From: Arachidicoccus rhizosphaerae
Lineage (GTDB): Bacteria > Bacteroidota > Bacteroidia > Chitinophagales > Chitinophagaceae
Length of the DNA stretch: 64,000 bases
Assembly (NCBI RefSeq): GCF_900107765.1
Contig: NZ_FNQY01000004.1
Coordinates: 62,001-126,000, forward strand
Reading direction: 5' to 3'
In this document: positions 1 to 64,000 of the stretch, piece after piece
Layout: the number at the start of each line of letters is the position of its first letter
How positions within the stretch are numbered: the first letter of the stretch is position 1
The notes under the pieces: model-generated
Told to the model about the DNA's origin: nothing
What the model saw: only the letters and a program-made list of their open reading frames with translations
Database searches by the model: none
Made by a program: the position numbers and the translations under genes

Positions 1-1588
1 TTCCGAACTGCTGGTCGATCTGTTGAATCAGCCCCCTGGATTTAAAAATCATCTCATCAATAATGGTCAGAAAATGAACTTTTTTAAGCTGTTGAAGCAG
101 CTCTACCAGTAAATTGAGTTGTTTATGCAGATCCTGCTTGAGTGCCAGGTTTCTTTGAATCGTAGAATTTCGGACATCTATCGCGCCATATAAAGGATAC
201 ACTTCTTCAAAACGGATCCGGCCGATCTGCGCCTTTTTATCGAGTTTTCTTTTTTGTAAAAACTGCCAGGCGGCCTCCGTAAAGGCCCATTGAACGGAAG
301 GCTGCAGAGAAGTAAACCGGTCTTTGACCACTTTATCCAGTGACGCGTCAAAGTCATCGATATGGGCCTGAAACAGCTGCTCCAGTAGTGGGATCACCGG
401 ATCAACCGTCGTCATTAAATCAGGGACTACAATACCTTTTTGCTGTGCGAAGACTTCAAAAATCCCAACCAGCTGTTTATTAAAATAAACCGGCTGAATC
501 ATCAGTCCTTTCACCCCCATATTTTCCATCATCCGGTACATCTCCCTGGCTTCGGCAGGCGCCGTTGCTTCCCGGACGTCCGTATCCAGCACCATTTCCG
601 GGTGTTTGAAAAAGCGTTCCACCGCCTCCAGATATACCTTTTCCCTTACATTATTTTTGGTACAGATTTCACGTAGCTGTTTACCCATATTGCCCACATC
701 ATCCAGTACCATCCGGTTATTAACCCTGAGCATGGGTATCAGCCGGATGATTACATGAGAGCTGCCTATTAAAGACTTAATGGCCTCTGCTACTTCGTCA
801 TACACCATAACGCCGGGCTTCAGGTTTACGATGCTGTTCTTAATATTTTCAATAGCCCTTTTTGCAGTCACGTCACTGACCTGGACCACACTAAAACCTT
901 CAAACCGAATAAGTTCCAGGGGAAGCGCTTCCTGAAGCAGCTGCAACCCCTCCTGGGTGATCAGGTTGTCATGGACTTCAATCAGCTCCAGATTCAGATC
1001 GGGTAACGTAGCGCCTGAAAAACGGACCTCCACAAAACTGGAATCAAACTGCACCTTATAAGCCCTTTGCAGATTATCCACACCGGCTGACAGATACTGA
1101 TAGACTTCAAGTTTCACGGGCAGCTTTTTCTGATATAACCGGTCCAGCGCCAGCGTATAACAAATAGACTGCAGATGCCGGACCTTTTCCTCCTGCGTCA
1201 TGGAATGAATAATACTGCCCCTTAAAAAGCCCTCTTTATCTGTCAGAAAATGATAGATAGCCCTCGTGCCGTAAAAAATTACCGGGGAGAAAGGCAGACT
1301 GAGGGCCCAGTACTTGTCATTTTCATCCGTGACAGGCGGCAACAGGGCCAGCTGAATAAATTCAAGAATGTCTTTATACTCCACGATCTTTTCCAGTGGA
1401 ATTTCTTTTTCCAGTTCAGGATATAAAGCCATCTGCTCCAGCATATATTCGAAAAAGCGAACTTTTGCCCCTTTTTCCTGCTGCACCCTTTCTCTGATAA
1501 AAGCGGCAAACCGCCCCAGAGACAGTACGGTCTCCGGGGAAGCGCCGGCGCTTCTCTGATCACTTAAATATATTATTTCGGCTTTCAT
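1..1588 (-). CDS. GAF-like domain protein, 3' end outside the window
   Basis: The reading frame opens with ATG at 1588 and stays open to base 2, giving 529 codons with no stop, so the C-terminus lies beyond the window. The protein starts MKAEIIYLSDQRSAG and has no signal peptide or membrane segment, so it is probably cytoplasmic. Around residues 310-430 the pattern of alternating strands and helices, including VKGLMIQPVYFNKQLVGIFEV, resembles a GAF sensor domain; the rest is helical and unrecognised. It lies 72 bp downstream of the large beta-barrel fusion gene and may be the last gene of the ppk1 operon. Ligand and output are unknown. The GAF assignment is from pattern only. Confidence 0.6.
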   Translation of the reverse strand, partial: MKAEIIYLSDQRSAGASPETVLSLGRFAAFIRERVQQEKGAKVRFFEYMLEQMALYPELEKEIPLEKIVEYKDILEFIQLALLPPVTDENDKYWALSLPFSPVIFYGTRAIYHFLTDKEGFLRGSIIHSMTQEEKVRHLQSICYTLALDRLYQKKLPVKLEVYQYLSAGVDNLQRAYKVQFDSSFVEVRFSGATLPDLNLELIEVHDNLITQEGLQLLQEALPLELIRFEGFSVVQVSDVTAKRAIENIKNSIVNLKPGVMVYDEVAEAIKSLIGSSHVIIRLIPMLRVNNRMVLDDVGNMGKQLREICTKNNVREKVYLEAVERFFKHPEMVLDTDVREATAPAEAREMYRMMENMGVKGLMIQPVYFNKQLVGIFEVFAQQKGIVVPDLMTTVDPVIPLLEQLFQAHIDDFDASLDKVVKDRFTSLQPSVQWAFTEAAWQFLQKRKLDKKAQIGRIRFEEVYPLYGAIDVRNSTIQRNLALKQDLHKQLNLLVELLQQLKKVHFLTIIDEMIFKSRGLIQQIDQQFG

Positions 1589-1660
1589 CCGAATCGTTTT
1601 AATGTATAATTACGGGTAAAGCATGCAGCTGTGGCCCGTCTGTCTATAGACCCTGTTTTT

Positions 1661-4600
1661 TTAAAATCTGAGTCCCATGGTAAAATAAGGATACCACCCT
1701 TCGGCTGAGTGTCCCATGACGAACTTAAACACCGTAAGGCCGGCCGGCGCAAAATAAATCCCGCCGCCCGTGCCGTTATGCCATTTGGACGAACGCTGAG
1801 CGCTTTGCCAGACCCTGCCGACATCAAAGAATCCTGTAAGCCCGAACTCCCCTTTAATAATGTAGTTCCCAAAATCCATCAGCGACCAGCGCAGCTCCAG
1901 GTTATTATAAAGTGCCTGCTGCCCGGCAAACCTGTATTTACGATATCCCAGTAAACTACCCTCCCCTCCTATAAAGACGGATTGATAAAACGCTGTCTGC
2001 CCGACGCTTAGTCCGCCACCGATCCGGTCACTTAAAATAAGCGATTTACGGTTATCCAGCGGTTTATAGACGGCCAGCTGGGGAAGCAGCTGGGCAAAGT
2101 TACGGGATAAATCATTGAGCCCTTTATAAGCCTTTAACTCTACCCTGGCATAGACGCCCCACTGGGGCAGCACACTGTTGTTTCGATGATCCATTTCATA
2201 GACTGCTCTCAGGCCGGCATGCAGCTTATCTTTAAAAAGGGTCGCACTGTCATAACTGCCGATCATGCCTGGATTTACCTCCACAAAACGGCCGCTGTTA
2301 TCAGCAGGATCCATATGATAATATTCGAATCCGGGGCCTACCTGCAGTAAATCTTTTTTATTAAAGTTCCAATGGAGGCCGGTAAAGAGATTGACCGTGG
2401 TAAATCTGGTACGGTAATATTTTTCATAACCCTCAAATTTTTGCATCACCGTTTGGTTGCCACGGCCAAAATAATTCTGCGTATTATTAGGCGCATTAAC
2501 ATCCAGATCAGCCACCAGATCAGCCTTACCGATAACGGATTTCCAGACACCGCTGTAAGCGATGCGGTAGGCCTTGGTCGCAAAGGAATGGCGGATCATT
2601 ATCTGATGCGTAGAGCTGTAAGGCGTTTTTCTGAATCCGTTTTGCAGGATAAATTTAGCGCCCACCCCGATACTGAGCTTATCATCCGCATTATAACCAC
2701 CGGTAACCAGTGGCAGAACGGTATTATACCGGTTGGTGGTCATAAAAGCTGTCTGCGTGCTGTCGGGATTTACGGAAACTTTTAACTGGTCTTTATCCTC
2801 TCCGAAATACTTTTCCTTTTGATGATCATAGACCCGGATCCGGTTTCTGGAAGCGGCCACATCGTAATATTTATGTCCTTTGCCTCCGATCAGACGTAAG
2901 CGGACCGTACTGTTTGGGTTGTCAATAAAAACGCTGTCATCGCCCTTTCCTAAATAAAGCCGGATTTCCCGGGTATCCTTTCTGGGGTAGCGCTTGTACA
3001 TTAAAGTATCCTGGATATTGCCTTTTTTACTGATTTTCTGCATGACAATATCCAGCGCATTTTCATCCGGCGCATCCTTTATGGAGATCCATTCATTCTT
3101 ATCACTGGCATGAATATCCACGAATTTATTACTCAGCGCATAATATTTATCCATGGCAGCTGCCAGGTGGTCTCTTCTGGCTTTAAGCTGGCTTAGTAAC
3201 TGATCATGCTTTAAGGCCAGCACGGGCGCCGGAATCCTATGCAGCGCGCTGTCAAGCAGGGCGTCCGTCAGCTTTGCCTGCTGCGCCTCGGCAATCTGGT
3301 GCCACCTGTCAAATCCAATCTGAAAACTGGGATGTGCATCCAAAAAATCTGATTTATAAAAATAATAATTGCTGCCGCGCATGGGATTTTTATAGCTAAA
3401 GCCAAATACACGGGGCATCAGTATCAGCCTTTTGGCGATATCAGCAATGAAGCCCTGGGTCACATTGAGCGCCATATCCCTGTCTCTTGGAACGGCTCTG
3501 TAATACTTCGGCTTTCCTTTTTTGCCGGTTTTCTGAAAACGCCATTGATCCTCATGGCGGTCCCAGTCAGCCAGCAGGTAATCCAGTCCCCGGGCTCTTA
3601 AAAACCCTTCGCCGTCAAAATCATTGTCATTATCTTCCTGTAATTTATCCAGGGTCTCCAGGGTATTATCCGTATTACCTGCGGGTTCCCGCTCTTCCAG
3701 AAGCGTTACCTTTCCTTCAAATAATCTTCCGTAAGCACCAAGAGCCGTATCGGGTGCCACCACGCCTACTACAGGACTAGCATGCAGCACGCCTACCGCT
3801 TCTGCCAGCGGCGGAACCACCAGGGCACCGTAAGGATGCTGGGCACTGGTGGCGTCATCCAGCCAGTCTTTTACAAAAGTACCCTGGAAGGCTTCGGGGG
3901 TAATCAAATCGGAGCTCTTCTCTACACTTCTGAGGGTATATTGCCGGCCCTCAGGATCCGCCATGCGAAGAGAAGTGGATTGGAAGCCGCCGCCCAGCTT
4001 CAGGGGCTGCAGGCCGCCGTGGATATCGGAGACCCGAAGTACCGGAAGCTTTACCGGGAGCGCCCACCCCTCCCGGTAATTTTTACCAAAGAGCCATTTA
4101 TGCATGCCCGACACCTTATTGTAAGCGGCGTGCGGCGCTGCCATCATGCTATCTGCGGCAATCTTTAAGGACTGCCGCTGTTCCACTGCCTGGTAGGGTT
4201 TTGGGGTGAAGACATAACGAAAAACCTCCGGGAAGCCGCCGATTTGATTACCGGCTTCTATTTTAATCACCACCCTTCCGTCTGCCAGCTGGTCCAGCAA
4301 CACAAAACCGGGTTCATTTACATGAAACTGGCTCATTTTGCCACTTAGTGCGGTGCCCTGCCCTCCCTGCAGCCCTGCACTGATGATCTGCAACGGCTGC
4401 TTATCTTCAGAAGTATGGCCGTCCCCTCCAATGACCTGCAGTCCTCCTTCATGGGCGGAGAGTTGCATCAGGTTGGGGAAGCCTGTAAAGACTTTAGAGA
4501 CCATGGAGCGCATCCCCTGATACAAGGGATGATGCAGCTGCTGCGGCGTCTGAAAAACGCTGTTCAGGCCAAGATATAAACTGCCTATTACCGGCAGTGG

Positions 4601-5422
4601 CAGATATAAGTCCTTTTGCAGACGGGTCAGCGGAAAAATATGATCCTTTACAGTAAAATCGCCGTTATAATGACCATAATCACGGAAAGGATGATGCGTG
4701 GCCAGAATAATGGTTTTATAACGGTTCTGGTATAAAAGTTCCCTCAGCGAGCTGACAATATCCCTTTCATTTAAGCAGCCGCAGTCTGCGCCTTTGTTGT
4801 CTTTATCAAATACATGCAGCCACCACTGGGAGTCCATGACAATAACGACCAGCTGATCCGATATTTGGATGAGCTGTGGGTCGGGGCAGCCGTTTTCCGG
4901 CACCTGTCTTACCAGACTATCGCCTAAAGACCGGATAAAAGCACCGGACCGGTTAATCTTCACCAGCCCCTGCGGTCCGCTGTTATCCCAGTCTTTTTCT
5001 CCGGGCATAAAATAGACCGGCACACCCTGCGCTATAAAAGGCTGGTATTTTTCTTTTAACAAAGCGGCCGCCTGACTTTGCGCCTCCTCAGAACTGCCCA
5101 GCCCACTAGGCGGCAGATTGTCCCCCAGATACAAAACGGTTGTTTTCCCGGCCAGCACCTGGCCTGCGGCGGCTGCCACCACCTGACGAAGCTGATCCGT
5201 AGGCTGTTTTTTCGCACTGCCTCCAAGCGCTATTATTCTGGCTACAACAGTGGTGTCTGCCGCAGGCCTTTTAGGTGCGGCTGGCCTAGCGGACTGAACC
5301 AAAGACTGCGCCCGGGATCTTAAGGGTCCTGCAAGCAGGATTGCCAAAAGGATAGTCAGTGCTCCGGGACGCCTTAAAGAGCACTTGACAATTTGGATAA
5401 GATGAGTAAATTTAATTAGCAT
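1661..5422 (-). CDS. Phosphoesterase-like / kinase-like / BamA-type beta-barrel fusion protein
   Basis: 1253 residues with a signal peptide (hydrophobic 21-34, likely cut after SRAQ), so exported. Residues about 60-400 have the calcineurin-phosphoesterase layout: GDN at 100-102, HHPF at 243-246 and LSAHEGGLQ near 321-329. The first metal Asp is replaced by Gly (ALGGS, 65-69) and the usual GNHD reads GEKD (141-144), so this domain may be inactive. Residues about 455-660 show kinase-like landmarks: GGGFQS 477-482, Lys502, EERE 576-579, DWDRHEDQW 619-627 and PRDRD 645-649. From about 850 to the terminal Phe the chain is beta-rich and ends like a BamA/TamA barrel (FTMGLRF). The likely location is the outer membrane, with the N-terminal part in the periplasm. 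It follows the SdiA-type lipoprotein gene by 88 bp. The barrel call is solid, the kinase-like call is inference. Confidence 0.75.
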   Translation of the reverse strand: MLIKFTHLIQIVKCSLRRPGALTILLAILLAGPLRSRAQSLVQSARPAAPKRPAADTTVVARIIALGGSAKKQPTDQLRQVVAAAAGQVLAGKTTVLYLGDNLPPSGLGSSEEAQSQAAALLKEKYQPFIAQGVPVYFMPGEKDWDNSGPQGLVKINRSGAFIRSLGDSLVRQVPENGCPDPQLIQISDQLVVIVMDSQWWLHVFDKDNKGADCGCLNERDIVSSLRELLYQNRYKTIILATHHPFRDYGHYNGDFTVKDHIFPLTRLQKDLYLPLPVIGSLYLGLNSVFQTPQQLHHPLYQGMRSMVSKVFTGFPNLMQLSAHEGGLQVIGGDGHTSEDKQPLQIISAGLQGGQGTALSGKMSQFHVNEPGFVLLDQLADGRVVIKIEAGNQIGGFPEVFRYVFTPKPYQAVEQRQSLKIAADSMMAAPHAAYNKVSGMHKWLFGKNYREGWALPVKLPVLRVSDIHGGLQPLKLGGGFQSTSLRMADPEGRQYTLRSVEKSSDLITPEAFQGTFVKDWLDDATSAQHPYGALVVPPLAEAVGVLHASPVVGVVAPDTALGAYGRLFEGKVTLLEEREPAGNTDNTLETLDKLQEDNDNDFDGEGFLRARGLDYLLADWDRHEDQWRFQKTGKKGKPKYYRAVPRDRDMALNVTQGFIADIAKRLILMPRVFGFSYKNPMRGSNYYFYKSDFLDAHPSFQIGFDRWHQIAEAQQAKLTDALLDSALHRIPAPVLALKHDQLLSQLKARRDHLAAAMDKYYALSNKFVDIHASDKNEWISIKDAPDENALDIVMQKISKKGNIQDTLMYKRYPRKDTREIRLYLGKGDDSVFIDNPNSTVRLRLIGGKGHKYYDVAASRNRIRVYDHQKEKYFGEDKDQLKVSVNPDSTQTAFMTTNRYNTVLPLVTGGYNADDKLSIGVGAKFILQNGFRKTPYSSTHQIMIRHSFATKAYRIAYSGVWKSVIGKADLVADLDVNAPNNTQNYFGRGNQTVMQKFEGYEKYYRTRFTTVNLFTGLHWNFNKKDLLQVGPGFEYYHMDPADNSGRFVEVNPGMIGSYDSATLFKDKLHAGLRAVYEMDHRNNSVLPQWGVYARVELKAYKGLNDLSRNFAQLLPQLAVYKPLDNRKSLILSDRIGGGLSVGQTAFYQSVFIGGEGSLLGYRKYRFAGQQALYNNLELRWSLMDFGNYIIKGEFGLTGFFDVGRVWQSAQRSSKWHNGTGGGIYFAPAGLTVFKFVMGHSAEGWYPYFTMGLRF

Positions 5423-5510
5423 ACGCCGTTTGATTTCTGTTCTGCAACCCTTCTTTACAATGATTCACCTTCTTTATAGCTCCGCTTCACCTGCCCATAT
5501 AGCTTAGCTG

Positions 5511-6500
5511 CTAGGACACCGGTGTAAATTTCAACAGAGTGGCTCCGCCCGGGCTTTGTCCTTCATTGGATATATACAGATTACCGTCCTTATCAAAACA
5601 CATGCCTTCGGGCTGCGGATACAACCCCGGCGGTAAGGGCTGCACGGATTTCACCTGCCAGTCGCTGCCCGTTACCACGAGCATTTTATTGATGGAGGAT
5701 AATAAATACCACTCGCCGGTGGCAGGATTTCTGCAAATAGCAGAAGGCTTAAAATTGATTGTAGCAGGCTCGTGTTTTTTCTTTTTGCCCTTTTGCTTGG
5801 TCTGCCGGGCATAAGCCATTTCACTGATCCGGGTCACGTCCACCTGGAAAGAGGCGCCCCTTACCCATTTACCGCCGTTTAAGTCCAGCCGGTAAACAGA
5901 AGTCGATTTTTTATGATCCTCCTTTGCACACTGCTTGCAGAGCATATAAAGCTGACTAGTGGCCGTATCGGCATACAACCCTTCATATTCTCCCTTGGGG
6001 ACCAGGCGGTGAATATGCTGTACTTCCACCGTCTTAGTCGGTGTCGCCGTAAAAGAAGCAGGCAGATCAATACTGAACAGATCCCCGTCAGACCGTAAAA
6101 AAATGGCTTTCCCGCCTAAAAAGACCAGGTCTTCATAATCTCCGTCTTTCCCAAAATCAACATAATTTGCTTGTTTGTCTCCCGGCGCCAGTTGGTAAAG
6201 CCTTCCCTTCTCATCCTGCTCTGCATATATATGCAGGCTGTCTGATTGTAAAAACCGGATCCCTGAGACTTCCCTCAGCTCTTCCGGCAACTGATAAACA
6301 GCCGTGGGCTGGCTGAGGCGGTAAGCAAAATCATTTTGAGCAGCGGCGCTCTCAGGCGCCGTACTATGCTGGGTAGCCGTAAGGACCGTGCTATCCGCCT
6401 GGCGACCGGGCTGCCCGGACCGGCAGCTCGCCATCACCACCGGCAGGCTCAGAGAACTGCCAAGCGTGATAACAGCGGATAGTATAGATAATATTTTCAT
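5511..6500 (-). CDS. SdiA-regulated-type lipoprotein (beta-propeller)
   Basis: 329 residues starting at ATG 6500. The N-terminus is a signal peptide ending in a lipobox-like VMASC with Cys at about 26, so probably a lipoprotein. From about residue 65 the sequence matches the SdiA-regulated/esterase-like propeller family: LREVSGIRF, DGDYEDLVFLGGKAIFL, KGEYEGLYAD and the C-terminal QPEGMCFDKDGNLYISNEG. Members are periplasmic or surface propellers of unknown substrate. It sits 42 bp after ppk1 and before the phosphoesterase/barrel gene, so it is probably in the same operon. A poly-lysine stretch near residue 240 (KGKKKK) is a lineage insertion of unknown meaning. Confidence 0.75.
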   Translation of the reverse strand: MKILSILSAVITLGSSLSLPVVMASCRSGQPGRQADSTVLTATQHSTAPESAAAQNDFAYRLSQPTAVYQLPEELREVSGIRFLQSDSLHIYAEQDEKGRLYQLAPGDKQANYVDFGKDGDYEDLVFLGGKAIFLRSDGDLFSIDLPASFTATPTKTVEVQHIHRLVPKGEYEGLYADTATSQLYMLCKQCAKEDHKKSTSVYRLDLNGGKWVRGASFQVDVTRISEMAYARQTKQKGKKKKHEPATINFKPSAICRNPATGEWYLLSSINKMLVVTGSDWQVKSVQPLPPGLYPQPEGMCFDKDGNLYISNEGQSPGGATLLKFTPVS

Positions 6501-6542
6501 TTTTTTTTATTTTAAAAAAACGGCCTGAAGAACAAAGCATCA

Positions 6543-8855
6543 CTACCTTTCCTTTTCAGGCGCCTGCTGCAGGTTTTTCAGGTATTGATAAGTTTCCAGC
6601 TGTGCGGCTCTATTTTTTTCAGCAGTCTGCGGATCGTCTATAAAATCAGCTCTTTGCTGTTCGGAGATCACCCATTCATTGGTCATCTCTGCCGAAAACC
6701 GGACCAGGTGGAGCTCATCTTCAAATTGCAGCTCCACCATGTCTTTGATGGACCTGGCCAGTTGCTCATCCAGGACAGGACAACAGACTTCAATTCTTCT
6801 GTAAATATTGCGGTTCATCCAGTCCGCTGATCCGATATACAGGCTTTGCTCACCCGCGGCTTCAAAAATAAAGACACGACTGTGCTCCAGGTATCTGTCC
6901 ACCAGCCGGTAGACTTCGATGTTTTCACTAAGACCGGGTTTGCCGGGAATTAACCGGCAAATGCTTCGAACCATCATCCGGATTTTAACGCCTGCCCCTG
7001 ACGCTTCATATAAAGCGTCTATCAGGGACTGTTCTTCCAGATTGTTGAGTTTAATGGTAATTGCGGCAGGTAGTCCCTTCAGGGCCGCCTGCTTGCAACG
7101 CCCTATCTCAGATAAAAAAGCCGCTTTCAGATTAAACCCTGCAATCAGCAAACGCTGGGGTTTAAAAAACTGATAGCCTTCCGGCGTAGCTCTTTTCTCC
7201 AGGAAGAGCATCAGCGTTTCGATGTCTGCCGTAATCTGTTTATCGGAAGTCATCAGAATATGATCTGCATAAACGCCGGCAGTGTTTTCATTAAAATTGC
7301 CCGTTGCCACCACCCCGCAGTATTTCAGGGCAGCGCCCGGCACCCTGCGTTTTACCAGCGCCACTTTTGCATGCACTTTTAAGGCCCAGATGCTATAAAC
7401 AATTCTGACACCGGCGGCCTTCAGTTTGCGGGCCCATTTGATATTATTGGCTTCGTCGAACCGGGCTTTGAGTTCCACAAATACCGTTACCTGCTTGCCG
7501 TTCTGAGCGGCCGTCATCAGCGCATGGGCGATTAGGGAATCACTGGCAATCCGGTACAGGGTCACCGCAATCTCTGACACTTCCGGTCTGATGGCCGCCT
7601 CATTAAAAAACCGCAGCACGGCGCTATAGTCCTGATAGGGTGTGCTGAGTAAAAGATCGTTTTGCTCAATGCGGGTCAGCAGGCCATCTAAGATACTGCC
7701 GCCGTCATACAGCGCATAGTCCGGCCTAAGGACCGGCCATTTTTGGTAATGATGTCCTTTTATGGGAAAAGACATTAAATCTTTTAAGTTATGGTAACGG
7801 CCGCCACGCACAAGCGCCGATTGAGGGCAGTTGAGTACCTCTGTTAAGCGCCCCAGTATATCTTTGGGCATTTGGGTGTCATATAAAAGACGGGTCGCCA
7901 GTCCGTAATTTCTTTTTCCGATCTGACGCTGAATAAAGCTGGCCAGATCTTTTCCATACTCATCTTTATAATCCACGTCAGCGTCCCGGCTGAGTTTAAA
8001 GCTGTAACTGCCTTCATAAATAAAATCGGCGCTGAATATAGTCGGGATATGCATGCGGATAATATCATCCAGCATCCATACATCGGTGGTGGTCAGCCCC
8101 TGTTTATTTTCCAGACTGACAAAACGCCCGCAGTCCAGGGCAGGTATCCGGATAATCCCCAGTCCAGCCGCCCCGCGAAGTATGCCGGGTACCAGTAAAT
8201 AGATCTGATCATTTTCCGGAAAAAACCTGGCCCTTAGCTTTTTTTCCGGACGGTTGCCGGTATTAGCCTCCCGGCCGGGCTGGTCGGCCAGCCAGACCAT
8301 GGTGAGGTGCGCTGCCACCTTTTCAAAAAAACGGGCCTGGATCCTGGGATCAATATTTTCAGGCAGCCTGGCGTTATATTTATAATCAATGCCAGCCATG
8401 CGCAGATCCGGTAAGATATCTGTCAGCAGCATCAGCCCGAATCTGTTTTGCAGTCCGTCGATCATGCTGCGTACCTGCCCTAGCAGCTCCGCGGTAGCGC
8501 AGGCGCTGCTAGGTAGCGTCGGCGGCTGGGGCACGGCCTGGTTATGCGGCGGTTTTACTTCCTTTATATCTTCAGGCGGCTCTTTTTGCGCACTTATTGC
8601 AGGGGAAGTCTGTTGCAGGTGCTGCTGCCCGCTGAAGGTCTCTTCCCGGACGTCCAGGTGTTTTAAGGCCAGAATGGCCGGCATCCTGACCCGGTAGAAC
8701 TCATCCAGATTAGAAGAAAAAATACCCAGAAAACTCAGTTTCTCTCCTACCGGTACACCGGGTCTGCCGGCTTCCATTAAAATCCGTTCATTAAAAGAAA
8801 GCCAGCTTAAATCTCTGTCAAAATATGTAAATTTACCCTTGGATTTCATGCTCAT
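6543..8855 (-). CDS. ppk1: Polyphosphate kinase 1
   Basis: 770 residues. Transfers the ATP gamma-phosphate to a growing polyphosphate chain, reversibly. The N-terminal YFDRDLSWLSFNERIL and SNLDEFYRVRMP blocks are the PPK1 signature. The autophosphorylated histidine is His495 in ALKVHAKVAL and the second conserved histidine is His658 in YLEHSRVFIF; the phospholipase-D-like C-terminal repeats carry TGNFNENTAGVYAD and GSADWMNRN. A Pro/Gln/Lys-rich insert at about 72-120 (between VREET and TAELL) separates parts of the N-terminal helical region and makes the protein longer than the usual ~690 residues. The ATG at 8855 lies 11 bp beyond the stop of the HD/PycTM gene, implying translational coupling; an ATG two codons later is equally possible. 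Confidence 0.95.
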   Translation of the reverse strand: MSMKSKGKFTYFDRDLSWLSFNERILMEAGRPGVPVGEKLSFLGIFSSNLDEFYRVRMPAILALKHLDVREETFSGQQHLQQTSPAISAQKEPPEDIKEVKPPHNQAVPQPPTLPSSACATAELLGQVRSMIDGLQNRFGLMLLTDILPDLRMAGIDYKYNARLPENIDPRIQARFFEKVAAHLTMVWLADQPGREANTGNRPEKKLRARFFPENDQIYLLVPGILRGAAGLGIIRIPALDCGRFVSLENKQGLTTTDVWMLDDIIRMHIPTIFSADFIYEGSYSFKLSRDADVDYKDEYGKDLASFIQRQIGKRNYGLATRLLYDTQMPKDILGRLTEVLNCPQSALVRGGRYHNLKDLMSFPIKGHHYQKWPVLRPDYALYDGGSILDGLLTRIEQNDLLLSTPYQDYSAVLRFFNEAAIRPEVSEIAVTLYRIASDSLIAHALMTAAQNGKQVTVFVELKARFDEANNIKWARKLKAAGVRIVYSIWALKVHAKVALVKRRVPGAALKYCGVVATGNFNENTAGVYADHILMTSDKQITADIETLMLFLEKRATPEGYQFFKPQRLLIAGFNLKAAFLSEIGRCKQAALKGLPAAITIKLNNLEEQSLIDALYEASGAGVKIRMMVRSICRLIPGKPGLSENIEVYRLVDRYLEHSRVFIFEAAGEQSLYIGSADWMNRNIYRRIEVCCPVLDEQLARSIKDMVELQFEDELHLVRFSAEMTNEWVISEQQRADFIDDPQTAEKNRAAQLETYQYLKNLQQAPEKER

Positions 8856-8866
8856 TCATATCCGGT

Positions 8867-10168
8867 TTAAGAAACCATTACGCCAATCATATAGGCAATC
8901 ACAGACAAAATCAGTCCATACATAAACACATTATATGCGGTCCTGAGTAACCGGTATTTCTTACCCAGCACCACGCCCTGCGCGTAGACATCCTTGATCA
9001 GGGATCCATATAAGAAATCCCGGTCATCCATCACCTGCCACATCCCTTTTGTATATTGTTCGAGATTCATTTTATAAAAATTACCGAAGAAAAGCAGGTT
9101 TGTTTTTTTCTCTTCGATATCTTTTTCCGTAAAGGTTCCTCTGGGAATGGTCGGACGGGTGGATAGGATGGAAAAAATTATGGTGATCAGGCTGATGGTG
9201 ATCAAAATAAAAGTCGGAATAATTAATTCTTCGTGGGCATCTAATTTACGCAGCAGCAGGCTGATGACGGCCGATAAAATAATGGAGTTTACAGAAATTA
9301 AAATATGCGCTTTATTGTCCGCCATATTGGAGAGTTTCTGGTTATTGCCTGCCGTTACCCTGAACATGGTTTCAATGCCCTTATCGGGCCTTTCATTTTT
9401 TTCCTTCTTCTCTTTTAGCTTCTCTTTATCCTTGTTTTTTTTCTTTTCCTGTTTCTCGTGACCGGTGTCTGCCAGGGAGGCGGCGGTGGCAGGCAAAGCA
9501 GGGCCCTGTTCAGACTCCGGCAAAACGGCGTCCTTTGTCTCCTCAGCGCCGCTTTGCCGGGAGGCCACCTCCGCTGCTTTTTTCTTAAGGGCGGCCAGAT
9601 TAGCCGCCTTCTTATCCGTTAGCAACATCCGGCAATAATCCGTATGATAATGATGAGATTCCAAAAACGCAATGGTGCCCAGCCGCCACTGCTGCCTGGA
9701 CAGTTCTTTGCCCAGCACTTTAGCTTTTTCCTGGCACATCAGACCATTGATTTCTTTAAAACGGTCCCGACCCAGATGAAAAAGGTCGGCGTCGCATACA
9801 ATAGCTTCCAGTAACCCCTTTGGCTGCTGTGGAATCTTTGTAGCCAGGATACAGCCTTTCACTTGATCCGTTAGTCCGGGAGCCACCGCGTGCGCTTCCA
9901 GAAAAGCAGCCGCTGCATCCGCTCCCGCCTGCTCATGCTGATCCGGGTCGATATGATATCCCACGTCATGGAACCAGGCGGCCACCATCACCACTTCATA
10001 ATCCGCGTCTTCCAGTTGGTAATGACTGCTGATCTCTTCAGCGGCGGCCACTACCGCCTGCGTATGTGCCAGGTTATGATAGGCTCTTTTTTCCTGTTCA
10101 TGATTGGCAAAAAAAGCCCGGACAAACACCTGCGCCTCCTGCACTAATTGTACTACTGCTTCCTTCAT
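8867..10168 (-). CDS. HD-domain hydrolase fused to Pycsar-effector-type membrane domain
   Basis: 433 residues from ATG 10168. Residues 1-200 form an HD phosphohydrolase domain: His35 (YHNLAH), His67-Asp68 (WFHDVG) and Asp126/128 (VCDADLFHLG) fit the H...HD...D metal site. A charged Lys/Glu-rich linker spans about 205-265. The C-terminal third matches the PycTM effector (DUF5706) pattern: NMADNKAHILISVNSIILS, two hydrophobic segments at about 283-333, then DDRDFLYGSLIKDVYAQG, with a last segment at about 411-433. In Pycsar defence, PycTM effectors are triggered by cCMP or cUMP and damage the inner membrane. Here no cyclase is visible, and the fused HD domain suggests control by nucleotide hydrolysis instead. 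First gene of the presumed ppk1 operon. Confidence 0.85.
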   Translation of the reverse strand: MKEAVVQLVQEAQVFVRAFFANHEQEKRAYHNLAHTQAVVAAAEEISSHYQLEDADYEVVMVAAWFHDVGYHIDPDQHEQAGADAAAAFLEAHAVAPGLTDQVKGCILATKIPQQPKGLLEAIVCDADLFHLGRDRFKEINGLMCQEKAKVLGKELSRQQWRLGTIAFLESHHYHTDYCRMLLTDKKAANLAALKKKAAEVASRQSGAEETKDAVLPESEQGPALPATAASLADTGHEKQEKKKNKDKEKLKEKKEKNERPDKGIETMFRVTAGNNQKLSNMADNKAHILISVNSIILSAVISLLLRKLDAHEELIIPTFILITISLITIIFSILSTRPTIPRGTFTEKDIEEKKTNLLFFGNFYKMNLEQYTKGMWQVMDDRDFLYGSLIKDVYAQGVVLGKKYRLLRTAYNVFMYGLILSVIAYMIGVMVS

Positions 10169-10344
10169 ATATTTTCTTTAAATAACTTGACTGGTCTTCT
10201 ATAAGGCTTTTTGATTAATCAAATAATTAAGCGATCTTTTTACCAACCCGGCCTTTGCCGGATCAGCCCATCCTTATATCCAAAATTAGTGCTTATTTTC
10301 CACCTGCAAAAGTGCCCGCTATTTGGCTTACAACGCCCCTGCGG

Positions 10345-11043
10345 CTAATCCCCGTAAATCCTTCCTGTCACCCAATGTCCTAAAATTCCGCTGACAATTC
10401 CTACGGCAAGACCTCCCAGCACATCCGTGGGATAATGTCTGCCCAGATACATCCTGGAATAACCTACCGATCCCGCCCAAAGTGTAATGGGCAGGGTAAC
10501 GGTCCATTGTTTGCGCGTAAGCGCAAGGGAGGCGGCAGTGGAAAAGGCAAGGGTCGTATGACCGGAGGGAAAAGAAGGGCCGGTTCCGTAATTAATGGGA
10601 TGGATGATATCCGGGTAACTCATAAAAGGCCTGGGCCTTTTAAAAAGATGCTTCAGCCCGATGGACATTGCCTGCCCTATCCCTACGGTGACGCCCGTTT
10701 CCACCGCATAGCGTTTATTCAAAGGGTCATCTGCAATAAATCCATATCCCAGCTCTGCCAGGGTGATGGAGGCCGGTAACCAGTAGGCGCTATTACTGAT
10801 CTGACTCATAAACTTGCTGGAAGGTGTATCGGGATTTAACTGATCCAGTAAATGGATATCAAAATTAAGCGGCTTACCTTTTAGATTTACAGGCAGGCTG
10901 TCCTGCGCCAAAGATGCAAAGGGCAGGCATATAAGCAGTATCCATTGCAGCAGCAGTCCTCTGACAGGAATATATGCTTTACCTGGCTTTACGTAACAGT
11001 GCTTTTCAGGGGCCGGACTCTCGGTTTTAACTGCTGTTGGCAT
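10345..11043 (-). CDS. PAP2-family phosphatase
   Basis: 233 residues when started at ATG 11043 (MPTAVKTE), which I prefer because the frame upstream is low-complexity AT-rich DNA; an in-frame ATG at 11127 would add 28 residues. A signal/anchor segment (LLLQWILLICLPFASLAQ) is followed by the acid-phosphatase motifs KHLFKRPRPF, PSGHTTLAFS and SRMYLGRHYPTDVLGG, the three blocks of the PAP2 active site with the two catalytic histidines. Likely a periplasm-facing lipid or undecaprenyl-pyrophosphate phosphatase; the substrate cannot be read from sequence. It lies 112 bp downstream of the dedA-type gene on the same strand. Confidence 0.9.
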   Translation of the reverse strand: MPTAVKTESPAPEKHCYVKPGKAYIPVRGLLLQWILLICLPFASLAQDSLPVNLKGKPLNFDIHLLDQLNPDTPSSKFMSQISNSAYWLPASITLAELGYGFIADDPLNKRYAVETGVTVGIGQAMSIGLKHLFKRPRPFMSYPDIIHPINYGTGPSFPSGHTTLAFSTAASLALTRKQWTVTLPITLWAGSVGYSRMYLGRHYPTDVLGGLAVGIVSGILGHWVTGRIYGD

Positions 11044-11155
11044 CTTTATTATCTTATTATATATAATAATTTGCTTTTCAGTAGTAAAGATACTGGTTAA
11101 TCTACAAAAAACAGTAGGCGGAACCACTAAGTCCGGTTGTCTGCCCTTTCAATCA

Positions 11156-11863
11156 TTAAAGCGGGTCTTCGGTAATCTTCTGGCCTGTTTTTTTGCCCTT
11201 GTCGCCTCTGATCATCTTTATGATCACCGGCGCTGTCGTGATGACGACCAGGATGATAATAATATATTCCAGGTGATGGGTCAGATCAACATTATAGGTT
11301 TTAAGCACGACTTTATACAGATAGTGTCCACCGGCCAGCATGAGTGCCGCCCAGCTGAAGGAACCTATCATATTAAACAGCATGAACTTTTTCTTCTCCA
11401 TTTTCACAATACCCGCTACAATGGGTGCGAAGGTTCTGATAATAGGTAAGAATCTGGCCAGAATCAGAGCGCCGCCGCCTTTCTCTTCAAAGAAATCATG
11501 CGCCTGCTGCAAATGCTTTTTCTTAAAGTACCAGGTATCTTTTTTCTTGAACAGCAGGGGGCCGCTTTTACTGCCAAACCAAAAACCAAAGATATTGCCC
11601 AGCACGCCTGCCAAAAAGACCAGCAGGATAATTTCCAAAAGGTTCAGAAAAGGGCTGCCGGTATCAAAAAATGATTTGGCCAGGTCATCACTGTATATGC
11701 CTGCGATAAATAACAGGGAATCACCGGGCAGGAAAAATCCGACAAATAATCCTGTTTCCGCAAATATGATAAACAAAATCAACCACAATCCACCGGCCTG
11801 TATATAGAATTCGGGGCTTAACAGTTGTTTCCAGTCAAAACTCAATAGTATTGCATCCAGCAT
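11156..11863 (-). CDS. DedA-family membrane protein
   Basis: 235 residues with several hydrophobic segments. The DedA/VTT signature is clear: FVGFFLPGDSLLFIAG near residue 40, GNIFGFWFGSKSGP, and ARFLPIIRTFAPIVAGIVKM near residue 140, with the conserved Arg and Pro residues. DedA proteins are inner-membrane transporters or scramblases linked to undecaprenyl phosphate or phospholipid flipping and to proton motive force. Its neighbour is a PAP2 phosphatase, which would fit lipid-carrier recycling, but this link is inference. The C-terminus is a basic tail (RGDKGKKTGQK). Start at ATG 11863. Confidence 0.9.
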   Translation of the reverse strand: MLDAILLSFDWKQLLSPEFYIQAGGLWLILFIIFAETGLFVGFFLPGDSLLFIAGIYSDDLAKSFFDTGSPFLNLLEIILLVFLAGVLGNIFGFWFGSKSGPLLFKKKDTWYFKKKHLQQAHDFFEEKGGGALILARFLPIIRTFAPIVAGIVKMEKKKFMLFNMIGSFSWAALMLAGGHYLYKVVLKTYNVDLTHHLEYIIIILVVITTAPVIIKMIRGDKGKKTGQKITEDPL

Positions 11864-12208
11864 GGATTCTAATTAAATAGCTTTCAAAAAGTTCTCTGTG
11901 ATATAAACCAGGTTCTCCAGCAAATGTAAGGCAGCGAGGCGACTCTTATACATCGACTTTGATAATTAATATTAAAATTAAACTTAAATATTATTTAATA
12001 ATAATCAGTAAAAAAGATCAGCTAAGTGCGTGCTACCCTGCTCCCGGCACAACAACCAGGCTTCTTCTTCCTGGAATCGCCGGGTTCAGACATCCGGTCA
12101 AAGATAGCAAAAAGCCGTTGTAAAATTACCGGCTGCGGGGGGCCACTTACCGAATTTACGACTGGCGGCAGCGGCTTATAACGGTACCTAGGTTTTCCCG
12201 GTTAAAGA
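11864..12208. other. Gene-free interval upstream of dedA-type gene
   Basis: 345 bp with no convincing ORF or RNA. The minus strand carries TATCTTTG at 12106-12099, a match to the Bacteroidota -7 box, but no -33 TTTG at the right distance, so a dedA promoter there is only possible. The half near the gene is very AT-rich. Confidence 0.3.
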
Positions 12209-13483
12209 TCAGGCGGCTTTTGCCGCTTCCTGCTGGAGCAGAACAGGATCTTTAAGTTCTCCCTCCCATTTGCTGACGGCCGCTGTGGACAGTGCATTGC
12301 CTACCACATTGGTCATGGAGCGGAGCATATCACAGAAATGATCAATCGGTAAGATAAGGGCGATTCCCTCCGGCGGAATATCAAACATCGCACAGGTGGC
12401 GGCCACCACTACCAGGGAGGCTCTCGGCACGCCGGCCATTCCTTTACTGGTCAGCATCAGTACAAACAGCATGGTGATCTGCGTACCGATATCCAGATGA
12501 ATGCCATAGGCCTGGGCAATCGCCATAGAGGCAAAGGTCATATTAATCATGGAGCCGTCCAGGTTAAAGGAGTAGCCCAGCGGCAATACGAAGGAAACAA
12601 TTTTATTTTTGCAGCCATATTTCTCCAGCTCTTCCGTCAGTACCGGAAATACTGCTTCACTGCTGGTGGTGCTGAAGGCAATAATCATAGGCTGAATAAT
12701 ATGTTTCAGCAACGGCAGCAGCCTTTTACCCAGGATAAAATAACCGACCAGTGCCATTAAGAGCCATAGGATGGCAATGGCCACCATAAACCAAAGCAGG
12801 TATTTTCCATAGAACCAGAAGATACCGGGGCCGTTCACGGCCATTGTCCCGGCAATAGAACCCAATACGCCGATGGGGGCCGTGTACATGACATATCCCA
12901 CCATAACCAGGATGGCCTCTGATAAGGTATCCAGCGCTTTTACCACCGGTTTCGCCCTTTCGCCCAGCGCGGCCAGTGATACGCCCAGAAACATGGCAAA
13001 TACGACAATCTGCAAAATCTCATTGTCCGCCATGGCCTCTATCACGCTTTTAGGTACCAGGTGGTTGATAAAGTTCTCGGCAGAGAAAGACTGGGTTCCG
13101 GAGATGATATCTCCCACATCGCCGGTGGCGGTGCCCAGATTCAGGCCCATTCCCGGTTTACCCAAATGCACGATCATCAGTCCGATAAACAGGCTGGCAA
13201 TGGAGGCAGTGATAAACCAAAGCATGGCCTTGCCACCGATGCGGCCCACACTTTTTAAATCCCCTAATTTAGCGATGCCTACCGTTAAGGTACAAAGTAC
13301 CAGTGGAGCGATAATCATCTGTACTAACCTTAAAAACAAGGTAGTCATCATTTTACCAATGGATACCAGGGTTGGGATATCCTGCTTGGGCATATATTTA
13401 TAAGCAATATAGCCGATGATGGCGCCCAGCGCCATGGCAATGATAATATATAAGGTCAGACGGTTCTTGGAATTACGCTTCAT
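12209..13483 (-). CDS. Dicarboxylate/amino acid:cation symporter (SDF family)
   Basis: 424 residues, polytopic. Family marks are complete: the serine-rich re-entrant loop AFSTTSSEAVFPVL, the NMTF-type motif in NLDGSMINMTFASMAIAQA, and the second hairpin with SKGMAGVPRASLVVVAA followed by LILPIDHFCDMLRSMTNVVGNA. These proteins import glutamate, aspartate or C4-dicarboxylates with sodium or protons. The Asp in IDHFCDMLRSMTNV is compatible with either dicarboxylate or acidic amino-acid uptake, so I leave the substrate open. The start at ATG 13483 gives the normal first helix. Divergent from the amino-acid permease gene. Confidence 0.93.
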   Translation of the reverse strand: MKRNSKNRLTLYIIIAMALGAIIGYIAYKYMPKQDIPTLVSIGKMMTTLFLRLVQMIIAPLVLCTLTVGIAKLGDLKSVGRIGGKAMLWFITASIASLFIGLMIVHLGKPGMGLNLGTATGDVGDIISGTQSFSAENFINHLVPKSVIEAMADNEILQIVVFAMFLGVSLAALGERAKPVVKALDTLSEAILVMVGYVMYTAPIGVLGSIAGTMAVNGPGIFWFYGKYLLWFMVAIAILWLLMALVGYFILGKRLLPLLKHIIQPMIIAFSTTSSEAVFPVLTEELEKYGCKNKIVSFVLPLGYSFNLDGSMINMTFASMAIAQAYGIHLDIGTQITMLFVLMLTSKGMAGVPRASLVVVAATCAMFDIPPEGIALILPIDHFCDMLRSMTNVVGNALSTAAVSKWEGELKDPVLLQQEAAKAA

Positions 13484-13942
13484 GCAATTTCTTTACTTAA
13501 AAAACGCCCTGAAAACAGTTGCCTCTTCCTTAAAAGAGATCCAACAAATTGATTTTCAGAAGCACATTATATTTATTTACAGAATAAAAGTTATGACTAT
13601 GATCCACTTTTTTAACCGGTGCAAGATAATAAACAAACAGCTATTAGCTTTTATTTTTCTCACTCCCACCTGAAACTTCGTGTGCTGCGGGGCCCGGCGG
13701 TCAAATTTATTTAAAATCTTCAGCACTGCAGCCACACCGGTAAATATCCTTCAAAATATCTTCAGTATTCCAATGCGTGTGGAGCGCCAAAACCCGGAAA
13801 GATAACAAAACAAACAGATATCAGGGAAATTTACCCTCTTTTTATTCAAAAAGGCCAAAAAAACGGGGGTTTTGTTAAACAGTTTAGAATTAATCCTTAA
13901 TTTTCCACCTCATAACTTATCTAAGAATATTTAAATATTACT
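13484..13942. other. Divergent intergenic region between two amino-acid transporter genes
   Basis: 459 bp with no ORF worth calling. On the plus strand TTTG at 13871-13874 and TAATTTTC at 13898-13905 give an imperfect promoter for the permease (one mismatch, spacer 23). On the minus strand TAAATTTG at 13709-13702 matches the -7 box, with a long leader to the symporter. Both are weak. Confidence 0.3.
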
Positions 13943-15619
13943 ATGAGCTTATTTGCCAAAAAGTCAATTAGTTCCCTGATTGCCGAGTCGTCTGCGACGG
14001 ATGGTCTGAAAAAAACACTGAGTGCCCGCTCTCTGGTAGCCCTGGGTATTGGTGCCATCATTGGTGCCGGACTATTCTCCATAACAGGGGTTGCTGCAGC
14101 CAATATGGCCGGCCCGGGGATTATGATTTCTTTTATTATTGCGGCTGTCGGTTGTGCCTTTGCCGGTCTGTGTTATGCGGAGTTTGCCTCCATGATACCT
14201 GTCGCGGGCAGTGCCTATACCTATTCCTACGCCACTATGGGTGAGTTTATCGCCTGGATTATCGGCTGGGATCTGGTGCTGGAATACGCAGTAGGAGCCG
14301 CCACCGTTGCCTCCAGCTGGTCTGGATATCTCAACGAACTGCTCAAGAGTTTTGACATCGCACTACCCCATATGCTCACGGCTACTCCTTTTGATACCGT
14401 ACCCGGCATTTTAAATTTACCCGCTGTATTTATCGTCGTTATTATCTCCATGATCCTGATTCGGGGAACAAGTGAATCCGCCTGGGTCAACGCCATCATC
14501 GTGGTGGTTAAGGTCTCCATTGTGGTCATATTTATCGCCCTGGGTATTCATTATGTACAGCCTGCCAACCTCACCCCGCTGGTCCCCCAGAACACCGGCG
14601 AGTTCGGTCATTTCGGCTGGTCAGGTGTGGTCAGAGCGGCGGCCGTCGTCTTTTTTGCCTATATCGGTTTTGACGCCGTCTCCACGGCGGCGCAGGAGAC
14701 TAAAAACCCTAAAAAAGCAATGCCTATTGGCATTTTAGGTTCTTTGGTTATCTGTACCGTCCTTTATATCGCCTTTGCCTATGTCATGACCGGTGTGGCC
14801 CATTATACCATGTTCAATACCGGTGGCAGCAGTGACCTGGCGCCTGTAGCCATTGCCATCAAGCAAATGGGTACCGTCGGCGCAGGCGGCGTGGTGACGC
14901 CTGCCTATCCATGGCTTAATACCCTGATTATTGTAGCCATTCTGCTGGGTTACTCCTCCGTGATCCTGGTGATGCTGTTAGGACAAAGCCGGGTTTTCTA
15001 CTCCATGAGTAATGACGGACTGTTACCCGGTATTTTCTCTAAACTGCATCCACGCCATAAAACACCTTATAAATCCAATTTACTGTTCATGCTCTTCGTC
15101 AGCCTTTTTGCAGCCTTTATCCCGGGACGCATTGTGGGTGAGATGACCAGCATCGGTACCTTATTTGCCTTTATCCTGGTTTGTATCGGGGTGCTGGTTA
15201 TGCGCAGTAAAATGAAGGACGCTCCAAGAGCATTCAGAACACCGTTTGTGCCGCTGGTGCCTATCCTGGGCGTTCTGGTTTGTTTATTCATGATGGTATT
15301 CTTACCGCTGGATACCTGGATTCGTCTGATTGCCTGGATGATGATCGGACTGGATATCTATCTGTCCAGAGGTATTTTAAAAAGCAACCTGAATGCAGCG
15401 GATTCCCAAAAAGATCATAGCCGCAGCTATAAAATCACCGCCATCAGCGGTCTGGTGCTGACCCTCGTTTTAGCCATCCTTGGCCTTTGTCATCATTTTA
15501 ATACCAAGGGGTCGGATGAAGGCCTGGTAATTTTCTCTCTGATAATGGTGGTATTCCACCTGATTTATTACGGTGTCTACATGGCTAAAGCCGCCGGCCT
15601 GCGTAATAAAGAAGGTTAA
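13943..15619 (+). CDS. APC-superfamily amino acid permease
   Basis: 558 residues, about 12-14 membrane segments. The first helix has the APC substrate-binding loop GIGAIIGAGLFSITG, followed by CYAEFASMIPVAGSAYTYSYATMGEF and GWDLVLEYAVGAATVASSWSGY, as in YfnA/CAT-type cationic or broad amino-acid permeases. The FFAYIGFDAVSTAAQETKNPKKAMP block is also characteristic. Start at ATG 13943, C-terminal tail cytoplasmic. Monocistronic: a strong terminator follows within 100 bp. Substrate is not resolvable from sequence. Confidence 0.93.
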   Translation: MSLFAKKSISSLIAESSATDGLKKTLSARSLVALGIGAIIGAGLFSITGVAAANMAGPGIMISFIIAAVGCAFAGLCYAEFASMIPVAGSAYTYSYATMGEFIAWIIGWDLVLEYAVGAATVASSWSGYLNELLKSFDIALPHMLTATPFDTVPGILNLPAVFIVVIISMILIRGTSESAWVNAIIVVVKVSIVVIFIALGIHYVQPANLTPLVPQNTGEFGHFGWSGVVRAAAVVFFAYIGFDAVSTAAQETKNPKKAMPIGILGSLVICTVLYIAFAYVMTGVAHYTMFNTGGSSDLAPVAIAIKQMGTVGAGGVVTPAYPWLNTLIIVAILLGYSSVILVMLLGQSRVFYSMSNDGLLPGIFSKLHPRHKTPYKSNLLFMLFVSLFAAFIPGRIVGEMTSIGTLFAFILVCIGVLVMRSKMKDAPRAFRTPFVPLVPILGVLVCLFMMVFLPLDTWIRLIAWMMIGLDIYLSRGILKSNLNAADSQKDHSRSYKITAISGLVLTLVLAILGLCHHFNTKGSDEGLVIFSLIMVVFHLIYYGVYMAKAAGLRNKEG

Positions 15620-15676
15620 TACAAGGCCTTATCTCAACAGAGACCTGGTATTTATGACTGATTTTTAATGCATCGA

Positions 15677-15711
15677 AGCCACTTATTCCTCCGGGAATAA
15701 GTGGCTTTTTT
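15677..15711 (+). terminator. Rho-independent terminator of the APC permease
   Basis: A 13-bp stem (AGCCACTTATTCC pairing with GGAATAAGTGGCT) with a 4-nt loop, followed by seven T. Confidence 0.9.
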
Positions 15712-15799
15712 ATGGTATCTCCCCCCAAAAAAAGGGCTGTTTACCCGAAATTTTAAGCCGGTGGGCCAATTAATCTACCTGCCAAGCAGGAATATTCCT

Positions 15800-15807
15800 T
15801 AATTTTG
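15800..15807 (+). promoter_or_regulatory. Putative -7 box of nadB
   Basis: TAATTTTG matches TAnnTTTG and lies 60 bp before the nadB start. No TTTG at the -33 position is evident. Confidence 0.4.
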
Positions 15808-15867
15808 GTCTGCATAATTAATAACCTGATACAACTCAATCATTACACAAAAACCATCTATCCATTT

Positions 15868-17490
15868 ATGACAACGGATCTACTGGTCATTGGTTCGGGA
15901 ATAGCCGGACTTACATTTGCCATAAAGGCAGCGAAGGCTTTGCCGGATAAGGAAATCCTCGTGCTCACCAAAGCGCCATCACCGGAAGAGACCAATACCA
16001 ACTATGCCCAGGGCGGCGTGGCCGGTGTCTGGGACTTTGCAAAAGACAGTTTTGACAAACATATAGAAGATACGCTGATCGCCGGCGACGGCCTCTGTGA
16101 TCCCCGGGCCGTGGAGGTGGTGGTGAAGGAAGGACCCGACCGGATCCGGGAAATCATCGGCTATGGAACCCGTTTTGATAAAAATGATGACGGTGACTAT
16201 AATCTGGGAAGAGAAGGCGGCCATAGCGAGTTCCGGATCCTGCACCATAAGGACGTAACCGGTAAGGAAATAGAAAGAGCCCTGATAGCGGAAGCGGAAA
16301 GGCACAATAATATCCGGATGCTGGATGAATACTACGTCGTTGAGCTTCTGACACAGCATCACCTGGGTTATCTGGTCACGAAGTCTTCCAAAGATATCAC
16401 CTGTTATGGGGTCTATGCCCTGAACCGTAACACCAACTCCATTGAAAAAATACTAGCCTCTGCCACCCTTCTGGCTACCGGCGGCTGCGGCCAGGCCTAC
16501 CGTACCACCACCAACCCCAGGGTGGCCACCGGAGACGGGGTGGCCATGAGTTACCGCGCCAAGGGGCGCATTGAGAACATGGAATTTATCCAGTTCCACC
16601 CGACCGCTCTTTTTGAGCCGGGTGTCTCTCCTGCCTTTTTAATTACGGAAGCAGTCCGGGGCGAAGGCGGCGTGCTTCGCAACCATAAAGGCGAGGCCTT
16701 TATGGAAAAATATGATCCCAGAAAAGATCTGGCACCCCGTGATATTGTAGCCAGAGCCATCGACAGTGAGATGAAAAAACACGGGACGCAGCATGTCTAT
16801 CTGGATTGCTCTCCTATTGAAAGAGAAAAGTTCATGCAGCATTTTCCCAATATTTATGAGCATTGTAAAAACATAGGAATCGATGTCTTTAAGGACGGCA
16901 TACCGGTAGCGCCGGCAGCACATTACAGCTGCGGAGGCGTAAAGACCGACCTGCATGGCAGAACCTCCATCCAGCATCTGTATGCCTGCGGCGAGTGTTC
17001 TTCCACCGGTTTACATGGCGCCAACCGTCTGGCCAGCAACAGCCTGCTGGAAGCCATGGTATTCGCCCACCGGGCTTTTGAGGATGTATTGGCTCAATAC
17101 CAGGAAGGCAGCCTGCAAAAGTTCAATCAGGAAATGGCCAGCCTGACACTGCCGGACTGGGACGCCCTGGGGACCTCCGAACCGAAGGAAATGATACTGA
17201 TTACCCAAAGCGTCAAGGAGCTCGAACAGATCATGAGTGATTATGTGGGCATCGTGCGCACCAATGTACGTCTGGAAAGAGCGATGCGCCGCCTGGATTT
17301 ACTGTTCGAAGAAACGGAAGCCCTGTATAAACAGGCGCAGGTATCCCCCCAGCTCTGCCAGCTGCGCAACCTGATTACGGTGGGCTACCTGATTGTCAAA
17401 GGAGCTCAGTTCCGCCAGGAAAGCAGGGGATTACATTTTAATACGGATTACCCGGAGAAAAGTGATTTACTCCAAAGCGTCATTTTATAA
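15868..17490 (+). CDS. nadB: L-aspartate oxidase
   Basis: 540 residues from ATG 15868; an in-frame ATG at 15805 would add 21 residues without homology and overlap the -7 box, so I reject it. Oxidises L-aspartate to iminoaspartate, the first step of de novo NAD synthesis, using FAD. The dinucleotide fold begins at once (LLVIGSGIAGLTFAIKAA), followed by NTNYAQGGVAGVWD, the HHKDVTGKEIE block, TGGCGQAY and the active-site region FHPTAL and EAVRGEGGVLRN, then ACGECSSTGLHGANRLASNSLLE. The helical C-terminal domain is complete. nadA and nadC are not in the window. Confidence 0.95.
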   Translation: MTTDLLVIGSGIAGLTFAIKAAKALPDKEILVLTKAPSPEETNTNYAQGGVAGVWDFAKDSFDKHIEDTLIAGDGLCDPRAVEVVVKEGPDRIREIIGYGTRFDKNDDGDYNLGREGGHSEFRILHHKDVTGKEIERALIAEAERHNNIRMLDEYYVVELLTQHHLGYLVTKSSKDITCYGVYALNRNTNSIEKILASATLLATGGCGQAYRTTTNPRVATGDGVAMSYRAKGRIENMEFIQFHPTALFEPGVSPAFLITEAVRGEGGVLRNHKGEAFMEKYDPRKDLAPRDIVARAIDSEMKKHGTQHVYLDCSPIEREKFMQHFPNIYEHCKNIGIDVFKDGIPVAPAAHYSCGGVKTDLHGRTSIQHLYACGECSSTGLHGANRLASNSLLEAMVFAHRAFEDVLAQYQEGSLQKFNQEMASLTLPDWDALGTSEPKEMILITQSVKELEQIMSDYVGIVRTNVRLERAMRRLDLLFEETEALYKQAQVSPQLCQLRNLITVGYLIVKGAQFRQESRGLHFNTDYPEKSDLLQSVIL

Positions 17491-17538
17491 GCCGCGCCTA
17501 AACATTATAAAATTATCATATTTTATGTAATAATTGCC

Positions 17539-17567
17539 AAATAGGGCAGCAGTCAGCTGCCCTATTT
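17539..17567 (+). terminator. nadB terminator-like hairpin
   Basis: Perfect 12-bp inverted repeat (AAATAGGGCAGC with GCTGCCCTATTT), 5-nt loop, T-rich end. It directly abuts TATATTTG at 17569-17576, a -7-like box for the next gene. Confidence 0.7.
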
Positions 17568-17643
17568 GTATATTTGCGGCTTATAATCTTTATTCCGGTG
17601 ATTTTCTGGAGAAAATACCGGTCCACAAAAGCAGTCGGCAAAC

Positions 17644-18534
17644 ATGTATTATTTAGTATACGGTTTACTCTACCTGATCTCACTACTGCCCTTTCGGGTG
17701 CTGTATGGAATCAGTGACCTGGCTGCCTTTATCCTGCACCGCATTATCCGTTACAGAAAACCCGTTGTTTTACATAATCTTCAGATTGCCTTTCCGGAAA
17801 AGACAGCGCCGGAGCGAAAAGCGATTGCAGAACAGTTCTATTACCGGTTTACGGATAATTTTGTGGAGCTGATCAAACTGATTTCCCTGCCTGCCAAAGC
17901 CATCCGCAGGCGGTTTCATTGTGAGGATGCCCTGCTGAAGGAACTTTATCAGCAAGGGCTCAGCGTGGATTTTGTTTTAGGCCATTTTTTTAACTGGGAA
18001 TGGTGTAATCTGGCTTATAGCTTAAATAATCCTTATACCCAGTTAGTGGTGTATGCCCATGTATCGAGCCCTGTTGCCCAGCGGCTGATGCAACGTATCC
18101 GGGTACGGTTCGGGACTGTTTTAATAGACAGTAAAAAATTCAAGGAACAGTATAAACCCTATGCCAGTGAGCGCAAGGCCTTTGTGCTGGTGGCCGATCA
18201 GAATCCCCGGTTTTTAAAAAGCGCCTACTGGCTGCCTTTTTTTGGCCGGCTGACGCCCTTTGCCAAAGGGCCGGATGCCAATTCCAGGCTCATGAATAAT
18301 GCCGTGGTGTATTGCAGCATTAAAAGAATTAAAAGAGGCTATTATACCACCAGACTCAGTTGCCTGACCAGGGCGGCCGGCCATCTGCCTAAAGGCAGCA
18401 TTACGCTGCAAACCGCAGCGCTGCTGGAAAAAACAATTGAGGAAGATCCGCCGGGTTATCTTTGGAGTCACCGCCGGTTTAAACATACTTATACACCAGA
18501 GCGGGATCAGCGTAATTTACTGACACCTGCTTAA
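17644..18534 (+). CDS. Lipid A biosynthesis-type lysophospholipid acyltransferase
   Basis: 296 residues. Resembles the LpxL/HtrB late acyltransferases of lipid A or related acyltransferases. The N-terminus is a membrane anchor (YYLVYGLLYLISLLPFRVLYGISDLAAF), and the catalytic HX4E motif is in LGHFFNWEWCNL near residue 112. A second block VADQNPRFLKSAYWLPFFGR and the later PPGYLWSHRRFKH (with the SHRR ending) are typical. It would add a secondary acyl chain to lipid A at the inner membrane; the acyl donor is unknown. Upstream TATATTTG at 17569-17576 may be its promoter. Ends 40 bp before the HAD gene. Confidence 0.9.
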   Translation: MYYLVYGLLYLISLLPFRVLYGISDLAAFILHRIIRYRKPVVLHNLQIAFPEKTAPERKAIAEQFYYRFTDNFVELIKLISLPAKAIRRRFHCEDALLKELYQQGLSVDFVLGHFFNWEWCNLAYSLNNPYTQLVVYAHVSSPVAQRLMQRIRVRFGTVLIDSKKFKEQYKPYASERKAFVLVADQNPRFLKSAYWLPFFGRLTPFAKGPDANSRLMNNAVVYCSIKRIKRGYYTTRLSCLTRAAGHLPKGSITLQTAALLEKTIEEDPPGYLWSHRRFKHTYTPERDQRNLLTPA

Positions 18535-18573
18535 CTCATACCACACAAAAAGCATTTAAAAATTAAAAAAGCT

Positions 18574-19236
18574 ATGCATTTATCTACGGTAATATTTGAT
18601 ATGGACGGCCTGCTGATTGACAGTGAACCCTTATGGAAAGAGGCTGCCCAGGAAATCTTTGCTGAATACGGCATCACGCTCTCCGACAGCCAGTACGCAA
18701 CTACCACGGGTCTCAGAACCAAGGAGTTTGTGGAGTGGTGGCTATCCAGACACCAGATTACAGCAACCGAATACGACAATGCAGAAGCTAAAATCCTGGC
18801 TGCCGTAATGGATAAGGTGGATAAAAGAGGCCTTGTGATGCCGGGGGTCAATCATATTTTTGAATTTTTCAGCAGCCTGAATTTTAAAATAGGCATCGCC
18901 TCTTCTTCTTCCCTCCCGTTGATTCACCTGGTAGTCAATAAATTAGGGATCGGCAAATACCTGCACGCCATTGCCTCGGCCGGAGACCTGCCCCATGGCA
19001 AACCCCATCCGCAGGTCTATCTGAACTGTGCCAGGACCCTGGAGACCCCGCCTACCAGCTGCATTTGTTTTGAGGATTCTTTTAATGGGATGATCGCCGT
19101 TAAGGCCGCCAGAATGCGCTGTGTCATTGTTCCCGGACCGGAACATTACAAGGAAGAAAGATGGGCAGCCGCCGACCTTAAATTGTCTTCTTTACAGAAT
19201 TTCAATCAGTTACACTTGAATCTTTTAGATAATTAA
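18574..19236 (+). CDS. HAD phosphatase, hexitol/2-deoxyglucose-6-phosphate type (HxpB-like)
   Basis: 220 residues. Catalytic nucleophile block FDMDGLLIDSEPLW (Asp9, Asp11), motif II serine in IASSSSLPL, motif III Lys in GKPHPQVYL and motif IV CFEDSFNGMIAVKAARM are all present, with a C1 helical cap. Closest in style to HxpB/YniC, which removes phosphate from sugar or hexitol phosphates; beta-phosphoglucomutase is the alternative, but the cap lacks an obvious mutase pattern. It lies 39 bp after the acyltransferase gene and may be cotranscribed. Confidence 0.88.
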   Translation: MHLSTVIFDMDGLLIDSEPLWKEAAQEIFAEYGITLSDSQYATTTGLRTKEFVEWWLSRHQITATEYDNAEAKILAAVMDKVDKRGLVMPGVNHIFEFFSSLNFKIGIASSSSLPLIHLVVNKLGIGKYLHAIASAGDLPHGKPHPQVYLNCARTLETPPTSCICFEDSFNGMIAVKAARMRCVIVPGPEHYKEERWAAADLKLSSLQNFNQLHLNLLDN

Positions 19237-19415
19237 CAAACAGCATGATAATCAGCAGGATGTTAAATCCTTATTTTGGCAAAAAACGTTTCCCAATTGC
19301 CCGATTTTTCCCAAAATCTACTTACATTTAACCTCTAGGCCGGGTTCAGGGTAGGTTTCCAGTAAGCATTCTCTGCCCATAATTTTATTAGATTGATCAA
19401 TTAAAAACTAAAAAG

Positions 19416-19622
19416 ATGGACACTTCAAAATTCATTAAGGCTTATTGTCTGAAAACAAAAGAAAAGAACGTACCCATGCACAATGCAGTAGTTTCAAAGA
19501 CGGCCAGAGGCGGTTATATCGCAAAAGGCGATGACGGCAAAGGCAATAAAATGAGTGCGATCCTAAGTGAAACCAACGCGCTGAAAGCAATAGCTGACGG
19601 AGTGGCTAAAAAAGATTTCTAG
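19416..19622 (+). CDS. Small DUF5679-like protein without zinc-ribbon cysteines
   Basis: 68 residues from ATG 19416. The start AYCLKTKEKNVPMHNAVV and the later GYIAKGDDGKGNKMSAIL track the DUF5679 pattern (YCVKCK...PATKG.CPVCGTKMFRI), but the CxxC positions are Thr and Asp/Gly, so a zinc ribbon cannot form. The protein is very basic with a short C-terminal helix; it could bind nucleic acid. It is probably monocistronic, with a terminator at 19746-19789. The family link is by eye and tentative; the gene itself looks real (conserved-style codon use, terminator). Confidence 0.6.
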   Translation: MDTSKFIKAYCLKTKEKNVPMHNAVVSKTARGGYIAKGDDGKGNKMSAILSETNALKAIADGVAKKDF

Positions 19623-19745
19623 TTTATATTAACGTATAAACCGAAGTCAACCATAAGGTTAACTTATTTCAGGTGAGTGTCTTTACCACCGGGTTCAACC
19701 ATACTACAGACACTTCGCCTTATAACGGGAACAGAAAAAACTGAA

Positions 19746-19789
19746 CAGATTCTGATAAAGCACCGGCTTTAATCAGGATCTGTTTTTTT
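19746..19789 (+). terminator. Terminator after the small DUF5679-like gene
   Basis: CAGATTCTGATAAAGC pairs with GCTTTAATCAGGATCTG with one bulge and one G-T pair, then seven T. Confidence 0.75.
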
Positions 19790-19813
19790 ATTTTCACAAA
19801 ACGAGTCATAAAA

Positions 19814-19845
19814 TTTGGCATTTAACCTTAAGCCTTTTACATTTG
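19814..19845 (+). promoter_or_regulatory. SRP RNA promoter (-33/-7)
   Basis: TTTG at 19814-19817, a 20-nt spacer and TACATTTG at 19838-19845. The predicted transcription start falls at the 5' end of the RNA (19851). Confidence 0.8.
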
Positions 19846-19850
19846 CACCC

Positions 19851-19945
19851 GGCAGGTCTCACACGGCCAGCTCCTACTGAACCCTCCCAGGGCCGGAAGG
19901 CAGCAAGAGTAGGTGGTCGTAGCGGCGCGATGTGAGTAGCCTGCC
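19851..19945 (+). ncRNA. ffs: Small SRP RNA (4.5S)
   Basis: The apical domain signature GGGCCGGAAGGCAGCAAG is present, with the tetraloop-side GGAAGGCAGCA motif that binds Ffh. The ends GGCAGG and CCTGCC pair, and the intervening arms close into one long hairpin of about 95 nt. A T-rich run follows (TTCTTTTT). The RNA is part of the signal recognition particle for co-translational membrane targeting. Confidence 0.93.
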
Positions 19946-20201
19946 TTCTTTTTCCCCAATACTTATTTTTTGAAGGCAGTCTGGTTAACGGATGAATTGT
20001 CAAGCAAATATGCCTGACGCATTCCTCTTATATATCCTACTTCCAAGCTTTATTTAGGCAGATGATCAAGCCCGGCAGGTGAAAATCTGAAGGTTTAACC
20101 GGCTGCAGACCATACCAGCCCGCAATTATTCAATGGCTAAGCGCCAATATCAACTAAATGCAAATTTTTTATACTTATTAATTCTAATTTTAATTTTTGC
20201 G
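19946..20201. other. Intergenic stretch between ffs and fsa
   Basis: About 256 bp before the fsa promoter, AT-rich towards the right, with no ORF or conserved RNA seen. Confidence 0.3.
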
Positions 20202-20209
20202 TACCTTTG
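20202..20209 (+). promoter_or_regulatory. fsa -7 box
   Basis: TACCTTTG, an exact TAnnTTTG, 109 bp before the fsa ATG. This implies a leader of about 100 nt. The -33 region is AT-rich without a clear TTTG. Confidence 0.55.
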
Positions 20210-20318
20210 AGGGAAGATTGCGACGCACCGGTTCTCTTATGCGCCGCGCAAGACAAAACAGAGGAAAGAATAAAGAAAGATATATTTTACCAATCATTAA
20301 ACTAAAAAAAAAAGACTG

Positions 20319-20972
20319 ATGAAATTTTTTATTGACACGGCAGATCTGGAACAGATTAAGGAAGCCAATGATTTAGGTATCCTGGATGGTGTAACCACCA
20401 ACCCATCCTTAATGGCTAAAGTAGGCGTTAAGGGTCATGAAGCCGTTATTCAGCATTATAAAACCATCTGCGATATCGTAGACGGTGATATCAGCGCTGA
20501 AGTTGTATCTACTGATTTTAAAGGCATTGTAGAAGAAGGTAAAAAACTGGCCGCATTGCATAAAAATATCGTAGTAAAAGTCCCCATGATTAAAGACGGG
20601 GTAAAAGCCATCAAATGGTTTACCGACAATGGTATCCGTACCAACTGTACCCTGGTATTCTCCGCCGGGCAGGCCATTTTAGCCGCCAAGGCAGGTGCAG
20701 CCTACGTATCTCCTTTCATCGGACGTATCGATGACAGTGGCTGGGAAGGCATCAATCTGATTTCTCAGATTGCAGAAATCTACGCCGTTCAGGGATTTGA
20801 AACTGAGATCCTGGCAGCTTCCATCCGCAGCTCTAATCATATCATTCAGTGTGCTGAAGCCGGTGCAGACGTTGTCACCTCTCCATTGGAACCCATCCTG
20901 GGCTTACTGAAACACCCGCTGACAGATATCGGCCTGGCTAAGTTTCTGGAAGATGCGAAAAAATTTGCATAA
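20319..20972 (+). CDS. fsa: Transaldolase / fructose-6-phosphate aldolase family
   Basis: 217 residues, the short TalC/FSA-type of transaldolase. Starts MKFFIDTADLEQIKEAN and LDGVTTNPSLMAK; the Schiff-base lysine is in IVVKVPMIKDGVKA (VKVP, about residue 86). The later FSAGQAILAAKAGAAYVSPFIGRIDD and AASIRSSNHI blocks are typical. Acts in the pentose-phosphate pathway, moving a dihydroxyacetone unit, or cleaves fructose-6-phosphate. Sequence cannot separate the two activities. Single gene with a double terminator. Confidence 0.93.
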   Translation: MKFFIDTADLEQIKEANDLGILDGVTTNPSLMAKVGVKGHEAVIQHYKTICDIVDGDISAEVVSTDFKGIVEEGKKLAALHKNIVVKVPMIKDGVKAIKWFTDNGIRTNCTLVFSAGQAILAAKAGAAYVSPFIGRIDDSGWEGINLISQIAEIYAVQGFETEILAASIRSSNHIIQCAEAGADVVTSPLEPILGLLKHPLTDIGLAKFLEDAKKFA

Positions 20973-21005
20973 GATAAGACGCATTCAATCGTCATTATCA
21001 TACAG

Positions 21006-21058
21006 ACCCGGTTATCTGCACTCTGTTTACCAGAGCGTGGATAACCGGGTTTCTCTTT
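21006..21058 (+). terminator. fsa terminator 1
   Basis: ACCCGGTTATC pairs with GATAACCGGGT, an inner CTCTG/CAGAG stem lies in the loop, and the right side is followed by TTCTCTTT. Confidence 0.8.
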
Positions 21059-21086
21059 ACTACTGTAACGTCAGCGCTGGTGAATA

Positions 21087-21123
21087 AAAATGCCTGGTCT
21101 TAAAGTCTGACCAGGCATTTTAT
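21087..21123. terminator. Bidirectional terminator between fsa and the S41 peptidase gene
   Basis: AAAATGCCTGGTC pairs with GACCAGGCATTTT around a 9-nt loop, with A and T runs on either side, so it works for both convergent genes. Confidence 0.8.
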
Positions 21124-21154
21124 TATGCTTTATCTAAACCGGCACGGTCTTATC

Positions 21155-22945
21155 CTATTTTAACCTGAAGGTCTTTCTGACCATGGGTTTAAAATTACGT
21201 TCATTCTGGGCTTTTTCAAAGCTGTTCAAAGATTGACGCAACACTGCATTACTTTCTATTCTTCTGCTCTTAAAGCTGGTATGCAGTCCGACTCTGGAGC
21301 TCGCACCCGGCACTTTATAAGTATCATCCAGGGATTGCAATATCCTGTTCAGTGATTCATAAGGATCTTCGGATTTTGCAAAATCAGTCAGCACGTCATC
21401 ATACCCCAGGGCATCGGTTAAGAAGCCGTTGTAATAATCCCCTTCGCTATCTGCGTTTAAGGACTGGAACATGGACATATACATGGTATAATCACCCAGT
21501 CTCAGATCAAAGAATCCGACCGGTTTACCATAGGTTCTGATCTCATAGTTATTATCCGCATCTACTTCCGGCGTCTCCGCATACCAGGCGCCAACTAAAA
21601 CTACGTTATTGTAAGGCTTAAGCGCATTGATCAAAAGCTCACTGGCTGAGGCCGTTCCGCCACCTACAATGAAAAATATCCGGTTATTGGTCGTTTTAAT
21701 AGAACCGGATTTGGCGACCTTTTCCGTATTACCGCTAACGCTATAGTCAATATCCAAAGTAGTTTTGCCGCTCGGCGTTACGCCGTCATCATTATAGAGT
21801 TTCTGAGACTTCAGCACGGATTTAAGGAAGGAAGAATAGGTGGACTCATCTTTGAGGCTGTCATTGTAATTCATGGAAAACAAAGTCTTACCATCATTAC
21901 CGCTGGCGACAAAGGCATTCGCCAGGTATTCAGAAGTCTCTACAGCGCCCCCTCCATTATAGCGCAGATCCACTACTAAATCAGATACACCTGCAAATTT
22001 GGCGAGCGCTTTATCCAGCGGAGCTTTTGCGTTATCCAGTTGCGTAAATCCTTCCAGCACCAGATAACCTACTTTTATGCCGCCAGGCAGGCTGATAACA
22101 GAGTCCAGGATGACCGGATTAAAGTCATACTGCTTCTTGGTTAATTTACTAGTCGTCTCTTTTCTCTTGCCGCTTTTCGGATATAAAGAATCAACAGTCA
22201 CAATATCCAGACTTGTGCCATCCAGGATATCATTATAGTAGGTATTCAGGGCGGAGCTGGAGCTGAAGTCGTTATATCCTTTGGCTTCTCCATTCATTTT
22301 ATAAATAATATCCCCTCTTTTGAGGCCAGCTTTTTGGGCAGGAGAACCGTTATCTACATATTTCAGCACCGTAATGACCGTATCCTGATCATAGGTTCTT
22401 TCTCCATTCTTTAAAATATAATCCCCCGCACTGTCCACCGCATACGGATTGGTAAAACCAAAATGAATCCCTAAATCATTTCCATAACCATCCAGTGTAA
22501 AGGATTGGGTATTGGGTTTTACGACAAAAGAAGAATTACCACCGCCTGTATTATCAGCCGTGAGCAGCATATAAGAATATTTGGACTCTCCCTGATAATC
22601 AGAATCATATTCATAAGGTTCACTGGTTTCAGGATTTATGGGAATCTGCGTCAGGGCATAGAGTTCATTTTGCAGGCCTTTTAAAGAATCGCCGTTCTTA
22701 TAACCGGCAGGATCGAATTTTTGAAAGGTCGGCAGATCGCTATTCCACAGATAAAAGGCTTTCGCATACATATACAAAGAATCATACTTAGAATTACTAA
22801 AGGTATAATTGCCTAAATATCCATCCGTAGAGGTACTATCCGTTCCATCCCCGCTGCCATTATCGATTACTTTTTTACAGGAGAAAGAGAAACCGACCCC
22901 TACCATCAGCAATAAGCAGACTATTAATTTTCGTTGGTTGTTCAT
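21155..22945 (-). CDS. S41-family (C-terminal processing) peptidase, lipoprotein
   Basis: 596 residues. The signal peptide ends in a lipobox-like FSFSC (Cys23), so probably a membrane-anchored periplasmic or outer-membrane lipoprotein. A PDZ domain at about 195-240 (NGSPAQKAGLKRGDIIYKMNGE) precedes the S41 protease domain: DLRYNGGGAVETSEYLANAFV and the catalytic serine in FIVGGGTASASELLINALKPY. Related to Tsp/CtpA and tail-specific proteases of Bacteroidota; substrates unknown. Monocistronic, bounded downstream by a bidirectional terminator. Confidence 0.9.
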   Translation of the reverse strand: MNNQRKLIVCLLLMVGVGFSFSCKKVIDNGSGDGTDSTSTDGYLGNYTFSNSKYDSLYMYAKAFYLWNSDLPTFQKFDPAGYKNGDSLKGLQNELYALTQIPINPETSEPYEYDSDYQGESKYSYMLLTADNTGGGNSSFVVKPNTQSFTLDGYGNDLGIHFGFTNPYAVDSAGDYILKNGERTYDQDTVITVLKYVDNGSPAQKAGLKRGDIIYKMNGEAKGYNDFSSSSALNTYYNDILDGTSLDIVTVDSLYPKSGKRKETTSKLTKKQYDFNPVILDSVISLPGGIKVGYLVLEGFTQLDNAKAPLDKALAKFAGVSDLVVDLRYNGGGAVETSEYLANAFVASGNDGKTLFSMNYNDSLKDESTYSSFLKSVLKSQKLYNDDGVTPSGKTTLDIDYSVSGNTEKVAKSGSIKTTNNRIFFIVGGGTASASELLINALKPYNNVVLVGAWYAETPEVDADNNYEIRTYGKPVGFFDLRLGDYTMYMSMFQSLNADSEGDYYNGFLTDALGYDDVLTDFAKSEDPYESLNRILQSLDDTYKVPGASSRVGLHTSFKSRRIESNAVLRQSLNSFEKAQNERNFKPMVRKTFRLK

Positions 22946-23361
22946 AAATTATTGTGTGAATTGATAATTAGCCCCATGATCTGACAAAGAGCTACATTAA
23001 AGATATTGATTTTTAAGGGAATGCCCCCTTAAAATATATGAATCCCGGAAAAATCCCTATGGACAGAACAAAAACCGTGATATTTTCTGTTGGCGGATCA
23101 TGCTGCCAAAAAATAATGTGGCAAAACAACTGCTACGGCAACGGTGGTACAAATGCCCAATGCGTTCAAGCTGAGAAAAATAAATAAAAAATGAGAAAAA
23201 CAGAGAAGATAAAAGATAAAGGCAGCATCTGAAATTGCTTAAAAAAAGAAGCATTTTTCCCGCTGTGCGGTAGACCCGCCCGGATGAGCCAGGTAGCCGT
23301 TCAATGAAAGACCTATCCATTTTTGAATCTCTAAACAGACGGACTTAAACGGACTCATTTA
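22946..23361. other. Gene-free interval
   Basis: 416 bp between the S41 peptidase start and the PspC gene end. The only longer frame here has an atypical Leu/Phe/Ser-rich composition and no recognised motif. No promoter box or RNA was found. Confidence 0.3.
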
Positions 23362-23586
23362 TTAATCGGAGTATTTTAGCGGATTACGTCTGGCAAATAA
23401 AACATAACGTTTGATATTCATCCAAAAAGCCAGCACCATATAGATGATGACCGGGGAACCGAATGTCAGAAAAGAGATATAGATAAACCATAACCGTATA
23501 CGGGAACTTGCAATCCCCAGTTTAGTACCAATTGCGGCACAAACCCCGAAAGCCCGACATTCAATAAAACTTCTGAATCTGTTCAT
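23362..23586 (-). CDS. PspC-domain small membrane protein
   Basis: 74 residues. The PspC fold is recognisable: FGVCAAIGTKLGIASSRIRLWFIYISFLTFGSPVIIY, then a membrane helix ending in FWMNIKRY. This small form occurs widely in Bacteroidota. PspC-type proteins sit in the inner membrane and link to envelope stress; the regulator or partner here is not visible. ATG at 23586. Confidence 0.75.
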   Translation of the reverse strand: MNRFRSFIECRAFGVCAAIGTKLGIASSRIRLWFIYISFLTFGSPVIIYMVLAFWMNIKRYVLFARRNPLKYSD

Positions 23587-23851
23587 CTAAATTATCTTTA
23601 AACTCCTCAATGCATCCTTTAAATAAGGCCGAAATTTTTCTGTCAAAGGCAATATTTAAGCCAATCAGACGATAAGACCTCAAAAAGGACATACAAATAT
23701 ACAAAATCTCCAAAAAATTAAAAAACCGGATTATAAAACCCCATAAGCGTATAATTATCAAATAGTTTAGTTCATTAGGCGAATCAAATAAAGAAAATTA
23801 GGCATACCAAATTTTAACAGATAGAAGTTTTATATATCCATCTGTTTTCAG

Positions 23852-23859
23852 TAACTTTG
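23852..23859 (+). promoter_or_regulatory. Aconitase -7 box
   Basis: TAACTTTG, an exact TAnnTTTG, 38 bp before the aconitase ATG; a T-rich GTTTTAT lies about 20 bp further upstream. Confidence 0.6.
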
Positions 23860-23896
23860 CAACAATTTTATATCACACTATTTAAATTGTAATGTT

Positions 23897-26170
23897 ATGG
23901 CTTTTGATATTGACATGATCAAAAAGGTCTACAGTGAGCTACCTGACAGAATTGCAAAAGCACGCGCCGCTACCGGCACTCCTCTCACACTTGCTGAAAA
24001 AGTATTATACGCACACTTACACAGCGATCAACCCTTACAGAAATTCCAAAGAGCACACGATTATGTTAATTTCGCACCTGACCGTGTAGCCATGCAGGAC
24101 GCCACTGCGCAGATGGCTCTTTTACAATTTATGCAGGCCGGCCGCCCGAAAGTTGCGGTTCCGTCCACTGTACACTGTGATCACCTGATCATTGCCAAGG
24201 AAGGTGCTGAAAAAGACCTTGCTTTCGCAAAACAGGAAAGTAAAGAAGTTTATGATTTTCTGGGCTCTGTATCCAATAAATACGGCATTGGTTTCTGGCG
24301 CCCGGGCGCCGGGATCATCCACCAGGTTGTTCTGGAAAATTACGCATTCCCAGGCGGGATGATGATTGGTACAGACTCCCATACGGTAAATGCCGGCGGA
24401 CTTGGCATGATTGCCATTGGTGTTGGTGGTGCTGACGCCTGTGATGTCATGGCAGGACTTCCCTGGGAATTAAAATGGCCTAAATTAATCGGTGTTAAAC
24501 TGACCGGCAAACTGAACGGTTGGGCAGCACCTAAGGATATTATCCTGAAAGTTGCCGGTATCCTGACCGTAAAAGGCGGCACCGGTGCGATCGTTGAATA
24601 TTTTGGGGAAGGTGCTACCTCCATCAGCTGTACCGGTAAAGGTACCATCTGTAACATGGGTGCTGAAATCGGTGCGACCAACTCAACTTTTGGTTACGAC
24701 GAATCCATGGGCCGTTACCTGAGAGCTACCGGCAGAACGGAAGTAGCTGATATCGCTGACAGCATCAAAGAACACTTAACCGGTGATCCGGAAGTGTATG
24801 CTAATCCGGAACAATATTTTGATCAGGTTATAGAAATCAACCTCTCTGAACTGGAACCACACCTGAACGGACCTTTCACACCCGATCTGGCTACCCCCAT
24901 TTCTAAAATAAAAGAAGTGGCTGACGCACAGGGCTGGCCCGAAAGAGTAGAAGTCGGTCTGATTGGATCTTGTACCAACTCCTCCTATGAAGACCTCTCC
25001 CGCGCCGTTTCACTGGCCAAACAGGTTTCAGAAAAGAACCTTAAATCCAAAGCAGAATTCTTAATCAACCCGGGATCTGAACAGATTCGTTATACAGTTG
25101 AGCGTGATGGTATCCTGGATGTTTTTGAATCCATCGGCGCTAAAATCCTGACCAATGCCTGCGGACCTTGTATCGGTATGTGGGACAGAGTCGGTGCGGA
25201 GAAAAAAGAAAAGAACACCATCGTACACTCTTTCAACCGTAACTTCGCTAAAAGAGCAGATGGCAACCCCAATACATTTGCCTTTGTTGCGTCTCCGGAA
25301 CTGGTGACGGCCATCGCTATCGCGGGCGATCTGACCTTTAACCCGCTGACAGATTATCTGACAAATGAAAACGGGGAGAAAGTAAAACTCGATCCGCCTA
25401 CCGGTGATGAACTGCCTACCAAAGGCTTTGATGTAGAAGATCCGGGATATCAGGCACCAGCAGAGGACGGTTCTGCCATCCAGATCGTGGTATCTCCCGA
25501 TTCTAACCGCCTGCAGTTATTATCTCCGTTTGCCCAGTGGGAAGGCACTGACTTAAAAGGCCTCAGACTGCTGATTAAAGCAAAAGGGAAATGTACGACT
25601 GACCACATCTCCATGGCCGGCCCATGGTTGAAATTCAGAGGCCATCTGGATAATATCTCCAACAACATGCTGATTGGTGCTGTTAACTTCTTTAATGAAA
25701 AGACAGACAGCGTTAAAAATCAGCTGACCGGAGAATATGGTCCTGTTCCTGCCACACAGCGCGCCTATAAGGCTGCCGGTATCGGCACCATTGTAGTGGG
25801 AGACGAAAACTATGGCGAAGGATCCAGCAGAGAGCATGCAGCCATGGAACCCCGTCACCTGGGTGTACGTGCCATCATCGCCAAGAGTTTTGCCCGTATC
25901 CACGAGACCAACCTGAAAAAGCAAGGGATGCTGGGTCTGACCTTCCAGGATAAAAACGATTATGATAAAATCCAGGAAGATGATGTGATTGATATCCTTG
26001 GTTTAACCACTTTCACTCCGGAAAAACCACTGACCATTGTATTACATCATGCAGACGGCACTACTGAGCAGTTTGAGGTCAATCACACCTATAATGAACA
26101 ACAGATAGAGTGGTTCAGACATGGCGCTGCACTGAACATCATCCGTAAGAGCTTTGAACAGAAAAACTAA
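23897..26170 (+). CDS. acnA: Aconitate hydratase
   Basis: 757 residues, mitochondrial-type aconitase. Isomerises citrate to isocitrate through cis-aconitate in the TCA cycle, using a [4Fe-4S] cluster. The iron ligands lie in [12 protein letters not shown] and [14 protein letters not shown]. The swivel domain carries [18 protein letters not shown]. The start ATG at 23897 is preceded by an AT-rich leader and a clear -7 box. Single gene with its own promoter and terminator. The symbol is by family; some groups call this acn. Confidence 0.95.
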
Positions 26171-26215
26171 TCAAGGCTTATCATAGCGCAAAAAGCGTTC
26201 ACGCTTTAATTATAC

Positions 26216-26270
26216 AAATCCGGTCTGCCGAAAACAATTTGATTGTTTTACCGGCAGACCGGATTTTTTT
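26216..26270 (+). terminator. Aconitase terminator
   Basis: AATCCGGTCTGCCG pairs with CGGCAGACCGGATT, with a nested AAAACAAT/ATTGTTTT stem, followed by seven T. Confidence 0.9.
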
Positions 26271-26443
26271 ATCCATGAGTACCATCATCTAAGCAGTGAT
26301 TTCATGGCAATTTATGACTGAGTGGCTGCTACGGATTAAAGACGGGCGAACCAGGAAAAATTCAGTACTTTTAAACTTAAAAACACGGAATTACTGGTCC
26401 CGTATAAGACAGCCAATATCCTCACCCCAAAAACAGACGCCCC

Positions 26444-27025
26444 ATGCATCCATTACTTCAAGAAAACCTGTTAAGCAATATTTATCTCACACAGGATGAA
26501 CTGGAAAGAATAGATGGGCTATTTCAACTAAGGAGCCTGAAAAAAAAGCATTATTTACTGCAGGAAGGGGAGATCAGTCAGGGCGTGGCTTTTGTCCTTT
26601 CAGGACTACTGCGCAGCTATAAGTTAGATAGCCATGGCTTTGAACATGTCATTCAATTTGCGCCGGCCAGCTGGTGGATGACCGATATGAAAAGCAGTAG
26701 CAGGCAGGAGCCGGCGGAGCTTTTTATTGAGGCGCTGGAACCTACCGAATACCTATTTATCACTAAATCAAAACTGGATTATGCCTTTAAGGAATTCCCC
26801 AAACTGGAAAGGCATTTTCGCATACTGGCAGAAAACGCTGTGATGGCCTACCAGCAAAGACTGATTGGCAACCTGAGTCAGCCGGCCATCGAAAGATTTG
26901 CCAATTTTTGCCAGCTCTACCCCACCCTTACCCAATCGTTGCCACATAAGCAGATTGCGTCATTTATCGGGGTTACTCCTGAGTTTTTCTCCAAAATGAT
27001 CAATAATACCCCGCTTCCGGGATAG
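26444..27025 (+). CDS. Crp/Fnr-family transcriptional regulator
   Basis: 193 residues. The cyclic-nucleotide-binding fold is present (LQEGEISQGVAFVLSGLLRSYKLD, then SWWMTDMKS), followed by the dimerisation helix and a short winged-helix ending LPHKQIASFIGVTPEFFSKMIN. The usual last part of the wing (for example a run like IRKQ after LSR) is missing and the protein ends NTPLPG, so it may be slightly truncated. A palindrome at 27138-27170 lies just downstream, in front of the next promoter, and is a likely site for this protein. Effector unknown. Confidence 0.85.
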   Translation: MHPLLQENLLSNIYLTQDELERIDGLFQLRSLKKKHYLLQEGEISQGVAFVLSGLLRSYKLDSHGFEHVIQFAPASWWMTDMKSSSRQEPAELFIEALEPTEYLFITKSKLDYAFKEFPKLERHFRILAENAVMAYQQRLIGNLSQPAIERFANFCQLYPTLTQSLPHKQIASFIGVTPEFFSKMINNTPLPG

Positions 27026-27137
27026 ACTTCACCTATCCTGCTTTTAAAATGGCCCGAAGCCTCCACTTCGAGCCGGATGCCCATTTTTTAAACAATCCAT
27101 TAAAAAACTTATAATCAATTATTTACAAAAATCACTT

Positions 27138-27170
27138 AACCTGGATTAAGCCATTTCCTTAATCTGGGTT
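27138..27170. promoter_or_regulatory. Palindromic operator candidate for the Crp/Fnr regulator
   Basis: AACCTGGATTAAG, 7-nt spacer CCATTTC, CTTAATCTGGGTT; 11 of 13 positions pair. The centre is about 55 bp upstream of the predicted start of transcription, a position typical of Crp-type activator binding. It follows the regulator gene by 112 bp. Confidence 0.6.
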
Positions 27171-27171
27171 A

Positions 27172-27202
27172 TTGGGCACTTATTTTGCCATAACGAACTT
27201 TG
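27172..27202 (+). promoter_or_regulatory. Promoter of the pseudo-receiver/pirin unit
   Basis: TTGG at 27172-27175, spacer of 19 nt, GAACTTTG at 27195-27202 (one mismatch to TAnnTTTG). It directly follows the palindrome. Confidence 0.5.
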
Positions 27203-27225
27203 TATTGTCAAAAAAAGGAGTAATT

Positions 27226-27576
27226 ATGAAACATAGCATCCTGATTATCGTAGACAGCAATGAGAGTTTTCGTCTGGCAAAGTCCGTAGACAGTCCGCAT
27301 CGAATTGACGTGGTAACCGGCGTTGAAAATGCGATTGAGCAACTTTATCAATTGCCGTATGATGCCGTCCTATATGAAGGATTTTCCAGCACGATGGAGG
27401 AGCGAAAACTCTTAAAGATTATATCGCTGGAACAGACACCACCTGTCTGCCAGAAAAAGCAGACTGCTTTAACCTGGGCGGAAAGCGTTGACCAGCTGAT
27501 ACGCAGCATACCTCCCAGCGTGCAGATAATGGATGGCACTTTTGAAAATGACATTTTCAGAATCTGCCTTAACTAG
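27226..27576 (+). CDS. Pseudo-receiver-like small protein
   Basis: 116 residues from ATG 27226, which has a clear AAAGGAG ribosome site 6 bp upstream; an in-frame ATG at 27172 overlaps the -33 box and is rejected. The start ILIIVDSNESFRLAKS and the block YDAVLYEGFSS follow the CheY receiver pattern, but the phospho-acceptor Asp position is Glu51 and the acidic pair at the N-terminus is single. It looks like a receiver that cannot be phosphorylated. It precedes pirin by 72 bp and may be cotranscribed. I do not recognise a named family. Confidence 0.6.
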   Translation: MKHSILIIVDSNESFRLAKSVDSPHRIDVVTGVENAIEQLYQLPYDAVLYEGFSSTMEERKLLKIISLEQTPPVCQKKQTALTWAESVDQLIRSIPPSVQIMDGTFENDIFRICLN

Positions 27577-27648
27577 AGTCGAGGCCGGTCCGTTACCGGG
27601 TTTCATGAAGTGTACCTGATTTTTTAAACAATACAAGCAACGTAAATA

Positions 27649-28515
27649 ATGGAAAAGAAAATAGACAGAATTATCCCGAGGCCTGCCAGCGCAAACATGG
27701 TAGGAGACGGTTTCAGAGTATTTAATTATATCCCCCATACACTGGCGCAAAGACGCATCAGCCCCTTTCTCATGCTGGATTTTAATGCAGCATTTGATTT
27801 TGGCCCCTCAGATCATATCCGGGGAGTAGACGTGCATCCGCACAAAGGATTTGAAACGGTTACCATTGCCTATCAGGGTAGCGTAGCCCACCACGACAGT
27901 GCCGGCAACAGCGGGGTGATCCACCCGGGGGACGTCCAGTGGATGACGGCAGGCAGTGGCATTTTGCATAAAGAATACCATGAGGAAAATTTTTCAAAAA
28001 AAGGCGGCAATTTTGAAATGGTACAGCTCTGGGTGAATCTTCCTAAAAAGGATAAGTCCGCAGCGCCTCATTATCAGCCGCTGACAAATAAAGATATCCC
28101 GGTCGTCCCCCTGGACAACAACCAGGGTCAGGTAAGAGTCATTGCAGGCAATTTCGGGCAACAAAAAGGTGCCGCAGCGACCTATACTCCGCTCAATTTG
28201 CTGGATATCCATTTGGAGGCGGGCGCTTCTTTTCAGGTCACTATCCCTTCAACGCATAATACAGCCATACTTGCGGTGCACGGTCAGGGTAAAACAGGAG
28301 ATAAAATCTTCCATGAGCATGATTTTATCCTGTTTGAACACGAAGGGGAAGAGATCCGTATAGAAGCGGCTCAGGACAGTACTTTGCTGCTGATGAGCGG
28401 CCTGCCCATTGATGAGCCCATCGCCAGTTATGGCCCCTTTGTCATGAATACCCAGGAGGAAATTTTTGAAGCCATCAACGATTTCAACCAGGGAAAATTC
28501 GGGCATCTGGAATAA
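27649..28515 (+). CDS. Pirin-family bicupin
   Basis: 288 residues. Two cupin domains; the N-terminal one keeps the metal site: DVHPHKGFETVTI (HxH...E) and a later His in HHDSAGN, then DVQWMTAGSGILH and the C-terminal cupin with GDKIFHEHDFILFEHEGEEIRIEA. Pirins bind iron and act as quercetinases, redox regulators or partners of transcription; the function here is open. It follows the pseudo-receiver gene by 72 bp and the Crp operator region, so it is probably a target of that regulator. A terminator follows. Confidence 0.93.
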   Translation: MEKKIDRIIPRPASANMVGDGFRVFNYIPHTLAQRRISPFLMLDFNAAFDFGPSDHIRGVDVHPHKGFETVTIAYQGSVAHHDSAGNSGVIHPGDVQWMTAGSGILHKEYHEENFSKKGGNFEMVQLWVNLPKKDKSAAPHYQPLTNKDIPVVPLDNNQGQVRVIAGNFGQQKGAAATYTPLNLLDIHLEAGASFQVTIPSTHNTAILAVHGQGKTGDKIFHEHDFILFEHEGEEIRIEAAQDSTLLLMSGLPIDEPIASYGPFVMNTQEEIFEAINDFNQGKFGHLE

Positions 28516-28522
28516 CAACAGT

Positions 28523-28570
28523 GCAGTCATTCTTTTAAGCTATTGAACGTAAACGGATGACTGCTTTTTT
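28523..28570 (+). terminator. Terminator after pirin
   Basis: GCAGTCAT pairs with ATGACTGC across a long loop and is followed by six T. Confidence 0.55.
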
Positions 28571-28612
28571 AATGGAATACTTATTTATGCCTTTGGTCAC
28601 CGGCCAAAAACA

Positions 28613-29317
28613 ATGATCATGTTCAAAAAAATCCTGCATATCCAACATCCAGCAATCCGTCGCACGGATCAGCAGCAGGAATATATAAATTGCCGGCTTC
28701 TGCCCCAACCTGACTTGTCCCCACACAGCCCTCTTTTTAAGGAAATAACGCTTCGCCTTAGCATTCCGGTACCAGCGACTGGCAGTACGCCAGAGAGTCC
28801 CGGGCCCACGGGTACCTTCCCTTTTCAATTAGAGATCTCCGCTGCCTTAAAGGCAGATAAAGAGTCCGCCGCACTAACGGTCCATCCGGCTCTTAAAGAA
28901 AAAGGACGCCTGTTAGAAGTCTTTTCAAATAGTGAGATTCGTGACATACATGAAACTGTAACGAATAGAGAAGCGCTGCCGATCTATACGGCGCCCGGCG
29001 GCGCGCTTAGTCTGCTGGCCGGCGGGTATGACGACGCTGCTACGCTGCAGTCTTCCATACCCGCCCTGCAAGTAAACCTGAGCACGACCACTTTTTACAG
29101 GCTGCATCTGATGGAAGGCACCCTGCATAGCCAGAAGGCCATGCAATTAAACAGCGCGCCCGGTAAGTGGAGCTTCTTATATTTACTCAGTGGCCGGTTA
29201 TTGATCTGTCAGGAGACCATCGATGCCCATCAATTTATTATCTTTGAAAAAGAAAATGAAGAATTAGTGCTGCGCGCCTGCAAGGACAGTCAGTTTTTAT
29301 GGATGAAAATCACCTGA
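28613..29317 (+). CDS. Degenerate pirin-like protein
   Basis: 234 residues from ATG 28613 (an ATG two codons later is possible). The C-terminal half aligns by eye with the C-terminal cupin of the pirin gene just upstream: GALSLLAGGYDD against GQVRVIAGNFGQ, and LLSGRLLICQETIDAHQFIIFEKENEELVLRACKDS against the GDKIFHEHDFILFEHEGEEIRIEAAQDS block. The N-terminal half has no HxH metal site and reads as a diverged pirin N-domain. No signal peptide. Likely an ancient duplicate that lost metal binding. Function unknown. Confidence 0.55.
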   Translation: MIMFKKILHIQHPAIRRTDQQQEYINCRLLPQPDLSPHSPLFKEITLRLSIPVPATGSTPESPGPTGTFPFQLEISAALKADKESAALTVHPALKEKGRLLEVFSNSEIRDIHETVTNREALPIYTAPGGALSLLAGGYDDAATLQSSIPALQVNLSTTTFYRLHLMEGTLHSQKAMQLNSAPGKWSFLYLLSGRLLICQETIDAHQFIIFEKENEELVLRACKDSQFLWMKIT

Positions 29318-29363
29318 CCTGCCTACGGTAAAAGCAGCACCATCAAAAAGAAAAACCAGGCTC

Positions 29364-29645
29364 ATGAATAACAAATACACCACACTTGCATTAATCAACA
29401 ATACCGCTGAACACAAGCTGGAACTCCCCATCCCGGGGTCCGAGGGCTACGCCTTTGTCAGGTACGGCCTGAAGGATAACCATATAGACCTCCACCATAT
29501 TGAAGTATCCCGCAATTTAAGGGGGCAGGGAATCGCCTCTGATCTTGCAGCCAAGGTTTTTGAATATATCGGTCAGCAGGGCTGGACTTATACGATATAT
29601 TGCAGCTTTTTAAAAACCTGGAAAAACAGACATGAAGAGGCGTAA
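29364..29645 (+). CDS. Small GNAT-family N-acetyltransferase
   Basis: 93 residues of the short YjdJ-like GNAT class. The acetyl-CoA loop is in LHHIEVSRNLRGQGIASDLAAKVFEYIGQQGW (RxxGxG/A motif), followed by the TYTIYCSFLKTWKN strand. Acetyl acceptor unknown. The 3' end of the coding sequence forms one arm of the terminator shared with the convergent lysine-degradation genes. Confidence 0.8.
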   Translation: MNNKYTTLALINNTAEHKLELPIPGSEGYAFVRYGLKDNHIDLHHIEVSRNLRGQGIASDLAAKVFEYIGQQGWTYTIYCSFLKTWKNRHEEA

Positions 29646-29671
29646 AATTGCCCCCATGTCTGTTTTCTTTT
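29622..29671. terminator. Bidirectional terminator overlapping the GNAT 3' end
   Basis: AAAACAGACATG (29623-29634, inside the GNAT coding sequence) pairs with CATGTCTGTTTT (29655-29666), followed by CTTTTG; A-rich on the other side. It can serve both convergent genes. Confidence 0.65.
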
Positions 29672-29674
29672 GAT

Positions 29675-31222
29675 TTATCCCAGATGAAAGTCGATCCCCT
29701 GGGCCAGCGGTAAATCATCGCCATAGTTGATCGTACTGGTCTGACGTCGCATATAAGATTTCCAGGCATCCGATCCACTTTCTCTGCCACCGCCCGTATG
29801 TTTTTCCCCGCCAAAAGCACCACCGATTTCTGCGCCGGAAGTACCGATATTGACATTGGCGATGCCGCAATCAGAACCGGTGACAGATAAAAACCGCTCT
29901 GCCTCTTTCAGGTTATCTGTCATAATCGCGGATGACAGCCCCTGCGGAACCCCGTTTTGTATATCAATGGCCTGTTGTAAATCATCGTACACCATGACAT
30001 ATAAAATAGGCGCAAAGGTCTCTGTCTGTACAATCGCAAAATCCGGCTGCACCTGGGCGATAACGGGCCTGACATAACATCCGGATGCATAACCCGGACC
30101 TGTAAGTCTGCCCGACGGGGTGAGTATCCTGCCGCCCTGTTTTTCAATTTCCGTTAAAGCATGTTCATATATTTCTACCGCACCCTGATCAATCAATGGC
30201 CCCATATGTACGGCCGGATCGAGCGGATTGCCGATCACTAACTGACGGTAGGCATTTATTAACTGTTCCACAAAACGGTCATACACCAGGCGGTGTATGA
30301 TCAGCCTTCTGGTAGAAGTACAGCGCTGTCCTGCCGTTCCTACAGAGCCGAAAACGGCGCCCGTAAGCGCCAGCTTTAAATTAGCGCTGGCGGTAATAAT
30401 AATGGCGTTATTGCCCCCCAGCTCCAAAAGACATTTACCCAGCCTTGCCGCCACGACCTGGCCCACCGCCGTGCCCATCCCAGTGGATCCTGTGGCAGAA
30501 ACCAGACTGATCCTAGTATCCGCTGCCAGAAGTGCGCCTGTCCCTGCCGTACCCTGTATCAGGTTACAGACGCCTGCCGGTACGCCGGCTCCTTTGAACA
30601 CTGCAGCTAATATATGCATGCAGGCCTGGGCTGATAACGGTGTTTTCTCTGATGGCTTCCAGATGGTAACATTCCCGGTCACAAGCGCTATCACCGCATT
30701 CCAGCTCCAGACGGCTACCGGAAAATTAAAAGCCGTGATAATGCTGACAATACCTAAGGGGTGCCACTGTTCATACATTCTATGGTCAGGCCTTTCTGAA
30801 TGCATGGTGAGACCATAGAGTTGCCTGGACAGACCGACGCCAAAATCACAGATATCAATCATTTCCTGAACCTCTCCTGCCCCTTCCTGCAGACTCTTGC
30901 CCATCTCATAGGAGACCAGCTTGCCCAGCATCTCTTTATGCGTTCTCAGGGCCAGGGCAAATTTGCGAATCACTTCGCCTCTTTTGGGTGCCGGCCACAG
31001 TCGCCACTGTAAAAATGCCGCAGCGGCACTATGGACGATCTTTTCATAATCTTCGTTTGCAGCGGTAGCAACCGTTGCAATCCGGGCACCATCCACCGGA
31101 GAATAGACTTCTATTTCCGGGCCTTTGGTTAACAGCTGCGCCGTCCCGTCATGGGCCCCGCTGTTTTGGCGGCCAATGCCGAACTGATCCAATACTGTCT
31201 GTATTTCACTGTGTTTATCCAT
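29675..31222 (-). CDS. amaB: Aminoadipate-semialdehyde dehydrogenase (ALDH7-type)
   Basis: 515 residues, family ALDH7. Oxidises alpha-aminoadipate semialdehyde (in equilibrium with piperideine-6-carboxylate) to 2-aminoadipate with NAD+. Catalytic Cys301 (GTAGQRCTSTRR) and Glu267 (LLELGGNN) are present; the GSTGMG cofactor loop is at 245-250. It lies 95 bp after the DUF1338 gene and two hairpins occupy the gap. Position after saccharopine dehydrogenase and HglS argues for lysine breakdown rather than betaine or choline metabolism. The symbol follows the Pseudomonas naming. Confidence 0.9.
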   Translation of the reverse strand: MDKHSEIQTVLDQFGIGRQNSGAHDGTAQLLTKGPEIEVYSPVDGARIATVATAANEDYEKIVHSAAAAFLQWRLWPAPKRGEVIRKFALALRTHKEMLGKLVSYEMGKSLQEGAGEVQEMIDICDFGVGLSRQLYGLTMHSERPDHRMYEQWHPLGIVSIITAFNFPVAVWSWNAVIALVTGNVTIWKPSEKTPLSAQACMHILAAVFKGAGVPAGVCNLIQGTAGTGALLAADTRISLVSATGSTGMGTAVGQVVAARLGKCLLELGGNNAIIITASANLKLALTGAVFGSVGTAGQRCTSTRRLIIHRLVYDRFVEQLINAYRQLVIGNPLDPAVHMGPLIDQGAVEIYEHALTEIEKQGGRILTPSGRLTGPGYASGCYVRPVIAQVQPDFAIVQTETFAPILYVMVYDDLQQAIDIQNGVPQGLSSAIMTDNLKEAERFLSVTGSDCGIANVNIGTSGAEIGGAFGGEKHTGGGRESGSDAWKSYMRRQTSTINYGDDLPLAQGIDFHLG

Positions 31223-31242
31223 ACTGTTTTATTCTTTTAAGC

Positions 31243-31284
31243 TACCCGGCCCGGCCGGGTAACGGATCTGCACCAGCAGATCCG
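31243..31284 (-). repeat. Tandem perfect hairpins between hglS and the ALDH7 gene
   Basis: Two inverted repeats one base apart: CGGATCTGC/GCAGATCCG (31263-31284) and TACCCGGCC/GGCCGGGTA (31243-31261). Each has 9 perfect pairs. No T run follows, so they are unlikely to be a terminator; they could set mRNA stability or ribosome access. Confidence 0.7.
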
Positions 31285-31317
31285 CTTAATTAAAATACGT
31301 TAAATAACCGGCAGTCT

Positions 31318-32238
31318 TTACCGGTCTGTCTGTGCACGGTAAGTGCTTTCAAAGATTTTGTCCGCATTTCCCGTTTCAAATCCGTCTCTGCGATGCTTAC
31401 GCTGAATGCTGTCAGGTGGTAAGTCCATAAAAGGATCCAGGACTTTTCTTTCCGCAAACTCCACGTAGGAGCCCGCAATTTCTTTTTGGCCGCCATCACT
31501 GAAGCGGGCCATTATCTTGCCAGCCACCGTGGCGCTCTGGCGGAGCTTGCCATCCTTACTTTCTTTAATAGTGCCTCCGGCGCTACTTAGTTTAATCCCT
31601 TCTGCTTCTAAAAAATGATCGAAGGCCTCCAGGGTATTGTAACCTGCCGGCAGATTATGGACGCTGATGGTAAAGTGGTTCAGGTAATAATGATTATAAA
31701 TCACCCAGGCTGCGTATTCTGACGCTTCTAGCAAAGAGGTATAGTCAGATAAAGTAGGCAGGGGCCACAGACCGGTATGCAGATAGCGGTCCACCTGGAC
31801 CGCGTCATCCAGGTCCAGCTGATCCACGGGATCTGACTTTACCGTATCGGTATACTGATGGATAATACCCTGTACTTTCTCACTCAGATCCCCCACTCTG
31901 AGCTCACTGGCAAATATTCTGGGATAGGTATCCCCGGGCGGACTATACCAGTAGGCGTCCAGTTTCTTTGCTTCAAAGTGATAATAATCTCTTTTCTGGT
32001 ACCCATAATGTAAAAAGATTTTTTCCAGGGACCGGATGCCCAGACCCGGCACACCCATTGTCCTAAAGGCAATATGATCATTTTCAATATCTTTGGCTGT
32101 TTTGATCATACCCACACGTATCATTGCCTGAATTATTTTCTGCACATCAGGCACCCTTTCGCTATAGCGGCGCATCAGCCCCGCCAGTACCTGATCCAGC
32201 GTGGAATTCATATCCATCTCTTTTATATTCATACTCAT
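31318..32238 (-). CDS. hglS: 2-oxoadipate dioxygenase/decarboxylase (DUF1338)
   Basis: 306 residues when started at ATG 32238; ATG 32232 is equally possible, and 32295 would overlap the preceding gene. DUF1338 proteins turn 2-oxoadipate into D-2-hydroxyglutarate with O2 and Fe(II) in bacterial lysine catabolism. The iron triad fits: His55 (NDHIAFRT, with Arg59), His188 (YYLNHFTISVHNL) and Glu260 (SYVEFAER). The C-terminal ADKIFESTYR is the family ending. It lies 37 bp after the saccharopine dehydrogenase gene and 95 bp before the ALDH7 gene. Confidence 0.92.
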   Translation of the reverse strand: MSMNIKEMDMNSTLDQVLAGLMRRYSERVPDVQKIIQAMIRVGMIKTAKDIENDHIAFRTMGVPGLGIRSLEKIFLHYGYQKRDYYHFEAKKLDAYWYSPPGDTYPRIFASELRVGDLSEKVQGIIHQYTDTVKSDPVDQLDLDDAVQVDRYLHTGLWPLPTLSDYTSLLEASEYAAWVIYNHYYLNHFTISVHNLPAGYNTLEAFDHFLEAEGIKLSSAGGTIKESKDGKLRQSATVAGKIMARFSDGGQKEIAGSYVEFAERKVLDPFMDLPPDSIQRKHRRDGFETGNADKIFESTYRAQTDR

Positions 32239-32275
32239 GATCTGTTTATTTAATACGGTTGATAATATTTTTTTA

Positions 32276-33346
32276 TTACTGATAAAACCTGACAAAGTGA
32301 GACCGCATTAATTCTGCCAGCTGTACATCCTCCTGACGGATAAAACCCTTTTGCGGCAGCTTGCCGGCCTCATGCAGATCCATCACCGCAGCGGCAGAAC
32401 CGGCCGTGGTCACCTGGATGGCAGTCATGGGTTTACCGGAGACCTCCTGGTTTAAAATGGTTCTGGTAAAGACCTTCTGCGTAAACCTGCCGCTGATTTC
32501 GCCACTCACCGTAATAAAAACCAGGACCTTGTCCTGGGGTGCAAAAGGCAGCACCTGATCCAGCAGTTCCACCAGTTGCTCCCGGCGATGGATAAAACCC
32601 ATGTCTTCCAGTAAAAACTGCATCAGATCCCGATGCCCCGGATAACGCACGGTTTTATAATCCAGCGACTGAACTTTACCCTCCAGCACCTCGGCCAGGG
32701 AGGCCAGACCGCCCGAGGTATTAAAAGCCTCATAATCTATGCCATCTGCCATCAGATGTTCATAGCCTTCGAGAGGCTGCACCACGGTTCTTTTACCCGC
32801 CACAATGGCGTCACAACCATTACAGTATTCATTGACCAGCCCGTTGGTGGACCAGGTCAGATTATATTTTAAACGGTTAACCGGAAACTGCGGTAAAGCG
32901 CCCACTCTGAGCCGGACCGATTCCAGACGGTCAAACTGCTTACATAAATCATAGGCAGCAATACTGACAAAACCAGGGGCGAGACCGCACTGCGGCATAA
33001 AACTCACGTCCGCCCCCTGGGCCAGCTGCCGGATTTCACCCGTAGCCCTTACATCCTCCGTTAAATCAAAATAATGGGTATGCGTCTTTTTTGCCGCCCT
33101 TGCAATCTGTACATTTAAAAAATAGGGACAGGCGCTCAGTACCATATCCCGGGACTCCAGCGCGGCTTCCAGTTGTTGGGTGTCCTGTACGTCGAAAGAA
33201 AGGGTGCTCAGGCCATCTGTTTTAGCCAGGTTCAGCAGATTTTCATTCTGATCGGCAACGGTAATTTCAAAGCGGGCATCCTGATGCAGCATAAAAGCCG
33301 CGGCCTGACCAATTTTACCACCTCCTATAATTAAAACTTTTGTCAT
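32276..33346 (-). CDS. Saccharopine dehydrogenase
   Basis: 356 residues from ATG 33346; an in-frame ATG 27 codons upstream would put a hydrophobic, unconserved stretch before the Rossmann start. Cleaves saccharopine to glutamate and aminoadipate semialdehyde. The NAD(P) fold opens at once: KVLIIGGGKIGQAAAFMLHQ, followed by DLTEDVRATGEI and MPQCGLAPGFVSIAAYDL, characteristic of the saccharopine dehydrogenase family. First gene of the lysine cluster. The reductase that makes saccharopine from lysine is not in the window. Confidence 0.85.
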   Translation of the reverse strand: MTKVLIIGGGKIGQAAAFMLHQDARFEITVADQNENLLNLAKTDGLSTLSFDVQDTQQLEAALESRDMVLSACPYFLNVQIARAAKKTHTHYFDLTEDVRATGEIRQLAQGADVSFMPQCGLAPGFVSIAAYDLCKQFDRLESVRLRVGALPQFPVNRLKYNLTWSTNGLVNEYCNGCDAIVAGKRTVVQPLEGYEHLMADGIDYEAFNTSGGLASLAEVLEGKVQSLDYKTVRYPGHRDLMQFLLEDMGFIHRREQLVELLDQVLPFAPQDKVLVFITVSGEISGRFTQKVFTRTILNQEVSGKPMTAIQVTTAGSAAAVMDLHEAGKLPQKGFIRQEDVQLAELMRSHFVRFYQ

Positions 33347-33584
33347 TGTATCACATATGGGTTTTAGGTATATAAATAATGGGACAGCTCCTGTTGCCGG
33401 CAGCAAAGGAGCGAAACAATACATCATAAGAACCTATATCTATGGGATATGTGAACAGGTGCTTCTCAGAAAGGAGAGCCTGGATAACTGTATTTTAATA
33501 ATTAAGTTCACATCCAAATATACAGCAGGAAAAACAAACTAACAAACAATCGTTTTAAATTAACATTCCAATCCTCCCTTACCC

Positions 33585-34556
33585 TTACCTGAAATAAGCC
33601 AGTTCTTCTTCCAGGGCCAGATAAGGATGCAGCTGCTGCAATGCCAGAATCTGCTCATAGGTTTTCTGCCTGAAACTACGGTGCCGCTCAGAGTCCGGAT
33701 GGAAGGGCTTGTGCGCCCTTGCAATGCGGATCTTATCGAGTTTGTCCATCAGTTCAAGTGTGGCGCCGTCCATATAAGTCTGTCCGAACTGTTCCAGTAC
33801 AAATTGGGTAGCGGCGTAATTGGGATGGACTAAATCAATGTCATAAAAGCGGTAATCTCTCAGCACGTCTACCACCAGCTCATAGGCCGGAAAATAATAG
33901 AGCCGGTCAAATTTATCCACCATATGATGTACCGCTTCCAGCAACCTGGCTTTGCTGCGGTTATTTTCCATAATGCCGTCCCGTATATGACGCACCGGAG
34001 AGATGGTAAATATTATTTTAAGACCTGGATTATACCGGAAAAGCCGGTACAGCATGCCATCCAGAGCCGTGATGATCTCATCGGTCGTATGCATGTGCTT
34101 TTCAAAAGTCTGTGCGGGGGCCTTATGGCAATTGGCCACCGTCTGTCCGGTAGCTACCAAACGGTAACTATTGGCAGATCCAAGTGTTATGATGAGCCAG
34201 TCTGCTTTTTGCAAAAATGCCGATGCCGCCTTTTGACTTTGATGGATGCCCTGGATCACGGTTGTGGGGTCGGGAGCAGAAAAACGGCTGTGATGTTTCC
34301 AGCTATGATAGAGCTCCTGATGAAAATACAAGTCCTGTTCCTGATAGGTCCGCCCTTCCATATAGCTGATCAGACTGTCAGCCACGCTGATGGGATCGAA
34401 CAGGATACCGTTCGGGTTCATCAGCGTATTGAATTTGAGTTCTGAAAGCCGCTGACCGATATGCTCCGTAAAACAAGATCCTGTCAGCATAATCTGCTGC
34501 CGGTAATCTATGCCCGGGCTCACCTGGGGTATCCTGATAGGTATCATAAACTGCAT
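33585..34556 (-). CDS. GSCFA-domain protein
   Basis: 323 residues. Named for its GSCFA motif, here IMLTGSCFTEHIGQRL near residue 27; other family blocks are LIITLGSANSYRLVATGQTVANCHK and IIFTISPVRHIRDGIMENNRSKARL, plus DLVHPNYAAT near the end. It resembles an SGNH-type hydrolase fold (Ser, then H-x-N-Y at the end), so an esterase-like role is suspected. No signal peptide. The -7-like TAATTTTG at 34568-34561 lies only 4 nt before the ATG at 34556, so its mRNA may be leaderless. Confidence 0.85.
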   Translation of the reverse strand: MQFMIPIRIPQVSPGIDYRQQIMLTGSCFTEHIGQRLSELKFNTLMNPNGILFDPISVADSLISYMEGRTYQEQDLYFHQELYHSWKHHSRFSAPDPTTVIQGIHQSQKAASAFLQKADWLIITLGSANSYRLVATGQTVANCHKAPAQTFEKHMHTTDEIITALDGMLYRLFRYNPGLKIIFTISPVRHIRDGIMENNRSKARLLEAVHHMVDKFDRLYYFPAYELVVDVLRDYRFYDIDLVHPNYAATQFVLEQFGQTYMDGATLELMDKLDKIRIARAHKPFHPDSERHRSFRQKTYEQILALQQLHPYLALEEELAYFR

Positions 34557-34897
34557 AGCGCAAAATTACTCAATTGGCCTGTTAATTCTAAAAAGTTCGG
34601 CCTGGATTTTGGATGAACAGCCATTAAATATTTATTTTTAAAAACAGGTAATTGCCAGAATTACCGTAATTTTAAAAAGAAAAATTTAAAAAGACAAAGG
34701 GTGTGACGGGAAAAGGATCCATGCACGGGGACTGTGGCCACCAAAAAATAGTGTATAAAAAACAGACAGCGTCGCTAGTAAAAACAGCTGACCGCCGCAG
34801 ATAAAAATAAAAAACATTTAACGGGCACACCTGACAAGGATGTCCTAGAAAAATAGATTTTTACACGCATTAACCTTTCAACTAAAAAATTATATCC
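34557..34897. other. Intergenic interval between GSCFA and the small coiled-coil gene
   Basis: 341 bp, AT-rich, no ORF. Apart from the minus-strand -7 box TAATTTTG at 34561-34568 I see no consensus promoter or RNA. Confidence 0.35.
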
Positions 34898-35227
34898 ATG
34901 AAAAAATCAATCAGCATTTTCGTAATGGCGCTCGCGCTGTCTTTTGGATTCCAAAGTGCCATGGCATCCGGAGGTCCGGGCAAAAAAGCAGTCGCTGAAG
35001 CGAAAAAAGAATTAACTACGCAGCAGCAGCAAAGGCTCGATGAAATCATTGCCCGGGTCAATGAGATTAAAGACATGGACAAGTCCAATCTGAGCCGCGC
35101 AGAGAAAAAAGAATTAAAAACCGAGCTGAAAAGCATGAAAACCGAAGCGCGCGCGATGGGTGGCGGTATCTATCTTTCTGTAGGCGCCATCATTATTATT
35201 ATCCTCGTGCTGATTTTAATACTGTAA
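34898..35227 (+). CDS. Small exported coiled-coil protein with C-terminal membrane helix
   Basis: 109 residues. N-terminal signal peptide (SIFVMALALSFGFQSAMAS), a charged helical middle (about 30-85, rich in Lys and Glu, with LSRAEKKELKTELKSMKTEA) and a C-terminal hydrophobic helix GGIYLSVGAIIIIILVLILIL. This layout is common among small uncharacterised proteins of Bacteroidota. Probably an envelope protein facing the periplasm. No catalytic motif. A strong hairpin follows. Confidence 0.7.
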   Translation: MKKSISIFVMALALSFGFQSAMASGGPGKKAVAEAKKELTTQQQQRLDEIIARVNEIKDMDKSNLSRAEKKELKTELKSMKTEARAMGGGIYLSVGAIIIIILVLILIL

Positions 35228-35275
35228 GCAACCGGAGGCTGACGCAACCTGATAAAAAGGTGCATCGCCATGACC

Positions 35276-35331
35276 ATAGCAAAAGCCCTTCTGTATGATC
35301 CGGTGATGGATGACAGAAGGGCTTTTGCTAT
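35276..35331. terminator. Bidirectional terminator between the coiled-coil gene and gyrB
   Basis: ATAGCAAAAGCCCTTCTGT and ACAGAAGGGCTTTTGCTAT form a perfect 19-bp stem; it separates convergent genes. Confidence 0.8.
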
Positions 35332-35390
35332 TGGTATATTATACTATATCATTTCTCTTAACCCGGATAAGATATCCGGATCAAGCATCT

Positions 35391-37415
<2,025 letters not shown>

Positions 37416-37637
37416 TTACGTTTTAGGCTTTTTAAAAAGTGTAGCGAAGTTACGAAATTTTAAGGGATTTAACCCCATTTAAAACGCCTAATTTAGGGAA
37501 TTTCAGGCCCGGATTTTATCAGAAAAACCGCATCGGCACGTGAATTATAAACAACTGATTCCAAATAGGAAACACATGAATTATTTAATTTATTTAGCAA
37601 AGATTTGTACAGCTCACTCAAAATGGGTCATTTACCC

Positions 37638-37645
37638 TATTTTTG
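37638..37645 (+). promoter_or_regulatory. -7-like box upstream of the arginase-fold gene
   Basis: TATTTTTG fits TAnnTTTG, 24 bp before the ATG at 37669; no clear -33 element. Confidence 0.45.
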
Positions 37646-37668
37646 TCTAAAATTTTTACGCTTTACAC

Positions 37669-38814
37669 ATGTCATCATTTAACGAACAAACCATCATTGA
37701 TTTTCTAGAACCCGTACATCTTTTTGAACTCTCCCAGGACGAAGGCTTTAAAACCTCCCAGATTGGATATTATATCGACAGCTATGAAGAACAGTTTCCG
37801 GACCTGACAGGGGCAGACCTGATTATTGTAGGTATCGGAGAGTACAGAGGGAAGGGATATCCCAACAGAGGGACACCCGCGGCAGATAATTTCCGCACTG
37901 AATTCTACCAGCTCTATCAGTGGCATAAAAGCGTCAAAATCTGTGATATTGGCAATATTACCACCGGCAAAACAATGGCCGATTCCTATGCCGCTTTAAA
38001 GACCGTCGTCTCTGAACTGCTACTGTTGCCACAGGCAAAGATTCTTATCATCGGAGGCTCTCATGATTTAACCACCGCGCAGTGCGATGCCTACAGCAAG
38101 CTGGACAGGACCTATGATCTGCTTTGCATCGATGCCAAAATGGATATGGATACCGATGCCCAGGCACCGGCGGAAAGGTTTTTACTGGATATGTTTACCA
38201 AAAGCCCCAACTATTTAAATCATTATAATCATCTGGCCTTTCAGAGTTATTTCGTGCACCCGGAAATGCTGGAAGTGATTGACCGGCTCCGCTTTGACTG
38301 CGTCAGAGTTGGCCGGGTCAAAGAAAAGATTGAGGAAGTGGAACCGGCCATCCGTCATTCTGATATCATCAGTCTGGATATCTCTGCCATACAGAGCGGT
38401 CATGCCCCCGCCAATCTGATTACGCCTAACGGACTAAACGGGGAAGAAGCCTGCCGGCTCATGCAATTTGCCGGTATGAGCAGTAAAGTATCCAGTGTCG
38501 GTTTTTATGAATACCAGCAGCATCTGGATAGAAACTCTCAGACTGCTAAACAGCTGAGTCATCTGGCCTGGTATCTGGTGGATGGCATACAGCAGGGAAA
38601 ACAGGAAGCGGATATCCAGTCCAGACAAAATTTTAATGAGTACCACCTGGCTTTTGCCGAGATGGAAACCACTTTTTTACAAAGCAAAAAAACCGGCCGC
38701 TGGTGGATGACCTTACCGGACGGCCATTTTCTGCCCTGCAGCTATACAGATTATATCCTGGCCACCCAAAACGAGATTCCGGAAAGATGGATCCGTGCCA
38801 TTGAACGCAGTTAA
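37669..38814 (+). CDS. Arginase/formimidoylglutamase-fold protein with altered metal ligands
   Basis: 381 residues. The arginase fold is clear: LIIIGGSHDLTTAQ (His132), SLDISAI, and the C-terminal KTGRWWMTLPDGHFLPCSYTDYILA block of the Bacteroidota formimidoylglutamase-like subgroup. The DAHxD motif reads DAKMD (155-159) and the second DxDxxDP reads DIS (237-239), so the dinuclear manganese site is incomplete and ureohydrolase activity is doubtful. It is divergent from gyrB. No neighbouring histidine-degradation genes are present, so a hut role is not supported. Confidence 0.8.
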   Translation: MSSFNEQTIIDFLEPVHLFELSQDEGFKTSQIGYYIDSYEEQFPDLTGADLIIVGIGEYRGKGYPNRGTPAADNFRTEFYQLYQWHKSVKICDIGNITTGKTMADSYAALKTVVSELLLLPQAKILIIGGSHDLTTAQCDAYSKLDRTYDLLCIDAKMDMDTDAQAPAERFLLDMFTKSPNYLNHYNHLAFQSYFVHPEMLEVIDRLRFDCVRVGRVKEKIEEVEPAIRHSDIISLDISAIQSGHAPANLITPNGLNGEEACRLMQFAGMSSKVSSVGFYEYQQHLDRNSQTAKQLSHLAWYLVDGIQQGKQEADIQSRQNFNEYHLAFAEMETTFLQSKKTGRWWMTLPDGHFLPCSYTDYILATQNEIPERWIRAIERS

Positions 38815-38860
38815 AAATGGATACGAGGGCCACCACACAATAAAATGTCCCTTCAAAAAA

Positions 38861-38913
38861 AATAAACAGGGCTGTTTACCGTTATTATAGACGGGTAAAC
38901 AGCCCTGTTTATT
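38861..38913 (+). terminator. Terminator of the arginase-fold gene
   Basis: Perfect 20-bp stem (AATAAACAGGGCTGTTTACC with GGTAAACAGCCCTGTTTATT), followed by TTAT. Confidence 0.85.
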
Positions 38914-38989
38914 TTATACAAAACCCAAAGGGTATCAAATTATTTACGACTTCCATAACACATATACTCAGTAGAACACCACCACTAAC

Positions 38990-39835
38990 ATGATCCGGAT
39001 AAAAAATATAAACATATATAATTTCATATATTTCAATAATATAAATAAAAAGAAAGACGGCGAAAAGACCACTACGGGGCTGTCAAGAGCCGGGGCAGCC
39101 TTAACGGTCCTCACTGTTTTTATGGCTAGCCTGACGGCGCTTAGCGGCTGCTCCAAATCCTCCCTGGAGGACTATGCAGGCACGCTGACCCCTTACCAGC
39201 AATACCTGCCGGTATCGGCAGGTCAGCTCTCCTACTATAATCTGGACTCTATTGTAGCCGCTCCTTTCGGAGCCGCCATGGACACGGTCCATTACACGGC
39301 TAAAGACAGTGTGGGTGTGGCCACCATCAGTGAACAGGACACGACCTATCCGGTCTACCGTTATATCAAAACAGGCAGTAATCAAACCGGAGCCGGCGGC
39401 TGGAGCTATCAAATAACTTACCGGCTTATCATCTCTGAACATACAGCTAGTCTTGTCAATAACCATAACCAGCGTTTTATCATATTGACGGATCCTGTGA
39501 AACAGGATTACAGCTGGGATGGCAACCGCTATTTTACCTCTGAACTGGATCCGGGTGATTTCTATTATGGCTGGGCGTATACCTACGACCTTTCTGTAGC
39601 TGATTTTCTTACCGTGCATCAGACCGACCAGACCAACGGCAATCCCGGAGACTTTGATCAGAGCCTTTATCAGGAAAAATTATTTGCAGACATCGTCTTT
39701 GAAAAAGCAGTGGGTTTATATAGTCAGCAGGAGTCGCATATCACCTATCAGGCCAACCAGAATAACCCCAGCTCTTTCGGTTATTATGAACAGGACAGCT
39801 ATGGTTTTATCTTAACCAGAATCGCCAATCCTTAA
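38990..39835 (+). CDS. Hypothetical lipoprotein
   Basis: 281 residues from ATG 38990. The first ~32 residues are Asn/Ile/Lys-rich and probably not translated from this ATG; the true signal peptide seems to start near GLSRAGAALTVLTVF and ends in a lipobox LSGC (Cys54). After the lipid anchor the protein is rich in beta structure (Tyr, Thr, Ser) without a recognised motif. It is followed within 30 bp by the end of the convergent large outer-membrane gene. Function unknown. Confidence 0.6.
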   Translation: MIRIKNINIYNFIYFNNINKKKDGEKTTTGLSRAGAALTVLTVFMASLTALSGCSKSSLEDYAGTLTPYQQYLPVSAGQLSYYNLDSIVAAPFGAAMDTVHYTAKDSVGVATISEQDTTYPVYRYIKTGSNQTGAGGWSYQITYRLIISEHTASLVNNHNQRFIILTDPVKQDYSWDGNRYFTSELDPGDFYYGWAYTYDLSVADFLTVHQTDQTNGNPGDFDQSLYQEKLFADIVFEKAVGLYSQQESHITYQANQNNPSSFGYYEQDSYGFILTRIANP

Positions 39836-39863
39836 CGGACTGCCGGGTACTAAAAAGGGACCG

Positions 39864-42800
39864 TTATAAAATAGCCCGGATACTGGCTCTGCCGATCTGA
39901 ATAAATTTAGCGTCACCTGATTTACGACCTTCATACTGAAAACTCAGTTCCAGACTTCCCATCAGCCTTTTATTCAACTCCAGGACAAAGCGGTAGTTTT
40001 TCCCGGGTGACAGTCCTTGCAGCATATTATAACTTACCGTACTGGACTGATCCCCGTCAAAATCGATATGTGTATACTGAAAACGGCCTGTCAGGCTGGT
40101 CTGCTGTACCGCATTATATTTCCCTTCCAGCTGCAGGCTGCTGTTGGTGGCTGTTTCCCCACCATATATCGCTTTATTTTTTACCTTTTCATATTCATAC
40201 CCACCCGTTAATCTGAACCGGGTACGGTTCGTATAAGTCAGCGTCGGATTGGCACTCATGGAGGTGAGGGCAAAATTTCTGCTTTCAAATGCAGGCGTCA
40301 GCAGGTCATGGGTACCAAACTGCTGCTGCCAGACGAAATTATAAGCGGGCGCAATCTGCCAGCGCCCTTTCAGATCCCAGGTCGTAATTTTTGTCGCTTC
40401 TGATCCGTAGGTCAATAATGATTTATTATAGTTAATCAGCCGGGTCAGATCCAGGCCCCATTTGCTGCTGAGCTGGCCGAAGCTGAGCGTATTGGAGAAT
40501 ATATAATTAAAATTGAGCAGTGCGGAATCCGCCACGCCGGTAGCAAAAGGATTAAAAACCGGACCGCCCATAGCATACTGCTTTTTAGCCGACTGCAGGG
40601 AAGACCTCAACTGCAGTTTGCGTACAAAAGCGCTCCAGCCGGTAGCAGAATCCGCGATAATCTTTCTGGGGTTTAACTGCACGCTATAATTGAACTGTGT
40701 ATAATCCGCCTGAATATACTCATTGGTCGGGGTATAGATTTTAATAAAAGTAGCTTCATCACTAAATGCCGCCAGTTCAAATTCATTGAGCTGCTGAATG
40801 CCGTCATTATTATAATCGTTCCAGGTATACTGTCCTTGTCCCGGAGAAACTTCATAAAAGCTATAATCTCTTTTCTGTTCCTGTCCGGCGCCGGTTTCAT
40901 ATAGGGCATTACCGGACAAAAAGCCGGATTTACTACGGACATTATAAGCAACTCTTCCAAGAAAGCTACGATCAGGCACACTGCCCGTAGTCAGTACAGA
41001 ATCATCCAGGGTCAGCTCCCTGTACGTTGCTTTTAATTTGATCTGCTGATAGCGATTTTTTAGCAGACTCAGATCAAAGCTCAGATTACGACTATGATCA
41101 GACCCCACCAGCCGGTTGCCCACGGGTAATTTATTTTTTCTGCCGGTATAGGTGAGCTGCCAGTTATTCACCGCCGCCGGATCAGATCTTACAAAAGCAG
41201 ACAGGGTCTCATAACTATAGCTGGTCAGCCACATGGAATCCGTCTGACCCTGCTGAATCTGGTTGCGTTCCGCCTCATAGCGGGCGCCCAGCGTCAGCTT
41301 GTGAAACTTTTTTAGGGTCTTGCTAAGTTCCAAAGCGGGCTTCCAGTAATATCCTTTTGCCGTCGCCATATGAATCCCTGTATAGGAAAGACCTTCATTG
41401 AAATTCCAGCCGCTTAGGCTGTTATGCTGATAGCCCAGTTCATGCTTAAAACCTTTATAACCGTCCTGTCTTAAATACGTCTGAAAGCCATAGGAGAGCT
41501 CGCCCAGTTTTTTCTGGCTAAGTGCGAACTGTATGCTCCCCAGCTTATCGGCACTGTTTTCCGGAATCAGCTCCAGCCCCCAGCTGCGGGCAAATTCCAC
41601 AGGCCTTAAGATTTCTATGGTTTTAAATTGTGCAGACTGAAATTCAAAAGATCCTGTGCTGTTTAGATAATAGCCCAGATCAGCATCCCCGTTTTTAGGT
41701 TGCCAGCTCAGGCGTTTGGTGGCGGTTACTTTACCGGCGTAGCCGGTATTATCCCCGTTACCCAGGGTGGAAAAGGTATTATTATCCGTATTACTGGTGG
41801 CCAGTTCCGTAGACAACAGAAAACTGCTATCCGGGTGGTAATCCACCTTGACAGAAAGCAACTGTTGTTTTTTCGGGGTCACCAGGAACTCAGCCGGTTC
41901 ATAACTGCCTTGCGGCACCCCGTTTACAGGAGCCACCCAGGTAAAGACCTTACCGTTTGCCAGACTCAGCAGCGGTTCATAATTTCCTTTACCCGTACCC
42001 ACTTCAGCAAAACTCAGTGCATACCTGGCACTATCCTTACTGGTGGAATATACATATACAGAGTCATGCACGCCGTTATACAAGGTGTCTATTTTCTTAT
42101 ACATGATCTTGTCTGTAGAAAATGTATCCATATCCGCAAAGGGATAGAAGGCATTCTGAATACTGTCACCTATTTCCGCTAGAAAAGCTCTTTTTCCTGC
42201 ATCCAGGGTCTGGTTAATGGGCTGAGACTTAGAATCCTGATTGTTATAGGCAGAAACCGTGAGCGTCACTTTATCCGAAAACTCGGTTGCATTCTGGACA
42301 TACATCATCGTGTTGAGGTAGTTTCTGTCCGCATACTCAAAGCTCACCTGAATTCTGCTATCCTGGGTAATCATATGCCTGGGGGTAAAGGTGATTTCCG
42401 CCTGATTATAATCAATGGTATAATCCTGGTCTTCCCCCCTGGTTAAAAGGGCACCATCCAGATATACTTTTTCCGTACCTGCCAACACCACAAAATAGAG
42501 TTCATTATTATTGCCCTGCAGCCGGTATGGCCCCTGATTGCCTTCCGAGACGGCCAGTACATTTCGGGCAAACTTTCCCTTGGCAATGGCCCCGCTGACA
42601 ATGGTACTGTTTTTAATGGCACTTCCCAGCTTTACCTGCTGGCGGTAACTGGCTCCCTGCAGCCTTTTATAAAAATTGACATAATAAGAGCCTTCGGTTC
42701 GAAGATCGATATCACCCAGGTTGATTTCCCAGTTTTTTTTACTGAACTGCAGCAGTATTTTATCAAACTCATTGAGCTGTTGAGTGGTGCCATCGGGCTG

Positions 42801-43376
42801 AATGGGAATATTATCATCAGTCAGCGCTGCAGTCAGATGTATGCTGTCTCCGATAAAGCCATTCATCTGCAGGTTAAATTCAGAATTAAAAACAGCATTC
42901 TGATTATTACCGATACTCATGGACCGGCCAAAGCTACCGTTATAATCTATTTTGCCAAACTTAAACAGCGTGGCCGACTGCGCTGTGGCCGGGTATTCAG
43001 GCTGCGGCCGGATGACGGCCGCGCTGTTGGTATCCAACACATATCTGGCAGTCTGCTTTTGTAGTAAGAAAGGGAAAACCCTGTAATGCACCCATATGCT
43101 ATCCGAGGAACCGCTGTTGATGGCATCCGGTTGCCAGCTGATGGTAGCAGCCGCTTCCTCTAACCGGTAACCGCCTGCAGTTCCCTCCAGCTGAAAACTG
43201 CCCGGTACAATGCTCAGGCTATCCACCTGCCAGGGATGCCCCCCGATCAGTCTGCCTGTCGGTATCTTCTTATGCCGTAAATTACCCAGCTGCTGCGCAT
43301 GCAAAAGAGCAGGCATAGTCACCAGGAGTACGAAACATACCCGCAGAAAAAAAGAGGAATACAATTTACGCTGCAT
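39864..43376 (-). CDS. Large outer-membrane beta-rich protein
   Basis: 1170 residues with a signal peptide ending in LLHAQ (about residue 28). The front third carries the pattern YRLQGNNNELYFVVLAGTEK, VYLDGALLTRGEDQDYTIDY and NQAEITFTPRHMITQDSRI, seen in many secreted Bacteroidota and Chlorobi proteins of unknown role. The rest consists of amphipathic strands with aromatic ends, and the tail (SLELSFQYEGRKSGDAKFIQ...) looks like the end of a barrel. Probably an outer-membrane or T9SS-associated protein. Not a TonB receptor: no plug motif seen. Confidence 0.7.
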   Translation of the reverse strand: MQRKLYSSFFLRVCFVLLVTMPALLHAQQLGNLRHKKIPTGRLIGGHPWQVDSLSIVPGSFQLEGTAGGYRLEEAAATISWQPDAINSGSSDSIWVHYRVFPFLLQKQTARYVLDTNSAAVIRPQPEYPATAQSATLFKFGKIDYNGSFGRSMSIGNNQNAVFNSEFNLQMNGFIGDSIHLTAALTDDNIPIQPDGTTQQLNEFDKILLQFSKKNWEINLGDIDLRTEGSYYVNFYKRLQGASYRQQVKLGSAIKNSTIVSGAIAKGKFARNVLAVSEGNQGPYRLQGNNNELYFVVLAGTEKVYLDGALLTRGEDQDYTIDYNQAEITFTPRHMITQDSRIQVSFEYADRNYLNTMMYVQNATEFSDKVTLTVSAYNNQDSKSQPINQTLDAGKRAFLAEIGDSIQNAFYPFADMDTFSTDKIMYKKIDTLYNGVHDSVYVYSTSKDSARYALSFAEVGTGKGNYEPLLSLANGKVFTWVAPVNGVPQGSYEPAEFLVTPKKQQLLSVKVDYHPDSSFLLSTELATSNTDNNTFSTLGNGDNTGYAGKVTATKRLSWQPKNGDADLGYYLNSTGSFEFQSAQFKTIEILRPVEFARSWGLELIPENSADKLGSIQFALSQKKLGELSYGFQTYLRQDGYKGFKHELGYQHNSLSGWNFNEGLSYTGIHMATAKGYYWKPALELSKTLKKFHKLTLGARYEAERNQIQQGQTDSMWLTSYSYETLSAFVRSDPAAVNNWQLTYTGRKNKLPVGNRLVGSDHSRNLSFDLSLLKNRYQQIKLKATYRELTLDDSVLTTGSVPDRSFLGRVAYNVRSKSGFLSGNALYETGAGQEQKRDYSFYEVSPGQGQYTWNDYNNDGIQQLNEFELAAFSDEATFIKIYTPTNEYIQADYTQFNYSVQLNPRKIIADSATGWSAFVRKLQLRSSLQSAKKQYAMGGPVFNPFATGVADSALLNFNYIFSNTLSFGQLSSKWGLDLTRLINYNKSLLTYGSEATKITTWDLKGRWQIAPAYNFVWQQQFGTHDLLTPAFESRNFALTSMSANPTLTYTNRTRFRLTGGYEYEKVKNKAIYGGETATNSSLQLEGKYNAVQQTSLTGRFQYTHIDFDGDQSSTVSYNMLQGLSPGKNYRFVLELNKRLMGSLELSFQYEGRKSGDAKFIQIGRASIRAIL

Positions 43377-43469
43377 GAACCCCTATGTAACGTAAAAAGA
43401 GGCTGTTTTATTTAAAATTCAGGGCGCTAAATTCAAAGAAAACCAGGCCAACACACAGCGCCCGTCCAT

Positions 43470-43526
43470 AAAAAAACCTCTTTCCCACCGGAGAGCTTCC
43501 TAAGCCTGCCGCAGAAAAGAGGTTTT
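43470..43526 (-). terminator. Terminator of the GlsB-type gene
   Basis: AAAACCTCTTT pairs with AAAGAGGTTTT; on the minus strand it is followed by six T. Confidence 0.75.
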
Positions 43527-43543
43527 ACAGTCTAATTTTTTTG

Positions 43544-43810
43544 TTAGGTACTGGAAGATTTGCGTTTAATCATCCCATAAATCCACAGCAGGATAACGGC
43601 GCCGACAATAGCTAATGCGAAACTTTTAAAGTTCCAGCCGCTTACGTCGCCCCAACCAAGGACGGCCGATCCGATCCAACCGCCTACGAAACTGCCTAAA
43701 ATACCGATAATGATGGTCACTATCCAGCCGCCCGGATCTTTACCCGGATGTAAGGCCTTGGCGATTACTCCCGCAATCAAACCAAATAAAAGCCATGAAA
43801 TTATACCCAT
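43544..43810 (-). CDS. GlsB/YeaQ/YmgE-family stress membrane protein
   Basis: 88 residues, three membrane helices. The family blocks are LFGLIAGVIAKALHPGKDPGGWIVTIIIGILGSFVGGWIG and the closing helix FALAIVGAVILLWIYGMIKR. These proteins are stress-induced inner-membrane proteins with an unsettled role. Monocistronic with its own terminator; ATG at 43810. Confidence 0.9.
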   Translation of the reverse strand: MGIISWLLFGLIAGVIAKALHPGKDPGGWIVTIIIGILGSFVGGWIGSAVLGWGDVSGWNFKSFALAIVGAVILLWIYGMIKRKSSST

Positions 43811-44095
43811 AATTATAAGATTTTGTTACTAAGATACCTTAAAAATCATACCAATTCAAATAAAACTTAAAATAAACAATTTTAATTTAATATTTAAACA
43901 ACTACTTATCATGTATATATTAATATAGCATTCATCCACAATCACTTGACGCTTTGATAACATTCAATACCCGCAGTGCCTCTTGCCACTGCAAAAAATT
44001 AATTCCTTCGAAAAGAGAAATTTCCGGGCGTAACTCCGCTGAAATCTTTCCTTTGGAAGGAATTTAAATAAGAATCTTAATGGGATGTTTACGCT

Positions 44096-45745
44096 CTAGT
44101 AAAGCAATTCATAATATTCATGCGTCATCCGGTTGCTATCAAACTGATAGCGGACATCCCGCATCGCATTTTTAAGAATCTGGCGCCAGGTGTCGTACTC
44201 ATCATAATAAGTAGGCAGGATCTGTCCTTCCAGGATTTCATAGAGTTTATTCAAATCATATTCATCCTGCTGATGGGTCTGCATATGTTGATAATCCGCG
44301 GGGGGTACGACAAAGCCGTTATGTCCGTGGTTGATAAATTCCGGGATCCAGCCATCATGCGTGGAAAAATTAACCGCGCCATTCATAGCAGCAGTCATGC
44401 CGCTGGTACCGGATGCCTCTCTGGGCACTCTGGGATTATTCAGCCAGATATCGGCGGCCTGTTTTAACCGCTTGCTGAGTGTCAGTTCATAGCCAACCAC
44501 AACAGCCACATTTTTATATTTTTTGCTTTCATTGACCAGTCTGTCAAAGGTACCGATGGCTGCATAATCCATCGGATAAGGCTTGCCGGCAAAAATAATC
44601 TGTACGGGATAACAGGTGTTTTCAATCAGTTTCAAAAAGCGTTGTTCATCCTGCAGCAGCAGATCGGCTCTTTTATAGCCTGCAAACCTTCTGGCCCAGA
44701 CAATGGTCAGCACTTTGGGATCAAATATTTTACCCGTCTGGTCAGCGACCAGTTCAAACGCTCTTTTTTTCAGATAATATTTACGGTCATCCATCAGGTA
44801 ATCCTCGCCCTGATTAAAATACCTGTAAAGTTGCTTATCGGCCCAGTAAGTCCAGTTCTGGGCATTGGTAATGGAGATGATTTTACAGGTTCCGGGATAA
44901 TGGCTCCACATTTCGCTGGCCACGCGTCCATGAAGCTGAGAGACTCCGTTGGCCAGCCTTGCAAAGCGTAAGGCAACCAGAGAATGATCAAACTGATCTC
45001 CCTGGATACCGGTTAATGCCCTTACCTGGTCAAGGGATAATCCGCAGAAATAGGTCATCTTCTCACATAGATAAATACTATGTTTTTCATTGCCTGCTTC
45101 CTCGGGCGTATGAGTGGTAAATACCAGTTTTTCCGTAACAGCTTCTTTGGTTCCCAGTTTCTGATACAGATAAAAGGCCGCCGGCAAACCATGCGCTTCA
45201 TTCAAATGATACACTGCTGCGTCAAAATTAAGCAAATCCAGTAATTTGGCGCCTCCTACTCCCAGTAATATATACTGAGCGACCTTCGTGGCCTCGTTGG
45301 CATCATAGAGTCTGTGGGTGATGGTTTGACTGACATAGTCATTTTCCGGTAAATCGGTACTGAGTAAAAACAGGGGGGCTGTCTTAAATACTTCAGGTGC
45401 CAGATACAACACTTTTACCCAGACGTCCGCCTCATGAATTTTAATGGTATACCGGATGCCGGTGTCTTGCAGAAAACGATAATGTTTTTCCGACCAGTCG
45501 GCCTTCATGGTCTGGTCCTGGTTACGGATCTGGTCGTAATAACCGAATTTCCAGAGTATACCGATACCCACTAAATTCTGGCTGAGTTCATAGGCGCTGC
45601 GCAGATGGCTGCCTGCCAGAAACCCCAGTCCGCCGCTATATATTTTTAAAGGTTGATGTATGGCATATTCCATTGAAAAATAAGCCACACGTTTACTATA
45701 CTTTTCACTGATCGGATAAAATGAGCCTAATTTAAAATCACTCAT
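44096..45745 (-). CDS. glgP: Alpha-glucan (glycogen) phosphorylase-type protein, GT35, lacking the PLP lysine
   Basis: 549 residues, the short bacterial phosphorylase type. Recognised by AYFSMEYAIHQPLKIYSGGLGFLAG, FTTHTPEEAGNEKH and PREASGTSGMTAAMNGAVNFSTHDGW. Phosphorylases release glucose-1-phosphate from glycogen with pyridoxal phosphate bound to a lysine in the motif EASGTxxMK; here that residue is Thr451. I recall the same change in other Bacteroidota copies, so it is probably a clade trait; whether it still binds the cofactor is not known. Start at ATG 45745. Confidence 0.85.
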   Translation of the reverse strand: MSDFKLGSFYPISEKYSKRVAYFSMEYAIHQPLKIYSGGLGFLAGSHLRSAYELSQNLVGIGILWKFGYYDQIRNQDQTMKADWSEKHYRFLQDTGIRYTIKIHEADVWVKVLYLAPEVFKTAPLFLLSTDLPENDYVSQTITHRLYDANEATKVAQYILLGVGGAKLLDLLNFDAAVYHLNEAHGLPAAFYLYQKLGTKEAVTEKLVFTTHTPEEAGNEKHSIYLCEKMTYFCGLSLDQVRALTGIQGDQFDHSLVALRFARLANGVSQLHGRVASEMWSHYPGTCKIISITNAQNWTYWADKQLYRYFNQGEDYLMDDRKYYLKKRAFELVADQTGKIFDPKVLTIVWARRFAGYKRADLLLQDEQRFLKLIENTCYPVQIIFAGKPYPMDYAAIGTFDRLVNESKKYKNVAVVVGYELTLSKRLKQAADIWLNNPRVPREASGTSGMTAAMNGAVNFSTHDGWIPEFINHGHNGFVVPPADYQHMQTHQQDEYDLNKLYEILEGQILPTYYDEYDTWRQILKNAMRDVRYQFDSNRMTHEYYELLY

Positions 45746-45900
45746 GACAGTTGATGATACTTCTTTGCAGGGTTAATAAAACAGGCTCGAAGATAGTATA
45801 AATTCCCCCTACGGGTTCTATTAAGACGGGTAATTTATACACATTCCCACTTGAAAAACCCCACAAACAAACAATCATTATTTTACCTATACAAATAAAA

Positions 45901-45920
45901 AAATTAGGTCACCCAAATTT
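45901..45920. promoter_or_regulatory. DtxR/MntR-like operator in the mntH promoter
   Basis: AAATTAGGT C ACCCAAATTT is an inverted repeat (7 of 9 arm positions match) and contains TTAGG, as in DtxR/IdeR-type sites. It covers the -33 region of the promoter at 45928-45935. Inference only. Confidence 0.45.
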
Positions 45921-45927
45921 AATGATG

Positions 45928-45935
45928 TATATTTG
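45928..45935 (+). promoter_or_regulatory. mntH -7 box
   Basis: TATATTTG, an exact TAnnTTTG, 45 bp before the ATG at 45981. Confidence 0.6.
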
Positions 45936-45980
45936 TATATCGTAATAACAAAAATCAGCACACAGCAACAGGCGTGCATT

Positions 45981-47459
45981 ATGAAACAGTCATCTTCTAA
46001 ACATAATCAAACCCATCATTCCGTACATAAGTCCTTAAGCGATGTTCATCAGAGTATTGATACCACCAGTGGCAGGGGCAAAGGCCTGAAAAAAATTCTG
46101 GCTTTTATCGGGCCGGCCTACCTGGTCAGTGTTGGTTATATGGATCCGGGCAACTGGGCCACGGATCTGCAGGGAGGCGCACAGTTTGGCTATAAGCTAA
46201 TCTGGATTCTTTTGTTATCCAATCTCATTGCCCTGTTATTACAAAATATGTGCGCACGCCTGGGCGTCGTTCGCCAGCAGGATCTGGCGCAGGCCAACCG
46301 GCAGACTTATCCCAGGAGCGTCAATTTTTGTTTATATATACTGGCAGAGCTGGCCATTGCGGCCTGCGATCTGGCCGAGGTGCTGGGTATGGCCATTGGT
46401 ATCAATCTGCTGACAGGGCTTCCCATACTTTGGGGTGTACTGATAACCGTCCTGGATACTTTTTTGCTGTTTTATCTGCAAAGGCTGGGGATGCGCAAAA
46501 TGGAGCAGTTCATTATCGGGCTGATTGCCATTACCGGCTTTTCCTTTCTGATTGTCTTACTGCAGGCAAAACCGGAAATGGGCGATGTCGTAAAAGGCTT
46601 TGTCCCCACTTCTTTAAACCAGGCGGAACTCTATATTGCCATTGGCATTATCGGGGCAACCGTGATGCCACATAATCTTTACCTGCACTCCGCCCTGGTA
46701 CAGACCCGTAAGATAAAAAGAACTGAAAAAGGGATAAAAACTGCCTTAAAATACAATGCCATCGACGCTACCGTCGCCCTGAACCTGGCATTTCTGGTCA
46801 ATGCCGCCATTTTGATTATGGCGGCCAGCGTCTTTTATACGACCGGCAATACCTCCATCGCCAATCTGGAAGATGCGCATAGAATGCTGGAACCCTTATT
46901 AGGATCCAAGCTGGCACCTACGTTATTTGCGATCGCCCTGATTGCTGCCGGCCAGAGCTCTACCATCACCGGCACGCTGGCCGGTCAGATTGTCATGGAA
47001 GGCTATTTGAATCTGCGTTTAAACCCTTTGTTACGCAGGTTGATTACCCGGCTCATTGCGATTGTGCCGGCAGTGAGCGTCATCTTGATTTATGGAGAAT
47101 CCGAGCTGGATAAACTGCTAATTTTCAGTCAGGTCATTTTAAGCCTTCAACTGGCATTCGCCATTATCCCCTTGATTTATTTTGTCAGCGACCGTTATCA
47201 GATGGGCAAATTTGCCATTAAAAAGCGTACGGAACTACTGGGCTGGCTGGTAGCTGCCCTACTGATTTACTTAAATTTAAATATGGTATACGGGGAAATT
47301 AAAGACCTTTTTGCCACCAACGGACAGTGGGTCTGGAAGATAGTGGCCGTTGTGTCAACGGCAGGTTATATTGCATTATTGGCGGCGACCTTCTGGTATC
47401 CGTTCAAGGAAAGAAAAAACAAGAGGCTGGTAATTACTCACCAACCTCCTACTTACTAA
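45981..47459 (+). CDS. mntH: Nramp-family divalent metal transporter
   Basis: 492 residues from ATG 45981; the in-frame upstream ATG (45933) overlaps the -7 box. Proton-coupled Mn2+/Fe2+ uptake at the inner membrane. The first helix carries the metal-site DPGN (VGYMDPGNWATDLQGGAQFGY) and helix 6 the second site MPHNLYLHS; the family block GQSSTITGTLAGQIVMEGYL is also complete. The N-terminal tail is His-rich (KHNQTHHSVHKS). Expression is probably metal-controlled through the inverted repeat at 45901-45920. Confidence 0.93.
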   Translation: MKQSSSKHNQTHHSVHKSLSDVHQSIDTTSGRGKGLKKILAFIGPAYLVSVGYMDPGNWATDLQGGAQFGYKLIWILLLSNLIALLLQNMCARLGVVRQQDLAQANRQTYPRSVNFCLYILAELAIAACDLAEVLGMAIGINLLTGLPILWGVLITVLDTFLLFYLQRLGMRKMEQFIIGLIAITGFSFLIVLLQAKPEMGDVVKGFVPTSLNQAELYIAIGIIGATVMPHNLYLHSALVQTRKIKRTEKGIKTALKYNAIDATVALNLAFLVNAAILIMAASVFYTTGNTSIANLEDAHRMLEPLLGSKLAPTLFAIALIAAGQSSTITGTLAGQIVMEGYLNLRLNPLLRRLITRLIAIVPAVSVILIYGESELDKLLIFSQVILSLQLAFAIIPLIYFVSDRYQMGKFAIKKRTELLGWLVAALLIYLNLNMVYGEIKDLFATNGQWVWKIVAVVSTAGYIALLAATFWYPFKERKNKRLVITHQPPTY

Positions 47460-47530
47460 CTCATTAAAATCTGCTGCTAAGTTAGGGGATTGCCTCAAAT
47501 TCTAAAAATAAATTTCTGTGTAACCTACAT

Positions 47531-47563
47531 AAAAATAGCCTCCCTGAACAGGAGGCTATTTTT
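47531..47563 (+). terminator. mntH terminator
   Basis: AAAAATAGCCTCC and GGAGGCTATTTTT around a 7-nt loop; five T on the right, A run on the left, so also usable by rng. Confidence 0.85.
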
Positions 47564-47702
47564 ATTAATTAACCTTTATAAATTATTAAATTTCAATAAA
47601 TTATAAATTTTAAATTAAATTTTTCATCTATATATAATGGAAATTATCGGAGCCTTTCAGCACCTGATTGCCAGCCTTTTACCGGCCCCTTCGCCGGTTG
47701 CT

Positions 47703-49253
47703 TTAAATTTTAATTTCTTCCATTTCCTGATTGTAAAATTTAACGTCAATCAGATTCAGATTACTATTTTCTATAATATTAATGGGCACCCTGAATTTCT
47801 TTTTCCACTGCTTTTTGATGGAGTTAAACCAGCCCTTGGTCAGATGAGAATAGACAATCGGATGTACTTCTATGGTAATATTTTTATGTAAATGGGTAAT
47901 CAGATAACCTAACTTGTTTTCAATCTCGTCTACCAGCAGGAAAGTGGAAGTAACCTTACCGGTTCCATGACAGGTCGGACAGACTTCCGCTGTATTGATG
48001 TTGATTTCCGGACGCATTCTTTGACGGGTCAGCTGCATGACTCCGAATTTGGAAATAGGCACCAGGGCGTGACGGGCCCGGTCATTTTTCATGTGTTCGC
48101 TGATAGCCTCCTGAACTTTTTTACGGTTCTCCGGGCTCTTCATATCAATAAAATCCACGACAATGATGCCGCCAATATCACGGAGCCTTAACTGGCGGGC
48201 AATTTCTTCGGCTGCTTCCAGATTGGTAGCCAGCGCATTTTCCTCCTGGCTGTTGCTGATACTCTTATAACCACTGTTCACATCAATGACATGCATGGCC
48301 TCGGTATGCTCAATAATCAGATAGGCACCGCTGGGCAGATTAATGGTTTTACCAAAAGAAGCCTTGATCTGCTTGGTAATCCCATAGGAATCAAAAATAT
48401 TCTGCGGTTCCTGATAATACTTGACGATATCTGCCTTACTGGGCGCAATCTTTTTAATATATTTAAGAGTATCCTCAAATAGTTCCTTGTCGTTGACTAC
48501 AATTTTATTAAAATCCTTGGTCAGTAAGTCCCTGAGAATACTGGTGGTCTTATTTTCCTCAGACAGTACCTTGGTCGGTGTTTTAGCTGTCCGCAGACTT
48601 AACTGGATTTCTTTCCAGCTGTCCAGCAGGCTGCGTAAATCCTCATGCAGTTCAGCAGTATTTTTTCCTTCGGCCGCCGTGCGGACAATTACCCCGATAT
48701 TATTGGGCTTAATGGATTCAACGATTTTATGCAGTCTTTTGCGCTCGTCTGCCGAATGAATCTTTTTAGAGACAGCTACCACATTATTGAAAGGCGTCAC
48801 CACGATGAAGCGTCCCGGCAGGGAAATCTCGCAACTTAACCTGGGTCCTTTGGAGGCAATGGGTTCTTTTAAAATCTGAACCAATAAATTGGGACGGCCG
48901 TTTAATACTTCAGTGACTTTACCGGTTTTAATAATCTCGGGTTCTACATTGAACTTATAAAAATCAAAACCGCCCGGCGTCTTATCGTGCTGCGCCTTTT
49001 GGGTAAACTTAATCAGGCTCTTGATATAAGGGCTCAGATCCGTATAATGTAAAAAAGCATCTTTCTCATGCCCTACATCCACAAAGGCAGCATTTAAACT
49101 AGGCATCAGTTTTTTGACTTTGGCAAAAAACAAATCTCCTACCGCAAAACCTGCTTCAGCCTGCTCATTATGCAGTTCTACCAATTTTTTATTTTCCAGT
49201 AATGCCAGTTCCACCCCTTTTTGGGTACTCCTGACAATCAATTCTTTATCCAC
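47703..49253 (-). CDS. rng: Ribonuclease G (Rne/Rng family)
   Basis: 516 residues, with GTG as start (position 49253). The S1 domain appears at about 35-110 (DLFFAKVKKLMPSLNAAFVDVGHEKDAFLHYTDL), the catalytic aspartates are in MHVIDVNSGYK and GIIVVDFIDM, and the zinc-link CPTCHGTGKV is near 410. Processes rRNA and decays mRNA. It closes the HU-TPR-COX24 cluster, although a 700-bp gap separates it from the COX24 gene. Confidence 0.95.
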   Translation of the reverse strand: MDKELIVRSTQKGVELALLENKKLVELHNEQAEAGFAVGDLFFAKVKKLMPSLNAAFVDVGHEKDAFLHYTDLSPYIKSLIKFTQKAQHDKTPGGFDFYKFNVEPEIIKTGKVTEVLNGRPNLLVQILKEPIASKGPRLSCEISLPGRFIVVTPFNNVVAVSKKIHSADERKRLHKIVESIKPNNIGVIVRTAAEGKNTAELHEDLRSLLDSWKEIQLSLRTAKTPTKVLSEENKTTSILRDLLTKDFNKIVVNDKELFEDTLKYIKKIAPSKADIVKYYQEPQNIFDSYGITKQIKASFGKTINLPSGAYLIIEHTEAMHVIDVNSGYKSISNSQEENALATNLEAAEEIARQLRLRDIGGIIVVDFIDMKSPENRKKVQEAISEHMKNDRARHALVPISKFGVMQLTRQRMRPEININTAEVCPTCHGTGKVTSTFLLVDEIENKLGYLITHLHKNITIEVHPIVYSHLTKGWFNSIKKQWKKKFRVPINIIENSNLNLIDVKFYNQEMEEIKI

Positions 49254-49953
49254 AAATATCTTTTTAAAGGTGATTCTCCGGCTACCTGCATATCAGGTTG
49301 TATGGCAGGTTGTTCCATGTTACATTGAACCATCAACACTATTTTGGATAGCACGGGAGAAAATAAGCCATAACTGCTTCTTTTAATATTTTTGTCCTTT
49401 TGATCCGGGACGGCTTACTAAAGCCGTGTTTTCAATAACTTACCCATGATCATTAGTTTTTAAAAAGACAAAAAACTGTTGATGCCCGTTATGGTTATGT
49501 GTTATACACAGATACTTTGTAAGAAATGCAACGACCAGGGCTGCATAACCTATACATCTCTGTTTTTATTAAAAGCCAGGGGGTTTTAAAAGTCGGCCTT
49601 AATAGTGTCAGCAACTACGTAGTGGCATACTGATTTATATTACCCTTGGTAACAGCAACTGATTTTTGAGGTGCTAACCGCAACTGCCTGGGAATTATAT
49701 TCATCTCAAGACTGATTGGCTATTGAATCAATCAATGAATTCCTTGACTGCCGGACATAAAAATGCACCTACCGTAGAGCCGCCGTTTATTATATTTGGG
49801 AAAGGAATAAAAGCTGCAGGAAGGTAAAGGTGTTATACTTTTCAGGTATATCTGATAGGCCATTTATAGGCTATCAATGCCAGGAATGACCTGGCATTAA
49901 TAGTATATAAAATCTACATCATAGCAGAAATCTATCTGAAACGGGTGTTCAGA
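49254..49953. other. Long gene-free interval between rng and the COX24-type gene
   Basis: 700 bp without a usable ORF. A hairpin ATGCCAGG/CCTGGCAT lies near 49877-49896, with GATAGGCC/GGCTATC-like pairing beside it. A plus-strand TATATTTG at 49791-49798 fits the -7 box and could start a short RNA running towards the hairpin. I recognise no RNA family (no RNase P or tmRNA signature). Confidence 0.4.
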
Positions 49954-50043
49954 CTATCTCTTCTTATGACGGTTCTTTCTTAATCTCTTTTTGCGTTTGT
50001 GCGTCGCTATTTTATGACGTTTTCTTTTTTTACCACAAGGCAT
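49954..50043 (-). CDS. AURKAIP1/COX24-type small basic ribosome-associated protein
   Basis: 29 codons from ATG 50043 to TAG at 49954-49956. The protein starts MPCGKKRKRHK and is almost all Lys, Arg and His. This tiny protein is conserved across Bacteroidota under the AURKAIP1/COX24 name; homologues of the fold are mitochondrial mS38 and mycobacterial bS22, so a ribosomal role is likely. It follows the HU and TPR genes. The start is favoured because MPCGKKRKRHK is the family N-terminus. Confidence 0.85.
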   Translation of the reverse strand: MPCGKKRKRHKIATHKRKKRLRKNRHKKR

Positions 50044-50077
50044 AGTTGTAAATGAATTTTATAGTTATAAAAAATAT

Positions 50078-50935
50078 TTATGATTGCTGTTGCAATGCTT
50101 CAATTCTTTGCTGGATCTCTTTTTTCGCTTCAGGTACTTCTATTATCTGCTGCGCTTTTTGATACCATTTTATTGCATTGGCCTTATCTCCTTCCCGGTC
50201 ATATACATCTGCCAGGTTAAAAATGGCTTCCAGGTTGCCCGGCTGATGATTAATGACAATCAAAAAGCGTTCAATTGCCTTATCATATTGCCCGGTTTTA
50301 ACAGCTCCCAAAGCAAGCATCATCTGTGCATACAGATTATCCGGATGCTCTTCAGCGACTTTACGTACTTTCAGGATCTGCTCCATAGGATTACCGGAAA
50401 GGTTGCCAAACATATAGCATCCTCCGAGTCCTACGATTGCGGAATCATTTTTTGGATTTATCTCCAATGCCTTTTCAAATAACTCTTTCGCGTTAGTGGC
50501 CATCCAGGTCTGCATGGGCTGACTTTGCTCAACAAACACATAGGACAACAACTTTCGGGCTGCAAAGGTAAGATTTTGTTCTGAATTTTCCAATTTTGCT
50601 GATTCTCCTAAATAATAAGAGCTTAAAGGCATATTTCCTACCGTATCTCCCCAGAAATGGGATAACTGATCATATTGTTTGATTTTCAGATCTTTTACGT
50701 CACCTCTGTCTACATTATTCTCCAGTGTGGTGATGCGCGTCTGTTCGGCGGGAGGAAGCTTGGATTTGGCTGCAGATAAAACATCATGGGTGGTCAGTGC
50801 GGGCACTTCAGCGCCAACACCCGGACCACCCATGCCAGCCGTCGTACTTTTTGGAGGAATTGTATTACCGAAGAAATAAATCAACAAAATAATAACCAAC
50901 CCGCTTCCAATAAGAATTAACTGCTGCTTTTTCAC
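50078..50935 (-). CDS. TPR-repeat protein with N-terminal membrane anchor
   Basis: 285 residues, started with GTG at 50935. One membrane helix near the N-terminus (LILIGSGLVIILLIYFFG) and then soluble TPR repeats (KELFEKALEINPKNDSAI, KAIERFLIVINHQPGNLEAI, NAIKWYQKAQ). Conserved in Bacteroidota between an HU gene and the COX24/rng genes. Probably a scaffold on the periplasmic side; partners unknown. 20 bp from HU. Confidence 0.85.
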   Translation of the reverse strand: MKKQQLILIGSGLVIILLIYFFGNTIPPKSTTAGMGGPGVGAEVPALTTHDVLSAAKSKLPPAEQTRITTLENNVDRGDVKDLKIKQYDQLSHFWGDTVGNMPLSSYYLGESAKLENSEQNLTFAARKLLSYVFVEQSQPMQTWMATNAKELFEKALEINPKNDSAIVGLGGCYMFGNLSGNPMEQILKVRKVAEEHPDNLYAQMMLALGAVKTGQYDKAIERFLIVINHQPGNLEAIFNLADVYDREGDKANAIKWYQKAQQIIEVPEAKKEIQQRIEALQQQS

Positions 50936-50955
50936 ACTTTAAATTTTGTGCGAAG

Positions 50956-51246
50956 TTACTTCGTTTTTAGCTTGTCTTTGACATCATTAACGAATTCTTT
51001 TGAAGGCTTGAATGCCGGAATATAATGTTCCGGAATTTCAACGGCTACATTCTTTTTAATGTTACGGCCGATTTTAGCTGCCCTTTTCTTGGCAATAAAA
51101 CTACCGAAACCTCTAATAAAAATATTGTTGCCTTCTGCCAGGTTTTCTTTTACTTCTTTCAGAAAACCTTCGATGGTTACCAGCACATCTACTTTAGGAA
51201 TGCCGGTCTTCTCGGAAATGTTGTTTACCAGATCTGACTTTCTCAT
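50956..51246 (-). CDS. HU/IHF-family DNA-binding protein
   Basis: 96 residues. Complete HU fold: MRKSDLVNNISEKTGIPKVDV, then the GFGSFIAKKRAAKIGRNI arm and the C-terminal PAFKPSKEFVNDVKDKL. Nucleoid protein that bends DNA. First gene of the HU-TPR-COX24 run; ATG at 51246. Confidence 0.92.
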   Translation of the reverse strand: MRKSDLVNNISEKTGIPKVDVLVTIEGFLKEVKENLAEGNNIFIRGFGSFIAKKRAAKIGRNIKKNVAVEIPEHYIPAFKPSKEFVNDVKDKLKTK

Positions 51247-51418
51247 TTTTTAGCATTTTAAGATGAAGATTCGGAGATAAAGTTAAACTAATCTTATATA
51301 CAAACCAAAGAAAATGAACAAATTAAATAAATTATTATAAAAATTAATTCACAGTCGGAGATTTATTTAGTTTTTTAAGATTAATTATTTACTATCTGTT
51401 TAAACAAATATCTAAATT

Positions 51419-51976
51419 TTATAGTTTTTTCACGTGATTTTTAACTTTTTCAACCGGAACGGATACCGGTGATTTAACACTCGGATTTTCAGTGTTTTTG
51501 GGTGATTTTATGGCACTATCAGGGTGAGGTCGGACTGCAACAGGCCCCGCAGTCCCTTTCTTAGTAGAATCAATAGTTGTAAAACGCTTTTTTTGCAGGG
51601 AATCCTGAATTTTATTACCATAGGATCTTGTGGAATCCAGCAGGGTTTTCAACTCATCAGGATGCGCTTCATAGAAAGCCATACTCCTGAAATACAAGGA
51701 GTCATCGACATTATGCGCCTTCAGCACCCGGTGGATTTCTAGTGTAACACTGTCTCTGATATGCAGTTTGGCCAAGGCTGCGGTGTCCATCTGCCTGAGC
51801 TCAGTGGCGACCATTACATCAAAAAGGACCGGCTTTATTTCATCCGGCTGCATGATCCCCTTTGGATATTTAGGCTTGCAACCGGCAGCCAGCAAACCCA
51901 GCATCACCGCTGCGGCCATTATGTATCTTGTAGTGTCAGTTTTTCTATATTTTTTATTCAAAGAAAATGGATTCAT
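51419..51976 (-). CDS. DUF4296 lipoprotein
   Basis: 185 residues when started at ATG 51976; a TTG two codons earlier and an ATG at 51919 are alternatives. The signal peptide ends in a lipobox LLAAGC. The DUF4296 pattern follows: IMQPDEIKPVLFDVMVATELRQMD, then long helices with KAHNVDDSLYFRSMAFYEAHPDELKTLLD. The Ser/Lys/Val-rich tail is low-complexity. Common in Bacteroidota, function unknown. It follows the porD gene by 27 bp and is probably cotranscribed with it. Confidence 0.75.
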   Translation of the reverse strand: MNPFSLNKKYRKTDTTRYIMAAAVMLGLLAAGCKPKYPKGIMQPDEIKPVLFDVMVATELRQMDTAALAKLHIRDSVTLEIHRVLKAHNVDDSLYFRSMAFYEAHPDELKTLLDSTRSYGNKIQDSLQKKRFTTIDSTKKGTAGPVAVRPHPDSAIKSPKNTENPSVKSPVSVPVEKVKNHVKKL

Positions 51977-52003
51977 CTGCAAATTATTTTTATCAGAGCC
52001 GCA

Positions 52004-52990
52004 TTAATTTTTAAGTTCCTCATTAAAAGTATTGGCTCCATTAGGATTGAGTTGCGTTAAAACAGAAAGTGCATCTGCTTTTATTTCAGGAGCTGCCTGT
52101 TTAAAAATCCCCACCAATTCATCTGTTCTGCTTTCCATAAAAAACTGTTCAATCATTGTATTGGGGTGTGCCTGATTGAACTTCTGTAAGGTACGTAGCG
52201 CTTCCAGCACCTGTGCCCTTGCCTGAGTCGGATGACTATACATGCTGTCCAGACCGCTTCTGAAATATTTATAGATCACTTTGTGCATGTCTTCCATACC
52301 TGCCGCCGTAAGATTACTGGACAGATAATAGCGGTTGCGCTGACCGTCAAAAGACTGCCAGCCTTTTATATTACTGGCCCTGGGCGCACCTACCACGATG
52401 CTTTGGGCATTTTTAAAAAAGGGCATTCCCTTTCCCTGTTCAAAGGAATCGTAATCAAGCCCCAGAATAATATTGATATAATAGGCAATAGTGGCCGTCA
52501 GATTAGCCGCCAGTGCATCTGTTCCTGCCACCTGGGAAGGATTAAATTCCAGCCGCTGATAAGGCCTGTATTTAAAAATAAACTGACCATCCTGATAGTT
52601 GACCAATACGGACTGATAAACGGAGTTATAGACAGGTCTTGCCGCCTGAACGGTAAGTCTTGCCTCATACACATCCTGGCTGGCAATACCAGTCAGGGCA
52701 ATGGCAAAATTACAGTTAATCTTTTCTTCCGGCTGAAACTGATCTGTTGTCCATTTACGCTGATTAATAAAATCCGTTAATTGTTTTTGCAGATTGGTGA
52801 TGAGCGAAGCGTCAATGGTCGTACCCAGTTCAGGAGCCACAACCGTTACCTGGGCGTTGAGTTCCTGACTATAAGCCGCGCTAAGCATAGTGAATAGCAG
52901 GCAGATGACCATAACGCTTTTACAAAGCACTGTCCGGGCTATATTTTTATTGTCAAAAGCTTTACCTGTATGAGGATTTGCAACTCCCAT
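52004..52990 (-). CDS. porD: PorD-type (DUF4835) type IX secretion protein
   Basis: 328 residues. A signal peptide (SVMVICLLFTMLSAAYSQ, about 25-42) precedes the DUF4835 domain: ELNAQVTVVAP, TTDQFQPEEKINCNFAIALTG, and the central YYINIILGLDYDSFEQGKGMPFFKNAQSIV. This family is required for the type IX secretion system in some Bacteroidota. It follows coaBC by 113 bp, a neighbourhood conserved in the phylum. Start at ATG 52990, with a long N-region; an ATG at residue 27 would shorten the signal peptide. Confidence 0.85.
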   Translation of the reverse strand: MGVANPHTGKAFDNKNIARTVLCKSVMVICLLFTMLSAAYSQELNAQVTVVAPELGTTIDASLITNLQKQLTDFINQRKWTTDQFQPEEKINCNFAIALTGIASQDVYEARLTVQAARPVYNSVYQSVLVNYQDGQFIFKYRPYQRLEFNPSQVAGTDALAANLTATIAYYINIILGLDYDSFEQGKGMPFFKNAQSIVVGAPRASNIKGWQSFDGQRNRYYLSSNLTAAGMEDMHKVIYKYFRSGLDSMYSHPTQARAQVLEALRTLQKFNQAHPNTMIEQFFMESRTDELVGIFKQAAPEIKADALSVLTQLNPNGANTFNEELKN

Positions 52991-53103
52991 CTATGCTAAA
53001 ATTAAATGATGACCAGTAAGACTTAAACGAAAAGACGACCGCTTTTATTGGATAGCAGATCAGGCTGCCTACCAGGCTCAGTTCGCAGTTTATTATCCAG
53101 TCC

Positions 53104-54300
53104 TTACCATTGACTGCACACAGTCGTCCGGATAATAAAGGCTGCGATGGCGGCTTTTGTATCCAGCACACTCTCACTAATTTTTCCATCACGACTCAAG
53201 ATACTGACCTTATTGGTATCATAGCCAAAACCCGCACCGGTATCCCCCATCGAGTTCAATACAATAAAATCTGCATTTTTTTCCTGCAGTTTTTTCTTTG
53301 CATTTTCCAGTGCATGATCTGTTTCCAGTGCAAAACCGATCAGTAACTTACTGCCTTTATTTTCACCCAGGGCTTTTAGAATATCCCGGGTTTTATTGAG
53401 TTCGAGATTAAACAAAGACTGTTTTTTCTTTATTTTCTTATCGGAAACCGTGGCGGGGGTATAGTCGGCCACTGCCGCTGCCAGAACGGCCACATCTACT
53501 TTTTCAAAATGTTGCATGGCAGCCTCATACATATCGGCAGCGGTTATTACCGCCTGTTTTTTAATGCCTGTAAACTCAGGCAATCTGCTACCCGGGCCAT
53601 ATATAAAAATAACCTCGGCTCCTTTCAGATAAAAAGCCTCCGCCAGCGCAGCGCCCATTTTACCCGTGGAATGATTGGCAATAAAGCGAACCGGGTCCAG
53701 CGGTTCGTGAGTAGGCCCGGAAGTAATCAGTACTTTTCTGCCTTTCAGCTCGTCCGTTCTTAAAGCTGCCTGAATCTCCATGAATATCGCTTCAGGTTCA
53801 GCCATCCGGCCTTCCCCTATGAGCCCGCTTGCCAGCTCTCCGGCCTCCACATTTAATATTTTGTGACCATATCCCTTTATGATGTCCAGATTATTTCTGG
53901 TGGCCGGATGCAGCCACATATCGGCATCCATGGCCGGGGCAACCAACACCGGGCAGGTGGCTGACAGATAGACTGCCATCAGCAGGTTGTCGCAACTTCC
54001 ATGCGCCATTTTGGAGAGTGTATTACAACTTAAGGGAGCCATAACCATCAAATCGGCCCAGCGGCCGAGCATTACATGGTTATTCCAGTTATCTCCACTG
54101 GTCAGATCCTGGGTAACGGGGTTTTTAGACAGGGTGCTCAGTACCAAAGGAGAGGCAAATTTAGTGGCCTCCTGGGTCATAACAACTTTCACTGTCGCGC
54201 CGGCCTTCACCAGCAACCGGGTCAGCGTAATAATTTTATAAGCCGCAATACTGCCCGTTATACCTAATAATACTTTCTTGCCTTCTAATTGCATGGCCAT
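53104..54300 (-). CDS. coaBC: Bifunctional CoaBC (PPC synthetase/decarboxylase)
   Basis: 398 residues. CoaC half (1-185): flavoprotein start KKVLLGITGSIAAYK, active His in NHVMLGRWADLMVMAPLSCNTLSKMAHG, and the substrate motif APAMDADMW. CoaB half (190-398): GRKVLITSGPTHEPLDPVRFIANHSTGKMG and KKIKKKQSLFNLELNKT. Makes 4'-phosphopantetheine from phosphopantothenate and cysteine for coenzyme A. It is followed by porD and preceded by rpoZ, 168 bp away. Confidence 0.95.
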   Translation of the reverse strand: MAMQLEGKKVLLGITGSIAAYKIITLTRLLVKAGATVKVVMTQEATKFASPLVLSTLSKNPVTQDLTSGDNWNNHVMLGRWADLMVMAPLSCNTLSKMAHGSCDNLLMAVYLSATCPVLVAPAMDADMWLHPATRNNLDIIKGYGHKILNVEAGELASGLIGEGRMAEPEAIFMEIQAALRTDELKGRKVLITSGPTHEPLDPVRFIANHSTGKMGAALAEAFYLKGAEVIFIYGPGSRLPEFTGIKKQAVITAADMYEAAMQHFEKVDVAVLAAAVADYTPATVSDKKIKKKQSLFNLELNKTRDILKALGENKGSKLLIGFALETDHALENAKKKLQEKNADFIVLNSMGDTGAGFGYDTNKVSILSRDGKISESVLDTKAAIAAFIIRTTVCSQW

Positions 54301-54468
54301 TACAATAATAGTGGATAATAAGACACTAAAGGTAGGGTAGATTGCCCAATTAATCTAGCTTATTGACTTCCCCTTACCCTCACCTGCTCTATGCACGAAA
54401 TGCCACAGGGACAAGTCCGAGTGGCATTTACATATATTTTTTAAAAAAGTAAGTTTTCTGTGAAAAGA

Positions 54469-54810
54469 CTATTCGAATAAATCGGCGTCGTTTTCACGGA
54501 AGTATACCTTATTAGCCATAAATTCTTCAGTAGCCAGAATCGCAGGATTAGGCATCCTTTCGTAGGCCTTGGAGATTTCAATCTGCTCTTTGTTTTCATG
54601 AATTTCTTCCAGACTGTCTGTGTGGCTGGCAAATTCATCTAACTTGGAATGCAGCTCCTCGCGGATAGCGATATTGATCTGACCTGCTCTGCGGGCAATA
54701 ATGGCAATAGATTTATACAGATTGCCGGTTTTGCCTTTTATTGCTACTAAACTTCTGGTTTCAATGACGTTAGGAATACTAGGACTAACTTGTCTTCTGA
54801 GTTTGCTCAT
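54469..54810 (-). CDS. rpoZ: RPB6-type RNA polymerase omega subunit
   Basis: 113 residues. The RPB6/omega fold is recognised by ETRSLVAIKGKTGNLYKSIAIIARRAGQINIAIREELHSKLDEF. It is a minor core subunit that helps assemble the polymerase. ATG 54810 overlaps the bamD 3' end by 26 bp, which suggests coupled translation. Acidic C-terminus (ENDADLFE). Confidence 0.85.
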   Translation of the reverse strand: MSKLRRQVSPSIPNVIETRSLVAIKGKTGNLYKSIAIIARRAGQINIAIREELHSKLDEFASHTDSLEEIHENKEQIEISKAYERMPNPAILATEEFMANKVYFRENDADLFE

Positions 54811-55618
54811 TTTGAAGTTTTTTATATTTTTCTAATTGTTTCTCGGCTTCCGTTTTCATCTGGGTAGCCTGTTCTTTAAATTTACTGTCAGGGAACTGTC
54901 CTAAGAAATTGGTACAGTCTTCCACTGTCTGTTCGTAGCGTTCCTGCTGCGCCTGCGGAATACTTACTTTCGCATATTCGTAGCTGGATTTAGCAATCAT
55001 ATACATATACTGATCAGCCTTTTCAGATCCCGGATAATCGCTGAGCAACAAATCAAAATAAAGATGTGAAGCTTTAAAATATCCTAAATCATAATAGAGC
55101 TGAGCGGAAAGATACTCTTTTAATTCCAGTTTCTCATTACACTTTTTAATCAGGTCCTCTGCTTCCGCCTTTTTATCCGACTGCGGATAATTGGTCACAA
55201 ATGCCTTCAATAACCCCATGGCCTTATGAGTGGATGTCTGATCGAGTTCAGCTTTAGGTGAACTCAGGTACAGACAATACGCCTGCATATAATCCGCATT
55301 GGGTACTAAAGAGCTATTGGGAAATGTCTCTATAAAGGTCTGAAAGGCCATGGATGCACTTTCATAATCCTTCAGGTAATAAGCACTGTAGGCAAATTTA
55401 TAAAAAGCATCTTCATGGCGCGGGGTACCTCTCAGGTAAGGAAACAAATCCTGAAACAATTCCTCCGCATGCGCATATTTTTTATTCTCGTAATATTCAT
55501 TGGCCTTTTTAAGGCGTAGTTCATTGTCCTTGCTATTCAAAATCTTGGAATATTTTGAAGCGCAGGAAGATACCAGCATTATCAGACCCACTAGGGAAAA
55601 TTGGAAGATTCTCTTCAT
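54785..55618 (-). CDS. bamD: Outer-membrane assembly lipoprotein BamD
   Basis: 277 residues started at the ATG of MKRIFQFSLVGLIM; a TTG-initiated frame runs 10 codons further but lies on the -7 box. The lipobox is LVSSC. TPR-type repeats follow (HAEELFQDLFPYLRGTPRHEDAFYKFAYSAYYL, ESASMAFQTFIETFPNSS, FKASHLYFDLLLSDYPGSEKAD), as in BamD/ComL. Part of the BAM complex that folds barrel proteins in the outer membrane. A TAATTTTG on the minus strand (55634-55627) sits just upstream, so the leader may be almost absent. Confidence 0.88.
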   Translation of the reverse strand: MKRIFQFSLVGLIMLVSSCASKYSKILNSKDNELRLKKANEYYENKKYAHAEELFQDLFPYLRGTPRHEDAFYKFAYSAYYLKDYESASMAFQTFIETFPNSSLVPNADYMQAYCLYLSSPKAELDQTSTHKAMGLLKAFVTNYPQSDKKAEAEDLIKKCNEKLELKEYLSAQLYYDLGYFKASHLYFDLLLSDYPGSEKADQYMYMIAKSSYEYAKVSIPQAQQERYEQTVEDCTNFLGQFPDSKFKEQATQMKTEAEKQLEKYKKLQNEQTQKTS

Positions 55619-55719
55619 AAAGAGTGCAAAATTACGTTTATTCGGCAATATATAAAGGAATATTTTCCACCCTTGGAATCATTCGTTAATTAAAGATTAA
55701 AAACCACGCAATCAACCTA

Positions 55720-55759
55720 GTTTGGTATTAAATTTTCCTTTTATACCATAATACCAAAC
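55720..55759. repeat. Perfect 11-bp inverted repeat between bamD and lolA
   Basis: GTTTGGTATTA at 55720-55730 and TAATACCAAAC at 55749-55759, loop 18 nt. It lies between the two divergent envelope genes and may be a shared operator. Confidence 0.6.
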
Positions 55760-55812
55760 CGTTCATTAAACATAGACAAAGCTTTGATGTCCAAAATGCG
55801 GGTAATTACATG

Positions 55813-55820
55813 TAATTTTG
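55813..55820 (+). promoter_or_regulatory. lolA -7 box
   Basis: TAATTTTG, fitting TAnnTTTG, 47 bp before the lolA ATG. Confidence 0.5.
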
Positions 55821-55867
55821 CACCCGAAATAAAATAAGAACAATTATATTAAATAAAAATAAAATAT

Positions 55868-56494
55868 ATGATTAAGAAGATGATGACCGCAGCATTTGTA
55901 TCTATTGCCTTGATTGGCAGTAGTTTCGCACAGACTTCTGCGAGTGCTGTTTTACAAAAAGTAAGTAATACCCTTAAAGCTTCCAAAGGAGCCACGGCTA
56001 ATTTTACTTATTCTACTACGGATAAAAATCAGCATAAGTTAGGGACAATCAGTGGTACAATTGCCCTGAAAGGCAATAAATATTATATCAAACAAGGCGA
56101 CAACGAGATTTTTTCCAACGGCCAGAAAACCTGGAATTTTAACGGAAGTGATGAGGTAACCGTCGGCGCTGTCGATAATAACAGCGGCACCCTGAATCCC
56201 CAGAAATTACTCTCCGGCAATTTTGTGCAAAACGATTTAACATCCAAAATGGTTTCCTCTGCAGGTAGTTTTTATGTAATTGATCTGACTCCTGTTGATG
56301 CCAGAAAGAACTTTAAAAAGGTAACCGTTTATGTCAACAAGGCTAAAAACATGATTACTAAAGCAACTGTTCTGGAAAAAGGTGGCAATACCGTCTCCTT
56401 CAATATGACGGATATTAACACAAGTGCCAGCCTGCCAGACAGTAAATTTGTTTTCAATCCGGCGCAGCACCCTGGTGTGGATGTCATCAACTAA
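55868..56494 (+). CDS. lolA: Outer-membrane lipoprotein carrier LolA
   Basis: 208 residues with a signal peptide (MIKKMMTAAFVSIALIGSSFAQ). Single LolA/LolB-like beta sheet: LKASKGATANFTYSTTDKN, GTIALKGNKYYIKQGDNEIFSNGQKTWNFN and the NKAKNMITKATVLEKGGNTVSFNMTDI block. Shuttles lipoproteins through the periplasm to the outer membrane. Monocistronic; divergent from bamD across a shared inverted repeat. Confidence 0.88.
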   Translation: MIKKMMTAAFVSIALIGSSFAQTSASAVLQKVSNTLKASKGATANFTYSTTDKNQHKLGTISGTIALKGNKYYIKQGDNEIFSNGQKTWNFNGSDEVTVGAVDNNSGTLNPQKLLSGNFVQNDLTSKMVSSAGSFYVIDLTPVDARKNFKKVTVYVNKAKNMITKATVLEKGGNTVSFNMTDINTSASLPDSKFVFNPAQHPGVDVIN

Positions 56495-56556
56495 GGACCT
56501 GCCCTACCACCGGAAGATTTAGCCACCCGGAACTTAATTCCAACAATATTTCTGAT

Positions 56557-56624
56557 TACATAAATAAGCCCCGCTTCCTGAGTCGCCATTTTAAGCGACT
56601 GACCAGGCGGGGCTTATTTATGTA
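56557..56624. terminator. Bidirectional terminator between lolA and the holin-like gene
   Basis: TACATAAATAAGCCCCGC pairs perfectly with GCGGGGCTTATTTATGTA (18 bp), with an inner AGTCGC/GCGACT stem. Confidence 0.85.
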
Positions 56625-56689
56625 ACTGAGGTAATGTATTTTGATTTCTGTCAGCGCTTCCGTCCTTTTTTACCTATCCTTAGGCGTCG

Positions 56690-57046
56690 TTAGTCATTAT
56701 CTGCCTTGCCGATCAATCCTTCTATCAGGTAAGTGACAATAGACAGCACGATACTAAACCAGAAGGCCGCCCACCAGGTACTCACCACAAAATGCGATGG
56801 CCCCAATATCATGGCCGCCCATTTAATAATCAGGGTATTAATGACCAGTAGAAATATACCCAGCGTCAGAATAGTAATCGGAATGGTCAGAATCACCAGT
56901 AGCGGCTTGATAAAAGTATTCAGCAACGCTAGAACCGCCACAAGTAAAATAGCAGAGAATCCGCCATATAAGGTGACGCCCGGCAACAAATTTGCTGCTA
57001 TGATGGCCGCCAGTGCCGTAACGAGTAATTTACCAATAATTCGCAT
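56690..57046 (-). CDS. Phage holin superfamily IV-type membrane protein
   Basis: 118 residues, four membrane helices in the Mycobacterium 4-TM holin pattern (VTALAAIIAANLLPGVTLYGGF, then LLNTFIKPLLVILTIPITILTLGIFLLVINTLII). This is a housekeeping-type protein in Bacteroidota; no phage context is present. Start at ATG 57046, 31 bp after the M16 gene. Confidence 0.88.
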   Translation of the reverse strand: MRIIGKLLVTALAAIIAANLLPGVTLYGGFSAILLVAVLALLNTFIKPLLVILTIPITILTLGIFLLVINTLIIKWAAMILGPSHFVVSTWWAAFWFSIVLSIVTYLIEGLIGKADND

Positions 57047-57077
57047 AAAAGGTGTTTTTGTTGATACCTTAAATATA

Positions 57078-58364
57078 CTAATAAACGGTCAATTGATAAA
57101 ACAAGGATTCGTCCAGGTATTTACCTGCCAGCTCTTTGAGTGAAGCTGCACTGACAGACTTCACGACTTCCATATGCCGGTCAAAATGATCTTTGGGTAA
57201 ATCATGAAGGATATAGCTCTTCCAGCGGTTGATAATCTGGAAAGGACCGTCCAGTGTACCCAGCACACTCCCCACTACATAATTTTTGACCAATAATAAT
57301 TCTTCCGGATCAATTAATGTGGTTCTTAATAAATCCGCTTCTTTCCAGACTTCCTTAATCGTATCCGGGCAGACATCCCTGCCGGCTTCCGTAGAAACCA
57401 CCCAGGCACTTTCATGCAGATGGCCCTGCAAATAAGAATGGATGCCATAGGTATACCCCTTATCTTCTCTGATATTACTCATTAACCTGGACCCGAAATA
57501 ACCGCCAAAGACGGTATTGAGTACGGTAAGAGCTGACCAGTCCGGACTTTTTCTTCCAGGCATCAGCCTTTCCAGCCGGATGGCTCCCTGCACACTGCCT
57601 TTATCATTTGTGACGGTATGCACCTTTTCCTTATCCGGGTCATGTTCATAATCGATGGTAGTCAGTAAGGAAGACGCCTGATTAAAAGGCAGCGAACCCA
57701 GACTATCGTTTAACAGGGCAAAAATATCCGTTGGTAACCTGCCCGCCACAAAAATCTTTACGCGTCCGTTGGTATAATGTCCTTTGTAAAAGGATAATAA
57801 ATCCTGCCTGTTTAAGGCCGCCAGATCCTCTTTATGCGTATACTTTCCATAAGGATGGTAAGGTCCGTAGGCATAGGCATCAATCAACTGCCCTGCGACA
57901 AACTCGCCTTTTTTCAAATTCATTTCCAGGCGCTGCAGACTGTTTTGCTTATATATATCCAGTTCCTGTTCAGGAAACTGGCTGTCTGTGAGCAACTCTA
58001 CCAGCAATGGAAGCAAATTGGGCAACTGTTTACTTAAGCAGCTAATGGTAATACTGCTGTATTCCGTACTGCAGCTGGTATTTAAATAAGCGCCAAAAAA
58101 ATCAACGGTTTCTGCAATCTCATAGGCAGATTTTTTAGAAGTACCGTTTTTAATCAGATTATTTACGGCTACAGCCACCTGTGGCTTGGATTCCAATGCG
58201 GACCCAGCTTCAAAGAGCAGTTCCAAAGACATTACTTCCTCCGCCCCTGCATCTATACTATACACAGGTGTATTATTTTTAAGTTCCGCCACAGCTACTG
58301 ATTTCAGGTGCAGATCAAAGTCTACCGGGTCTGTAATATGCGGCGCATTTTTTCTATCTAACAT
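57078..58364 (-). CDS. M16-family peptidase, non-catalytic partner
   Basis: 428 residues of the pitrilysin fold (LNNTPVYSIDAGAEEVMSLELLFEAGSALE and VVSTEAGRDVCPDTIKEVWKE). The HxxEH zinc motif is replaced (AVNNLIKNGTSK), so it is inactive and probably pairs with the active subunit encoded just upstream, as in the PMP alpha/beta type. 19 bp from the partner gene. No signal peptide. Confidence 0.85.
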   Translation of the reverse strand: MLDRKNAPHITDPVDFDLHLKSVAVAELKNNTPVYSIDAGAEEVMSLELLFEAGSALESKPQVAVAVNNLIKNGTSKKSAYEIAETVDFFGAYLNTSCSTEYSSITISCLSKQLPNLLPLLVELLTDSQFPEQELDIYKQNSLQRLEMNLKKGEFVAGQLIDAYAYGPYHPYGKYTHKEDLAALNRQDLLSFYKGHYTNGRVKIFVAGRLPTDIFALLNDSLGSLPFNQASSLLTTIDYEHDPDKEKVHTVTNDKGSVQGAIRLERLMPGRKSPDWSALTVLNTVFGGYFGSRLMSNIREDKGYTYGIHSYLQGHLHESAWVVSTEAGRDVCPDTIKEVWKEADLLRTTLIDPEELLLVKNYVVGSVLGTLDGPFQIINRWKSYILHDLPKDHFDRHMEVVKSVSAASLKELAGKYLDESLFYQLTVY

Positions 58365-58383
58365 GGGTAATTGTCGGTTTTAT

Positions 58384-59628
58384 TTAGTTCTTTGCTTTGC
58401 CTTTGTATTGCAAAACATTGCAATTGCCTTCACGGAAAATTTGCTGGGCAACCTGCTGAATATCTGCAGCCGTAACATTCTGATACCGGCCCAGTTCGGT
58501 ATTAATCAGACTTGCATCTCCCAGCAGCTCATAAAAAGCCAGGCTGTTCGCTCTGTTGAGTACACTCATATCCTCAAAGGCGATCATGCTTTCCGTCTTA
58601 TTAATTACGCCCTGCAGCTCTCTATCCGTTACTGGCGCTTCCATGATTTTTTTTACCTCTGCTCTGACAGCTGTCTCTGCCTGCTCCATGGTCACACCAT
58701 CGACTAGCTTACCATCAATGACAACCAGTCCGGGATCCAGGGTTCCTAAATGGTAACAGGAAATTCCGGAGAACAATTGCTGCTCTTTAACTAATTTCTG
58801 ATAGAGTCTGCTGGAGGCACTGCCTCCCAGGATATCTGTGAGTAAATCCGTGGAGAAATATTCAGGACTCAGCCGGTCGCTCATATGCCAGGCCATATAT
58901 AGCGCATCGACCGGGACATCAGCCTCCACTTTTAAATAACGGTCTTCCGTCTGCCTGGGTTCCTGAGGTAAGGACCTTTGATAAGGCGTCCCGCTTTCAA
59001 TAGGGCCAAACCATTTTTCGGCCAACCTTTTTACTTCTTCCAACTGTACATTACCCGCCACTACTAAAATAGCATTACAGGGCCGGTAATGTTTGAAAAA
59101 GAAATTTTTAACATCCGTCAGGGTGGCGTCTTCCACATGCTTTAATTCTTTACCGATGGTCATCCATCGGTAAGGATGGGTGCTATAAGCCAGTTCTCTT
59201 AATTTATGCCAGACATCACCATAAGGTTTATTAATATAATGTTCTTTAAATTCTTCACAGACTACCTTACGCTGTACTTCCAGAGATTTTTTGCCAAAGG
59301 CCAGACTTAGCATGCGGTCGCTTTCCAGCCAAAATGCTGTTTCCAGATTCTGGGCAGGCAACTGCAGATAATAATTGGTCAGGTCATTGGTCGTATAGGC
59401 ATTGTTTTCCCCACCGGCTAATTGCAGGGGTTCATCATAATCCGGAATATTTATGCTTCCACCAAACATCAGATGCTCAAACAAATGTGCAAATCCCGTT
59501 TTGCCCGGATCTTCATCTCTGGCCCCCACGTCGTACATAATATTTACAACCGCCATAGGAGTTGTATCGTCAGGATGAACCAGGACTCTGAGACCATTTT
59601 CTAAAACAAACTTGTTATATTCTATCAT
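58384..59628 (-). CDS. M16-family zinc peptidase, active subunit
   Basis: 414 residues when started at ATG 59628 (MIEYNKFVLENGLRVLVHPD); an in-frame ATG at 59697 would add a hydrophobic stretch that is not conserved. The zinc motif HxxEH is His48-Leu-Phe-Glu51-His52 (GFAHLFEHLMFGG), with the distal glutamate in RKVVCEEFKEHYINKPYG. A cytoplasmic peptide- or protein-degrading enzyme, likely a heterodimer with the next gene. Confidence 0.88.
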   Translation of the reverse strand: MIEYNKFVLENGLRVLVHPDDTTPMAVVNIMYDVGARDEDPGKTGFAHLFEHLMFGGSINIPDYDEPLQLAGGENNAYTTNDLTNYYLQLPAQNLETAFWLESDRMLSLAFGKKSLEVQRKVVCEEFKEHYINKPYGDVWHKLRELAYSTHPYRWMTIGKELKHVEDATLTDVKNFFFKHYRPCNAILVVAGNVQLEEVKRLAEKWFGPIESGTPYQRSLPQEPRQTEDRYLKVEADVPVDALYMAWHMSDRLSPEYFSTDLLTDILGGSASSRLYQKLVKEQQLFSGISCYHLGTLDPGLVVIDGKLVDGVTMEQAETAVRAEVKKIMEAPVTDRELQGVINKTESMIAFEDMSVLNRANSLAFYELLGDASLINTELGRYQNVTAADIQQVAQQIFREGNCNVLQYKGKAKN

Positions 59629-59736
59629 AAGTATAATTAGACTCAAAAGAGGGTAAAGGTATAAAGAAAATGGGTTCCATTTTCTCCCCCTGTCCACCCC
59701 TTCAAAAAATTATTTTTGAATTTCTTCGAAAAAAAA

Positions 59737-59767
59737 TTTGGTAGTAAAAAATCTCAGCCTATATTTG
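59737..59767 (+). promoter_or_regulatory. tRNA-Val promoter (-33/-7)
   Basis: TTTG at 59737-59740, spacer 19 nt, TATATTTG at 59760-59767; 16 bp before the mature tRNA end. Confidence 0.8.
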
Positions 59768-59783
59768 CACTCCAATTACGGCA

Positions 59784-59858
59784 GGGAGTTTAGCTCAGTT
59801 GGTTTAGAGCATCTGCCTTACAAGCAGAGGGTCGGGGGTTCGAGCCCCTCAACTCCCA
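59784..59858 (+). tRNA. tRNA-Val (anticodon TAC)
   Basis: 75 nt. Acceptor GGGAGTT pairs with AACTCCC plus discriminator A; the anticodon arm CTGCC TTACAAG CAG carries TAC; the T-loop GGTTCGAGCCC is standard. CCA is not encoded. Confidence 0.95.
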
Positions 59859-59859
59859 C

Positions 59860-59892
59860 AAAAAAGGGTTCCAATTTAGGAACCCTTTTTTA
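59860..59892 (+). terminator. tRNA-Val terminator
   Basis: AAAAAAGGGTTCC with GGAACCCTTTTTT, loop AATTTA. Confidence 0.9.
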
Positions 59893-59922
59893 TTGTGAAT
59901 GATCATCAAGTCATTGATGTAG

Positions 59923-59930
59923 ATGATCAG
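59923..59930 (+). repeat. Left target-site repeat of the insertion sequence
   Basis: ATGATCAG; the right copy at 61359-61366 is ATGATCAC. Confidence 0.55.
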
Positions 59931-59969
59931 GGATCAAGTTGAATTCTTGGGGGATTATCTCTTTTATCC
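59931..59969 (+). repeat. Left terminal inverted repeat
   Basis: 39 bp starting GGATCAAGTTG and ending TTTTATCC, perfectly matched (inverted) by 61320-61358. It contains the TTG used as possible start of the first ORF. Confidence 0.9.
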
Positions 59970-60349
59970 ATAGATTTGCATGCTTAAATAGACAATCGTT
60001 GGAACCATTTGTAGATCTGATACGCTTTCTCCTTCCTGAGGGAACCCTAGATTATTTTGAGTTAGTAAACATCTTAAAAGACAAGGATGGCCTGATATTG
60101 TTTTTAGAAGAGAAAAATGAACTTCCTGAAGAATATAAAGGTCAGAAGTTCCATTCTAAAGGCTTTTATCCTGAAGTACGTATCCAGGACTTTCCTATCC
60201 GTGAACATAAAGTGATACTGAGTATCAAAAGGCGCCGTTGGGAAAACCCGGATACTGGAGCAATCGTATCGCGTGATTGGGATTTGGTGATGAAAGGCAC
60301 ACGGCTGACTAAAGAGTTTGCCGATTTTTTAAAAGGTACACTTGGATAA
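59939..60349 (+). CDS. ISAon1-type transposase, N-region protein
   Basis: 136 residues if the TTG inside the left terminal repeat is used; the true start may be further in, near LEPFVDLIRFLLPEG, where the conserved N-region begins. Blocks SKGFYPEVRIQDFPIREHK and RRRWENPDTGAIVSRDW look like a DNA-binding N-region, as in ISAon1-type elements. Its stop overlaps the start of the second ORF by 8 bp. Confidence 0.75.
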   Translation: MNSWGIISFIHRFACLNRQSLEPFVDLIRFLLPEGTLDYFELVNILKDKDGLILFLEEKNELPEEYKGQKFHSKGFYPEVRIQDFPIREHKVILSIKRRRWENPDTGAIVSRDWDLVMKGTRLTKEFADFLKGTLG

Positions 60350-61325
60350 TGAACCCGTTAGTTGCCACCAGTTAGCCCGTCATTACCAGATGGATGGCAA
60401 GCAGTTACAACAACAGTATAAGCATCATATTAGCGATTATAGGAATTGGGAACATAAAGACCATGCAAGTAAATGGCTGATTCTTGAGCAAAACATGGGG
60501 GAATATCTCAGTATAGATGAGACAGCCCTGTCCGGAGATGAACTTTATACTGTAGTCACGAATAAAGCAGCTAAAGGCCGTAAAGGAGCTATTGTCGCTA
60601 TGGTCAGGGGCACTAAATCCGAGGATGTCATCACGGTTTTACAAAAAATCAGTGAGGGTTTAAGAAAGGCAGTTAAGGAGGTGACTTTGGACATGGCAGC
60701 AAATATGCATCTTATCGCCAGCCGTTGTTTCCCTCATGCACACTTGGTCGTGGATCGCTTTCATGTACAGCAGCTGGCAAGTGAGGCCGTACAGGAGATA
60801 AGAATCAAATACCGGTGGCAGGAGCTGGATCTGGAAAACAAGCTGATAGAAGAGGCTAAAAAACAAGAAAAGCCATATGTACCCGAAGTTTTGGCCAACG
60901 GAGACACGCCAAAACAACTGCTGGCAAGAGCCAGATATCTGTTATTCAAGCCACAGAACAAGTGGGCACCCTCACAAGCCCAGCGGGCGGATTTATTATT
61001 TGAACGTTATCCGGCCATAAAAAAAGCTTATGATCTTTCACAGAAACTTAGTTCCATATTCCGTAAATGCACCAGTAAGGAACAGGCATTCAAGAAGCTG
61101 GCTTTATGGTATAATGAAGTGGAAGATACCGCAATAGATTCCTTTCGAACAGTTTCTCGGTCAATTCAAACTCACTACCTGGCAATACTCAATTATTTTA
61201 ATAACAGAAATACCAATGCTTCAGCAGAAGCTTTTAATGCAAAAATCAAGTCTTTTAGATCTTCAGCAAGAGGGGTAAGGGATATTAATTTCTTTTTGTT
61301 CCGGTTGGCAAAAATCTATGGATAA
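60342..61325 (+). CDS. ISAon1-type transposase (ISL3-like DDE)
   Basis: 327 residues from TTG 60342, in the +1 frame relative to the N-region protein. DDE residues are readable: Asp in YLSIDETALSGDEL, Asp in VTLDMAANMHLIA followed by HLVVDRFHVQQLA, and Glu in NASAEAFNAKIKSFRSSARG. The gene ends inside the right terminal repeat. No frameshift or stop disrupts it. Confidence 0.88.
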   Translation: MDNEPVSCHQLARHYQMDGKQLQQQYKHHISDYRNWEHKDHASKWLILEQNMGEYLSIDETALSGDELYTVVTNKAAKGRKGAIVAMVRGTKSEDVITVLQKISEGLRKAVKEVTLDMAANMHLIASRCFPHAHLVVDRFHVQQLASEAVQEIRIKYRWQELDLENKLIEEAKKQEKPYVPEVLANGDTPKQLLARARYLLFKPQNKWAPSQAQRADLLFERYPAIKKAYDLSQKLSSIFRKCTSKEQAFKKLALWYNEVEDTAIDSFRTVSRSIQTHYLAILNYFNNRNTNASAEAFNAKIKSFRSSARGVRDINFFLFRLAKIYG

Positions 61326-61358
61326 AAGAGATAATCCCCCAAGAATTCAACTTGATCC
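61320..61358 (+). repeat. Right terminal inverted repeat
   Basis: 39 bp, perfect inverse of 59931-59969; begins within the last codons of the transposase. Confidence 0.9.
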
Positions 61359-61781
61359 ATGATCACCTAAAAGAGTTCCGGAAACCTCTTTAGGCTTGCG
61401 CTTCAATTTGCCGATTAACCTATAATAGACAGCCGCTGATTGAAAGTTTAATAAAATGAAAATTATTGATGATTTTCCCTTTTATTAAAGGCCGGCATTG
61501 AGCATCAATTCTAAATAAATTCTATTTCCTGTACCATAAATGAATGGCTGGCATTTTATTTATTTGTAAAAAGCCAATTATGTATTTCTCCTGCGGCATT
61601 TCTTCCCCTGAGAACAAATGACACCTCTTAAATGCGGTCCGGTGTAATAACTAGCTCAATAGGGGCTTATTTAACCATCAGATAACACATATAACATCTT
61701 TACTTTATACAATAGCTATTACTTTAGATGCTAAAAATTAATCAGGAAGGAAAGATAGCAGCGGTTAAGTAAGAAATCATT
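61359..61781. other. AT-rich interval right of the insertion sequence
   Basis: About 420 bp without ORF or recognised RNA before the hairpin at 61782. The short frame from ATG 61834 further right has 39 codons and no support. Confidence 0.3.
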
Positions 61782-61813
61782 TAAAAAAATTGGCCCCTAT
61801 GGATATAGGGGCC
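61782..61813 (-). terminator. Minus-strand terminator
   Basis: GGCCCCTAT pairs with ATAGGGGCC (9 bp, loop GGAT); on the minus strand it is followed by AATTTTTTT, so it could end transcription of the small membrane gene. Confidence 0.55.
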
Positions 61814-62012
61814 GCAACCAAAACTAACTGCTTATGAGAATTTATTTAGAGCAAAGCCTATGCCAAAACCCCTATTTTACCCTGAAATTCAAAATTTATT
61901 TTTTAAAGGGCAATTTTCAAGGAATCTATTATAAACTTTCTTCATATATATAATTTTTATTTTTTTTGTAAGAATTTTCAGTCATTTCGACAAAACCGTA
62001 CAAAATTTCTCA

Positions 62013-62198
62013 CTATTTATTGATTCCGGGTTTCTTTTTATTTGAATTAACCGTTAAAACCAGATTAATAAGCATAACTATTATTACCGCTGTCCACAGC
62101 ATTTTGTTGAAAGGACTCGGTATTTTATCTCCCCAGACAGCCAGCAACAATAAGCAGATGACTACAAAAAATTTGCCTGCCAGTATAACCGCTTTCAT
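62013..62198 (-). CDS. Small two-helix membrane protein
   Basis: 61 residues from ATG 62198: AVILAGKFFVVICLLLLAVWG and MLWTAVIIVMLINLVLTVN are two membrane helices with a basic end (SNKKKPGINK). No family recognised. A downstream minus-strand hairpin with T run supports transcription. Coding status moderate. Confidence 0.45.
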   Translation of the reverse strand: MKAVILAGKFFVVICLLLLAVWGDKIPSPFNKMLWTAVIIVMLINLVLTVNSNKKKPGINK

Positions 62199-62338
62199 GA
62201 TTCAGGTAATTTAAAATTAAATTATTGATTCAATAATAAAGTTATTGATTAATAGTGAGTCTGCAAAAAATACAGATCGTATTTAATCCATTATTTAATT
62301 AATAAGGTGCTCATTTTTCTCTTTATTAGGGTATTGCC

Positions 62339-62346
62339 TACCTTTG
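62339..62346 (+). promoter_or_regulatory. -7 box of the SulP transporter gene
   Basis: TACCTTTG, exact TAnnTTTG, 53 bp before ATG 62400. Confidence 0.55.
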
Positions 62347-62399
62347 CACACATTTTTTAAAAACATACACAGAACTTTTCTGAAAGATTTCACTCCTAT

Positions 62400-63929
62400 A
62401 TGGCATTTACTTCTGCACTGAAAGCATTAAAAAACATTCGTTTAAAAACAGAAATCCTGGCAGGCCTGACAGTAGCCATGACAATGATACCAGAATCGCT
62501 GTCTTTTGCCATTTTGGCGGGACTTACGCCACTAATTGGCCTATATGCAGCATTTATCATGGGGCTCATCACTGCCATTTTTGGTGGCAGGCCCGGTATG
62601 GTTTCAGGAGGTGCCGGTTCAACTATCGTCGTTCTCATTGCACTGATTTCAACACACGGTCCTCAATATCTTTTTGCCGCCATTATTTTAGGGGGCATCT
62701 TTCAGGCGCTGGTAGGCATATTCAAACTGGGTAAATTTGTAAGGCTCATCCCCCAGCCGGTGATGTACGGTTTTTTAAATGGTCTGGCCATCATCATTTT
62801 TATGGCACAGATAGAACAGTTTAAGATCACAACAGGTGAAGTGACCTCCTGGCTGACAGGTACACCTTTATTTATTATGGCAGCACTGACTCTTCTGACA
62901 ATTACGATTGTTTTAGTTTTTCCAAAAGTCACCAGGGCAGTTCCCGCGTCTTTGGTAGCCATTATCATCACCTCTTTACTGGTTTTTGCTTTGGGCATTC
63001 ACACAAAAAAAGTCATTGACATTGCAACAGTCAGTGGAAGATTTCCGGCATTTAAAATCCCTGCAGTCCCCTTAACCCTGGAAACACTGCAAATCATACT
63101 CCCCTATTCGCTGTTGATGGCAGGCGTCGGGCTTATTGAAACCTTACTGACGCTGAATATGGTGGATGAAATGACCCAGACAAAAGGCAACGCCAATAAA
63201 GAAGCAATGGCTCAAGGAGCGGCTAATTTAATAAATGGCTTTTTCTCCAGTATGGGTGGTTGCGCCATGGTAGCTCAGACACTAGTAAATATTGAAGCAG
63301 GTGCCCGCACGAAGCTTGCTGGTATCATAGGCGCCTTAACCATATTATTGATTATTCTGGTAGGAGGTCCTGTCATTGAGCAGATACCCATGGCGGCGCT
63401 TGTTGGTGTTATGATGATGGTGGCCATCAGTACCTTTAAATGGGGCAGCCTGCGAATCATTAAAAAAATGCCCAAATCTGATATTATCGTAGGCATATTA
63501 GTTGCAGCTATCACCGTTCTATTAAAAAACCTGGCGCTGGCTGTATTAATTGGGGTTGTCATCTCCGCCTTAGTATTTGCCTGGGACAATGCCATAAGAA
63601 TCCGGGCCAGAAAATCCATAGACAGTAACGGGCATAAAATCTATGAAATATACGGTCCCCTGTTTTTTGGCAGTACCACCGCTTTTTTGGAAAAGTTCGA
63701 TATCAAAGAGGATCCTGCACACATCATTATTGATTTTAAGCAGTCCAGAGTCGCTGATATGTCCGCCATTGATGCGCTTAAAAATATTACAGAAAAGTAT
63801 CTGGCCGCCGGAAAGAAAGTCGTGCTTAAACACTTAAGTCCCGATTGCCGTAAAGTCCTTCAGGACGCTGCAGGATTTATTGAGGTGGATATCATGGAAG
63901 ACCCTACCTATACGGTCATGCCAAAATAA
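62400..63929 (+). CDS. SulP-family inorganic anion transporter
   Basis: 509 residues: about 10-12 membrane segments (RLKTEILAGLTVAMTMIPESLSFAILAGLTPLIGLYAAF, GGRPGMVSGGAGSTIVV, INGFFSSMGGCAMVAQTLVNIEAGARTKLAG) and a C-terminal STAS domain (IYGPLFFGSTTAFLEKF, HIIIDFKQSRVADMSAIDALKNI). Transports sulfate, bicarbonate or other anions; the substrate is not readable. Start at ATG 62400. Confidence 0.92.
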   Translation: MAFTSALKALKNIRLKTEILAGLTVAMTMIPESLSFAILAGLTPLIGLYAAFIMGLITAIFGGRPGMVSGGAGSTIVVLIALISTHGPQYLFAAIILGGIFQALVGIFKLGKFVRLIPQPVMYGFLNGLAIIIFMAQIEQFKITTGEVTSWLTGTPLFIMAALTLLTITIVLVFPKVTRAVPASLVAIIITSLLVFALGIHTKKVIDIATVSGRFPAFKIPAVPLTLETLQIILPYSLLMAGVGLIETLLTLNMVDEMTQTKGNANKEAMAQGAANLINGFFSSMGGCAMVAQTLVNIEAGARTKLAGIIGALTILLIILVGGPVIEQIPMAALVGVMMMVAISTFKWGSLRIIKKMPKSDIIVGILVAAITVLLKNLALAVLIGVVISALVFAWDNAIRIRARKSIDSNGHKIYEIYGPLFFGSTTAFLEKFDIKEDPAHIIIDFKQSRVADMSAIDALKNITEKYLAAGKKVVLKHLSPDCRKVLQDAAGFIEVDIMEDPTYTVMPK

Positions 63930-63946
63930 AATACAGGAAATAAAAA

Positions 63947-64000
63947 CTATTCACTTTTCAGGCTTTTGACAGGATTGGCACTGGCCGCCTGCAGCGCTTT
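63947..64000 (-). CDS. FtsX/MacB-type ABC permease, C-terminal end
   Basis: Only 17 codons and the TAG (63947-63949) are inside the window; they read KALQAASANPVKSLKSE, the typical Bacteroidota FtsX-like permease ending. The rest lies beyond base 64000. Confidence 0.7.
   Translation of the reverse strand, partial: KALQAASANPVKSLKSE

Follow-up and report, generated by a model that had tools for sequence, protein, structure and literature searches.

An open reading frame of Arachidicoccus rhizosphaerae (contig NZ_FNQY01000004.1), located in the 64,000-nucleotide stretch of DNA analysed here (the window), raises the question of whether an outer-membrane barrel protein can carry a kinase-type domain in its middle and, if so, what such a domain might do there. 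The strand and length given for this frame (1661-5422) in a sequence-only reading of the DNA are correct: it runs on the minus strand and codes for 1253 amino acids, organised in three folded parts. Its layout, in window coordinates, is as follows.

5306..5422, minus strand: putative N-terminal export signal, residues 1-39 (hydrophobic run ALTILLAILLAGPL, by eye).
4190..5257, minus strand: purple-acid-phosphatase-like domain, residues 56-411 (VIA-align and motif comparison).
3113..4054, minus strand: kinase-like domain core, residues about 457-770 (430-812 in the model; AlphaFold2 and VIA-align).
2771..3124, minus strand: beta-rich linker domain, residues about 767-884 (full model; no POTRA in the Pfam scan).
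1670..2722, minus strand: 16-stranded Omp85-type beta-barrel, residues about 901-1251 (Pfam, model strands and VIA-align).

The AlphaFold2 model of residues 430-812 (pLDDT 91.3, pTM 0.90) comprises three N-lobe strands, a helix, two further strands and then a helical second half; an N-lobe and a C-lobe, the architecture on which the sequence-only reading had staked its kinase assignment, are thus both present. All 50 of the 50 matches listed by VIA-align for this model are kinase-fold proteins, headed by 4wtv (PI4KIIbeta; Z 15.1, 258 aligned, rmsd 4.5) and including CotH 5jda (Z 13.5, 244 aligned, rmsd 4.1) and CtkA 3akk (Z 13.4, 240 aligned, rmsd 4.7). Among the matches listed, the type II phosphatidylinositol 4-kinases score from Z 13.2 to 15.1, with 10-13% identity over the aligned part. 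The Foldseek scores are modest (best E 7e-4, TM-score at most 0.48 among the matches listed, large rmsd), with HipA 2wiu at rank 23 (E 0.017) and DrFam20C1 5yh0 at rank 29 (E 0.021); HipA and Fam20, DrFam20C1 included, are absent from the 50 VIA-align matches listed, and a longer match list may contain them. By its two-lobed fold the domain is predicted to be a member of the protein-kinase-like (PKL) fold superfamily, and the atypical kinase-type fold claimed earlier for the middle region is borne out by the best structural matches, which are atypical kinases, CotH and CtkA included. A linker or a POTRA region at this place is ruled out by the Pfam scan, the 430-812 model and the full model.

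The motif residues were followed in two alignments. A1 consists of the source protein and 27 relatives, drawn from 30 of the 39 places found by a whole-domain search (fragments L026 and L029 excluded), and motifs played no part in its selection. A2 consists of the source protein and 83 relatives (L102 excluded); its DWDRH and PRDRD columns are selection-biased, because its loci were chosen with peptide patterns over both stretches. The motifs, with their conservation, are listed below.

3977..3994, minus strand: GGGFQS, glycine-rich loop, residues 477-482 (GGG in 84/84 rows of A2 and 28/28 of A1).
3917..3919, minus strand: Lys502, candidate nucleotide-binding residue, just past the third strand (83/84 and 28/28).
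3695..3697, minus strand: Glu576 (EERE), on the strand ahead of the second, helical part (84/84 and 28/28; position from the model).
3542..3568, minus strand: DWDRHEDQW, residues 619-627, catalytic-loop type (CtkA profile alignment; in A1, D619 in 28/28 and D621 in 25/28).
3476..3490, minus strand: PRDRD, residues 645-649, putatively of the metal-binding type (D647 and D649 in 84/84 and 28/28).

All five motifs lie where they had been reported (GGGFQS at 477, Lys502, EERE at 576, DWDRHEDQW at 619 and PRDRD at 645), and their conservation in A1 and A2 rules out chance matches. Identical in 28/28 rows of A1 are G477-G479, S484, R498, K502, D523, E576, D614, D619, H623, D647 and D649, and where D621 is missing (3/28) it is replaced by Ser; in A2 these same positions, now with D621, are invariant (84/84), K502 being the exception (83/84). 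Glycine loop, N-lobe Lys, catalytic Asp and metal Asp therefore all occur in the expected order in both alignments, and the Lys and Asp residues are kept even in kinase-only proteins, which have neither phosphoesterase nor barrel. The catalytic Asp is assigned from one weak profile alignment, in a PDB profile search that placed CtkA first (E 0.083) and aligned DWDRHEDQW with NFDRHNGNW of CtkA. The site has its peculiarities: Lys502 stands past the third strand and not within it, the next helix carries the invariant D523 where protein kinases usually have Glu, and in the atypical catalytic loop, D-W-D-R-H, the Asn of CtkA and of the HipA frames is replaced by Gln (Asn is kept in 5/28 rows). Given the change of D621 to Ser in three rows of A1 and the lack of Lys502 in one row of A2, some members may be inactive.

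To which kinase family does the domain belong? Scanned with Pfam at E up to 1, the 84 members matched no kinase family, be it CotH (PF08757), HipA_C (PF07804), the Fam20 C-terminal kinase or PI3/PI4 kinase; 22 other Pfam families appeared at this threshold, each in one or two members, and were taken as chance (the best being DUF5395, E 0.0062). With hhalign, 30 CotH frames gave a probability of 1.9 (E 0.026; 23 columns aligned, the last of them in the catalytic loop), and 20 HipA frames gave 0.8 with an alignment outside the active site (both sets from genomes of the order Chitinophagales; such single-pair probabilities are rough). A control with the phosphoesterase alignment gave 4.9 and is not a clean negative, because in the aligned stretch the end of that alignment runs into the beginning of A2. 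CotH or HipA membership is thus not supported by either kind of profile, and of the earlier description "Fam20/CotH/HipA style" we retain the atypical kinase fold (the CotH match; HipA and Fam20C appear in the Foldseek list at modest scores) and give up sequence-profile membership in any of the three. A separate CotH gene is present elsewhere in the same genome.

CotH (PF08757; solved as 5jd9 and 5jda) nevertheless shares, besides its fold (Z 13.5), two Asp sites, D228 and D251, 23 residues apart as against 26 for D621 and D647 here, which are both changed in the inactive forms described in the accessible part of PMC7821199, whereas its motifs (NxDsY..s..n and wDxn) differ from DWDRHxDQW and PRDRD. 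CtkA shares the fold (Z 13.4) and has NFDRHNGNW in place of DWDRHEDQW; HipA shares the fold (2wiu, Foldseek E 0.017) and its frames read N.DdHlkN, but no HipA_C profile matched among the 84 members. We know of no barrel fusion for either of these kinases. The type II phosphatidylinositol 4-kinases give the best fold match, yet no PI3/PI4-kinase Pfam match was found in the 84 members, and they are eukaryotic enzymes of internal membranes.

The front of the chain tells a different story from the kinase-like domain. Its fold is clearly that of a phosphoesterase (VIA-align: purple acid phosphatase 1ute, Z 27.2, 270 aligned, rmsd 3.0; GAP50 3tgh, Z 25.8), as had been claimed, but it is degenerate in the source protein, where the metal-site stretches (ALGGSAK 65-71, GEKDW 141-145 and AHEG 323-326) have lost three of the six core metal-site positions: the first motif lacks its D, GNHD its N and GHxH its final H. 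The Pfam scan gave no Metallophos match in the source protein at E 1; in the intact fusions scanned, PF00149 matched in 3/3. To judge from these positions, the phosphoesterase of the source protein is probably dead. Among relatives, this part is absent altogether from 49 of the 111 scored, and at least one of the six core metal residues is missing in 20/64 scored rows (L107 is counted here because an in-frame stop cuts its metal residue off); the starred branches of the tree, which excludes L026 and L029, force at least eight changes. Across relatives the kinase residues are retained while the phosphoesterase decays. The two folds thus do occur on one chain, as the sequence-only reading had it, but they are not a fixed pair, since nearly half of the scored relatives do without the phosphoesterase.

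The C-terminal part is an Omp85-type barrel, in agreement with the earlier claim: PF01103 matches over its cut-off (E 7.1e-11, 42.6 bits against 24), the full model has 16 long strands, and VIA-align gives Z about 25 to TamA and BamA (TamA 25.4). One motif stands out within it.

1922..1951, minus strand: LGYRKYRFAG, residues 1158-1167, which we take to be of the Omp85 loop-6 type (R1164, F1165 and G1167 invariant in the 57-row alignment A3).

The linker, at the place expected for a POTRA, has ten strands and no helix of at least four residues in the full model; Pfam gave no POTRA match in the source protein at E 1.

The fusion of a phosphoesterase with an Omp85 barrel is already known. The "Metallo" subfamily of Heinz and Lithgow (2014, PMC4104836) likewise has PF00149 N-terminal to the barrel; Omp85 proteins without an N-terminal extension are also described there, as "noNterm". 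PF00149, the calcineurin-like phosphoesterase of Pfam, is termed a metalloprotease domain there, the word "kinase" is absent from the main text, and, unlike here, no kinase-like domain between PF00149 and barrel is described in the accessible part of the paper. In 149 genomes of Chitinophagales, all phosphoesterase-matching frames longer than 450 amino acids (29/29) lie on contigs with the kinase-like domain. PlpD, too, has an enzyme domain ahead of a 16-strand Omp85 barrel, with a patatin lipase and a POTRA where the source protein has the kinase-like domain and the beta-rich linker, and the accessible part of PMC11116518 reports this patatin domain on the periplasmic side. In mainly open literature (PMC10281475, PMC7821199, PMC4104836 and PMC11116518 included, as far as their accessible parts go) we found no earlier description of an Omp85 protein that carries a kinase-like domain. 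This kinase-fold family, matched by no Pfam kinase model and hidden in barrel-annotated proteins, occurs in 143 of the 395 Bacteroidota genomes sampled. The group can do without the domain, since 117 of 195 genomes of the family Chitinophagaceae, including two of the four of the source genus, have no match (the kinase rows in this count exclude three fragments, G553:C39, G698:C296 and G666:C23).

What, then, could the protein do? We favour, with somewhat more confidence than doubt, an outer-membrane-anchored phosphotransferase with a catalytic kinase domain and an accessory phosphoesterase, which would take part in envelope phosphate or polyphosphate handling. Its residues and modelled fold indicate that the kinase-like domain is probably catalytic: the glycine loop and Lys502 would hold the phosphate donor, Asp621 (or Asp619) would act as the catalytic base, and Asp647 and Asp649 would bind metal. 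The purple-acid-phosphatase-like domain would be an accessory that could strip phosphate in many relatives and is probably a dead structural remnant in the source protein. By analogy with PlpD, whose enzyme domain is located there, the kinase-like domain probably lies on the periplasmic side of the outer membrane. The computations themselves support the predicted folds, the conservation, the dispensable and decaying phosphoesterase and the gene linkage; activity, membrane side, residue roles and process are inferences.

A rather unlikely alternative is that the kinase fold transfers no phosphate at all and is a pseudokinase, a binding or sensing module that forms a scaffold with the dead phosphoesterase on the Omp85 barrel. 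The degenerate state of the adjoining phosphoesterase, its match to GAP50 (3tgh, Z 25.8), titled an anchor protein, and the Ser found at D621 in 3/28 rows would fit; however, the catalytic-type residues are invariant in widely differing relatives, whether or not these have the phosphoesterase and the barrel, and in a pseudokinase we would expect their loss, as in the phosphoesterase. We find it unlikely that the barrel is the working part, engaged in BamA/TamA-like protein or lipid transport with the N-terminal domains serving only to handle substrate or to regulate: the Pfam Omp85 match and the Z of about 25 to TamA and BamA agree with this, but the Pfam scan shows no POTRA, and kinase-only proteins exist, so the kinase-like domain can occur without a barrel. 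Improbable, finally, is the use of the kinase fold for another transfer (AMPylation or glutamylation) onto an envelope protein or lipid; kinase-fold precedents are known (SidJ glutamylation and AMPylases with kinase domains) and the D-W-D-R-H loop, with Gln (Asn in 5/28) against the Asn of CtkA and HipA frames, is unusual, yet nothing points positively to it and the best-matching solved structures are inositol-lipid or protein kinases.

For a periplasmic phosphotransferase the phosphate donor is a problem, because the periplasm is not expected to contain ATP. As the domain appears to be exported and anchored at the outer membrane, it is relevant to the question of how phosphorylation outside the cytoplasm can proceed without ATP. 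The neighbouring genes are as follows.

2..1588, minus strand: downstream gene of an unnamed family, incomplete at the window edge (no Pfam match at E 1; a relative in 40/80 loci).
5511..6500, minus strand: SdiA-regulated (phytase-like) beta-propeller protein with a lipoprotein-like N-terminus, by eye (PF06977, E 2.8e-06, over cut-off; 39/80 related loci).
6543..8855, minus strand: second PPK1-type polyphosphate kinase (TIGR03705, E 2.8e-166, over cut-off).
8867..10168, minus strand: HD domain fused to a PycTM membrane domain (PF18967, E 2.2e-33; PF01966, E 9.1e-05; full or partial match in 45/80 loci).

Among the matches listed, the kinase-like domain is found in 59 of the 60 Chitinophagaceae genomes with a second PPK1 (raw genome counts, with kinship ignored), and 46 of the 61 PPK1 paralogue genes have a kinase-like gene at most 8 kb away; for 13 of the other 15 the contig carries no kinase-like gene, and for two it lies 156 and 286 kb off (PPK1 rows were kept to E 5.9e-105, and at least one partial paralogue, G657:C187, falls outside). 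This conserved neighbourhood suggests that the protein takes part in handling phosphate or polyphosphate at the envelope. In a more specific version, which we regard as a long shot, the kinase would dispense with ATP and take phosphate from polyphosphate or another exported store, by way of the adjacent second PPK1, and place it on an envelope lipid or protein, an intact phosphatase domain serving as eraser. The linkage to the second PPK1 offers a direct clue, open to experiment, to the phosphate donor or the process concerned.

The minus-strand reading frame at 1661-5422 encodes a protein of 1253 amino acids whose only Pfam-named part is an Omp85 barrel (residues 1000-1218; 42.6 bits, cut-off 24); a weaker ShlB match stays under its own cut-off. 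In the full-length model (residues 56-1253, pLDDT 84.4, pTM 0.72) a linker made of strands precedes 16 long strands beginning at residue 901 (model numbering 846-1196), and VIA-align pairs this barrel with TamA (Z 25.4) and BamA (about 25). A sequence search of solved structures matches the barrel region to 9ccg (E 1.5e-05), with one further weak match (E 0.8). The middle region is without a name in Pfam or NCBIfam searches.

The sequence-only reading saw in this middle region the motifs of an atypical protein kinase. The observation is confirmed: in an alignment of the protein with 27 relatives, picked by a whole-domain search without use of the motifs, G477-G479, S484, R498, K502, D523, E576, D614, D619, H623, D647 and D649 are kept in 28 of 28 rows, and D621 in 25, with Ser in the other three. 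In a larger alignment with 83 relatives K502 is kept in 83 of 84 rows and the remaining residues, D621 included, in all 84, but these loci came from peptide patterns spanning DWDRH and PRDRD, so that the smaller alignment is the fairer one for those columns.

The kinase-like interpretation is supported by structure prediction. AlphaFold2 with the larger alignment gave a mean pLDDT of 91.3 and a pTM of 0.90. Two Foldseek matches are below 0.001: PI4KIIalpha (query TM-score 0.43, rmsd 6.6) and the JAK2 pseudokinase domain (0.30, 14.6); both TM-scores are low. Against 998 chains VIA-align gave, among the matches listed, PI4KIIbeta (Z 15.1), CotH (13.5) and CtkA (13.4), next mTOR (12.2), then PI3K, VPS34 and others (10.7-11.7). 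CtkA also came top in a PDB profile search (E 0.083), its catalytic-loop NFDRHNGNW aligned to DwDRHeDqW of our protein. Together these results support a predicted kinase-like fold closest to PI4KII, CotH and CtkA. By sequence profile it belongs to neither CotH nor HipA.

K502 lies directly past the third strand, the following helix bears D523, and E576 sits within a later strand. By the CtkA alignment D621 would be the catalytic Asp, and D619 aligns with an Asn of CtkA. Three relatives (loci L014, L017 and L022) have DWSRH or DWSKH, with Ser in place of D621, and may be inactive or reliant on D619.

The middle region forms a family in its own right. A Pfam scan of the 84 members of the larger alignment matched no kinase family, only 22 families in one or two members each (lowest E 0.0062). 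Querying 149 genomes of the order with the whole domain (residues 430-800) gave matches in 29; an alignment search finds them in 78 of 195 genomes of the family Chitinophagaceae and 143 of 395 sampled across the phylum. Within the genus, two genomes out of four have no match. A named-genome scan confirmed at least 589 encoding stretches, of which 80 loci were retained; the loci that the tree displays come from Bacteroidota.

The N-terminal part resembles purple acid phosphatase (VIA-align Z 27.2) and GAP50 (25.8). A phosphoesterase and a kinase-like unit on one barrel chain, earlier called unusual, are indeed present here, but as only one of several architectures of the family. The six core metal-site residues are kept in 44 of 64 scored phosphoesterase regions and not in 20, among them that of L107, whose start is removed by an in-frame stop; our protein has lost three of the six. 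In a tree of 112 kinase domains, built by a quick method and with long terminal branches, 49 lack the phosphoesterase, 43 have it intact and 19 have it degenerate, and one (L107) is unscored. Degeneracy there requires 10 changes, of which starred branches force at least 8. Our degenerate protein adjoins three intact sisters (100*). One locus has a separate phosphoesterase gene (L110:6734-7720) just ahead of the kinase-barrel gene. Kinase-only frames retain the Lys and Asp residues; among them L079 is truncated by a contig end and L085 by the locus edge, and a stop divides L082. The phosphoesterase being optional, decayed or separable, the kinase-barrel pair is therefore the constant core of the architecture.

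The phosphoesterase part is likewise degenerate in L014, L017 and L022. Two genes are split in two by in-frame stops and otherwise continuous (L082:7872-9140 and L107:6777-7170). Three Rufibacter loci carry extra kinase-only frames (L080:2684-4429, L087:2718-4352 and L085:2-1399, minus strand) about 2-5 kb off the barrel-fused gene, that of L085 running to the locus edge.

The N-terminal domains come before the barrel, as does the domain of PlpD, demonstrated to be periplasmic (PMC11116518). From this precedent and placement we infer that they would be periplasmic. A lipoprotein-like N-terminal Cys occurs in 12 of 30 frames by eye and 16 of 30 by a loose pattern. Heinz and Lithgow (PMC4104836) reported a 'Metallo' subfamily of Omp85 proteins that carries PF00149, there termed metalloprotease; the word 'kinase' is absent from the main text of their paper. 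In the 149 genomes of the order all 29 phosphoesterase frames longer than 450 aa lie on contigs bearing the kinase domain; 17 shorter ones are unfused, one of them on the same contig as a kinase gene. What appears to be new is a kinase-like family with no Pfam model found, apparently exported and outer-membrane-bound, which may transfer phosphate.

Also new is the close linkage of this family to a second PPK1 (polyphosphate kinase). Five minus-strand genes, in the order HD-PycTM, PPK1, SdiA-regulated protein, barrel protein and unnamed gene, are separated by 11, 42, 88 and 72 bases; three of them are:

8867-10168, minus strand: HD domain fused to PycTM, next to polyphosphate kinase in many relatives
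6543-8855, minus strand: second PPK1 paralogue, accompanying kinase-barrel genes
2-1588, minus strand: unnamed gene without a Pfam match; 40 of 80 loci have a relative close to the barrel gene

PycTM is a membrane domain named from Pycsar effectors. Across 80 related loci, some ending at contig ends and with matches to all or part counted, tblastn matched HD-PycTM (45 loci), the unnamed gene (40), the SdiA-regulated protein (39), PPK1 (33) and a PAP2 protein (11).

PPK1 as such is matched in 184 of 195 genomes of the family; among the matches listed, the weaker ones are mostly 34-39% identical to the PPK1 at 6543-8855, as is the other copy in the same genome (contig G000:C23, 37%). A closer paralogue (41-66%) occurs in a subset, and 59 of the 60 genomes that have it carry the kinase domain, compared with 78 among all 195 (Fisher p 7e-32, kinship not corrected for). 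Its gene lies less than 8 kb from a kinase-domain gene in 46 of 61 cases; 13 others are without one on the contig and two have one at a distance. The PPK1 next to our barrel gene retains the KVHAK and YLEHSR stretches, in which the active-site histidines lie.
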